From contig NZ_JADEWC010000030.1 of NCBI RefSeq assembly GCF_015207825.1, positions 1 through 40,523 of the forward strand: DNA of 40,523 nt, read 5' to 3'. The notes beneath the pieces were generated by a model. The model had not been told where the DNA came from and did not search any database. It saw nothing but the letters and a program-made list of their open reading frames with translations. Positions 1-40,523 of the stretch are shown here, piece by piece. How positions within the stretch are numbered: position 1 is the first letter of the stretch; each line of letters begins with the position of its first letter. This DNA comes from Cyanobacterium stanieri LEGE 03274. GTDB lineage: Bacteria > Cyanobacteriota > Cyanobacteriia > Cyanobacteriales > Cyanobacteriaceae. Position numbers and translations under genes: made by a program.

Positions 1-195
1 GGAGATAGGGTGATGGGGAGTGGGGGTGATAGTAATTTATTATCAGTTTTCAATTTTCAATGATTCTCTTAACTATTCTTAATAATTTTTAGAAAAATTT
101 AATAAAATGGTGACTATAAAGATATAAATTTGCCCGTCAAGGGAAAGTAAGAATGTCATCAAATTATTGAAAATTAAGTAAGAGGGTAAGAAAAA

Positions 196-1080
196 TTGAT
201 TAAACAGATAGTGAGAGAAAAAGAAGGGTACTTTTTCATTGGGCATATATTGGCGATGTTTTTTGGTTTGGCGGGGTTGTTGTTGGTGTTACCCCATCCT
301 GAATTTGTGGCTAGTTTACCGCCTATCGGGCAGTCGGCTTTTAGTTGGTCGATGATTGGTGGTGGTGTGGTATATATGATTTTGGGTTGGGCAACGATCG
401 CCCTTTTCGCTTACCGTAAACTAGGACTATGGCATTGGTTAGGGTTTATGATTCCCGCCCTAGGAATTTCCTTAATAAGCGAATTACTAGGCACTAGCAC
501 AGGATTTCCTTTCGGAGATTATCACTACTTGTCTGGTTTAGGATACAAAATTTCGGGATTAGTTCCCTTTACCATTCCTTTATCTTGGTTTTATCTTGGT
601 TTTTGTGGTTATATCATCACAAGGGTGGGTTTAGAAAAACTCTCCTTACCTAATTTTGTGAAAGATTTAGGGGCGATCGTCTTTGGTTCATTATTACTAA
701 CCTCTTGGGATTTTGTCCTCGATCCAGCCATGAGCCAAACTTCTATGCCCTTTTGGTTATGGGATCAACCCGGAGCCTTTTTTGGAATGCCCTACCAAAA
801 CTTTGTCGGTTGGTTCGGCACAGGGGTAGTATTTATGAGTGTTGCCACCATCATTTGGCGTTTTAAACCCCTAGACTTCAACAACATTCCCCTAACCATT
901 CCCGTGGGCGTATATATAGGCAATTTCACCTTTGCCATGGTAATGAGTATTGGTGCAAACTTCTACATTCCCGTATTGTTAGGAATTGTAACAGGGATTT
1001 TACCCCTAGTAATTTTCGTCAACCTTGCCCACAAATCAGAATCAGGTAATTCCATCGCTTTACCATTTTTATCTCAATAA
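196..1080 (+). CDS. cruF: Gamma-carotene 1'-hydroxylase CruF
   Basis: Integral membrane protein of 294 residues with about seven hydrophobic segments, matching the carotenoid-biosynthesis family COG2324/DUF422. CruF hydrates the psi end of gamma-carotene at C-1' on the way to myxoxanthophyll-type carotenoid glycosides. The family signature is visible in the second half: DFVLDPAM near residue 176, then a Trp-rich stretch and the PYQNFVGWFGTG block. The start is TTG at 196, with a purine-rich RBS (agaggg) just upstream; an in-frame GTG at 211 is the alternative. The glycosyltransferase cruG, often linked to cruF, is not adjacent. A terminator follows about 30 bp after the stop. Codon use changes from G/T-rich to C/A-rich around position 400, next to a cgatcg site. 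Confidence 0.88.
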   Translation: MIKQIVREKEGYFFIGHILAMFFGLAGLLLVLPHPEFVASLPPIGQSAFSWSMIGGGVVYMILGWATIALFAYRKLGLWHWLGFMIPALGISLISELLGTSTGFPFGDYHYLSGLGYKISGLVPFTIPLSWFYLGFCGYIITRVGLEKLSLPNFVKDLGAIVFGSLLLTSWDFVLDPAMSQTSMPFWLWDQPGAFFGMPYQNFVGWFGTGVVFMSVATIIWRFKPLDFNNIPLTIPVGVYIGNFTFAMVMSIGANFYIPVLLGIVTGILPLVIFVNLAHKSESGNSIALPFLSQ

Positions 1081-1109
1081 AATGTAAGGTCAATCGTTAA
1101 TTTCAAAAC

Positions 1110-1134
1110 ATCTCCCTCTTTTGGGGGATTTTTT
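1110..1134 (+). terminator. Intrinsic terminator after cruF
   Basis: A 7-bp stem (ATCTCCC with GGGGGAT, one G-T wobble) with loop TCTTTT lies at 1110-1129. It runs into a T-tract, followed by two more T-runs to about 1160. It lies 30 bp past the cruF stop on the same strand. Confidence 0.72.
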
Positions 1135-1484
1135 ACGTTTTTTACGACTTTTTTTCACAAGAAAAGAATTATTGGCATTGCTGATTTTAGATATGATTTC
1201 TCGTTAAGGCAGGGAACAGGGAATGGGCAACGGTAGCAATGTATTCACGTCTCGATTTCTAATGTTATTCAACTATATTTCATACAATGATTAAGCAATG
1301 CCAGATTATTGAAAATAATTAAATCCGTTTGAAACACCCTAGATAATCAATAAAATTATTAATTGTCCATTGTTTTAAACCTTTTCTTATTCCTCTAAGT
1401 CTAAAGCCATGAGGCATTGCAATCAATCCTCAAATCAGTGTGTTACATTGATGTTAAGTTTTATGAACTTTATCCCCTCAAACA
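1135..1484. other. Intergenic region upstream of the RND gene, with one repeat copy
   Basis: No coding region recognised. It holds a dispersed repeat (core 1263-1302) and an attgtccattg tract near 1362-1372. The RND gene has no strong Shine-Dalgarno sequence: the bases before its ATG read tatcccctcaaaca. No membrane-fusion gene lies here. Confidence 0.5.
1263..1302. repeat. Dispersed repeat, ATTCAAC-ATATTTCAT family, copy 1
   Basis: The core reads GTTATTCAACTATATTTCAT, followed about 20 bp later by GCAATGCC. A second copy with the same order of blocks lies at 8647-8687. Both copies are preceded by an AATGGGCAA tract (1221 and 8600). Noncoding in both places. Confidence 0.5.
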
Positions 1485-4400
1485 ATGAAATCAGATCTAA
1501 ATAATTCCCATCAAGGCTTTAGCATAAGCGGTGTAGCCATTCGCCGTCACATTGGTACGATTATGTTGACATTGGCATTAATGGTTATCGGCGTATTTTT
1601 TATTAATAATATTGCTGTGGACTTGTTACCTTCTATCACTTATCCCCGCATTGGAGTTAGGGTAAGCACCAACGGTATTGCCCCAGAAGTGGCGGTAGAA
1701 GAAATTACTCGTCCCTTGGAAGAAGCCTTATCTGCCACGGAAGGATTAGAACAAATTTATTCCCGCACTAGGGAAGATAGTGTAAGTCTTGATTTGTTTT
1801 TTCGGGTAGGGGGAAACATTGATCAAGCCCTCAATGATGCTACGGCTTCTTTTAACCGTGCAAGGGGAAGATTACCTGATAATTTAGATAATACTAGGCT
1901 ATTTAAGTTTGATCCGTCTCAATTACCCGTTTATGAGTTTGCCATGACATCGAAAAATTTGGATGTTTTGGACTTGAGAATTTTGGCGGAAGATGAAATC
2001 GCCCGAGAATTAACCATTGTGCCGGGAGTGGCATCGGTGGATGTGTCTGGGGGTGTTAATGAGGAGGTAAGAATCGACATTGATTTAAATCGTCTTCAGG
2101 CTTTAGGAGTAAATTTGAACACGGTTTTAAGTGAGTTGGATTCTGCCAACCAAGATATTACGGGGGGAAGATTGTTGGGGGAAAATAATGAGCCTTTAAC
2201 TAGGGTTGCGGGAAAGTTTTCCTCAGCGGACATTTTAGATGATCTTTCTTTTAGTAGTGGAGAAAATGGGCGACGGGTTTATTTACGGGAGTTTGCTCAA
2301 GTGGTGGATGGTAGCGAGGAACAACGAGTTTTTGTTACCCTTAATGGTGTTCCTGCGGTGAAAGTGAGTGTACAAAAACAGCCTGATGCTAATACTATTG
2401 AGGTGATTGAAAATGTTAAACAACGCCTTGAGGATTTGCAAAGGGGAACGGTTTTACCTGATGGTATTGAGTTTTTGCCTACCCTCGATGAGTCGATTTT
2501 TATTGAAAATGCCATTGATAATGTGATTATGGCAGGTTTGACGGGTTCAGGGTTAGCGGCGATCGCCGTTTTACTCTTTTTAGGCTCTCTGCGTCAAACT
2601 TTTATTATCGTAGTCTCCATTCCCCTAGCTACCCTAGCAGCCATCATCATGATGCGTCTATCAGGCTTTTCCCTTAATGTCTTCAGCCTTGGAGGTTTAG
2701 CCCTGGGGGTGGGTATCGTCGTAGATAACTCCATTGTCATGCTCGAAACCCTTGTGGGAGGTACAGAGGAAATAACCAAAGTACCTGCCAATAAACGAAT
2801 TAAAAAATCAAGTTTTTGGCGTAATCAAATTATAGATAAATCTATTCAAAGTGCTTCTAGTGTAGAATCTGCCCTCATCGCCTCCACTAGCACCAACTTA
2901 GTGGCGGTATTACCGTTTCTTTTAATAGGCGGATTACTGTCTTTATTATTCAGTGAGTTAGTATTAACCATCAGCTTTGCGATCGCAGCTTCCATCGTAG
3001 TCGCCCTAACCATCGTACCCATGCTCACCTCCCGACTCCTTGCAGTGCCATGGAGTAGCAACATTCGTAAATTTTTTATCATCTATTGGTTTAACAAAAC
3101 CTTTGACAAAATCAATCAACGTTACCAATCAACCCTTGGCTTTCTTGTCAATATCCGTTGGATATTCGTTATAGTTATATTCCTAAGTTTAGGGGGAATT
3201 AGCTTCAACCTTGCCCAACAACTACCCCAAGAAATTTTACCTTCCATCAACACAGGGCAAGTTAACGTTAGAGTCGGTTTCCCCACCGAAACCACCCTAG
3301 CCACCAACCGCAGGGTTATGGGTTTAGTAGATGAAATCATCCAAGCCCAACCAGAAACAGAATATGTTTTCACCACTGCAGGGGGAGGCTTATTTGCAGG
3401 AAATACCAGCGAAAATGTTTTAAGGGGTTCTAGTGATATTACCCTCAAACCTGGTACTGATGTAGAAGAATTTGCAGGGAGAATTAACCGTGAATTTGCC
3501 CAGATGAATCTAGTTGACATTCGTATTCGAGCTTTCCCAGGTAGGGTAAGGGGTTTAAACCTGAATAATTCCCCCGTCAGAGCCGATGTGGATGTGGTTT
3601 TACAAGGAAATGATCAAAATATTCTCGAAACCGCTGGGGCAAGAATCGTGGAAGTGTTGGATCAAGAAGCTAATTTATCTGACTTTACCCCCGACAGTGA
3701 CCCCCGTCAACCTGAAGTAATTATTCGCCCCAATTTAGCAAGATTGGCAGACTTCGATTTAACTATCCAAGACTTTACCGACTCCTTACGCACTTCCGTT
3801 AGTGGTGTGATACCCACGCAACTACAGAGAGGAACTAGGTTAGTGGATATAAATGTACAATTAGATTCAGATCAAGTCAATAGTGCCGATGATTTGCAAG
3901 ACATTCCCATCTTTACGGGTGATAATCGTCTGATTCGTTTAGGAGAGGTAGCCACCATCGAAACAGGCTCGGCCCCCAGTGAAATTAGACGTATTAACCA
4001 AAGACAGGTATATATTATCACGGGTGATTTGGCCGAAGGTGCTAATTTAGGACCGGCCTTAGATGAAATTGATACCATTGTCGATAATATTGATTTACCC
4101 CAAGGAATTAGAATTTTACCTAGTTATGCCAGACAAAGTAATGATGAGCTACAGTCTTCTTTACCAATTTTAGCTGGTTTGGCTGGTTTCCTCGTCTTTG
4201 TGGTGATGGCAGTGCAATATAATTCTTTAATTGATCCTTTAGTTATTATGTTTACCTTACCCTTAGCTTTATCGGGAGGTATTTATGGATTATATTTCAC
4301 TCAAACCCCTGTAGGTGCAACGGTGATTGTCGGTGCTGTGTTATTGGTGGGTATTGTGGTTAATAATGCCATTGTCATGGTAGAGTTGGCAAATCAACTA

Positions 4401-4748
4401 TATGAAGAACAAAAAGCCGATCCTGCCATTTCCCAACCCAGTCGCCGTGACTGTATGATTCAGGCCGCCTCGCAACGGTTACGCCCAATTATGATGACTA
4501 CCATCACCACCGTATTAGGGATGTATCCTTTGGCTTTAGGGGCAGGGGATGGGGGGGAATTTTTACAACCCTTGGGTATTGTGGTTTTTTGGGGTTTATC
4601 TTTGGCAACTTTGTTAACTTTATTCTTGATTCCCTGTTTATATATGTTGTTACATGAACCCCTTAACTTCTCTTTTGTGGGTTCTAAATCGCAATCTACA
4701 CCGCAGGAGGAAGAGTCTAGGGCTTCTGAAGAAACTGTTTTAACTTAA
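1485..4748 (+). CDS. RND-family (AcrB/HAE1-like) efflux transporter
   Basis: 1087 residues, full length for an RND pump: an N-terminal TM helix, two large periplasmic loops and two six-helix TM bundles. It would export hydrophobic compounds using the proton gradient, normally with a membrane-fusion protein and outer-membrane channel, neither of which is adjacent. The TM4 motif reads VGIVVDNSIVMLE where E. coli AcrB has an Asp-Asp pair, so one relay Asp is kept and the second is Asn. The TM10 motif reads VGIVVNNAIVMVE, with Asn where AcrB has Lys940. This VVNN form is common in HAE1-type members, so substrate and coupling cannot be inferred from AcrB. The ATG at 1485 is followed by a typical N-terminus (GFSISGVAIRRHIGTIML). 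Strand composition shifts at the HIP1 site at 2559. Confidence 0.9.
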   Translation: MKSDLNNSHQGFSISGVAIRRHIGTIMLTLALMVIGVFFINNIAVDLLPSITYPRIGVRVSTNGIAPEVAVEEITRPLEEALSATEGLEQIYSRTREDSVSLDLFFRVGGNIDQALNDATASFNRARGRLPDNLDNTRLFKFDPSQLPVYEFAMTSKNLDVLDLRILAEDEIARELTIVPGVASVDVSGGVNEEVRIDIDLNRLQALGVNLNTVLSELDSANQDITGGRLLGENNEPLTRVAGKFSSADILDDLSFSSGENGRRVYLREFAQVVDGSEEQRVFVTLNGVPAVKVSVQKQPDANTIEVIENVKQRLEDLQRGTVLPDGIEFLPTLDESIFIENAIDNVIMAGLTGSGLAAIAVLLFLGSLRQTFIIVVSIPLATLAAIIMMRLSGFSLNVFSLGGLALGVGIVVDNSIVMLETLVGGTEEITKVPANKRIKKSSFWRNQIIDKSIQSASSVESALIASTSTNLVAVLPFLLIGGLLSLLFSELVLTISFAIAASIVVALTIVPMLTSRLLAVPWSSNIRKFFIIYWFNKTFDKINQRYQSTLGFLVNIRWIFVIVIFLSLGGISFNLAQQLPQEILPSINTGQVNVRVGFPTETTLATNRRVMGLVDEIIQAQPETEYVFTTAGGGLFAGNTSENVLRGSSDITLKPGTDVEEFAGRINREFAQMNLVDIRIRAFPGRVRGLNLNNSPVRADVDVVLQGNDQNILETAGARIVEVLDQEANLSDFTPDSDPRQPEVIIRPNLARLADFDLTIQDFTDSLRTSVSGVIPTQLQRGTRLVDINVQLDSDQVNSADDLQDIPIFTGDNRLIRLGEVATIETGSAPSEIRRINQRQVYIITGDLAEGANLGPALDEIDTIVDNIDLPQGIRILPSYARQSNDELQSSLPILAGLAGFLVFVVMAVQYNSLIDPLVIMFTLPLALSGGIYGLYFTQTPVGATVIVGAVLLVGIVVNNAIVMVELANQLYEEQKADPAISQPSRRDCMIQAASQRLRPIMMTTITTVLGMYPLALGAGDGGEFLQPLGIVVFWGLSLATLLTLFLIPCLYMLLHEPLNFSFVGSKSQSTPQEEESRASEETVLT

Positions 4749-4868
4749 CCTGAGTTGGGAATTTGTCCGTATGGTGGGGCGTAGTATGCTATGTCCCTGT
4801 ATGTTATAGGTTAAAGGTTTAATATCAAGTTCGGATAATTAGTTATAAATAACCTCAGTTCAGGATAA
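4748..4868. repeat. Degenerate copy of the AGTTCGGGAT-bordered repeat
   Basis: Just past the RND stop, AACCTGAGTTGGGAATTTGT and a following TATGG match the left ends of the elements at 19442 and 22453. AACCTCAGTTCAGGATAA at about 4850 is a second, direct-orientation end. No intact inverted right end was found, so this looks like a decayed copy. Confidence 0.45.
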
Positions 4869-4872
4869 TTAA

Positions 4873-4908
4873 ATAATTGTCAATTATCCATTGTTAATTG
4901 TCCATTGC
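4873..4908. repeat. ATTGTCC-type short tandem repeat overlapping the MOSC gene end
   Basis: Degenerate 7-12 bp units (AATTGTC, ATTATCC, ATTGTTA, ATTGTCC) in tandem. Related tracts occur at 1362, 9672, 10387 and 16608, all intergenic. Here the tract supplies the stop codon and about the last eight codons of the MOSC gene. Confidence 0.6.
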
Positions 4909-5713
4909 TTAGGGCGATCATATTTTGCCCGAACATAATTCCTTGTTGGGGTATATTGCGAAAAGTGCTGAGGGTTTTTAAAGGTTCATTGAGAGGGTTT
5001 ACAGTGCCTGTTGTTTGATTTGTGGTGGTTATTTTACAACGGCTACAGGGTTTTACTATCTTAAATTTTATCTCACCAAGGGTAATGTTTTCCCATGTGT
5101 CTTCGATGAATGGGGTATCGGTTTCCATGACAATATTAGGGCGAAATCTATCCATGGATATTTGTTGCTGTTGGTGGGGGTATTTTTCTTCTAGTTTTTG
5201 ATTGAGATAGGCTAATGAGGCGGTATTGGTGAGGAGATAGGGGAAGCCATCGGCAAAGCTGACGGGTTGATTTGATTGGGTGCTATGTTGGGGGTTAATG
5301 GCTCGAATGTTGTAGTCGTCTTGTTTGACTAGGCGACATCCTTTCATGGACAGAATTTCTTGAAACCACTGGGCGACTGCTTTTCCTTGATCAATGGCTA
5401 GGGTGCGATCGCCCCATACTTGTACTTCAACCATATTACCCTGATTTTGAGGAGTAAAAGTAATAGAATCCATGGATGAGTTATCAAAACTGAGGGTAAT
5501 TTTTTCCCCGTCAATGGTTACTATAACTCTGGCTAGTTGGGGGTGTTGTCTTTGGGTGATAAATTTACCTGATTCATCAACGATCATGAAGGTGCGATCG
5601 TAATATAAACTATTGTTATAATCTGATAACCCCTTGTCGCCCACTTTTGCATGGGAAAGATGAATCCCTCGGCAAGATTTGATAGGATAAAAAATAAGTT
5701 CTTTTATCTTCAT
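4880..5713 (-). CDS. MOSC-domain protein (YcbX/mARC-like)
   Basis: 277 residues: an N-terminal MOSC beta-barrel domain (MKIKELIFYPIKSCRG start) followed by the MOSC domain. The conserved molybdenum-cofactor sulfur-ligand motif KPCSRCKITTTNQTTG is present at about residue 220, so it probably binds Moco and may reduce N-hydroxylated compounds as YcbX/mARC do; the substrate is unknown. E. coli YcbX has an extra C-terminal 2Fe-2S domain that is absent here. The last residues (NGQLTMDN) are encoded by an intergenic repeat, so the C-terminus ends sooner than the usual FGQN...G.L..GD pattern. The stop lies 3 bp from the DnaB stop side: the gene starts just below the dnaB end (5717), so the two are probably cotranscribed. 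Confidence 0.88.
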   Translation of the reverse strand: MKIKELIFYPIKSCRGIHLSHAKVGDKGLSDYNNSLYYDRTFMIVDESGKFITQRQHPQLARVIVTIDGEKITLSFDNSSMDSITFTPQNQGNMVEVQVWGDRTLAIDQGKAVAQWFQEILSMKGCRLVKQDDYNIRAINPQHSTQSNQPVSFADGFPYLLTNTASLAYLNQKLEEKYPHQQQQISMDRFRPNIVMETDTPFIEDTWENITLGEIKFKIVKPCSRCKITTTNQTTGTVNPLNEPLKTLSTFRNIPQQGIMFGQNMIALSNGQLTMDN

Positions 5714-5716
5714 TTG

Positions 5717-8548
5717 TTACCCTCTTTTCATGTTCAAAAACTGGGTTAATTCAGGACGAAAAAGGAGTTTTACTAATCCCGTGGGGCCATTACGATGTTT
5801 TGCCACAATTACCTCCGCTACTCCTTGATCAACACTATCAGGGTGATAATATTCGTCACGATATAACATTAACACTAAATCCGCATCTTGTTCTATTGAT
5901 CCCGACTCTCTCAAATCCGATAACATGGGGCGTTTGTTTGTGCGTTGCTCCACTGCCCTACTCAACTGAGATAGAGCAATTACAGGAGCGTTAATTTCCC
6001 TTGCTAAACCTTTGAGCGCCCTTGTCATTTTTGACAATTCCTGCACACGGTTATCACCCCCTCCCTGCATTAATTGCAGATAGTCTAATAATACCAGTCC
6101 TAATTGTCCTTTTTTTTCCGCTTGTAAACGTCTAACTTGCGATCGCATTTGCATCACCGTTAAATTAGCAGTATCATCAATATAGATGGGCAACTCCGCC
6201 AAAGTACCCATGGCACTCATCAAAGGCTCCATCTCTTGTTCCGTAATCCTGCCAGACTTGAGGCGGTTACTCTCTACCCTTGCTTCTCCCGACAACAGAC
6301 GCATCGCCAATTGCTCCCTTGACATCTCCAAACTAAAGATTGCCACCGCTAAATTAGAATGTTTTGCCACATTAGAAGCGATATTAAGAGCAAAACTTGT
6401 ATTATGAACACAAATATCATTGGCAACAAAATTATGGGTTTCGGGAATCGTTAAATCATAAACCTGTTTTTCACCCATGTATGTAATGGAAACAATTTCA
6501 TCCCAATAAATATCGCTAGTAGCAAGATTTTGTAAAGGTAAATTATTCAAGGCAAAAGCAAGTTTAAATAATCTTTCTCTCGATAAACATCGTTTTCCTT
6601 GATGAATATTTTTATAACCTTTAATTCCAGCCCTTTTAGCTAAACTTGACCAACTTTCATCCCCTTTATGAAATTCGATTTCTTTCCATATTTCCAAAGG
6701 GATTAAATCGCAATTAGTTCTATAAATTTTCTTATTTACTAATGCTTTTTTTGCTCGATTTATAGCCCCTTCTTTGCCAAAAATACCTATATCATCAATA
6801 AAAGTCTTAATAGAATTGACATCGGTAATATTCAATTGCCATAGTTTATTTGTACCATCTTTATACTTAACAGAACGTTGTTTTAAATGAGCTATAACAC
6901 CAAACCTTAATAACAAATGCTGTACTTGACGAGCTAATTTTTCGCTCACCGTAGCATATCCCAATTGTACCTGATTACTTTTTAAAACCGTTAACCAACC
7001 ATCCGTAGAGAAAAGACGATTTAAAAATAAACTTACTAAATATTTAGATAACTTAAAGATAGAATCAGGAATAAATTTATCATGGGCATTTTTCCCCCAT
7101 AATTCTATACTTTCTAACCATAAAGTAACTATATTTTTTTGATTTTTATTAATTAAATTTATCTCGGAATCTAATAATTGATGTTGCTCTATATTCAAGA
7201 TAGAACATAACTTATTTAATTGCTCCTTATTCGGTGCATAAATCCCTTTTTTCCAACTAGAAATTACTGAAGGACGTACTCCTATTAAATCAGCTATTTT
7301 TGCAGAAGTTAATTGGCAATTATTAATAATTATTGTTAAATTTTGAGCAAATAATAACCTTTTTTCTTTGATAAAATCCAAATTTTTGCTAACAATAAAG
7401 CTAGTAATCCGAGTATCTTGTGATGTTTCCCGTTTAACCTTTATCCCTTCAAAATAACTAATAGATTCAATAAAATCCTGTTGTAAAAGAGGATTAGAAT
7501 TAGTAAATTGAGGACAACTACGAGTTAAACAACCATCACCGATAAAATATGCCAACAGTTTTACCTGATACTCTGGCATGGTTTCCTCACCAAAAATGGG
7601 CAACTTACGAGGCGCGGCAATTTTATCCCCTTCCTGTAGCTGTGATAATTTTTGCCATCCCTGAATAGTTAGATAAGGATGAGTTAAAGTCGTTTCAATA
7701 CAACGCCCTAATTTGGTTTTTACCCTAAAAACTGGCTTAATGCCATCATCCACAAAATTAGACGGTTGAGTTAGTCCAAATCGCCAATTATCGGTGAGGG
7801 TTAAAACCTTTCCTTGACGACGATGATATATTTCCTCAATGGTGGCAATGCTACCATCATCAAGCACAATTTCTGCATCACTACTTAAACATTTTCCCAT
7901 GGACGGGCGCGCGGCAATAATAATTAAATCCGAGCGCTGAAATCCCCCTGTCATGCCATCTAAATCATAAAACTCTGAACTAATACCGGGTAAAGCGGTT
8001 TTTTCTTGGAAGGCTTGAATTTCGGTAAAAGTATCTAATAATGTACTAGAAATGGGTACTAAACCTTCTTGGATTCTTGCTTGGGTAAGGCTAAATATTT
8101 TTTGTTCAGATTCATCTAAAACATTATCTAAATCTTTGGTGGTATCAAAGCCTAATTCACCGATTTCTTTGGCGGTGGAAATTAATAAACGTCTGATATA
8201 TTTTTCAGTAATTAAAGGTACATATCTTTCAATATTAGCCGCCGAAACAGTACGATCTAATAGACTAATTATCTTCGTATTTCCACCTACTTTTTCTAGT
8301 AAATTTTGGTCATTTAACCAAGTAGAAATAGTCATTAAATCGATAGGTTGACCTTGAAAATAAAGATGTCTGGCGGCTTCATAAATTTGACGATGGGCTT
8401 GAACATAAAAAGCCTCTGGTTGTAGTATATCAACTACTTTACCCATGGCATTGGGATCAAATAATATACCTCCTAATATAATTTCTTCTGCTTCTATATT
8501 TTGGGGTGGTAATGATGATCCTGCTAAATCTGGGGTAAAATCGTCCAT
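5717..8548 (-). CDS. dnaB: Replicative DNA helicase DnaB, interrupted by an intein
   Basis: 943 residues that resolve into a 219-residue N-extein, a 497-residue intein and a 227-residue C-extein. The spliced helicase would be 446 residues, normal for DnaB. The N-extein has the N-terminal helical domain ([19 protein letters not shown]) and the linker. The Walker A motif ARPSMGK-TSFALN is split between Lys and Thr. The C-extein has Walker B ([10 protein letters not shown]), the arginine-finger region and [19 protein letters not shown]. That last motif is where the Synechocystis DnaB intein sits, and here it is uninterrupted. DnaB unwinds DNA at the replication fork. Helicase activity requires splicing, because ATP binding is broken in the precursor. 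Confidence 0.96.
6401..7891 (-). mobile_element. LAGLIDADG intein in the DnaB P-loop, with an HTH insertion
   Basis: Starts at Cys1 ([14 protein letters not shown]) and ends [14 protein letters not shown], with Thr as the +1 residue: all expected splicing residues are present. Intein residues 68-71 are block B (TLTH). Residues 112-120 (LLAYFIGDG) and about 285-299 ([12 protein letters not shown]) are the two LAGLIDADG helices of a homing endonuclease. Between them, intein residues 193-240 (DNA about 7172-7315) read as a Cro/XRE-type helix-turn-helix, including [18 protein letters not shown]. The intein DNA is visibly more AT-rich than the exteins. It is probably splicing-competent, and the endonuclease may be intact. 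Confidence 0.93.
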
Positions 8549-8599
8549 TATATCTATAATACTGAAAAAGTTTAATTAGGGTTGGATAATAAAATTGGC

Positions 8600-8690
8600 A
8601 ATGGGCAATAGGCAATGGTAATAATAGTTTTAATATTAAACATTTAGTGTAATTCAACAATATTTCATCCCCAAGATAAGGAATGCCCCA
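8600..8690. repeat. Dispersed repeat, ATTCAAC-ATATTTCAT family, copy 2
   Basis: Contains AATGGGCAATAGGCAATGG, then GTAATTCAACAATATTTCAT (from 8649) and GGAATGCCCC. The block order matches 1221-1302. It lies between dnaB and the S4 gene. Confidence 0.5.
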
Positions 8691-8710
8691 TTAACTATTC
8701 CTGCTATAAA

Positions 8711-9490
8711 TTACACAAATCGGGTTAAGGCGATGCGATAACGCTCTTTTTTAGTAATACTAATATCGCCGATTTCCAATCTCCCTTTACCTCGAAAAGA
8801 GACTAAATCACCTGTTTTGAGATTGTAACTAGATTGGGTAACTTCTTTCCAATTTACCCTTACATCACCATTGTTAATGGCATCGACCATTTTTGAGCGG
8901 GATAAACCGAACCCGTAAGATGCGATCGCATCTAGGCGTAAAGAAGCCTCTACGGTAGTCATTTCCTTCTTTTTGGGTTCTCTTACCTTCAAATCTGAAA
9001 GCTCAATTCTCTTGGTTTTCACAGGCACAGAGCGCACTTGCACCAAAGAAGACTCAAAAAAATCCACCATTTCAGGAGTTACCACCACTTGGGCGCCCCT
9101 TTCTCCCAAAACGATAATATCACCTACCTTTTCCCTAACTACCCCAGCACCCAAAATCGCCCCCAAAAAGTCTCGATGGGTAGCCGTATCAAACAAAAAG
9201 TTACCAGCAATATCCAAAGCCACCACAGGCATCTGGGAAACATCACAGGGAATCTCCTCCCGATGAATACCCACCCTTTTCCTTTCCGCTTGAGGAAAAC
9301 CACCCCAAGGGATAATTTGCACCTCAGTTAACTGGGCAAAAATTTCGTTCACTTCCGCTAATACAGGGGGCGATAAAAAATCAGTAACCACCAATTCCCA
9401 TGTTTTTATTGCTTGTTCAGCTTTATCCAAAACTTTAGCAATTTCGGCTCGATTTTCAACTCTATTTAAAATATCTTCTCTCGGTAACAT
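8711..9490 (-). CDS. Photosystem II S4 domain protein (YlmH-like)
   Basis: 259 residues. The N-terminal two thirds match the YlmH-type RNA-binding fold (PREDILNRVENRAEIAKVLDKAE; IPWGGFPQAERKRVGIHR). The C-terminus is an S4 RNA-binding domain (RLDAIASYGFGLSRSKMVDAI...GDVRVNWK). Cyanobacterial members are annotated as photosystem II S4 domain proteins; relatives outside cyanobacteria are ribosome- or rRNA-associated. The role is therefore probably RNA/ribosome-linked rather than a structural PSII subunit. The start is ATG at 9490. It is separated from dnaB by a 160-bp repeat-bearing gap and probably has its own promoter. Confidence 0.85.
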   Translation of the reverse strand: MLPREDILNRVENRAEIAKVLDKAEQAIKTWELVVTDFLSPPVLAEVNEIFAQLTEVQIIPWGGFPQAERKRVGIHREEIPCDVSQMPVVALDIAGNFLFDTATHRDFLGAILGAGVVREKVGDIIVLGERGAQVVVTPEMVDFFESSLVQVRSVPVKTKRIELSDLKVREPKKKEMTTVEASLRLDAIASYGFGLSRSKMVDAINNGDVRVNWKEVTQSSYNLKTGDLVSFRGKGRLEIGDISITKKERYRIALTRFV

Positions 9491-9492
9491 CT

Positions 9493-9695
9493 AATAATGG
9501 ATAATTGATAATTGATAATAATTGAACTTAGGAAAAGATTTTAAATTTATAACACTAAAAATAATTGCTTTTTATTCTTATATATTTCTGACAATCCCAA
9601 AAAATAATTTAACAAGATAATGTTTATATAACAAATGTAAAATAAGTTAGACAAATTGACCATGAAATTAAGTGTCAATTGTCCATTGTTAATTG
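9493..9695. repeat. Short AT-rich repeat tracts between the S4 gene and its neighbour
   Basis: ATAATTGATAATTGATAATA follows the S4 gene start at about 9500. The tract AGTGTCAATTGTCC plus ATTGTTAATTGTCAATT abuts the stop of the next gene at 9672-9701. Nothing coding seen between. Confidence 0.5.
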
Positions 9696-10202
9696 TCAAT
9701 TCTCCACATAACCTTGTAAATTTTCAGGCTTCAAGGATTGTAAAATAAGAGTGGCTTTATTTTTAATAAAATCATCCCCTTGCACCACAATCAGATACTT
9801 TCCAGCATTTAAGCGATTGCGATAGGGTAAATCATCACTAGCCCCCTGTAATAAAGTACCACTACCACCGACAAAAAAACTACCCATCGCACCACCGATC
9901 GCCCCTAAAAAACCACCTATAATATGGTTAAAAGGCTCACCAGCCCATGCAAAAGTATCTAAACCAGTAATAGCATCAAAAGTATAACCCCCAAAGAAAC
10001 CAAAAGGAATCAACCAATATGCCATCCTAATAGCATTTTCGCGCCCTTGTTTATTAGGATCAAGAAATCCAAACTCATCGGCGGTTTTATAACCCTTACC
10101 CAAAATAGATACCTGCTTGAGGGGAATATCAGCCTTTTCCAAAGCCGTGTAAGCCTCCTCCGCTTTAATTCTATCGGATAATACTGCGATTAAATAATTC
10201 AT
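9696..10202 (-). CDS. Conserved cyanobacterial membrane protein, glycine-zipper-like
   Basis: 168 residues. The N-terminal ~45 residues (MNYLIAVLSDRIKAEEAYTALEKADIPLKQVSILGKG) resemble a small alpha/beta domain of the general-stress-protein 17M type. A Gly-rich hydrophobic middle follows (IIGGFLGAIGGAMGSFFVGG, about residues 94-113), with a second hydrophobic stretch near 62-78. The soluble C-terminus contains KYLIVVQGDD. This pattern, a ferredoxin-like sensor flanking glycine-zipper helices, is common in cyanobacterial proteins of unknown function. It sits next to another small membrane protein (10410) but is separated from it by a repeat. No specific function assigned. Confidence 0.7.
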   Translation of the reverse strand: MNYLIAVLSDRIKAEEAYTALEKADIPLKQVSILGKGYKTADEFGFLDPNKQGRENAIRMAYWLIPFGFFGGYTFDAITGLDTFAWAGEPFNHIIGGFLGAIGGAMGSFFVGGSGTLLQGASDDLPYRNRLNAGKYLIVVQGDDFIKNKATLILQSLKPENLQGYVEN

Positions 10203-10265
10203 TTGTATATATTAAAAATTATCTGAATTTTTTTCTTTCCTTTAAATCTTTACCCCTCTGTCTTC

Positions 10266-10336
10266 GACATCTCCAATAATAGGCATTTTAAAGGCTAAAG
10301 CCTTTACTACAAGCCAACGAAAAATTATTTATGGAG
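10266..10336. repeat. Dispersed hairpin repeat, AAAGGCTAAAGCCTTT family, copy 1
   Basis: Begins GACATCTCCAATAATAGG, has the hairpin AAAGGCTAAAGCCTTT, then TACTACAA and ACGAAAA. A diverged copy with the same order lies at 37643-37710. Intergenic, about 65 bp upstream of the start of the gene ending at 9696. Confidence 0.65.
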
Positions 10337-10386
10337 AAGTCTAAGAAAGATTTACTTGATAGTAAAAAACGAATATTGTGATGCTT

Positions 10387-10412
10387 CAGTAACTGTCAAT
10401 TGTCAATTGTTA
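10387..10412. repeat. ATTGTCA short tandem repeat abutting the DUF2839 stop
   Basis: ACTGTCAATTGTCAATTG followed by TTAATTAACTT directly borders the stop codon of the DUF2839 gene. Same family as 4873, 9672 and 16608. Confidence 0.5.
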
Positions 10413-10622
10413 ATTAACTTGCCACCATCCAAAAGCAGGGCCAATAAAACGAATAATAGCCCAAGTGACACCAAGGGAAATGATGCCCACCCATGCGCCT
10501 CTAGTGGTTAACTTATAAGCATCAGAAGCCTGAGTTTTGGTAAGAGGAAACCAAGAAACAACCCTTTCTTCCTTGCCATAGTCTTCCCCTAAATTCTTTT
10601 GTCTGCGTTTAGCTTCTCCCAT
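10410..10622 (-). CDS. DUF2839 small membrane protein
   Basis: 70 residues, beginning MGEAKRRQKNLGEDYG, a hallmark of the cyanobacterial DUF2839 family. A basic soluble N-terminus is followed by one TM helix (GAWVGIISLGVTWAIIRFIG, about residues 43-62). A purine-rich stretch (ggaggg) lies shortly upstream of the ATG on the minus strand. Function unknown. Confidence 0.85.
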   Translation of the reverse strand: MGEAKRRQKNLGEDYGKEERVVSWFPLTKTQASDAYKLTTRGAWVGIISLGVTWAIIRFIGPAFGWWQVN

Positions 10623-10785
10623 AATTAAACCCTCCGAAAATAAAATCTGATTAAAATAAACCTAACACTTACCCAGCGCCCCTTAAAACACATTCTCAAA
10701 AACTTGTAACAAAAACGAGAGTTTAAAATGTTTAGATTATCAATTTATAACCATAAACCATTGAAAACTATTGCCTATTGCCTAC

Positions 10786-12255
10786 TTAACCCAATACCCA
10801 ATTAACAAGGGTGCGCACAGCAAAACCCGTACCCCCTTCATTGTTGATAGAATTAGCCTTTTCTGCCCAAACCGGCCCTGCCACATCCAGATGCACCCAG
10901 GGGGTATTTTCCACAAACTGTTCTAGGAAAAGGGCTGCGGTGATTGAGCCTCCAGCGCGACTACCCGTGTTTTTCATATCGGCGATCGCACTTTTCATAA
11001 TATCAAAATAATCGGTTTCCATGGGCATTTGCCAGAATTTTTCCCCAGCGCCCTCAGAAGCAACGCTCAAATCTTGGGCAAGTTTATCATCCCTAGTCCA
11101 TAAACCCGCAATGTCGTTACCCAAAGCCACGATACAAGCGCCCGTGAGGGTAGCTAAATCCACCATGGCATCAACTCCCAACTTATCCGCATATACAAGG
11201 GCATCAGCGAGGGTTAAACGCCCTTCTGCATCGGTGTTATTTACCTCGATGGTTTTACCATTGGAAGCGGTGAGAATGTCACCAGGGTGCATTGCCTTAC
11301 CACTAATCATGTTTTCGGTGATGGCGCTGATAAAATGCACCTCCACATCGGGTTTTAGTTGGGCGATGGCTTTTGCAGCCCCAAAGGTAGCCGCTGCGCC
11401 TCCCATATCCATTTTCATGGTTTCGATACCACTACCCGACACCTTGAGATTTAAACCACCAGAATCGAAGGTTAAACCCTTACCGATGATAGCTACTTTA
11501 CGTTTTGCTGTGCCTTGGGGTTTGTAGGTGAGATGGACAAATTTGGGGGGAATATCGGAGGCTTGGGCAACTCCTAAAAATGCTCCCATGCCTAATTTTT
11601 CGCATTCTTCTTTCTCAAGGATAGTTAATTCTAGGCTGTAATCCTTGGCTAAATCTTGGGCGATTTGGGCGAGGGTAATGGGGTTGATGTCGTTGGGGGG
11701 AGAGTTTACCAATTCCCTAGCTAAAATTACCCCATCGCTGATTTGTTTGCCTTTAGTGATGGCGTTGTCGGAAGCCTGTAAACCTAATATATCCACATTG
11801 GTTAGTTTTACTTCGTTTTTGGCATCGGATTTGAAACGGTTATCTTTGTGGAGGGCTAAAATTACTCCTTCGGTAATCATTTGGGCGATGGTATCTGCTT
11901 CATATTCATTGATATTTAAAGCAATACCTAGGGTTTTACCATTTTCTTTGGCTGTGCTACGGGCGATCGCCCCTGCGGCTAATCTGATACCATTAGAAGT
12001 AATATCTTCCTGTTTGCCTAAACCCACCAACATCACTTTACGAATAGGAGATTTAGCACCAACCCTTGCAGTGAGGGTAGAGTTAGCCTTACCCTTAAAA
12101 TCATTCTCCTCGATTAACTCCGTAATTACCCCATCTAACTTGTCATTTAAACTAGCTATATCCCCTGTTAACTCAGTATCATCCTCAAAAAAACCAAGGG
12201 CAAGAATATCTCCATTCCAATCTAAAAACGAACTAGAATTAACTTTAAAATCCAT
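10786..12255 (-). CDS. pepA: Leucyl aminopeptidase (M17)
   Basis: 489 residues, standard for cytosol aminopeptidase. It has a diverse N-terminal domain and a C-terminal di-metal catalytic domain. The PepA signature [14 protein letters not shown] is present, with metal and catalytic residues in [14 protein letters not shown] and [10 protein letters not shown]. It releases N-terminal residues (Leu preferred) from peptides in the cytosol; some homologues also bind DNA. Its stop is bordered by a TTGCCTATTGCC repeat (about 10768-10783). Composition shifts from mixed/G-rich to C-rich near the HIP1 site at 11963. Confidence 0.95.
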
Positions 12256-12315
12256 TGTTTAAGTTATATATAAATTAATCAAAAAATAACATCTTCCATT
12301 GTATTATCCCCTTTC

Positions 12316-14667
12316 TCACCTTTCAACGCCAGAAATAAAATCTAGTAATTTTTCTGCCTCCAAGGGGCGACTAAATAAATAACCTTGCCCAGCGGCACAA
12401 TTTTCCGATTTTAAAAAATCCAATTGATTAGGGGTTTCAATCCCTTCAGCAATTATCGATAAATTGAGATTATGAGCCATGGAAATCATAGTTTTTATTA
12501 AAGCCTTATTTTTATCACTTTCTTCTATATCCAAAACAAAACTACGGTCAATTTTTATTAGTGTAAAAGGATATTTTCTTAGATAACTCAAAGAAGAATA
12601 GCCCGTACCAAAATCATCTAAATAAAGTTCAAATCCAAGGGAATTAAGCTGAAATAATAATTGTTTAACAATGGGAATATCTTCTACCAATACTTGCTCA
12701 GTTATTTCTAATTTTAAATTTTTAGGGTTAATTTGATACTTTTTAGTTGTCTCTAAAATACTTTCTACCAAATGACTATCTCTAAATTGTCGAGGAGATA
12801 AATTCATGGAAATATAAATATCAATACCTTCTTTTTGCCAAATAAATAACTGTTGACAAATCTTTTCTAATAACCATTTTCCCAAATCAATTATCAAGCC
12901 AGTTTCTTCTGCTATGTTAATAAATTCTACGGGGGAAACATCTCCCAAAATATCATTATGCCAACGGGTTAAAGACTCAAACCCAATAATTTTTTTTGTT
13001 TTTAATTCAAAAATAGGTTGATAAACTAAGAATAATTCATCATTTCTTAATGCTTGACGTAAATAGGTTTCCTGTAGCATTTTCTTTTGGGCAACCTGAT
13101 TCATTTTATCGTCAAAAAACTTGAAATTATTTTTCCCTTTCTTTTTAGCTTCATACATAGCTAAATCAGCATTTTTAATTAAGTTTTGAATATCATCACC
13201 ATCTTGAGGATAAAAAGTAATACCAATACTAGCGGAAACAAATCTTTTTTCCCCCGCAATGATAAAAGGTTTTCTCATGGCATTAAGAAGTTTAGAGGCG
13301 ATTATCTCTCCCTGAGAAACGGATGTTAGGGAGGATATGATAATTAAAAATTCATCGCCCCCTAGTCGGGCAACGGTATCGCTTTCCCTCAAACAATTAC
13401 GCAGTCTTTGGGCAACAACTATTAATAATTCATCTCCGTATTGATGCCCTAGGGTATCGTTAATATTTTTAAAGTTATCTAAGTCAAGAAAAATAAGGGC
13501 TACTGAAAGTTTATTGCGTTGCGCTTTACTGATTTCTTGTTTTAATCTTTCCATACCCAAAAGGCGATTGGGTAATTCTGTTAAATAATCATAGTTGGCT
13601 TGGTGGGAGAGTAATTCTTCTTGTTGTTTTTTGTCGGTAATGTCTTCTTTGACGGCTACATAGTGGGTGATGATGCCGTATTCATCTTTGATGGGTGAGA
13701 TAGAGGCGATTTCCCAAAAAAGTTCGCCATTTTTTTTTCGATTATGAAATTCTCCATGCCATTCTTTTCCACTGGAGATGGTTTGCCATATTTTTTTATA
13801 TTCTTCTTTACTGGTTTCCCCTGATTTGAGGATACGAGGATTTTTACCGATGACTTCTTCTCTGGTGTAGCCTGTTACCCTTTCAAATTTTGAGTTAACG
13901 TATTGAATTATGCCACTGTTATCGGTAATAATAATGGATGCTGGACTTTGTTCTGATGCTTGATGTAAAAATTTTAATTGTTCTTCTATTTTTTTGCTAT
14001 GGGTAATGTCAACGAAGGTAATTAGATAGGCTTTTTTATCTTCCCATTGAATCGGTTTGACATTCATATTAATGGTTAACATTTTGTCTTTTTGACGGGG
14101 AATGATAATTTCTGTGGATTTTGAGGAGGCTAAGGGAATGCCGAATAATTCACCAAACATTTTGTTGGCTTTCCCTTCAAACATTTTTTTCCCAATGGAG
14201 TTGATAAATAATATTTTTCCTTCTTTATCTGTTACCATTAATCCGTTAAGGTTGTAAAGTGCGATCGCCTTTAGCTTTTCTTTGGTGTAAATTAACTTTG
14301 TTATGTCTGTAAAAGTAACTAAGATTCTTGGTATTTTTTGAGGAATTTTGCTAATATTAATTATTTTTATATTTAACCAGACTAAACCTATATTAGAGTT
14401 AACTTTTTTGGTAAGTTGAATTGCTTGTTTTTCTGATTTAATAATTTTGTTTAACTCTGATTCTAACCATTGAATTTTAATGAATCGTGAGCTATTTTCA
14501 GATAAAATATGATCATCTTTTGAAGAATCTATAAATAATTCTTGAACCTTTTTGTTAGAATAAATAACCTGATTATTGTGATTTAATAATAATATGCCAT
14601 CACTGATATTTTCAATGATTGTTAAATATTCGTTGTCCCCAAAATTTAGAGGGAAAGAAGGGTTCAT
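12316..14667 (-). CDS. PAS-PAS-PAS-GGDEF-EAL c-di-GMP turnover protein
   Basis: 783 residues, no TM segment, so a cytosolic sensor. Three PAS domains lie at about 12-125, 133-225 and 233-345, the last being the best match (FERVTGYTREEVIGKNPRIL). GGDEF is intact at 436-440, with an RxxD inhibitory I-site (RESD, 427-430) at the canonical five-residue spacing. The EAL-type domain (about 535-780) has ESL instead of EAL (564-566) but keeps the metal-binding Glu. It also keeps EITE (654-657), DDFGTGYSS (684-692), the KIDRSF Lys and the EGIE Glu. Both diguanylate cyclase and c-di-GMP phosphodiesterase activity are possible, with product feedback on the cyclase. Which dominates cannot be told from sequence. 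The gene is monocistronic in appearance. Confidence 0.93.
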   Translation of the reverse strand: MNPSFPLNFGDNEYLTIIENISDGILLLNHNNQVIYSNKKVQELFIDSSKDDHILSENSSRFIKIQWLESELNKIIKSEKQAIQLTKKVNSNIGLVWLNIKIINISKIPQKIPRILVTFTDITKLIYTKEKLKAIALYNLNGLMVTDKEGKILFINSIGKKMFEGKANKMFGELFGIPLASSKSTEIIIPRQKDKMLTINMNVKPIQWEDKKAYLITFVDITHSKKIEEQLKFLHQASEQSPASIIITDNSGIIQYVNSKFERVTGYTREEVIGKNPRILKSGETSKEEYKKIWQTISSGKEWHGEFHNRKKNGELFWEIASISPIKDEYGIITHYVAVKEDITDKKQQEELLSHQANYDYLTELPNRLLGMERLKQEISKAQRNKLSVALIFLDLDNFKNINDTLGHQYGDELLIVVAQRLRNCLRESDTVARLGGDEFLIIISSLTSVSQGEIIASKLLNAMRKPFIIAGEKRFVSASIGITFYPQDGDDIQNLIKNADLAMYEAKKKGKNNFKFFDDKMNQVAQKKMLQETYLRQALRNDELFLVYQPIFELKTKKIIGFESLTRWHNDILGDVSPVEFINIAEETGLIIDLGKWLLEKICQQLFIWQKEGIDIYISMNLSPRQFRDSHLVESILETTKKYQINPKNLKLEITEQVLVEDIPIVKQLLFQLNSLGFELYLDDFGTGYSSLSYLRKYPFTLIKIDRSFVLDIEESDKNKALIKTMISMAHNLNLSIIAEGIETPNQLDFLKSENCAAGQGYLFSRPLEAEKLLDFISGVER

Positions 14668-14760
14668 TTTTATTTTTATCTAATCAACTGTTTATGGTTT
14701 AATTCTGAATTTTAGCCACTAGATATTTTTAATTTTTGTTAGTATAATTGAATAGTTTTA

Positions 14761-14778
14761 TTAGATTTTTTAATCTAA
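14761..14778. promoter_or_regulatory. Perfect 7-bp inverted repeat upstream of the GGDEF-EAL gene
   Basis: TTAGATT-TTTT-AATCTAA lies about 95 bp upstream of the GGDEF-EAL start and downstream of the 14928 gene. It could be an operator or a weak A/T-rich terminator. The rest of 14668-14927 shows nothing else recognisable. Confidence 0.3.
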
Positions 14779-14927
14779 TTTTCAGCAAAATAATATGGTT
14801 ACTTTTCCATTCACCAAGACAAAATTATATAGTAGCTATTGTTACAAATTATCAAAATTGGTAATAGTAAAAAATATTGACCAACTTTAGGCGGTAATTG
14901 TTTGTATGATGTAGATTAAATAACTGA

Positions 14928-15230
14928 CTAATTACCGTTTTTCCCTAATTCAGAATTGTTAACCAAAGTAACCCTAACATCTTCAATAGCGTGGTTTAAT
15001 TGATTTATCTTCTCTTCTAAACTTAATCTTGCTGTTTCAATATTTTCTGTATTGTTTAAAAAATTATGATCACGATAATTTAAATCAGAATCGGCATTAT
15101 TTTGCCCCATTTCATTAACTTTTTTAGATGCGATCGCACCTATGACACCACCCACAACACCACCAATAATTGTACCCAACAAAAAACCACTCCCAAAATT
15201 ATCTTTCTCACTCATAATATGGTTATCCAA
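14928..15230 (-). CDS. Small glycine-zipper membrane protein
   Basis: Up to 100 residues. Following MSEKDNFGSG there is a Gly-rich TM helix (GFLLGTIIGGVVGGVIGAIA), then a charged, probably coiled C-terminus (SLEEKINQLNHAIEDVRVTL). The layout recalls YtxH-type proteins. Neither ATG has a clear SD; the second, at residue 6 (15215), gives the cleaner N-terminus MSEKDNF. It lies 83 bp downstream of the DUF4926 gene on the same strand. Function unknown. Confidence 0.65.
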   Translation of the reverse strand: MDNHIMSEKDNFGSGFLLGTIIGGVVGGVIGAIASKKVNEMGQNNADSDLNYRDHNFLNNTENIETARLSLEEKINQLNHAIEDVRVTLVNNSELGKNGN

Positions 15231-15313
15231 TAATTAACTTGCAAATCTCAATATTTGTTCCCCTTCCATTATCCAATATTTTAAGATTTGTTGACTATGG
15301 TGATTAACAAAAA

Positions 15314-15553
15314 TTAAGCAACTGACACCAAATCAGAATGTAATAACATCAATTGATTACCTTTTAAAGTTTCCATGGCATAGGTTTGCCCATAACTATC
15401 ACTAAATTCAACCTCATAAACAAAATCATCATATTCCATTACCACCGTACCAACTTGTCCTTGATAAAGAATAATTTGCTCTCCTGTTTCATAATGGCTG
15501 GTAGTAATATCTTCCAATAGTGCGACTAAATCCAAGTCCTTAATTTTTTTCAT
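15314..15553 (-). CDS. DUF4926 protein
   Basis: 79 residues. The pattern DLVALLEDI...GQVGTVVMEYDDFVYEVEFSD..G.TYA is that of DUF4926, a small SH3-like beta-barrel family. It starts 9 bp after the DUF6883 stop, so the two genes form an operon. In many genomes such pairs travel as accessory modules; partner binding, and possibly an antitoxin-like role, is inference only. The ATG start (MKKIKDLDL) is followed by standard family sequence, so the gene appears intact. Confidence 0.8.
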   Translation of the reverse strand: MKKIKDLDLVALLEDITTSHYETGEQIILYQGQVGTVVMEYDDFVYEVEFSDSYGQTYAMETLKGNQLMLLHSDLVSVA

Positions 15554-15562
15554 AGCTTTTTG

Positions 15563-15898
15563 TTATTTTTTGACAGGGTAGCAATTAGTCAATCGGGGAA
15601 AAGTTTCTCCCCTTCGAATAATCCAACCGACAAGAATTAGTGACTCACCAACATTCGTTTGTAAGATAAATTTCATATTGTAGTGGATACCATAGTCATT
15701 TTCCTTAACTATTTTAACTTTTTCTCTAATGGCTGCTGATAGTAATGCCTCTTTCAGAATATAAGCATTATCAATTGTGATACCTAACTTTGCGTCAAAT
15801 AAAATGGCTTTATGTTTGCCCTTTTCGTGATAAATATTTAAACAATAACTCTCGATTTTATTGCCCAATATTGCTTTATTTCCATGGGGTAACTGCAT
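15563..15898 (-). CDS. DUF6883 protein
   Basis: 111 residues. The family pattern is visible: an N-terminal LPHGNKAILGNKIESYCLN, GKHKAILFDAKLGIT, KEALLSAA, DYGIHYNMKF and the C-terminal WIIRRGETFPRLTNCY. DUF6883 is found free-standing beside small partner genes and as a terminal domain in larger proteins. The conserved His, Arg and Trp residues in GKHKA and the WIIRRGE block would be candidates for an active or binding site, but no activity is known to me. First gene of a two-gene operon with DUF4926. Confidence 0.8.
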   Translation of the reverse strand: MQLPHGNKAILGNKIESYCLNIYHEKGKHKAILFDAKLGITIDNAYILKEALLSAAIREKVKIVKENDYGIHYNMKFILQTNVGESLILVGWIIRRGETFPRLTNCYPVKK

Positions 15899-15917
15899 TT
15901 ATTTACATTAACAAAAA

Positions 15918-16571
15918 TTAAGCATTATTAAAAGAGCGATCGCCCGCATCCCCCAAACCAGGTACAATAAAACCAGCATCATTAACCTCCTCATCAATCA
16001 TGGCGCTGTAGATAGTTAACGATGGGTAGGCCGTGCCTAACTCCTTCAGGGCAGGGGGCGCCCCCACCACAGAGATAATACGGGTTAAATCGATATTTCC
16101 GCCCCGTTTAGACACTTCCTCCAAAGCATACATCATCGAACCACCAGTAGCCAACATCGGATCTAAAATAAGAATACGGGTATCAAGGGCAAACTTTTCA
16201 GGTAGTTTATTCAAATAACAAGAAGGCTTAAGGGTTTTCTCATCCCTCACCAAACCAAGATGATAGGTAGAAGCAAGGGGAATAACAGTTTGAGCGCCTT
16301 CGGCCAAAGTTAAACCCGCCCTTAGAATGGGAATAGTGGCGATCGCACTTTGAGGATTAATAAAACTAGCATCAGCCACACCTACAGGGGTTTCCACCTG
16401 AGTATCGATAGTGGGTAACCAATCTCGAATAGCCTCATAAGTCAACCAACGCCCCAACTCAACCATCGCAGTTTTAAACAAAGTAGAAGGAGTATTCTTA
16501 TCCCGTGCCACCGCCAACCAATGCCTAACCAAAGGATGGGGGGGGACATATATTTTCATTTGCATCGCCAT
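15918..16571 (-). CDS. upp: Uracil phosphoribosyltransferase
   Basis: 217 residues. Type-I PRTase fold with PRPP-binding loop ILDPMLATGGSM and C-terminal uracil-binding segment IVPGLGDAGDRSFN. It converts uracil plus PRPP to UMP in pyrimidine salvage. The ATG at 16571 has an AAGGAAGT Shine-Dalgarno at suitable spacing; Met codons at residues 3 and 5 are less well placed. The coding region is strongly C/A-rich on the plus strand from the HIP1 site at about 15935 onward. Divergent from psaE. Confidence 0.94.
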   Translation of the reverse strand: MAMQMKIYVPPHPLVRHWLAVARDKNTPSTLFKTAMVELGRWLTYEAIRDWLPTIDTQVETPVGVADASFINPQSAIATIPILRAGLTLAEGAQTVIPLASTYHLGLVRDEKTLKPSCYLNKLPEKFALDTRILILDPMLATGGSMMYALEEVSKRGGNIDLTRIISVVGAPPALKELGTAYPSLTIYSAMIDEEVNDAGFIVPGLGDAGDRSFNNA

Positions 16572-16607
16572 AAAACTACTTCCTTCTTCTGTTAACTCAT
16601 CAAAATC

Positions 16608-16641
16608 TTATTGTCCATTGTCCATCGTCCATTGTCAATTG
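16608..16641. repeat. ATTGTCC short tandem repeat between upp and psaE
   Basis: About four units (ATTGTCC, ATTGTCC, ATCGTCC, ATTGTCA) run head-to-tail, ending ATTGTTGAC. This is the cleanest tract of the family in the window. It lies about 100 bp upstream of psaE and 37 bp upstream of upp. Confidence 0.6.
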
Positions 16642-16704
16642 TTGACCTCTTAATAAAACTTAAAACGAAAAATGGTGCGATCAGGGCTAACAAGTAGTAA
16701 TCTG

Positions 16705-16718
16705 TTATCTAAAGATAA
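16705..16718. promoter_or_regulatory. Dyad TTATCT-AA-AGATAA in the psaE leader
   Basis: A perfect 6+2+6 inverted repeat lies 25 bp upstream of the psaE ATG. It could be an operator or a 5'-UTR hairpin. No canonical RpaB (HLR1) direct repeat was recognised nearby. Confidence 0.3.
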
Positions 16719-16742
16719 TATTTTTGGAAAAATAATTTAATT

Positions 16743-16976
16743 ATGGCAATTGAACGTGGAGCAAAAGTAAGAATCTTACGCAAGGAATCCTACTGGTACA
16801 AAGACGTAGGCACCGTTGCAACAGTTGATAAAAGCGGTATTATTTACCCTGTAATTGTTCGTTTTGATAAAGTTAACTACAACGGTTTTAGTGGTAGTGC
16901 AGGGGGTGTAAATACCAACAACTTCGCCGAAAGCGAATTAGAAGTTGTCACCCCAGCCCCTGCTAAGAAAAAATAA
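16743..16976 (+). CDS. psaE: Photosystem I reaction centre subunit IV
   Basis: 77 residues. An SH3-like beta-barrel with the standard PsaE sequence ([51 protein letters not shown]). It sits on the stromal face of PSI with PsaC and PsaD, supporting ferredoxin docking and cyclic electron flow. The C-terminus has a short Ala/Pro/Lys extension (TPAPAKKK). Monocistronic in cyanobacteria generally; here mutM follows after 84 bp on the same strand. Confidence 0.97.
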
Positions 16977-17060
16977 ATATCAAGGTATTTCGGCAATGGA
17001 TAATTGATTGAAGGATAATCAATCCGCTATTATCTTGTTTATCAATTATCTTTTGAATTT

Positions 17061-17891
17061 ATGCCAGAATTACCCGAAGTAGAAACAGTGTGTCGAGGTT
17101 TAAACAAAACGACTTCGGCACTTACCATTAAATCTGCTAAAGTATTATTACCCCGTACCCTAGCCTACCCTGATTCTGTCGCCTCCTTTGAACAGGGCAT
17201 CACCACAAAAAAGATTATTCAATGGCATCGTCGAGGTAAATATCTATTGGCCCAACTGTCGGAGGGATGGTTAGGGGTACATCTACGTATGACAGGGCAG
17301 TTATTATGGATAAATCAAGATAGTGAGTTACAAAAACATACAAGGGTAAGATTATTTTTTGACGGAGGCAAGGAATTACGTTTTGTGGATACTCGCACCT
17401 TTGGTAAGTTTTGGTGGTTAGAAAACGATAATCCCCCCGAAACGGTGGTAACGGGTTTACAAAAATTAGGAGTTGAGCCTTTTTCCCCTCAGTTTACCGT
17501 GGAATATTTCCAAGAAAAATTAAGCAAAAGCCGTCGTAATATCAAAACCCTACTACTCGATCAAACTGTGGTGGCAGGAATTGGTAATATATATGCCGAT
17601 GAGGCTTTATTTAAGAGTGGCATCATGCCTAATACTATCAGCTGTAACCTCACATCACCACAAATTGAAAAATTAAGAATCGCCATCATTGAGGTATTAA
17701 ACGATTCTATCAAGGCAGGGGGAACAAGTTTTAGTGACTTTCTCCATATCACGGGGGTTAATGGTAACTATGGGGGTAAGGCTTGGGTATATGGCAGAAA
17801 AGGGCAACCCTGTAGGGTATGTAATACACCTATCGACAAAATGAAGTTATCAGGGCGATCGACCCATTTTTGTCCTAACTGTCAAAGTTGA
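17061..17891 (+). CDS. mutM: Formamidopyrimidine-DNA glycosylase
   Basis: 276 residues. It starts MPELPEVETVCRGL, with the catalytic N-terminal Pro2 and Glu3. The helix-two-turn-helix region includes NIYADEALF, and the C-terminal zinc finger (CRVC...CPNC) is complete. A bifunctional glycosylase/AP lyase that removes 8-oxoguanine and FaPy bases, relevant in an oxygen-evolving cell. An inverted repeat, GATAATTGAT (16999-17008) with ATCAATTATC (17041-17050), lies between psaE and this start; it may separate the two transcripts. Confidence 0.96.
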   Translation: MPELPEVETVCRGLNKTTSALTIKSAKVLLPRTLAYPDSVASFEQGITTKKIIQWHRRGKYLLAQLSEGWLGVHLRMTGQLLWINQDSELQKHTRVRLFFDGGKELRFVDTRTFGKFWWLENDNPPETVVTGLQKLGVEPFSPQFTVEYFQEKLSKSRRNIKTLLLDQTVVAGIGNIYADEALFKSGIMPNTISCNLTSPQIEKLRIAIIEVLNDSIKAGGTSFSDFLHITGVNGNYGGKAWVYGRKGQPCRVCNTPIDKMKLSGRSTHFCPNCQS

Positions 17892-17925
17892 GACAGGAAA
17901 TGGGTAACAACTCTAATGGTTAAAA

Positions 17926-17940
17926 TGGTATCTGATACCA
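17926..17940. promoter_or_regulatory. 15-bp perfect palindrome TGGTATC-T-GATACCA
   Basis: Seven-base arms around a single T. The loop is too small for an RNA hairpin, so a protein-binding site or repeat remnant is more likely. It lies 35 bp after mutM and about 337 bp upstream of pilT. The rest of the 385-bp gap holds the structured repeat at 18005 and no recognisable gene. Confidence 0.3.
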
Positions 17941-18004
17941 AATCCACTCAAAAGGATAAACCAATAAAATTAGTAAAAAAAGATATTAAAATAATCAATT
18001 TTAG

Positions 18005-18075
18005 TTCAATTTATTGAACATTCACTGTTAGCCGTGTAATGAATTACACAGTGGGGCAAAGAAAGGCGAAGATAC
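18005..18075. repeat. 77-bp structured repeat (STR77), copy 1, diverged
   Basis: Begins with the palindrome TTCAATTTATTGAA, then CACTGTTAGCC-GTGTAAT-GA-ATTACAC-AGTG, then a diverged GGCGAAGATAC. Compared with the two copies near 22.6 kb, the outer stem pair C-G is T-A here, a compensatory change. Family name is mine. Confidence 0.75.
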
Positions 18076-18276
18076 AATCTATTTATAACGAATTTTCCGA
18101 ATTTGATATAATTCATTGCACGATGGATGATAGTAAACTTTATCTAGTAATTATTAACTAAGGGTTGTTAATTGCGAAGGGAAGGAGTGAAAAACATTAA
18201 CCTTTATGAGTAATTAATAAAAATCGGGGGAAGGATAGATATATTAGAGTAAAGAAATCATCAGGAGAAAAAGTCC

Positions 18277-19386
18277 ATGGATTTAATGATAGAAGACTTG
18301 ATGGAACAATTGGTAGAAATGGGTGGCTCAGATATGCACATCCAAGCAGGGGCGCCCGTTTACTTTCGTATCAGTGGTAAATTAACCCCCATCGGCGATG
18401 AGCCTTTAAGCCCCCAAGAATGCCAAAAGCTGATTTTCAGTATGTTAAACAATACCCAGCGCAAAACCCTTGAGCAAAACTGGGAGTTAGATTGTTCTTA
18501 TGGCGTGAAAGGTTTAGCTCGTTTTCGGGTCAATGTTTATAAGGAAAGGGGTTGTTATGCGGCTTGTTTAAGGGCATTATCTTCTAAAATTCCTAACTTT
18601 GATCAACTAGGACTCCCTGATATTATCAAAGAAATGACCGATCGCCCCAGGGGTTTAATATTGGTAACAGGGCAAACAGGTTCAGGAAAAACCACCACCC
18701 TAGCCGCCATGCTAGATTTAATTAATCGTACCCGCGCTGAACATATCTTAACCGTAGAAGATCCCATCGAGTACGTTTTTCCCAACGTTAACAGTCTTTT
18801 TCACCAAAGACAAAAAGGGGAAGATACCAAAAGTTTCGCCAACGCCCTAAAAGCTGCATTACGGGAAGATCCTGATATTATCCTAGTAGGTGAGATGCGG
18901 GATTTAGAAACCATCTCCCTAGCCATCAGTGCGGCGGAAACAGGACACCTCGTCTTTGGTACTTTACACACTAGCTCGGCAGCGGGTACTATTGACCGTA
19001 TTATCGATGTATTTCCAGCGGCCGAACAAGGTCAAATTAGGGCCATGTTGTCTAACTCTTTGTTAGCGGTATTTGCCCAGTGTTTAGCGAAAAAACATAA
19101 TCCTAAACCTGGAGAATTTGGACGGGCTATGGCTCAAGAAATTATGATTGTCACCCCTGCGATCGCCAACTTAATCCGAGAAGCAAAAGCACCTCAAATT
19201 TATTCCGCTATCCAAACGGGAGTAAAATTGGGTATGCAAACCATGGAACAAGCCTTGGCAAACTTGGTTAAAACTGGGGTGATTAGCATGGAGGAAGGGT
19301 TAGCCAAAAGCAGTAAGCCTGATGAATTACAACGTCTCTTGGCGGGAGCTAACGTCAGTGGTATAAAAACTGTCCGAAAACGCTAA
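18277..19386 (+). CDS. pilT: Type IV pilus retraction ATPase PilT
   Basis: 369 residues. An N-terminal PAS-like domain (DLMEQLVEMGGSDMHIQAGAPVYFR) precedes a RecA-type ATPase with Walker A GQTGSGKTT (about 131-139), the Asp box (EDPIEYVF), Walker B region (ILVGEMRDLETI) and the His box (GTLHTSSA). The retraction-specific C-terminal motif is present as AIANLIREAK, one residue off the usual AIRNLIRE. PilT depolymerises pili at the inner membrane and powers twitching and phototactic motility. Length and N-terminus suggest the PilT1 type. The start has AGGAG at 18263-18267. pilB and pilC are not in the window. Confidence 0.96.
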   Translation: MDLMIEDLMEQLVEMGGSDMHIQAGAPVYFRISGKLTPIGDEPLSPQECQKLIFSMLNNTQRKTLEQNWELDCSYGVKGLARFRVNVYKERGCYAACLRALSSKIPNFDQLGLPDIIKEMTDRPRGLILVTGQTGSGKTTTLAAMLDLINRTRAEHILTVEDPIEYVFPNVNSLFHQRQKGEDTKSFANALKAALREDPDIILVGEMRDLETISLAISAAETGHLVFGTLHTSSAAGTIDRIIDVFPAAEQGQIRAMLSNSLLAVFAQCLAKKHNPKPGEFGRAMAQEIMIVTPAIANLIREAKAPQIYSAIQTGVKLGMQTMEQALANLVKTGVISMEEGLAKSSKPDELQRLLAGANVSGIKTVRKR

Positions 19387-19400
19387 TTTTAGAGTAGTTA

Positions 19401-19416
19401 GGGCGATCTATCGCCC
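19401..19416 (+). terminator. Possible terminator after pilT
   Basis: GGGCGA-TCTA-TCGCCC, a 6-bp GC-rich stem 14 bp after the pilT stop, followed by ATTATTAAATATTTT rather than a clean T-run. It overlaps a HIP1-like sequence, so it may be only that. Confidence 0.4.
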
Positions 19417-19441
19417 ATTATTAAATATTTTAGACTAATAT

Positions 19442-19598
19442 AACCTTAGTTCGGGATTTGTCATTATGGTTAGGTTGCAGGTTACGGGTGTTAGGTTAAT
19501 GATTACCCAAGGGTAAACAATGGACAATTATTATTTTTTGCCTTTTACCTGTTGCCTATTGCTCTTCATCCATCAAACTTTATCCCGAACTCAGATAA
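19442..19598. mobile_element. MITE-like element with AGTTCGGGAT terminal inverted repeats, copy 1
   Basis: The left end AACCTTAGTTCGGGATTTGT faces the right end TTATCCCGAACTCAGATAA, sharing inverted AGTTCGGGAT. Inside are TAGGTTGCAGG and a TTGCCTATTGC tract and no ORF. The left ~45 bp closely match 22453-22492. Non-autonomous; the mobilising transposase is not in the window. Confidence 0.6.
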
Positions 19599-20159
19599 AA
19601 TAGCATTTGTTAAAAAGCCAAAATAAGCTATAGTAATAACTTAAAGAATAAAATAGCACTGTAAACATCGTAAACATCAACCATAATTATTTTAAAACCG
19701 TTGTTTAAAGACAATAAATTAATCTTTTCGCAGTATGGTTAATATGATGTAGATGTTTGACTGGTCAAAGTTAGTTTATCAAAGGAGTTTTATTTCAGAA
19801 AAAATCCCAACGACTGTTATGTTTTATCTAATAATTGGTTAAAAGTTTTTTTGTCAAAAAAAATCCTCATGGCTCAATAGTTTTTGACCAAAAAATAACT
19901 AATTAAGATATATTTTTCTGGGTGAATATGCTACGCCTGAGATAAAACTTTGACTTTTAGATCGTAGTAAATATTTATTATGATTGAAGAAAACCTTTAA
20001 ATAAAAGGATTAAGCGATTTTTATTCTTCTGAGTTGTGTTAAATTATTTTTAATTTTTTATCTATTCTTATTAATTGAAAATAGTTTTTTAAACGCTAAT
20101 TAACTCAGTTAAATTGACTGTAAAAGAACACTATTTAGACATTGACAGGATTATAATAA
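19599..20159. other. Long AT-rich leader of the RNase R-like gene
   Basis: 560 bp with no recognisable ORF. It holds a perfect dyad TTTGAC-TG-GTCAAA (19756-19769) and, right after it, AAAGGAG without a long ORF. A near-perfect inverted pair at 19845-19863 and 19881-19900 has arms built on GTCAAAAA and TTTTTGACCAAAA. An AGGA SD (20147-20150) serves the gene at 20160. It could be a long regulated 5' UTR or hide an sRNA. Confidence 0.4.
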
Positions 20160-22406
20160 ATGGAATTTTCAATCGCTACAATTCTTTCTCACCTAAGTCA
20201 AGATAAACTGGTGGCAGGGAAGATGTTAGAAAAAAAATTGGGTTGTGAAGAACCTGAAGAAATCGAAAAACTGCAAATTGCCCTTGATGTATTGGAAAAG
20301 GTGGGAGTAGTAACCAAAGAATTTGGGAAGTATCGTCGAGTATCGGAAGCAGATGTAGTAGAAGCGAAGCTACGTTGTTCGAGTAAAGGCTTTTGCTTTG
20401 CTATCCAAGATGAAGAAGATGCCGATGACATTTATATTAGGGAAAGTCACCTTAGTAATGCGTGGAATAGCGATCGCGTCTTAGTCAAAATCATTAAAGA
20501 AGGGACGAGAAGAAGATCTCCTGAAGGGGAAGTAAAATTGATTACAGAAAGGGCTAATCCTTCAGTATTAGCTAGGGTTGTGGAGGATAATTCGGAATAT
20601 CATGCCGTGCCCTTAGACGATCGCCTCTTATTCGAGGTAAAATTAAAAGATGAACCCGAATCCATCTCAGAAGCAGTTAATCACCTCGTCCATGTGAATG
20701 TGTTGAGGTATCCTATCGGACAACATCCCCCCATGGGTAAAGTAATGAGGGTTTTGGGCAGTGACGCAGAGGAGGCCGCCGACACTGATATTGTTTCCTC
20801 TAAACATGATTTACCCCATGAGTTTTCCGAGAAGATTTTTAGAAAAGCCGATGAAATTTCCCCAGATTTTGGAGAAGAAGAAATCAGCAAACGTCTTGAC
20901 TTGCGTGATAAATTAACCATCACCCTCGAGCAAGATAATGTGACAGAATTAGATTTGTTGGTGGAAAATGCCTTCACCCTTGAGCAAAATGACGATGGAA
21001 ACTGGTGTTTAGGGGTGCATATTGCCGATGTCGCTCACTTTGTACAGCCCGATACCCACATTGATCGGGAAGCCCGTAAAAGAGCCACTACGGTACATCT
21101 AGGAGATAAAATTATCCCCATGTTACCCCCCAAGGTGGAAAAATGTTGTTCTTTAGTGGCCAATGAGGATCGTTTAACGATTTCTGTATTTATTACTTTT
21201 GACGATAAAGGGCAGGTGGTAGAATACAATGTCCATCCCAGTGTGATTCGGGTTGACCACAGTTTAACCTATAAAGAAGTACAAAATATTATCGGTTTGG
21301 GTAGTGCCAAGGCAGAATTAAAGGATGTTTTTCCCCTCCTCAATGAGATGTTTTTCACCCTTAGCCCTCTGGTTAAGGCACAACGGTTACAAAGGGGCGG
21401 TTTTGATATTGCTCTCGATGATATTACCTCCTATTTTAAGGATGAAGGCAGAATAGGGGCGATCGCCTCTTACTCCCAACTACCCGTATTATCATTGATG
21501 ACAGAATTAATGGTACTCGTCGGAAAATTAGTGGCCGAACATCTCCACGAATTGGGCTTACCAGCCATCTACTGCACCCAAGCCAAACCCGATTGGGACG
21601 AATTAGAAGACTTACTAAAGCTCGTAGCTAACCTTAAACTAGACTTCAAACTAGAATCAGAAGAAGACTTATTTCCCCTCGACTACTACCACCTTACCCA
21701 AGAATTTAGTAAATCCGACTACGAAAAAGTCCTTAACTACCTCCTCCTATGCTCCCTCAAAGCCGATAAATATATCCAACATCCCGCCCCCCATTTCGGG
21801 TTAGCCTATCCCATCTATACCCACTGTGTATCCCCCGGACAACGTTACATCGACTTACACATTCAACGAGTCTTAAAAGCCCTATTTGAAAACGGCCGTG
21901 ACAGAAGACACAGCAACGCTAAAAAAGGAGTAAATCTGCATAGCAACTCCTGCCATGGTGACATTAACTGGAATGTATTACCCCCAGCCATCCAAAGTAA
22001 CCTAGAAGCCGACTTACATTCCCTCGTTACCCACCTTAACGAACGCGAAAAAATTGCCCATGATGCCGAAAAAGACTTGGCAGGGCTAAAGAAAGCCGAA
22101 AAAATGAAAGACTGCACTGGTAAAGTATTCAGTGGCTTAATTACTGGGGTACAATCCTACGGCTTCTTTGTGCAAATCGAAGATTCCTTGGTAGAAGGGT
22201 TAGTCCATGTTAGCTCCCTTAAAGATGATTGGTACGAATATCGAGCCCGTCATACCTGCTTGGTGGGTAGAAAAAACCGTACTGCTTACCGTTTGGGCGA
22301 TCGGGTTGAAGTGGAAATCAAGAGCGTTGACTACTATCGCCAACAAATTGACCTCGTCACCGTGCGCGGCGGTAGTGATGCCGTAGATGCCGACTTTGAG
22401 GAGTAA
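20160..22406 (+). CDS. RNase II/R (RNB) family protein with degenerate catalytic site
   Basis: 748 residues with RNase R layout: an N-terminal helical/winged region, cold-shock-like domain(s) (RCSSKGFCFAIQDEEDADDIYIRE), the RNB domain from about residue 240, and a C-terminal S1 domain (GKVFSGLITGVQSYGFFVQI). RNB exonucleases need four Asp in TID...D.DD. Here the segment after RLDLRDKLTIT reads LEQDNVTELDLLVENAF, leaving at most one of the four in place. The distal SPIRRY motif reads SPGQRY. RNA binding is plausible but 3'-5' exonuclease activity is doubtful. Synechocystis has an RNB protein, Zam, tied to acetazolamide resistance; this may be its orthologue, which I cannot confirm. The gene is otherwise intact, so it is probably conserved for a non-nucleolytic role. 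Confidence 0.88.
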   Translation: MEFSIATILSHLSQDKLVAGKMLEKKLGCEEPEEIEKLQIALDVLEKVGVVTKEFGKYRRVSEADVVEAKLRCSSKGFCFAIQDEEDADDIYIRESHLSNAWNSDRVLVKIIKEGTRRRSPEGEVKLITERANPSVLARVVEDNSEYHAVPLDDRLLFEVKLKDEPESISEAVNHLVHVNVLRYPIGQHPPMGKVMRVLGSDAEEAADTDIVSSKHDLPHEFSEKIFRKADEISPDFGEEEISKRLDLRDKLTITLEQDNVTELDLLVENAFTLEQNDDGNWCLGVHIADVAHFVQPDTHIDREARKRATTVHLGDKIIPMLPPKVEKCCSLVANEDRLTISVFITFDDKGQVVEYNVHPSVIRVDHSLTYKEVQNIIGLGSAKAELKDVFPLLNEMFFTLSPLVKAQRLQRGGFDIALDDITSYFKDEGRIGAIASYSQLPVLSLMTELMVLVGKLVAEHLHELGLPAIYCTQAKPDWDELEDLLKLVANLKLDFKLESEEDLFPLDYYHLTQEFSKSDYEKVLNYLLLCSLKADKYIQHPAPHFGLAYPIYTHCVSPGQRYIDLHIQRVLKALFENGRDRRHSNAKKGVNLHSNSCHGDINWNVLPPAIQSNLEADLHSLVTHLNEREKIAHDAEKDLAGLKKAEKMKDCTGKVFSGLITGVQSYGFFVQIEDSLVEGLVHVSSLKDDWYEYRARHTCLVGRKNRTAYRLGDRVEVEIKSVDYYRQQIDLVTVRGGSDAVDADFEE

Positions 22407-22452
22407 TATCAAGTCCCCCTAATCACTTACAAATTAGTAATATCAATTATCT

Positions 22453-22675
22453 TAATCTCAGTTCGGGATTTGTCAGTATGGATAGGTTGCAGGAGATGGG
22501 GAGTATGGGGGCTGGGGAGTACGGGTAAAATAGTTCAATTTATTGAACGAATCACCGTTAGCCGTGTAATTTATTACACGGTGGAGCAACGGCTAAGATA
22601 CTGAATTTGTAAATTACTTAACCTGATACCCGATACCTTTACAAGACTATAAATTTTATCCCGAACTCATGTTAT
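22453..22675. mobile_element. MITE-like element, copy 2, with a nested 77-bp repeat
   Basis: The left end AATCTCAGTTCGGGATTTGT pairs with the right end TTTATCCCGAACTCATGTTA. The left arm continues TATGGATAGGTTGCAGG as in copy 1 (19442). A copy of the 77-bp repeat lies inside (22534-22610), making this element about 65 bp longer than copy 1. It sits just after the RNase R-like gene. Confidence 0.6.
22534..22610. repeat. 77-bp structured repeat (STR77), copy 2
   Basis: Starts TTCAATTTATTGAACGAATC and ends GGCTAAGATACTGAATTTGT. The hairpin is CACC-[GTTAGCC]-GTGTAAT-TT-ATTACAC-GGTG. The bulged TTAGCC is complementary to the downstream GGCTAA. It differs from copy 3 at only a handful of positions. 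Confidence 0.85.
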
Positions 22676-22680
22676 CTTTG

Positions 22681-22757
22681 TTCAATTTATTGAACGAACC
22701 ACCGTTAGCCGTGTAATTCATTACACGGTGGGGCAACGGCTAAGATACTGAATTTGT
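22681..22757. repeat. 77-bp structured repeat (STR77), copy 3
   Basis: Same ends and same hairpin as copy 2, 70 bp downstream in direct orientation, outside the MITE-like element's right end. The near identity and identical 77-bp length show this is a discrete unit. Confidence 0.85.
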
Positions 22758-22759
22758 GC

Positions 22760-22791
22760 AAAATAAAACCCCTTTTGTAATACAAGAGGGG
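22760..22791 (-). terminator. Intrinsic terminator of the PEP-CTERM gene
   Basis: On the minus strand, CCCCTCTTGTATTACAAAAGGGG (22769-22791) forms a long stem and is followed by TTTTATTTT. It lies about 30 bp past the stop of the PEP-CTERM gene. Confidence 0.8.
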
Positions 22792-22819
22792 CAACAAATA
22801 AAGGTAAACAAAATGATAA

Positions 22820-23692
22820 TTACTTTACTTCACTATTACGTTTTTTACTAACTAATCCTAACGCTCCCACACCCAATAAACCTAATATTAAAGTAGGCTC
22901 AGGGGTACTTTGTGGGTCATACATCATAATTTGAAATCCTGCCGCCTGATTACCTGGAGTATTTGCTGTTCCACTCCAAGACATGGTGTATGTACCTTTT
23001 AAATTAATTATATCTAAGCCATTTTCCAGTGACTTATCATCAAGAATAAAAAATGATTTATTAAATCCTGAGCTTGACGTTACGGTATTGTTTGTAAATG
23101 ATGTTTGAATTGTTGTAGGATTGTCGCTGAAAGTTGCTTCTAATAAAGTTAACGTTGATGTTGGGCTTAAGGTTGTATCTTTAACAAAACTAATTAAAGC
23201 GAGAGAGTTAAATGTATCAAAGGGATTAGTTCCATAAGAATAAGAAAGATTGGTTGATGAACCAGAAGTATAGCTTATAGTAAAACTTGCTACATTAGTA
23301 TCTGGATTCCAATCTAATTTCCAGTTGGCTGTTTCTTCGTTTTTCCACACAAAAATTTTGTCTTGAAATGTTGTACCAGGTACCAAACTAATTAAACTAT
23401 TAGAACCATCTTTCCCAAAGCTAACACTTGCTAATCCGCTTAAATTCGTACTACCTTGAGAAAGTCCTTGAACTTCACCTATTTTCAATTTAGTCTTTAT
23501 ATTTGCTTCGGAATTACACTCTTGACTACCTTCACCAAAACTTATTTCACAAATTTCTAGTAAAAAAGCACTCTCATCATTCCCAAAAAAATCTAAAGTT
23601 GCCGAAAAAGCGGGGACGGACATGAGAGCAAGTGAACCAAGGGCAGTACCCAAGCCCACCCCGAAAAGTTGAGCTTTTGATTTAATTTTCAT
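22820..23692 (-). CDS. PEP-CTERM sorting-domain protein
   Basis: 290 residues. A Sec signal peptide spans about 1-31 (cleavage after PAFSA). A beta-rich, Ser/Thr/Asn-rich secreted body follows. The C-terminus is a PEP-CTERM tripartite signal: PEP at about 264-266, a hydrophobic helix (TLILGLLGVGALGLV) and a basic tail (SKKRN). Such proteins are processed by an exosortase and carried to the cell surface or extracellular matrix. Two Cys (in LEICEISFG and GSQECN) could form a disulfide. No exosortase in the window. It lies in the slot downstream of rplA where rplJ would be expected, but has its own promoter region and terminator. Confidence 0.88.
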   Translation of the reverse strand: MKIKSKAQLFGVGLGTALGSLALMSVPAFSATLDFFGNDESAFLLEICEISFGEGSQECNSEANIKTKLKIGEVQGLSQGSTNLSGLASVSFGKDGSNSLISLVPGTTFQDKIFVWKNEETANWKLDWNPDTNVASFTISYTSGSSTNLSYSYGTNPFDTFNSLALISFVKDTTLSPTSTLTLLEATFSDNPTTIQTSFTNNTVTSSSGFNKSFFILDDKSLENGLDIINLKGTYTMSWSGTANTPGNQAAGFQIMMYDPQSTPEPTLILGLLGVGALGLVSKKRNSEVK

Positions 23693-23790
23693 ATTAGTTT
23701 ATCTCGTTGAGTAAATATAACAAAAATATTTAGATACCTATATCATATATCTCTTTTTCTAATACGAAATAATTTTTATCAAAAGTTTAT

Positions 23791-23826
23791 AAAAAAAAAC
23801 ACCCCTACGCGCATGGACGAGGGGTG
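23791..23826 (-). terminator. Intrinsic terminator after rplA
   Basis: On the minus strand, CACCCCT pairs with AGGGGTG (7 bp, loop about 13 nt) at 23800-23826, followed by nine T. It lies about 20 bp past the rplA stop and closes the secE-nusG-rplK-rplA operon. Confidence 0.85.
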
Positions 23827-23847
23827 AATTAGATTTTTAAAAATCAA

Positions 23848-24561
23848 TTAAACGTCACTGAGTTTAAGATCTCTGAGGGAGTTAATATCAACTTCGATGG
23901 AGGGCCCCATGGAAGAAGATACAAACACACTACGCCAATAACGACCTTTTGCCCCAGAAGGACGGTTACGATCAACGGTTTCCTGTAATGCCTTGAGGTT
24001 AGCGAGTAAATCCTCTGCACTGAAAGAAGACTTACCGAACATTACATGGACAATCCCGGTGCGATCGGCTCTGAATTCTAATTTACCTGCTTTAAATTCA
24101 TTAATAGCCGAAGGTAAATCGGTGGTTACAGTACCACCCTTAGGAGAGGGCATCAAACCCTTAGGACCTAAGACACGACCCAATTTAGCGATTTTAGGCA
24201 TCATGTCAGGGGTAGCGATTAATACATCAAAATCCATCATTCCTTTTTGGATTTCATCAATTAAATCTTCTTCACCGCAAATGTCAGCCCCTGCTTCGGT
24301 AGCTTCTTTGACCTTTTCCCCTCTGGTGATGACGGCAACCTTAACGGTTAAACCTGTACCTTTAGGAAGGCTTACTGTGGTTCTTAATTGTTGGTCGGTA
24401 TATTTAGGATCAATACCTAAACGGATATGAACTTCCGCACTTTCATCAAATTTGGCGGTGGCAGTTTCTTTTAATAGGTTGAGGGCTTCTAAAGGTTCAT
24501 AGGTTTTAGGCTCAACCTTTGCCAATGCCTCTTTATATCTACGACTTAATTTTTTACTCAT
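23848..24561 (-). CDS. rplA: 50S ribosomal protein L1
   Basis: 237 residues, full length ([18 protein letters not shown]; the L1 signature lies in the region around [21 protein letters not shown]). It binds 23S rRNA at the L1 stalk and acts as an autogenous translational repressor in other bacteria. AAAGGAG lies 8 bp before the ATG. The 147-bp gap to rplK holds CCCTTA/TAAGGG arms (24605-24610 and 24635-24640) that might be a leader structure. The operon terminates right after it, so rplJ and rplL do not follow. Confidence 0.98.
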
Positions 24562-24708
24562 TTATGTGTCTCCTTTGGGTCAATTAACGAAGTTAGCACT
24601 TCTCCCCTTAATAAATTTTTCTAGTTTTGAGGACTAAGGGTCATCAAAATAATTAGCTTATGGTTTGGGATAATTTGCTTTAATAATCTGATACTGGGTA
24701 AAAAAATC

Positions 24709-25134
24709 TTACTCAGCAACGGTAACGCCCATGTTACGAGCTGTTCCTTCAATAATTTTCATAGCCGCTTCAATGTCGTTGGCATTCAAGTCAGGCATTT
24801 TGGTTTGAGCAATTTCTCTCAATTGATCTTGAGTGATTTGAGCTACTTTGTCACGGTTAGGCTCTTTAGAACCTTTATCAATACCTACTGCTTTTTTGAT
24901 TAATACAGAAGCAGGAGGGGTTTTGAGGATGAAGGTAAAACTACGATCCTCGTAAACGGAAATCTCCACAGGAATAATCATCCCTGCTTGATTGGAGGTT
25001 TGGGCATTGTATTCTTTACAAAACGCCATGATGTTTACCCCATGTTGACCGAGGGCAGGACCTACGGGGGGAGCGGGGTTTGCTTTACCTGCTGGTAAAG
25101 CGAGTTTGATTAGTGCAACGACTTTTTTTGCCAT
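24709..25134 (-). CDS. rplK: 50S ribosomal protein L11
   Basis: 141 residues, typical length. The thiostrepton-binding Pro-rich N-terminus ([21 protein letters not shown]) and the C-terminal rRNA-binding domain with [20 protein letters not shown] are present. It forms the GTPase-associated centre with 23S rRNA. It lies 19 bp after nusG, with AAAGGA ahead of the ATG. Confidence 0.98.
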
Positions 25135-25153
25135 CGTTTATTCCTTTCTATTT

Positions 25154-25768
25154 TTATCCTTGTTTTTCTACTTGATTAAATTCGAGTTCTACGGGTGTAT
25201 CTCTACCAAAGATGGAAAGTAAGGCTTTAAGTTTGTTCTTATCACCGCTTACCTCGATTACTTCCCCTGCAAAGTCTTTGAATGGTCCACTGAGTACCAA
25301 AATTTGATCCCCAATTTCCATGTCAATTTTGACTACGGGTTCGGCATCGTCCATTTGTTTGAAGATACGATTTACCTCGGAGGGTGATAGGGGTAAGGGT
25401 TTTACATGGCCTCTACCTCTGCCCACAGGCCGCCTTTGCTCTGCCCCCACAAAGTTAATCACGTTGGGAGTATTTTTGACCATTTGCCAAGCATGATCGT
25501 CTAAGATCATTTGTACTAAGACATACCCTGGTAATACTTTTTCTTCACTTTGGTAGCGACTGCCATCCTTACGGACTTTGACGCTGGGGGTTTGGGGTAT
25601 TCTCACCTCGAGAACTCTATCAGCTAGGTCGAAGCCGTTGATTCTTTGTTCAATGTCGGTTTTAACTTTTTTTTCGCAACCTGCAGAGACTTGAACTACG
25701 TACCAGCGGGGTTTGCCCACGGCGACGGTTTTATTCTGCTCGGTATCGTTTTCGGAGTATAAACCCAT
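25154..25768 (-). CDS. nusG: Transcription termination/antitermination protein NusG
   Basis: 204 residues. An NGN domain (RWYVVQVSAGCEKKVKTDIEQRI) and a C-terminal KOW domain (GDQILVLSGPFKDFAGEVIEV) are both present. It binds RNA polymerase and affects pausing and transcription-translation coupling. Its ATG overlaps the secE stop by one base (TAATG), indicating translational coupling. Confidence 0.97.
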   Translation of the reverse strand: MGLYSENDTEQNKTVAVGKPRWYVVQVSAGCEKKVKTDIEQRINGFDLADRVLEVRIPQTPSVKVRKDGSRYQSEEKVLPGYVLVQMILDDHAWQMVKNTPNVINFVGAEQRRPVGRGRGHVKPLPLSPSEVNRIFKQMDDAEPVVKIDMEIGDQILVLSGPFKDFAGEVIEVSGDKNKLKALLSIFGRDTPVELEFNQVEKQG

Positions 25769-25998
25769 TAAAACACCTTCCCAGCTGACCAGCTAAATAT
25801 GTTATCCACTAAATAGATGACGGTGGCTACTACAGTTACCATAAGAATTACGGCTACAGATTCGCTCACGAGTTGTTGACGGGAGGGCCAGACAACTTTT
25901 GCTAGTTCTTGTTTAGTTTCATCAATGAAGGTTGATCTGTCGGTTTTTTGTGCTTGATCCTCTTTGCTTTTTTGCTTGATAGTTTCCTTGTTGGTCAT
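25768..25998 (-). CDS. secE: Preprotein translocase subunit SecE
   Basis: 76 residues. A charged N-terminus is followed by the SecE signature (ETKQELAKVVWPSRQQLVSES) and a single C-terminal TM helix (VAVILMVTVVATVIYLV). This short one-helix form is usual in cyanobacteria. It is part of the SecYEG channel. AAGGAGTC precedes the ATG. First gene of the secE-nusG-rplK-rplA operon; tRNA-Trp lies 110 bp upstream on the same strand. Confidence 0.96.
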   Translation of the reverse strand: MTNKETIKQKSKEDQAQKTDRSTFIDETKQELAKVVWPSRQQLVSESVAVILMVTVVATVIYLVDNIFSWSAGKVF

Positions 25999-26107
25999 GA
26001 TGACTCCTTATATTTATATATGATGATTACCTGAGTGAGTTTTACTTCACCCTTGAATCTTTATTATAAGGTCACTTAAGCACAACATCATTAACCTTTC
26101 TTACCAA

Positions 26108-26180
26108 CACGTCCTAGAGGACTTGAACCCCTGACATTCGGTTTTGGAGACCGACGTTCTACCAACTGAACTAAGGACGT
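26108..26180 (-). tRNA. trnW: tRNA-Trp (CCA)
   Basis: 73 nt. The acceptor stem ACGTCCT pairs with AGGACGT and the discriminator is G. The anticodon stem-loop CGGTC-TCCAAAA-CCG shows CCA at 26145-26147. The T-arm contains GGTTCAAGTCC. No encoded CCA tail. The position between rplS and secE is conserved in cyanobacteria. Confidence 0.97.
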
Positions 26181-26298
26181 ATATTTAGATACTATAACTA
26201 ATTTTGGTTTTGTTTGTCAAGTATCAATGGGGTCCAAATGGCTTCAGTTAACGTTGGTATGTTTGGTTAACTCTGGTGTTTAAGATGACAAAATGAAA

Positions 26299-26706
26299 CT
26301 ATTTTGCTTTGCTTTTAGCTTTAGGAGCTTTTTCGATGGGGCGATCGAAACGTTGTTTGATTCTAGTAGCTTTACCTACTCTATCTCTGAGATAGTATAG
26401 TTTAGCTCGTCTAACTTTACCTCTACGGATAACTTGAATGTCCGCAATTTTAGGAGAGTGTAAAAGGAATACTCTTTCTACTCCTACCCCTTGGAAAATT
26501 TTACGAACGGTGATGGTTTCATTGATTCCACCATTGCGCATGGCGATAATAGTTCCCTCGAAGGGCTGGACTCTTTCTTTACCACCTTCTTGGATACGAA
26601 CACCTACTTTTACGGTGTCGCCGACGTTAAGGGATGGTAATGAGCCTTTTTCTTTCATATAATCGGACTCGATGGACTCGATTATGGCTTTTGCATTTAT
26701 AGACAT
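26299..26706 (-). CDS. rplS: 50S ribosomal protein L19
   Basis: About 135 residues from the chosen start [14 protein letters not shown] at 26706. The open frame extends to 26745 (MMMNCEFW...), but those 13 residues do not look like L19 and homologues start at the M-(S/N)-(I/A)-(N/Q)-A position. The L19 core is clear ([46 protein letters not shown]). It sits at the 30S-50S interface. The C-terminus has a Lys/Ala tail. Divergent from the Fur-like gene. Confidence 0.93.
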
Positions 26707-26897
26707 TGACTTTTTATTTGTCCAAAACTCACAATTCATCATCATAGCTTTTTTGGGGAGTGCTTGTCAATGCTTCGTTGGTCTTATTTTGAATATGCTT
26801 AATTATGGGGCTTGATGAATTATTTATAGTAGGAAATGGGAAAACTCAGTTAAAGTAGAGATGTGTTTATTTTAGTTAATGAGGAAAATCTATCGCA

Positions 26898-27338
26898 ATG
26901 CAGCCAGAAGGGGCAACGGAAAATACTATTCAATCCCTCAAAGATGCCCTTAATCGTTGTCAGGAATTGGGCATGAGAGTATCTAGGCAAAGAAGATTTA
27001 TTTTGGAGTTGTTGTGGTCACGGCAGGATCATTTAAGTGCTAAACAAGTATATGATCTTCTCAGTCAACAGGGTAAACATATTGCACCTACGTCGGTTTA
27101 TCAAAATTTGGAAGCTCTTTCTCACCATGGCATCATTGAGTGTGTGGATAGACACGATGGCAGATTATACGGTAATGTTACGGATGGACATAGTCATGTC
27201 AATATCATTGATACCAATAAAATTATTAATGTCAATGTGGAGTTACCTCCTGAGTTGATTGAGCAAATAGAACAACAGACGGGGGTAAAGGTTGTAAATT
27301 ATCGTGTGGACTTTTTTGGCTATCGTAATCAAAATTAA
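26898..27338 (+). CDS. Fur-family transcriptional regulator lacking the Cys zinc site
   Basis: 146 residues. The Fur winged-helix domain is clear (GMRVSRQRRFILELLW; LSAKQVYDLL; IAPTSVYQNLEALSHHGIIE). The dimerisation domain keeps GHSHVNIID but lacks both CxxC motifs that hold structural zinc in Fur/Zur/PerR; the only Cys are in the helical N-terminus (NRCQEL) and wing (IIECVD). It may use a different metal set or none, so the effector is unknown. GAGGAAAA lies upstream of the ATG. The next gene starts 2 bp after its stop, so the two are one operon. Confidence 0.88.
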   Translation: MQPEGATENTIQSLKDALNRCQELGMRVSRQRRFILELLWSRQDHLSAKQVYDLLSQQGKHIAPTSVYQNLEALSHHGIIECVDRHDGRLYGNVTDGHSHVNIIDTNKIINVNVELPPELIEQIEQQTGVKVVNYRVDFFGYRNQN

Positions 27339-27340
27339 TC

Positions 27341-29002
27341 ATGAAAAATGATGCTAATGTCAACATTTTGTTGATAGATGATGATCCTGTTTTTCGTCTT
27401 GGTTTAATTGCTTTAATTCAGGGGGAGAGTAATTCTAATATTAGAATTTTGGCGCAGGGTAAAATGGCGGATACTTTACCTTTGTTGAAGGAAAATCCTG
27501 CGGATTTGTTGTTGGTGTCTTTGGATTTGGCGGTTGAACCTGGGAGGATGAAAAGTTTGCTCGGTTTGAGCCGTAAGTTAGCAGATTCTTATCCTAATGT
27601 GCCTATTTTTTTGATTACTCCTTGGGGGAGTGATGAAAATATCAAAACTATTGCTAATGTTAGGGGTTGTTGTCCTCGAAATATTGCAATTCCTGAGCTA
27701 ATTAAGGGTATTAAAATATGTGCTAGGGGTAAGAGTTATTTTGTTAATATTAAAAATAAAAATCGTCGCTTTATTGGTGGTTGGCTTTATCGTCAATGTG
27801 AGCTGGGTTTGAGGGAAATTGAAAGGGGTATTAGGGAAGTTAATTTTCATTTAAGGAATAGTAGTTTATCTCCTCTTGATGTACTTTTTTGGCAGGGCAG
27901 AAGGAGGGAGTTAAGGTTTGTAAGGTGGTTGGTGAGTCAGTTTGTGGCGACTCCTGATGGGATGTTAAATAGTTCTATGGACGATGAGGAGTTGTTGGGA
28001 GAGTCTGATTCTGTGGTTAGTTTACCTGCGTCACGGGTTGATTCTGCGATGGTTGTGGGTGGAGATGATGAGGTAGATTATGAAGATTTAATTATTAAAA
28101 AAATTGGCGGTTCTTTGAGTAACAAAACTGGATTATTTTTAGAGATTGATGTTTTAAGGGGGGATAAAAAAAAGGAACTTTTTTTGTTAATATTTAAGGA
28201 GTTTAAGCAGTTAGTTTTAGAGTTAAAAACTTTGGGTTTAAGGGAGAGTGAAGTTATTGAGAGAGAGTTATCTATTCTTCGGGAGTTGTGGCAGGGGGTT
28301 GTTACGAAGTTTTTGGGGCGATATGTGGCGTTAGATAGTGGTGATAGTAGGTTGGTGGATTTTAAGGAGACTGTTTTGAAGGAGGGACAATTTTTGGTGG
28401 CAAATAGTTTTATTAGTGTCCCTTTTTTTGATCAATTATTGTTATATTCTGTGTTAGGGAAGGACTTTTTTATTGATGGTCAAGTTTATGATTATCAGGG
28501 TAAGTCAGCTTGTGAAATTGAACAAATTTTGATGGAAAATGTGTTAGTGGCGATCGCCTGTAGCACCATGCAATTTACCTTAAATAATTTATCAGAATCC
28601 CAACCGATTAAACATAATCTTTTCAAACAAGAATGGAAATCATCCCGTAAGATAGCTATGTTTCGGAACAATTTAGCATGGAAATATAAAAGGGAAAAAT
28701 ATTGGCAAATCCCTCGTAACATTTTTGAAGACGAATATCAAATCTTAAAACTAGGTTATCAAGGTATTATCAAAACAAAAATCAGTCATCCACGACACCA
28801 AGAATTAAACTCCCTAACTGGTGTTCCTTGGTTAATTACCATGATGATTGAATTTGTAGATAGTATTACAAGGGGATTACAGGCGATCGCCGATATACTT
28901 GGAAAAGCAGTAGTCTTTATTCTCACAGAAATTATAGGTAGGGGAATAGGCTTAATCGGCAAAGGGATAATACAAGGAATCGGCAACAAAATCAAACCCT
29001 AA
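27341..29002 (+). CDS. Pseudo-receiver plus DUF3685 (Ycf55-like) protein
   Basis: 553 residues. Residues ~7-125 form a response-regulator receiver fold (NILLIDDDPVFRLGL, acidic pocket D13-D15). Aligning with NarL puts Ser60 where the phosphoacceptor Asp should be (ADLLLVS, followed by LDL), and the conserved Lys also looks absent. Phosphorylation is therefore unlikely, unless Asp62 substitutes. The remainder resembles the cyanobacterial/plastid DUF3685/Ycf55 family of unknown function. The C-terminus ends in amphipathic/hydrophobic helices (VVFILTEIIGRGIGLIG) that could touch membranes. Cotranscribed with the Fur-like gene; its end overlaps the convergent kinase gene by 4 bp. Base composition flips mid-gene at the HIP1 site at 28550. 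Confidence 0.78.
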   Translation: MKNDANVNILLIDDDPVFRLGLIALIQGESNSNIRILAQGKMADTLPLLKENPADLLLVSLDLAVEPGRMKSLLGLSRKLADSYPNVPIFLITPWGSDENIKTIANVRGCCPRNIAIPELIKGIKICARGKSYFVNIKNKNRRFIGGWLYRQCELGLREIERGIREVNFHLRNSSLSPLDVLFWQGRRRELRFVRWLVSQFVATPDGMLNSSMDDEELLGESDSVVSLPASRVDSAMVVGGDDEVDYEDLIIKKIGGSLSNKTGLFLEIDVLRGDKKKELFLLIFKEFKQLVLELKTLGLRESEVIERELSILRELWQGVVTKFLGRYVALDSGDSRLVDFKETVLKEGQFLVANSFISVPFFDQLLLYSVLGKDFFIDGQVYDYQGKSACEIEQILMENVLVAIACSTMQFTLNNLSESQPIKHNLFKQEWKSSRKIAMFRNNLAWKYKREKYWQIPRNIFEDEYQILKLGYQGIIKTKISHPRHQELNSLTGVPWLITMMIEFVDSITRGLQAIADILGKAVVFILTEIIGRGIGLIGKGIIQGIGNKIKP

Positions 29003-30516
29003 AACAACTTCCACCAACGGCGCCCCCCATCGGGAAACACCGTAGCCCAATTAACCCTAGCATCCTTCAACTGATTTTGACTAACCTTGACATTCTTTAA
29101 ATTAGCCCCGCAAAAATTAGCATCCGCTAGATTTGCATTAGTAAAATCAGCCCCCTGTAGATTAGCCCCTCGAAAATCAGCATCCCGTAACTCACTCTTA
29201 GCAAAATAAGCCTGAGCTAAATTAGCATTAGAAAAATTAGCCCCCTGTAAATTAGAACTATAAAAATTACTCTGGGCCAAATTACTCTCAATAAAAATCG
29301 CCCCTTCCAATTGAGCATAGCGAAAAACAAACTTACTCAACTTAACCCCCGTCAAATTAATATTATTCAACTCCTGCTCACTAAAATCCTTCTTGCCCCC
29401 ATTGTAGGCAGCCCTAAAACTCTCATCATCCCACTTAATAACAATATTATTAGTCTTTTTCTTTCTTTTTTGAATTGCCTGTCGTAGTTGTTGGGTAGGA
29501 GACATCGTCACATCCCCCGTCTGAGTGGCAGATAAATCAGTAGTCGAAACATCATCCGAACCCTTATCCGCAGATTGAATAACCGTTATAAAACTTTGGT
29601 TCAAACTCTGCTCAAAAGGTGCAACATCTAAACCCTTTAACAACTCCTCAGCAGTCTTGTAGCGCTCCTTCACATTGGGCATCAACATTTTACCCAGCAC
29701 CTTCTTAAAACTAGGACTAATATTAACCTCATTTTCCCAAACAAGATCTCCGGTTTCCGAATCCCGTTCAAACTTTTTGGGAGACTTGCCCGTCAACAGA
29801 TAGAGACAAGTAGCCCCAAGGGCATATATATCACTGGCATAAATGGGGCGCATCGCCATTTGTTCAGGGGGAGCATAACCCATGGTACCCACCGCAAATT
29901 GAGTGAGGGCAGTTTGTCCATAGGTTTGAGCTAATTGGGTATTAACCTGATCCTTTACTGCTCCAAAATCAATTAAAATCAATTTACCATCCTTTTTACG
30001 GCGCAGGATATTAGCGGGTTTAATATCTCGATGGATTACTTTTTCTGAATGTAAATATTGTAAAATCGGTACGATTTCCGCTAAAAATCTTTTAACCCCC
30101 AACTCTCCATATACCCCTTTTTCCTTAACTTCCTTTTGCAGATTATCACCATTAATCAACTCTTGAATAACATAAAACTTCTCATCGTCCACAAAATGAT
30201 TAAGTAACTTAGGTATCTGAGGATGATTAATTTTAGCTAAGGTTTTGGCTTCCCTCTTAAATAAACTAAGAGCCATTTTAAAGGCTTGAGGATCATCTAC
30301 AATGGGTCGTAACTGTTTTACTACACAAAGGGGATCATCTTTTTTAATTAAATCCACCCCCACAAAGGTAGCCCCGAAGCCTCCCTTACCCAATCTTTTG
30401 ATGACTCGATAGCGTTTATTGAGAATTAAACTACAACCACAAGTATTACAGTTTTTGAGCTTAGGATGGTTTTTGGGGTTAGGACATTCAGGGTTGACAC
30501 AATAACTAATAATCAT
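28999..30516 (-). CDS. SpkB-like Ser/Thr protein kinase with pentapeptide repeats (paralogue B)
   Basis: 505 residues. The N-terminal Cys cluster (C6, C11, C23, C26; YCVNPECPNP...CNTC) looks like a zinc ribbon or redox site. The Hanks-type kinase domain spans about 35-300: GKGGFGATFVGVD P-loop, HRDIKPAN catalytic loop, LIDFGAVKD and GYAPPEQ. A linker follows, then about ten pentapeptide repeats (A(N/D)LxG, about 385-490). This is the architecture of Synechocystis SpkB, implicated in oxidative-stress response. All catalytic residues are present, so it is probably active. No TM helix; soluble. It is the downstream gene of a tandem pair, 61 bp from its paralogue. Confidence 0.92.
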   Translation of the reverse strand: MIISYCVNPECPNPKNHPKLKNCNTCGCSLILNKRYRVIKRLGKGGFGATFVGVDLIKKDDPLCVVKQLRPIVDDPQAFKMALSLFKREAKTLAKINHPQIPKLLNHFVDDEKFYVIQELINGDNLQKEVKEKGVYGELGVKRFLAEIVPILQYLHSEKVIHRDIKPANILRRKKDGKLILIDFGAVKDQVNTQLAQTYGQTALTQFAVGTMGYAPPEQMAMRPIYASDIYALGATCLYLLTGKSPKKFERDSETGDLVWENEVNISPSFKKVLGKMLMPNVKERYKTAEELLKGLDVAPFEQSLNQSFITVIQSADKGSDDVSTTDLSATQTGDVTMSPTQQLRQAIQKRKKKTNNIVIKWDDESFRAAYNGGKKDFSEQELNNINLTGVKLSKFVFRYAQLEGAIFIESNLAQSNFYSSNLQGANFSNANLAQAYFAKSELRDADFRGANLQGADFTNANLADANFCGANLKNVKVSQNQLKDARVNWATVFPDGGRRWWKLF

Positions 30517-30577
30517 CTGCTTTGCTTCATTTAGGGAAGATTTTTAACATTAGAATAAAAGATTAAAAACATATTCA

Positions 30578-32107
30578 CTACCACCAACGTCGTTTACCAT
30601 TGGGTAAGATAGTTCTCCAGTTAGTTTTGGCAAGGCGTAATTGCTCATCATCAACCTTTGCTTCCGTGAGATTAGCCCCACAGAGATTGGCATCTTTGAG
30701 ACTAGCTTCTGTGAGATTGGCCTTTTGTAAATCAGCGCCTTGTAAGTCAGCATTTTTCAGGTTAGCTTTATATAGTTCGGCTCGTTTTAAAACAGCTTCC
30801 CGTAGGTTTGCTTGGGCAAAATTTGCCCCCATGAGATTAGTACGATAGAGGTTGGCTTTTTGTAAGTTTACCCCAATTAATTTACTTTGAGAAAAACTAG
30901 AGCCTGGTAATTTTAAACCTTCTAAATCAAAACCATTTAAGGTTTGTTGGCTAAAGTTACGATTACCCCGTTGATATTCTTGGATAATCATTTCTGGGGA
31001 GGTTATTTGTAGTTTTTGAACTTGAACTCTGGGGGTAGATATTTTTTGTTTAAGGGGTTGATTTTGTTTTTCCCTTCTCTTACGAATGGCATCGGCTAGG
31101 TTTTGGGTGGTTAAATTGGAACTAGAATCGCTGTCTTGTGGTTCATCGGGTTTATTTTCTTCTTTGGGGGTAGTGGTAGTAAAGAACATACTTTCTGCCA
31201 ATTCTTGTTCGTAGGGTACTAAGTCTAGGGCTTCGATGACTTCCTTAGCGGAGTTAAATCTTTTCTTAACATCAATTTCGAGCATTTTATTTAAGACTTT
31301 GGCAAAGGTACTACTGACGGTGGTATGGTTTTCCCATGCTAGTTCCCCTGTTTCGGCGTCGCATAAGTCTTTGGGGGCTTTCCCTGTGAGTAGGAAAATG
31401 CAGGTTGCTCCAAGGGCATAAACATCGCTGGAGTAAACGGGGCGCATGGCTAGTTGTTCGGGGGGTGCAAAGCCCATAGTCCCGACAGAAATTTTAGTAA
31501 AGGCACTCTGGGGGTTGGCGTTCATGAGTTTGGTGTTAACTTCTTCTTTGACGGCCCCGAAGTCGATGAGAAAAAGTTTTTTGCTTTCTTTTTCCCTCAG
31601 GATATTACCCGGTTTGATGTCTCGGTGGATAACTTTACGGGAGTGGATATATTCTAGTACGGGGAGCATACTACGGAGGAAGTTTTTGGCGGAGGATTCT
31701 TGATAGATTCTGCCTTTTTTAACTTCTCTTTCTAAGTCTCGTCCTAGGATAAAGTCTTGAATGAGGTAGAATTGTTCTTTTTCTTCAAAGTAATCGATAA
31801 GTTTGGGAATTTGGGCATGTTCTAGTTTTGCCATGGTTTTGGCTTCCCGATTGAATAAGTCAAGAGCGGTGCTGTAGGAGTCGGGGTTGGCGGAGGCTGG
31901 GTCTAGTTGTTTGATGACGCAGTATTGATTTTTATTGCCCATGTCCACGGCAAGATAGGTGGTGCCGAATCCTCCTTTACCGATTTTTTTGATGGCGACG
32001 TATCTTTTATGGAGAATTAGATGAGATCCACAACTTCTGCATTTCCTTGTTTTGGTGTCGTTTTGGGGGTTTTCGCAATGGGGATTAAGGCAATAAATAA
32101 CACTCAT
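30578..32107 (-). CDS. SpkB-like Ser/Thr protein kinase with pentapeptide repeats (paralogue A)
   Basis: 509 residues with exactly the same layout as the gene downstream. Cys at 6, 11, 23 and 26 have identical spacing (YCLNPHCENP...CRSC). The kinase has GKGGFGTTYLAVD, HRDIKPGNIL, LIDFGAVKEE and GFAPPEQ. A Ser/Thr/Pro/Lys-rich linker (about 300-365) and a C-terminal pentapeptide solenoid follow (LQGADLQKANLTEASLKDAN). The two proteins align end to end, including the final N-W-(A/R)-T-(V/I)-(F/L)-P block, showing a tandem duplication. The linkers differ most. Likely active. Divergent from the nucleotidyltransferase gene, sharing a 204-bp upstream gap. Confidence 0.92.
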   Translation of the reverse strand: MSVIYCLNPHCENPQNDTKTRKCRSCGSHLILHKRYVAIKKIGKGGFGTTYLAVDMGNKNQYCVIKQLDPASANPDSYSTALDLFNREAKTMAKLEHAQIPKLIDYFEEKEQFYLIQDFILGRDLEREVKKGRIYQESSAKNFLRSMLPVLEYIHSRKVIHRDIKPGNILREKESKKLFLIDFGAVKEEVNTKLMNANPQSAFTKISVGTMGFAPPEQLAMRPVYSSDVYALGATCIFLLTGKAPKDLCDAETGELAWENHTTVSSTFAKVLNKMLEIDVKKRFNSAKEVIEALDLVPYEQELAESMFFTTTTPKEENKPDEPQDSDSSSNLTTQNLADAIRKRREKQNQPLKQKISTPRVQVQKLQITSPEMIIQEYQRGNRNFSQQTLNGFDLEGLKLPGSSFSQSKLIGVNLQKANLYRTNLMGANFAQANLREAVLKRAELYKANLKNADLQGADLQKANLTEASLKDANLCGANLTEAKVDDEQLRLAKTNWRTILPNGKRRWW

Positions 32108-32311
32108 TCACTCTAGTTCTCTTCTGAGCTAATTTTGATTATTCATCAGAAAGTTTAATTTCAGTGTATCTTAATTTTTGATGATCGAGACTTTATGGTT
32201 AATAAAAAGTTGTGTTATGGGTGATTAGGTCGAGATTTTCTGATTAAAGGTGATAACATTTGATTCTAAGGCTATATTTTTTTATTATTAGTTTCTAATT
32301 AATATTTTCCT

Positions 32312-33472
32312 ATGAAAGCAATGATTTTGGCGGCGGGGAAAGGTACTCGTATTCGTCCTATTACCCATACTATTCCTAAACCTTTGATTCCTATTTTACA
32401 AAAACCTGTGATGGAGTTTTTGTTGGAGTTGTTGAGGCAACATGGTTTTGATGAGGTTATGGTTAATGTGAGCCATTTGGCCGAGCAGATTGAGAGTTAT
32501 TTTCGTGATGGGCAAAGGTTTGGGGTGCAGATTGGTTATTCTTTTGAAGGGAGTATTGTGGATGGTGAGTTGGTGGGTAATGCGTTAGGTTCGGCTGGGG
32601 GGATTAAGCGGATTCAAGAGTTTAATCCTTTTTTTGATGATACTTTTGTGGTGTTGTGTGGGGATGCTTTGATTGATCTTGATTTGACTGAGGTGGTGCG
32701 ACGGCATAAGGAAAAAGGGGCGATCGCAACGGTGGTAACTAAGTCAGTGCCTAGGGAGGCAGTGCCGAGTTATGGGGTGGTGGTAACGGATGATGATGGC
32801 AAAATTTTAACGTTTCAGGAAAAGCCATCGGTGGAAGAAGCGCTGAGCACGGAAATTAATACGGGTATTTATATTTTTGAACCGGAGGTTATTGATTATA
32901 TTCCTCCGAATCAGGAATATGATATTGGGGGTGATTTATTCCCTCGTTTGGTGGAGTTGGGTTTGCCTTTTTATGGGGTAAATATGGATTTTGAGTGGGT
33001 GGATATTGGTAAGGTGCCGGATTATTGGCAGGCGATTCGCTCGGTGTTATCTGGGGAAATTAAAAATGTGGATATTCCGGGTAAGGAGATTAAACCGGGG
33101 GTTTATACGGGGGTTAATGTGTCCATTAACTGGGATAAGGTGGATATTACTGGCCCTGTTTATATTGGGGGGATGACTCACATTGAGGATGGGGCAAAAA
33201 TTGTTGGCCCGGCGATGATTGGCCCTAATTGTTGGATTTGTGAGGGGGCTACGGTGGATAATAGTGTTATTTTTGAGTATTCCCGTTTGGGTAGGGGGGT
33301 TCGTTTGGTGGACAAACTTGTTTTCGGTCGTTATTGTGTGGATAAGACGGGAAGTGCGATCGATGTTAAGGAGGCGGCGTTGGATTGGTTGATTACTGAT
33401 TCTCGCCAAAATTGTCCCACTCATTTGGAAAGGGTGAAGGCGATTTCTGAGTTGATTAATTTTAGGTATTAA
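32312..33472 (+). CDS. Sugar-1-phosphate nucleotidyltransferase (GDP-mannose pyrophosphorylase-like)
   Basis: 386 residues. The N-terminal nucleotidyltransferase domain has MKAMILAAGKGTRIRPIT, the PKPLIPILQKPV block and VVLCGDALIDLDL. A C-terminal left-handed beta-helix of hexapeptides follows (about 260-345; VYIGG, IVGPAMIGPNCWI). It makes an NDP-sugar from NTP and a sugar-1-phosphate for polysaccharide or glycan synthesis. Mannose-1-P/GTP is the usual annotation, but glucose-1-P cannot be excluded. The whole gene is strongly G/T-rich on the coding strand. Confidence 0.88.
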   Translation: MKAMILAAGKGTRIRPITHTIPKPLIPILQKPVMEFLLELLRQHGFDEVMVNVSHLAEQIESYFRDGQRFGVQIGYSFEGSIVDGELVGNALGSAGGIKRIQEFNPFFDDTFVVLCGDALIDLDLTEVVRRHKEKGAIATVVTKSVPREAVPSYGVVVTDDDGKILTFQEKPSVEEALSTEINTGIYIFEPEVIDYIPPNQEYDIGGDLFPRLVELGLPFYGVNMDFEWVDIGKVPDYWQAIRSVLSGEIKNVDIPGKEIKPGVYTGVNVSINWDKVDITGPVYIGGMTHIEDGAKIVGPAMIGPNCWICEGATVDNSVIFEYSRLGRGVRLVDKLVFGRYCVDKTGSAIDVKEAALDWLITDSRQNCPTHLERVKAISELINFRY

Positions 33473-33527
33473 ATTAATTGATAATGGATAATTGGGAGTT
33501 GATAATAAAAAAAATCAATTCTTTCTT

Positions 33528-33552
33528 GTTGGGTTTTAATATAAAGCCCAAC
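33528..33552. promoter_or_regulatory. 10-bp hairpin in the leader of the RluA-family gene
   Basis: GTTGGGTTTT-AATAT-AAAGCCCAAC forms a 10-bp stem with one G-T wobble, 24 bp upstream of the GTG start. No T-run follows on either strand, so it is more likely a repeat-derived or leader hairpin than a terminator. Confidence 0.4.
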
Positions 33553-33576
33553 CCACTGTAATGAGGTAATATTTTA

Positions 33577-34524
33577 GTGACGAATGAGTTAGAAAACAAT
33601 CCGCAGTTTCGAGATTTTGTGGTGGATACTGGCAAAGTCAGGATTGATGTTTGGTTAGCGGAAAGTTTGGCGGATTTATCACGCTCTCGGGTACAAAGGT
33701 TGATTGAGGATGGGCAGGTATATGTTAACGATCGCATTTGTACCCAAAAAAAGCAAGTGTTAAGGGATGGAGATAAAATCCATGTCCACATTCCCCCTGC
33801 TGTGCCGTCGCACATTGAAGCGCAAGATATTCCCCTTGATATTCTCTATGAGGATGAGTTTTTAATTATTATCAACAAACCTGCTAATTTTGTGGTACAT
33901 CCTGCCCCTGGCCATAGTCAAGGTACTCTGGTTAATGCTTTGTTGGCTCATTGTCCCGATTTGAAGGGCATCGGTGGGGTGGAGCGCCCTGGTATTGTCC
34001 ATCGTCTTGATAAGGATACCACAGGGGCGATCGTGGTGGCAAAAACTGAGCCTGTGTTACATGATTTACAAGCCCAAATTAAGGCTAAAACTGCCCGTCG
34101 GGAATATTTGGCCGTGGTATATGGTTCTACCCATCAAGATAGTGGTACAATTGATCTGCCCATCGGTCGTCATCCTACCCAACGGAAAAAGATGGCGGTA
34201 GTATCTTTGGAAGATGGGGGCAAAAGGGCCATTACCCATTGGCAGGTGAAGGAGAGGTTGGGTAATTATTCTTGGTTACATTTTCGCTTAGAAACGGGGC
34301 GCACCCACCAAATTCGAGTCCATAGCACCCATATGGGCCATCCTATTATCGGCGATCAATTATACGGCTCTGGGCATTCGGTGGGGGTAAATCTTACCGG
34401 ACAAGCATTACACGCTTTTTGTCTTACCCTTGTTCACCCTATTTTTAAGGAGGAAATAAGGGCGATCGCACCTATCCCCCCAGAAATGGAAAAATTGGTT
34501 AAAGTTTTGAAGAATAGACGTTAA
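33577..34524 (+). CDS. RluA-family rRNA pseudouridine synthase (RluD-like)
   Basis: 315 residues. An N-terminal S4 domain (VRIDVWLAESLADLSRSRVQRLIEDGQV) precedes the RluA catalytic domain, with the catalytic Asp in HRLDKDTTG and the downstream GRTHQIRVH motif. It converts uridines in 23S rRNA (RluD type: helix 69) to pseudouridine; the exact target is inferred. The start is GTG at 33577, with GAGGT at 33563-33567 at good spacing and no nearer ATG that keeps the S4 domain. A TTGCCTATTGCC tract (34539-34563) follows the stop. Confidence 0.93.
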   Translation: MTNELENNPQFRDFVVDTGKVRIDVWLAESLADLSRSRVQRLIEDGQVYVNDRICTQKKQVLRDGDKIHVHIPPAVPSHIEAQDIPLDILYEDEFLIIINKPANFVVHPAPGHSQGTLVNALLAHCPDLKGIGGVERPGIVHRLDKDTTGAIVVAKTEPVLHDLQAQIKAKTARREYLAVVYGSTHQDSGTIDLPIGRHPTQRKKMAVVSLEDGGKRAITHWQVKERLGNYSWLHFRLETGRTHQIRVHSTHMGHPIIGDQLYGSGHSVGVNLTGQALHAFCLTLVHPIFKEEIRAIAPIPPEMEKLVKVLKNRR

Positions 34525-34534
34525 CAATTATTAT

Positions 34535-34563
34535 CTTTTGCCCATTGCCTGTTGCCTATTGCC
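34535..34563. repeat. TTGCCTA short tandem repeat after the RluA-family gene
   Basis: Units TTGCCCA, TTGCCTG, TTGCCTA, TTGCCTC in a row. Related tracts at 19538-19560, 10768-10783 and, inverted, 8596-8618. It fills the gap between convergent genes. Confidence 0.55.
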
Positions 34564-34568
34564 TCCTA

Positions 34569-35324
34569 CTAACTTAACTTAACAGTTTCATAGGGCTTCG
34601 GCTCAATTACCTGAGTAGATAGATTAGCCCCTGTCAACATAGAGCGAAAATTATCCAAACTACCCTCCTCCTTAAGTAGATTAATCAAAAACCCTTTAAA
34701 CTCAATGTCACCCCCCGCCGCAGTGGGTAAAATATATTCTGGTTTAAGCCACTGGCACACTTCTAAAGCATTTTTCTGCCCTTTAATCACTGGACCGATA
34801 AGGGGTATCTTAATACTGGTTAGAGGGGTAATAATGGCTTTAATACCCGTCTCAGTTTGCAAATTTTGCGAGTGGAAGCCGTGGGGCTCATAATAGATAG
34901 AATCACCGTTGGTTAAATCCTTGATAATATAACCATTTTCCACCAAAGTAGGCCCCACAGGAGAGCCTTTTACCGCCTTAATTTCTATGGTGTCATCAAT
35001 GATATGACTTTCTCCATGGTTGAGGGTGATTATTGTTTGATAACCCAATTCCTGACAAACTTTACTGGCATTGGGAGAAGCAATAACTTTAATATTATGG
35101 TCTAATTCTTTTAAGGTAGGTGGATGGGCATGATCTTCTAACCCTTGGGAGAGTAAAATAAAATCTATGTTGCTGGGTATGGGTTGGGGATTACGTTTTT
35201 TTCCCTCAAATAACCAATCTAAATTACCAAAGGTTAAACTACCTACTAGCCAAGGATCTAGTAAAATTCTTTTATCTCCAATCTCAATTAACCATGAGTT
35301 ACTGTCAAACCACGTTAGTTGCAT
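34569..35324 (-). CDS. Metallo-beta-lactamase-fold protein with degenerate metal site
   Basis: 251 residues, UlaG-like single-domain MBL fold (MQLTWFDSNSWLIEIGDKRILLDPWLVG). The metal-binding motif HxHxDH, usually THGHGDH here, reads SQGLEDHAHPPTL: both leading His are lost (Gln, Leu) and only Asp-His remains. Later family landmarks are recognisable (VIASPNASKVCQELG, YYEPHGFH). It may bind one metal, use the nearby AHPP His, or be non-catalytic. It starts 47 bp after the end of the RNB-dsRBD gene on the same strand, so cotranscription is likely. Confidence 0.83.
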   Translation of the reverse strand: MQLTWFDSNSWLIEIGDKRILLDPWLVGSLTFGNLDWLFEGKKRNPQPIPSNIDFILLSQGLEDHAHPPTLKELDHNIKVIASPNASKVCQELGYQTIITLNHGESHIIDDTIEIKAVKGSPVGPTLVENGYIIKDLTNGDSIYYEPHGFHSQNLQTETGIKAIITPLTSIKIPLIGPVIKGQKNALEVCQWLKPEYILPTAAGGDIEFKGFLINLLKEEGSLDNFRSMLTGANLSTQVIEPKPYETVKLS

Positions 35325-35371
35325 AATATATTTTTCTTATAAAAAATAGCTTTTGTAATAAATTGTAACAA

Positions 35372-37585
35372 TTATTCCGGAGAACGATGGAGGTTGTGTT
35401 GAATCATCATCACATGGGAGGCACATTGTTTGGCTTGTTTTTTACTTTTGCCATAACCTGTGGATTTGATGGTTTTATTACGATAATTAAGGGTAATAAG
35501 GCATTGGAAAAAGTTATCTATTTTGATGAATTTATATTCGGGATAATCCATTTGATTTGTTTGACAAAGATCATGAATTAGGGATATATAATCTTTTTCA
35601 ACGGTGGATTTTATGGGGGGGGAAGATGGGTGGTTTTCCTCTGTTTTAATATCTTCTATGGTAGGATTTTGAGGACTGTTGGTTAAATTATTTTCTAAGA
35701 AGGCTTTAATATAGTTGAGAGCTGACTTTTGTTTGGCTTTACTCTTTTTTTTATCGATGGCAGGGTGCATAGTGGTTAAACCATCTACATAGCAAAAACT
35801 ATAGTATCCCTCCTGTTGAGGATACTTATCTATTTTATATTCTACTTTGACATGGTCTAATTGCGATCGCACTAACAACACTGATACAGCGTCAATCTGT
35901 TGACCAAAAAAACTATTTATCTTAGCCACAAACCATAACTTATAAAAGTCTTTTGGTTGTAAATAATCAATCTTCTTTTCTACCTCCATTAAAAAATCAT
36001 TAGTTAAAGAATTACTATCGATTTTTTCATGTAATAAAGCTGAAAAATTTTCTTCAGCCGTCACATTTTTATCTTCCCCCCGATGAGCATTATTAACTAA
36101 AACCTTAGATTTATTATCTTTAACTAACTGATTATTAACATATGCCTTAATAGCCATGAGGGCAGAAGTTTGTTTAGCCTTAACTTTTTTGACATCTTCT
36201 GCAAAATCAGCGGTAGTTAAACCATTTATAAAACATTTTGCCCGATAGGTTTTATGTTTTTGATTATATTTAACCTCATAATTAACAGTAATATTTTTGA
36301 TTTGAGAGGCAATTAATAATATAGATATAGTATCGAGATTATCTAAATAAAAAAAGTCATCAATTCTAGCCACAAACCAGATAAAATAAAAATCCTTTAG
36401 AGATAAAGTATTAAGCCTTTCTTGGATATAAATTCTTAGTTCAGGTAAACGTTTTTTAGAAGTAAAGTATTCTAATAATTCAGAAAAATCATCCCTAGAT
36501 AAACTTCTAATCTCTTGCTCCTTAATATGGTCATATTTATTAGCTATATCTACTTTTCTCTTAATACTTAGATAAAGAGATTTATCTTCCTTAAATTGAC
36601 AGTGAAAATCATTAATATAATCAGCAATAACTTGTAACTCATCAAGATTATAGGGAGAAGATTTTTTATTAATATATGCTTTAATAATGCGATGATTAAC
36701 CAAATCAACAAAACGTCGAAGGGGGCTAGTAAAATGAGAATAAGTTTCTAGGGCTAAACCCACGTGTTGTAAAGGACAGGGGCTATAAATAGCCGGAACT
36801 AGACAATGTCCCATTTCTTTGATAGCCTGATCTAAGTCTTGAATACCGACATCTTGAGTACGGAAAAGAGCAGGAATTTTTTCTTGAGCTAATAAACGGG
36901 CAATGGTAGTATTAGTTAAGATCATTAATTCAGCAATTAACTGATGGGTATTCACATTTTCAGCAATTAAATTACCATCTTCATCAATGTAACCATCATC
37001 GGTTAAGATACCTGATTTACCTTTTCTTTGACTAGCTAATACTTGGGTAATTTTTTGAATTGTGACTAATAATTGATCATGTTTTTTGGTAGTGGGATTT
37101 TTTAAAATATTTTCGACTTCTTCATAACTAAAAGCCCTTAAGTTTTTAAAAATAGTTTCTTGTATCTCAAATTTTATAATGTTGCCTTGACTATCAAGGG
37201 TAAAAAAAATTGTCAGGGCTAGTCTTTCTTTTCCTTCCTCCAATGATCCTAAATTGGTACTAATATGAACAGGTAACATAGGAGTATTAGGGTTAGTATG
37301 ATAGAGGGTAATTACTCTTTTTAATGCCTCTTGATCGATGGGAGAATTTTTAGGAATTAAAGCACCTACGTCAGTGATACTAATCTGTAATTCAAACTGA
37401 TTATTATCCAATTCAATTAACCAAATAGCATCATCTCTATCAACGGTGGTGGCATCATCAATGGTAATTCCAAAAACACAGGGGCGCTGTTGTCGTGCGA
37501 GGTTGATTTTTTCTACTAAATTGACATTAGAAGCCTGATTAACTTGTTCATAGCTAAATTTTCTGGGGGTAATGGATGATTTCAT
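35372..37585 (-). CDS. RNB-domain ribonuclease with duplicated novel module and C-terminal dsRBD
   Basis: 737 residues. The RNB domain (about 33-345) opens almost at the N-terminus, with no cold-shock domains. Its catalytic Asp set is intact (TIDDATTVDRDDA: D43, D49, D51, D52), as are LIAELMIL and the distal YSHFTSPLRRFVDL (R290, R291). There is no S1 domain. Instead two related ~120-residue modules (363-484 and 512-632) share DFYxxWFVAxI, SxLLxxSQ, GLTT and KAKQxSALxxIKA. After a Pro/Ser-rich linker, 664-732 reads as a double-stranded RNA-binding domain (YPEYKFIKID...GYGKSKKQAKQCAS). An active 3'-5' exoribonuclease directed to structured RNA is the natural inference. Function untested as far as I know. 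Confidence 0.88.
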   Translation of the reverse strand: MKSSITPRKFSYEQVNQASNVNLVEKINLARQQRPCVFGITIDDATTVDRDDAIWLIELDNNQFELQISITDVGALIPKNSPIDQEALKRVITLYHTNPNTPMLPVHISTNLGSLEEGKERLALTIFFTLDSQGNIIKFEIQETIFKNLRAFSYEEVENILKNPTTKKHDQLLVTIQKITQVLASQRKGKSGILTDDGYIDEDGNLIAENVNTHQLIAELMILTNTTIARLLAQEKIPALFRTQDVGIQDLDQAIKEMGHCLVPAIYSPCPLQHVGLALETYSHFTSPLRRFVDLVNHRIIKAYINKKSSPYNLDELQVIADYINDFHCQFKEDKSLYLSIKRKVDIANKYDHIKEQEIRSLSRDDFSELLEYFTSKKRLPELRIYIQERLNTLSLKDFYFIWFVARIDDFFYLDNLDTISILLIASQIKNITVNYEVKYNQKHKTYRAKCFINGLTTADFAEDVKKVKAKQTSALMAIKAYVNNQLVKDNKSKVLVNNAHRGEDKNVTAEENFSALLHEKIDSNSLTNDFLMEVEKKIDYLQPKDFYKLWFVAKINSFFGQQIDAVSVLLVRSQLDHVKVEYKIDKYPQQEGYYSFCYVDGLTTMHPAIDKKKSKAKQKSALNYIKAFLENNLTNSPQNPTIEDIKTEENHPSSPPIKSTVEKDYISLIHDLCQTNQMDYPEYKFIKIDNFFQCLITLNYRNKTIKSTGYGKSKKQAKQCASHVMMIQHNLHRSPE

Positions 37586-37642
37586 GGGTGAATAATTAGA
37601 CTAGGGAATGGGGAGAATAACACAAAAGTAAGAAGCCGATTA

Positions 37643-37710
37643 GACATCTCCCATAATAGGAATTTTAAAGGCTGAAGTCCTTATTACAAATAAACGAAAA
37701 GAATTAATGG
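37643..37710. repeat. Dispersed hairpin repeat, AAAGGCTAAAGCCTTT family, copy 2
   Basis: GACATCTCCCATAATAGG, then AAAGGCTGAAGTCCTT, TATTACAA and ACGAAAA: the same block order as 10266-10336, with a partly decayed hairpin. It lies between the divergent RNB and oxidoreductase genes. A TTATCAATTATCAATTG tract follows near 37779. Confidence 0.6.
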
Positions 37711-37840
37711 GCAAATTAAAGGATTTAGATTAAAGGTTCTTTTTTTGTTCTTTTAGCTTTTATTATTAATTATTCGTTATCAATTATCAATTGTTTTTTG
37801 TACTATGATGAATAAAAATTCAATATAATAAGCATCTGAG

Positions 37841-39877
37841 ATGAAGCGTAACCTCTGGCAACAATTACTCTCAATCCCTTTTACTCTCCTTGTTTTCAAT
37901 TCTGCGATCGCCATGAATAACCCCCCTAGAAACCCTGAAAAAATAGAAGAATGTGACATTTTAGTAATTGGCGGAGGTTTAGCAGGGGCAGGGGCGGCTT
38001 ACGAAGGCTTATTGATGGGTAAAACCGTTTGTTTAACAGAGATTACCGACTGGGTGGGGGGACAAATTTCCTCCCAAGGCACATCAGCGCTAGATGAGAG
38101 AAACACCCAAAGACAAGAATTATTTTTCCCTCAGGGTTATTTAGAATTTCGAGATCGCATTGGGGATTTTTACGGTAAATTAAATTTGGGAGAATGCTGG
38201 GTAAGCGCTTCTTGTTTTTTACCCAAAGATGCCCATACTATTCTCTATCAACAATTGATAGATGCAGCTAGGAAGGGTAACGGTACATTAAAATGGTTTC
38301 CCAATACCGTCATTAAAGATGTGCAAGTAGAGGCAGTGGCCAATGGTGGCACAGGAGAACAAATTGTAAGTGCGATCGCCCTTAGCCATCAACCCCAACC
38401 CAACACCCCTCCCCTCAATAGCGAACCCCTTTCCAAAATTATCGAAGACGCTTATAGCTACGAAGATTCCTCCAGACTCAAGAAAACAGTCATTAAATTC
38501 GTCCCGCCCCAAAACGACAAATCAGAAGTAAAAGCCCCTTGGATGGTCATAGAAGCCACAGAAACAGGGGAAATCATCGGTTTAACAGACATACCCTATC
38601 GCCTTGGTATCGATCCCCTTTCTCCCTACGAGCCATCCTCCTCCAGTAGAACAACAGATCCCTACTGTACCCAAGGTTTTACCTACACCTTCGCCATGGA
38701 AAAAACTGCAACCCCTCAACCCCAACCAGAGCCAGAATTTTATCAACAATACGCCCCCTACTACAGCTACGAACTAGAAAGACTAGCCGACTTTGATCTT
38801 GTTTTTACCTACCGTCGCATCTATAAAGCCCAACCCAGCGAAAGAGTTACCTTTGGGGGTATTGGCTTCACCAAACCCACCCCTGGAGATATTTCCATGC
38901 AGAATTGGACTTGGGGTAACGACTACCGCCCCGGCACCTCCGTGGACAACCTTATTTATACCAGAGAGCAACTCCAAGCCACAGGACAATTACAGCCCCA
39001 CGGTTGGATGGGAGGATTACGCACCGAAACCCTCTTTAAAGGGGAACAAAATGCCATCGGTTTTTATCATTGGCTAGTGGCAGGGACAACAGATTCTCAA
39101 CTAGGAGAAGGAGTAAAACAACCTCATCCTGATCATATTTTCCTCCAAGGATTTGATTCCCCCATGGGTACAGCCCACGGACTTTCTAAATATCCCTACA
39201 TTCGTGAGGGAAGAAGAATTATTGGTCGCCCTAACTATGCCCATCCCGATGGTTTTACGGTCAATGAAGTGGACATTTCCAGAATAAACTATGATGATGA
39301 CTATTACAAAGAAACCCTCACCCCCCAAGAATATCGTCAACTTAGAGCCATCATTGCAGGATTAGAAGGATTTGCGGTCATCAGCGGGGAAATTTCCCCC
39401 GAACAAGCTCCCAAAAGAAGTCGTTCCACCATTTATGCTGATTCTGTGGGCATTGGACATTATGCCATCGATTTTCACCCCTGTATGAGTGAAAGTCCCC
39501 ATGAAAAACCAGGTAATACGGAAAGAGAAGGAGAAAGACGGGGTCAAGGACAGGCTTACCCCTTTCAAATTCCTCTTTCGGCGATGATTCCCCAAAAAAT
39601 AGATAATATGATTGTGGCAGGAAAAAGCATCGCTACAAGTCACATCGCAGCGGCTGCCTATCGTGTACATTCCTTTGAGTGGTCTTCTGGGGCGGCAGCG
39701 GGTACGACGGCGGCCATGGCTTTGGATAAAAATATTTTGCCCTATGAGTTTACGGAAGGTTTTGCTTTTCGTAATTCCCATTTACAGGCATTGAAGCAGG
39801 TATTAGAAAGGAATGGTAATCCTACGGCTTTTCCTAATACTTCTATTTTTAATCAAGATTGGGATGATTGGCGATAG
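37841..39877 (+). CDS. Exported FAD-dependent oxidoreductase
   Basis: 678 residues. The N-terminal signal-like segment (MKRNLWQQLLSIPFTLLVFNSAIA, predicted cut near residue 24) is followed by a dinucleotide-binding motif, ILVIGGGLAGAGAAYEG (41-57), and ITDWVGGQISSQG, as in the FAD_oxidored family (PF12831). Near the C-terminus IDNMIVAGKSIATSHIAAAAYRVHS and the Gly/Ala-rich helix after it complete the FAD site. Flavoproteins are usually exported folded by Tat; here the leader has Lys-Arg rather than Arg-Arg. The substrate is unknown. Composition turns abruptly C-rich after the HIP1 site at 38372. No cotranscribed partner except possibly the small secreted protein 145 bp downstream. Confidence 0.82.
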   Translation: MKRNLWQQLLSIPFTLLVFNSAIAMNNPPRNPEKIEECDILVIGGGLAGAGAAYEGLLMGKTVCLTEITDWVGGQISSQGTSALDERNTQRQELFFPQGYLEFRDRIGDFYGKLNLGECWVSASCFLPKDAHTILYQQLIDAARKGNGTLKWFPNTVIKDVQVEAVANGGTGEQIVSAIALSHQPQPNTPPLNSEPLSKIIEDAYSYEDSSRLKKTVIKFVPPQNDKSEVKAPWMVIEATETGEIIGLTDIPYRLGIDPLSPYEPSSSSRTTDPYCTQGFTYTFAMEKTATPQPQPEPEFYQQYAPYYSYELERLADFDLVFTYRRIYKAQPSERVTFGGIGFTKPTPGDISMQNWTWGNDYRPGTSVDNLIYTREQLQATGQLQPHGWMGGLRTETLFKGEQNAIGFYHWLVAGTTDSQLGEGVKQPHPDHIFLQGFDSPMGTAHGLSKYPYIREGRRIIGRPNYAHPDGFTVNEVDISRINYDDDYYKETLTPQEYRQLRAIIAGLEGFAVISGEISPEQAPKRSRSTIYADSVGIGHYAIDFHPCMSESPHEKPGNTEREGERRGQGQAYPFQIPLSAMIPQKIDNMIVAGKSIATSHIAAAAYRVHSFEWSSGAAAGTTAAMALDKNILPYEFTEGFAFRNSHLQALKQVLERNGNPTAFPNTSIFNQDWDDWR

Positions 39878-40022
39878 GTAGATTGGCTTTAAGGCTCGTT
39901 TGAGAGAATATTTTTGTTAAAATAAAGTGGTTAATTTTAGTTAGTAAAACACTAGATATAATTTTTTATTTCTGAGTGGAAAAAAATTAAGATAACCTTC
40001 ACCATAACAAGGAAAATGAGTA

Positions 40023-40385
40023 ATGGTCATGATCAACAAAATATTGTCCATGGGATCTTTGGCCGCAATTTTGGCGGTTTCGTTATCTCCTAAAATGGCA
40101 GAGGCTAAGGAGGCTAATTGTGTTATCAGTTCTAATAATCAAGTAGTTTTTCGTGATAAATGTAATTTTAATCAGTTTGGGGGTAATGGTAGTTTTTGGA
40201 TTGAATCAAAGTCGGGTTTGATCGCAGGACGAGAATCCATTAGTGTTTATATTATTAGCCCAGGGGTAGCGGAGGTTTCTGGTTTAACTACGGCAGGAAT
40301 TAATTCCCGTTGGGGGACGGCGAGGCGATCGCCCTCAGATAGAGCCTGTTGGGTGGGTAGTGATTTTAGGATTTGTGCTTATTAG
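40023..40385 (+). CDS. Small secreted four-cysteine protein
   Basis: 120 residues. A Sec signal peptide ends at about residue 28 (SPKMAEA-KEANC). The mature part is a Ser/Gly-rich beta-type domain of about 90 residues with four Cys (33, 47, 109, 118), consistent with two disulfides in the periplasm or outside. AAGGAAAA at 40009-40016 favours the first ATG over the one at 40029. I do not recognise the family; cyanobacterial secreted proteins of this size often lack names. A hairpin terminator follows. Confidence 0.68.
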   Translation: MVMINKILSMGSLAAILAVSLSPKMAEAKEANCVISSNNQVVFRDKCNFNQFGGNGSFWIESKSGLIAGRESISVYIISPGVAEVSGLTTAGINSRWGTARRSPSDRACWVGSDFRICAY

Positions 40386-40403
40386 CAAAAGAAACCTTGA
40401 CAC

Positions 40404-40440
40404 TCACACCATCAAATCAAAGATTGTGATGGGTGATTCT
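40404..40440. terminator. Hairpin terminator between convergent genes
   Basis: TCAC-(A)-CCATCA pairs with TGATGG-GTGA (10 bp with one bulged A) at 40404-40436, then TTCTT. It follows the small secreted protein by about 20 bp and may also serve the gene ending at 40445 on the other strand. Confidence 0.55.
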
Positions 40441-40444
40441 TACA

Positions 40445-40523
40445 TCATTGACACTTAACTAGATTAAGCAAGTTACCTTGACTAATCCCCGTCAGTACGT
40501 CTCCGTAAGCATTTTTATTCACG
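40445..40523 (-). CDS. Possible 3' end of a minus-strand gene running off the window
   Basis: The minus-strand frame ending at 40445 (TGA) reads NAYGDVLTGISQGNLLNLVKCQ at the C-terminus. It meets a stop at the very edge of the window, just upstream of an in-frame GTG, so it is either a 25-codon fragment or not coding. The adjacent hairpin on its 3' side is compatible with a gene end. Not recognised. Confidence 0.2.
   Translation of the reverse strand, partial: VNKNAYGDVLTGISQGNLLNLVKCQ

Follow-up and report, generated by a model that had tools for sequence, protein, structure and literature searches.

The window, meaning the whole 40,523-nucleotide stretch analysed from contig NZ_JADEWC010000030.1 of Cyanobacterium stanieri LEGE 03274, carries on its minus strand a gene for a protein in which an RNB exoribonuclease domain is followed by two related C-terminal modules and a terminal double-stranded RNA-binding domain (dsRBD). 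The open reading frame is found where a first-pass annotation, made from the sequence alone, had placed an RNB protein, and its features are the following.

35372 to 37585, minus strand: gene for the RNB-dsRBD protein, 737 amino acids plus stop (open reading frame at these coordinates).
36650 to 37480, minus strand: RNB catalytic domain, residues ~36-312 (Pfam RNB, E 4.6e-63; Foldseek ranks 1-44 are RNB-family entries).
37430 to 37459, minus strand: putative metal-binding aspartates D43, D49, D51 and D52 (aligned with E. coli RNase II D201, D207, D209 and D210; invariant in 44/44 rows).
36713 to 36727, minus strand: SPLRR motif with R290 (aligned with RNase II R500).
36794 to 36859, minus strand: shortened 'tri-helix wedge' segment, residues 243-264, 22 amino acids (from the alignment; low model confidence at ~251-260).
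36371 to 36496, minus strand: module 1 three-helix subdomain, residues 364-405 (AlphaFold2, block pLDDT 92-94).
36137 to 36331, minus strand: module 1 dsRBD-like fold, residues 419-483 (AlphaFold2, profile alignments, Foldseek).
35927 to 36055, minus strand: module 2 three-helix subdomain, residues 511-553 (AlphaFold2; alignment of modules 1 and 2).
35696 to 35890, minus strand: module 2 dsRBD-like fold, residues 566-630 (AlphaFold2, module alignment, profile alignment).
35399 to 35590, minus strand: terminal dsRBD with KSKKQAK, residues 666-729 (Pfam dsrm above cut-off, AlphaFold2 fold, family profile).

The RNB domain of the protein reached 213.9 bits against a Pfam cut-off of 29.3. Besides the four aspartates, the alignment with E. 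coli RNase II pairs Y95 with Y253, Y154 with Y313 and R290 with R500, and these RNase II positions, together with D201, D207, D209 and D210, are taken here to be the catalytic residues of that enzyme. Y95, R290 and R291 are, like the aspartates, invariant in all 44 rows of the family alignment, with Y154 lying outside the invariant columns, and the retention of the four aspartates and the SPLRR arginines claimed in the first-pass annotation is borne out. Only ~40 residues precede the catalytic TIDD motif, and no S1, cold-shock or other OB family was among the five Pfam families listed for the protein at a limit of E 10 (the HMMER filters drop most matches above ~0.1), so that the absence of both cold-shock and S1 domains also holds as far as the Pfam scan can detect them. 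The NCBIfam model for RNase R scored 193.2 of the 597.85 bits needed and the two RNase II models 128.5 of 542 and 113.2 of 641.9 bits, all three matches being confined to the RNB part. There was no Ribonuclease_3 Pfam match that would indicate an RNase III catalytic domain, and TIGR02191 matched by the dsRBD end only (22.7 of 166.25 bits). Comparison with the same-genus homologue points to purifying selection on the RNB domain (dN 0.109, dS 0.83). Together, the sequence comparisons make it very probable that the predicted activity is that of a hydrolytic 3'-5' exoribonuclease.

The region beyond the RNB domain had been described as two homologous ~120-residue modules (363-484 and 512-632) followed by a dsRBD at 664-732, and this layout was recovered: modules 1 and 2 share 38% identity over 126 residues (E 3e-21), and Pfam dsrm matched residues 666-726 with E 1.1e-5 and a modest 26.4 bits against a cut-off of 23. 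In neither module of this protein did Pfam dsrm find a stretch, so the proposed Pfam search was positive for the terminal domain and negative for the modules. An AlphaFold2 model built with the 44-row alignment (mean pLDDT 88, pTM 0.61) gave each module as three helices followed by an alpha-beta-beta-beta-alpha fold (419-483 and 566-630), and a third fold of this kind at 666-729, where the first-pass annotation had expected it. The modules had been credited with ends resembling the C-terminal helix of a dsRBD; the likeness stands, but AlphaFold2 builds the C-terminal halves as complete dsRBD folds, so that the modelled protein holds three such folds and not one. Given the pTM of 0.61, the placement of these folds relative to the RNB channel is not fixed by the model.

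Further comparisons agree with this assignment. Module 1 modelled by itself reached a pLDDT of 96.3, and 47 of the best 50 of its 407 Foldseek matches were dsRBDs or dsRBD proteins by title, with probabilities up to 1.00 and no E below 0.001 among these 50; the top match was an ADAR1 dsRBD3 dimer entry. For the whole model, the best 50 of 862 Foldseek matches comprised RNB-family entries at ranks 1-44 and, at ranks 45-50, tandem-dsRBD or Dicer-complex entries (TARBP2, MLE, Loquacious, DRB4). Profile-profile alignment by hhalign matched the dsRBD half of the modules to the terminal dsRBD at 97.3% (E 2.3e-11); against the PDB, the module dsRBD profile matched PKR (E 1.7e-7) and ADAR1 (E 2.4e-7), and the family profile of the terminal dsRBD matched Loquacious (E 7.8e-26) and TARBP2 (E 3.3e-22). 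No known fold was recognised for the three-helix half, the best PDB sequence match being no better than E 0.035. In the same-genus comparison, purifying selection is seen on module 1 (dN 0.197, dS 0.865), module 2 (dN 0.226, dS 0.659) and the third dsRBD (dN 0.179, dS 1.212), and none was found on linker 1.

The RNB domain itself departs from RNase R in one segment. R242-A265 occupies the position of the RNase R tri-helix wedge in the alignment, where K544 of RNase R, which a passage of PMC12320835 places in the wedge, falls at residue 263 of the window protein (P0001). All six two-module proteins in the 44-row alignment have a wedge segment of 22 residues and the remaining 38 rows one of 33-46, compared with 60 in E. 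coli RNase II, 61 in RNase R and 63 in Zam. The source genome's own RNase II has 32 residues there, so that the RNB-dsRBD family is not alone in having a short wedge. In E. coli RNase R, mutations in the wedge cost the enzyme its unwinding and leave binding and degradation in place, as described in part of PMC10579198. The two-module branch differs from its one-module cousins by an extra module and a shorter wedge; the second module may compensate for the short wedge, or the enzyme may have given up unwinding, either being possible.

Relatives were fetched with two RNB-domain patterns and confirmed by tblastn with the whole window protein, which gave 54 loci. Alignment A3 combines 43 of these with the window protein (44 rows), L070, L075, L076, L077, L080-L084, L087 and L088 having been left out as redundant, broken or truncated, or for an overlong start or another genetic code; segments from its rows make up A5 (38), A6 (44), A4 (49) and A7 (34). 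Both patterns are confined to the RNB domain, yet dsrm was found at E 0.1 or better in 43/44 scanned rows. A maximum-likelihood tree was built from RNB domains only and read without an inferred root, with canonical RNB proteins thinly sampled and further near-copies left out; a branch with 99/96 support sets 54 of its 75 rows apart, and in a smaller RNB-domain tree 48 of 69 rows are set apart with support 99/94. The 21 rows across the branch are 18 RNase II, RNase R and Zam proteins and three from Gracilibacteria/Patescibacteria; the positions of long rows, L221, L029 and L231 among them, are unsure. The module profile matched 54/54 of the clade rows and 0/21 of the others, a count which is partly non-independent since the profile shares training rows with the clade, the plasmid, IMG/VR and other-RNB rows being independent. 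The terminal dsRBD profile matched 51/54, which cannot be read as the number of separate terminal domains because this profile can match a module's own dsRBD, as in L223; L063, L192, L029 and L223 apparently have no terminal dsRBD. On these sequence comparisons, the RNB-dsRBD proteins form one separate RNB clade with this kind of architecture. L075, L077, L080 and L081 are Gracilibacteria/Patescibacteria RNB proteins (code 25) with a C-terminal extension of ~200 residues; L075, L080 and L081 were rejected as family members, having no module or dsRBD profile match and lying across the tree branch.

A survey of such architectures across cyanobacteria, as the first-pass annotation had suggested, was made with the module profile. 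Two modules in one open frame were found in 15/15 genomes examined of the window's family, and among 388 genomes drawn from the class there were 30 matches, namely seven of the window's family and 23 of 381 others, several of the matching genomes having more than one module-bearing copy. Relatives usually have one module and include, within cyanobacteria, proteins of Geminocystis, Crocosphaera watsonii, Leptolyngbya, Stenomitos, Brasilonema and Scytonema and, elsewhere, those of Glycomyces, Phytomonospora and metagenome-assembled genomes labelled Prolixibacteraceae and Micrarchaeota, labels which are possibly wrong; the Micrarchaeota-labelled protein has the module and no terminal dsRBD. Near the one-module RNB gene of L129 (G036:C1:262000-276000), a run of similar short open reading frames (102 and 121 amino acids, one cluster) at ~10600-14000 suggests a tandem repeat array.

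Members borne on large plasmids occur in Acaryochloris, Rhodococcus, Gordonia, Streptomyces, Pseudomonas and Acetobacter, and a plasmid member is also found in Synechococcus. Four Acaryochloris plasmid copies all carry RNB, with dsrm at E 0.01 or better in three and above cut-off in two, and eight more plasmid proteins (Streptomyces, two from Rhodococcus, Gordonia, Pseudomonas, Acetobacter, Synechococcus and Acaryochloris) carry RNB in 8/8 and dsrm above cut-off in 7/8. With a Rhodococcus query, 87 plasmid records matched, 39 of them over at least 80% of its length, a minority having been checked individually for dsRBDs; nine Acaryochloris plasmid records from two strains have one RNB-dsRBD gene each. 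In their records, plasmid members are usually named 'RNB domain-containing ribonuclease' or 'ribonuclease catalytic domain-containing protein', and one Rhodococcus piece 'double-stranded RNA binding motif domain-containing protein'. On a Frondihabitans plasmid (L222:1459-3260), the annotation gives two overlapping genes, one RNB and one 'double-stranded RNA binding motif'; the idea of an RNB protein and a dsRBD acting in trans was dropped, as the two pieces look like one frameshifted gene. From IMG/VR, 80 loci were kept of 157 relatives, of which five match the module profile and four of these five have dsrm. Among the neighbouring proteins scanned on IMG/VR contigs, 4/10 match phage families, and a single terminase profile gave one sub-threshold match in the five records, results that did not confirm the viral label of these contigs.

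The surroundings of the gene vary. The source genome also encodes a canonical RNase II (L002) and Zam, which brings its RNB proteins to three, and only two dsrm matches were found in it, the RNB-dsRBD protein being one of them. A passage of PMC10989914 gives each cyanobacterial genome two or three RNB proteins and leaves the existence of RNase R-like ones unclear. Zam lies at 20160-22406 on the plus strand of the window, 13 kb from the RNB-dsRBD gene, and shows E257, E263, D265 and N270 at the four aspartate positions of the alignment. An MBL-fold-like hydrolase, recognised by eye, is encoded at 34569-35324 on the minus strand, 47 bp downstream of the gene; a conserved operon partner was rejected, since of 14 regions of 13-15 kb each the one from the same genus alone preserves the gene order, and the remaining 13 lack this neighbour in the vicinity of the gene. 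Elsewhere on the minus strand of the window are a 943-residue DnaB-type replicative helicase (5717-8548), whose P-loop is, by eye, split by an intein (GKC ... HNTS), and two adjacent Ser/Thr kinase-like proteins (28999-30516 and 30578-32107) with, by eye, pentapeptide-like repeats at their C-termini. On Acaryochloris plasmids, recA lies within two or three genes of the RNB-dsRBD gene in three of five regions (L217, L218, L233), with a GNAT gene between them on two pREC plasmids. On the Synechococcus elongatus plasmid pIITB3_1 (L226), a one-module RNB gene, a GIY-YIG nuclease gene and the CyRepA1 replication gene stand side by side, CyRepA1 being next but one to the RNB gene. One Streptomyces plasmid copy is ~1.9 kb from dndC. 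No partner common to all the plasmid surroundings was seen.

The capacity of these domains to hold RNA can be judged from two motifs, KKxAK at the start of the second dsRBD helix, which we take to be the basic contact patch, and GPxH, presumably the loop contact. In the terminal domains, the first lysine of the patch is present in 38/38, the second in 31/38 and the last in 36/38; in the module domains, the first lysine is kept in 43/44, the alanine in 41/44 and a final lysine or arginine in 40/44. The terminal domain of the window protein has KKQAK, which fits the full patch, and its module dsRBDs have KxxAK (KVKAK and KSKAK), short of the full KKxAK. The GPxH loop was found in 0/33 cyanobacterial rows and 13/21 others. 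Many of the non-cyanobacterial members therefore look, by their sequences, like ordinary dsRNA binders, and the cyanobacterial dsRBDs, judged likewise, may bind RNA more weakly or bind something else such as protein. We infer that at least one dsRBD of the window protein probably binds RNA.

On balance, and with moderate confidence, we favour a reading in which this separate RNB clade uses its dsRBDs to steer the predicted exonuclease in cis to structured or duplex RNA. RNA capture would have moved from an OB-fold clamp, with two cold-shock domains in front and S1 behind, to a C-terminal dsRBD array. The dsRBDs would dock on a helix (a hairpin, a sense-antisense duplex, or a fold within rRNA or sRNA) and keep it close to the RNB channel. 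A free single-stranded 3' end would enter this channel for processive hydrolysis, and the dsRBDs would stop the enzyme from leaving its substrate while the helix breathes. The shortened wedge and the lack of GPxH in cyanobacterial dsRBDs weaken a plain reading in which the enzyme unwinds duplexes. The first-pass annotation had proposed such a dsRBD-guided enzyme, and its account was right in the architecture, the catalytic residues and the lack of detectable OB folds; it had missed the wide family with members on chromosomes, plasmids and IMG/VR contigs, the three dsRBD folds, the short wedge and the lack of GPxH in the cyanobacterial dsRBDs.

Some eukaryotic dsRBDs are protein-protein or dimerisation modules, and the dsRBDs described here could likewise serve mainly to tether a conventional exonuclease for single strands to a partner such as the ribosome, RNase E or RNase III. 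The loss of GPxH from all 33 cyanobacterial rows, the short wedge and the ADAR1 dimer entry as best Foldseek match of module 1 are consistent with such tethering, but the basic patch is strongly conserved, 13/21 non-cyanobacterial members keep GPxH and no partner gene stays beside the gene outside the genus in the 14 regions; tethering is judged unlikely. That the protein is a catalytically dead RNB pseudo-nuclease which binds RNA, like Zam or Ssd1, is extremely improbable: such proteins exist within the RNB family according to parts of PMC9145284 and section 4 of PMC12320835, but the protein described here retains all four aspartates, the arginine and the two aligned tyrosines. It is also highly improbable that the enzyme is an anti-phage defence nuclease or a counter-defence protein; the members on plasmids and IMG/VR contigs, and the vicinity of dndC on the Streptomyces plasmid, would fit, whereas the chromosomal surroundings compared hold no common partner and the gene is carried by every genome examined of one family. 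Of three members scanned with PADLOC, the window protein and one from Glycomyces had no hit and one from Crocosphaera had a weak one (E 0.0079), and a defence system was rejected.

The steering reading allows more than one biological role, and housekeeping turnover of folded RNA and clearance of antisense or duplex RNA are both possible. A housekeeping exonuclease for structured RNA or rRNA, in an RNase R niche closed to a Zam without active site and with dsRBDs that only raise the affinity for folded RNA, is a serious though still tentative option, which overlaps with steering in cis and differs from it in role, not in enzymology. It would account for a gene present in 15/15 genomes of the window's family and for a Zam with altered active-site positions, reported as catalytically degenerate in part of PMC9145284; yet most cyanobacteria do without the gene, the module being confined to 23/381 class genomes outside the family. 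More doubtful is a mobile-element family of dsRNA-directed 3'-5' exonucleases. On this view, RNB-dsRBD enzymes encoded by large plasmids and viruses from several phyla would clear hairpins or sense-antisense pairs, such as host transcripts or the antisense RNAs that control replication, and one copy would have settled on the chromosome as a core gene of the cyanobacterial family, its module having been duplicated and most of its wedge lost. According to a passage of PMC10989914, plasmid pAQ3 rose in copy number when one RNase III was lost from Synechococcus PCC 7002, and control by duplex RNA is in this light a reasonable idea for cyanobacterial plasmids. If the mobile-element reading were true, the family would stand beside RNase III as its exonucleolytic counterpart on duplex RNA. 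An RNB clade which reaches its substrate by dsRBDs would change the picture of how duplex and structured RNA is removed in bacteria.

Most RNB enzymes, as described in parts of PMC12320835 and PMC4042491, consist of an RNB core flanked by cold-shock and S1 domains. The window protein shares with RNase R and RNase II the RNB core with the four aspartates, the tyrosine and the arginine of the active site, but has no detectable cold-shock or S1 domain, a wedge of 22 rather than 60-61 residues and a C-terminal dsRBD array, and falls far below the NCBIfam cut-offs of both. Minimal RNB enzymes, such as that of Deinococcus (2r7d, Foldseek rank 31 for the whole model) and the RNase R of Haloferax, likewise combine RNB with few accessory domains according to a passage of PMC12320835; they differ in being mostly RNB, and section 4 of that paper mentions no dsRBD in them. 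Zam, a cyanobacterial RNase R-like protein, shares the RNB fold, whereas its cold-shock and S1 domains and degenerate active site, described in part of PMC9145284, are both foreign to the window protein. RNase III and tandem dsRBD proteins (TARBP2, Loquacious, PKR, ADAR1) have the dsRBD fold and the basic patch in common with it; unlike them, it lacks an RNase III domain, would owe its catalysis to RNB and is modelled with a three-helix bundle ahead of each of its first two dsRBDs. The first-pass annotation knew of no description of RNB joined to a dsRBD, and none was found among the PMC full-text papers listed by the searches made for this architecture; PMC10989914 mentions both domains, the dsRBD concerning RNase III in the passage seen there. 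The predicted catalysis is that of a known family, and it is the proposed mode of substrate capture that would be new.
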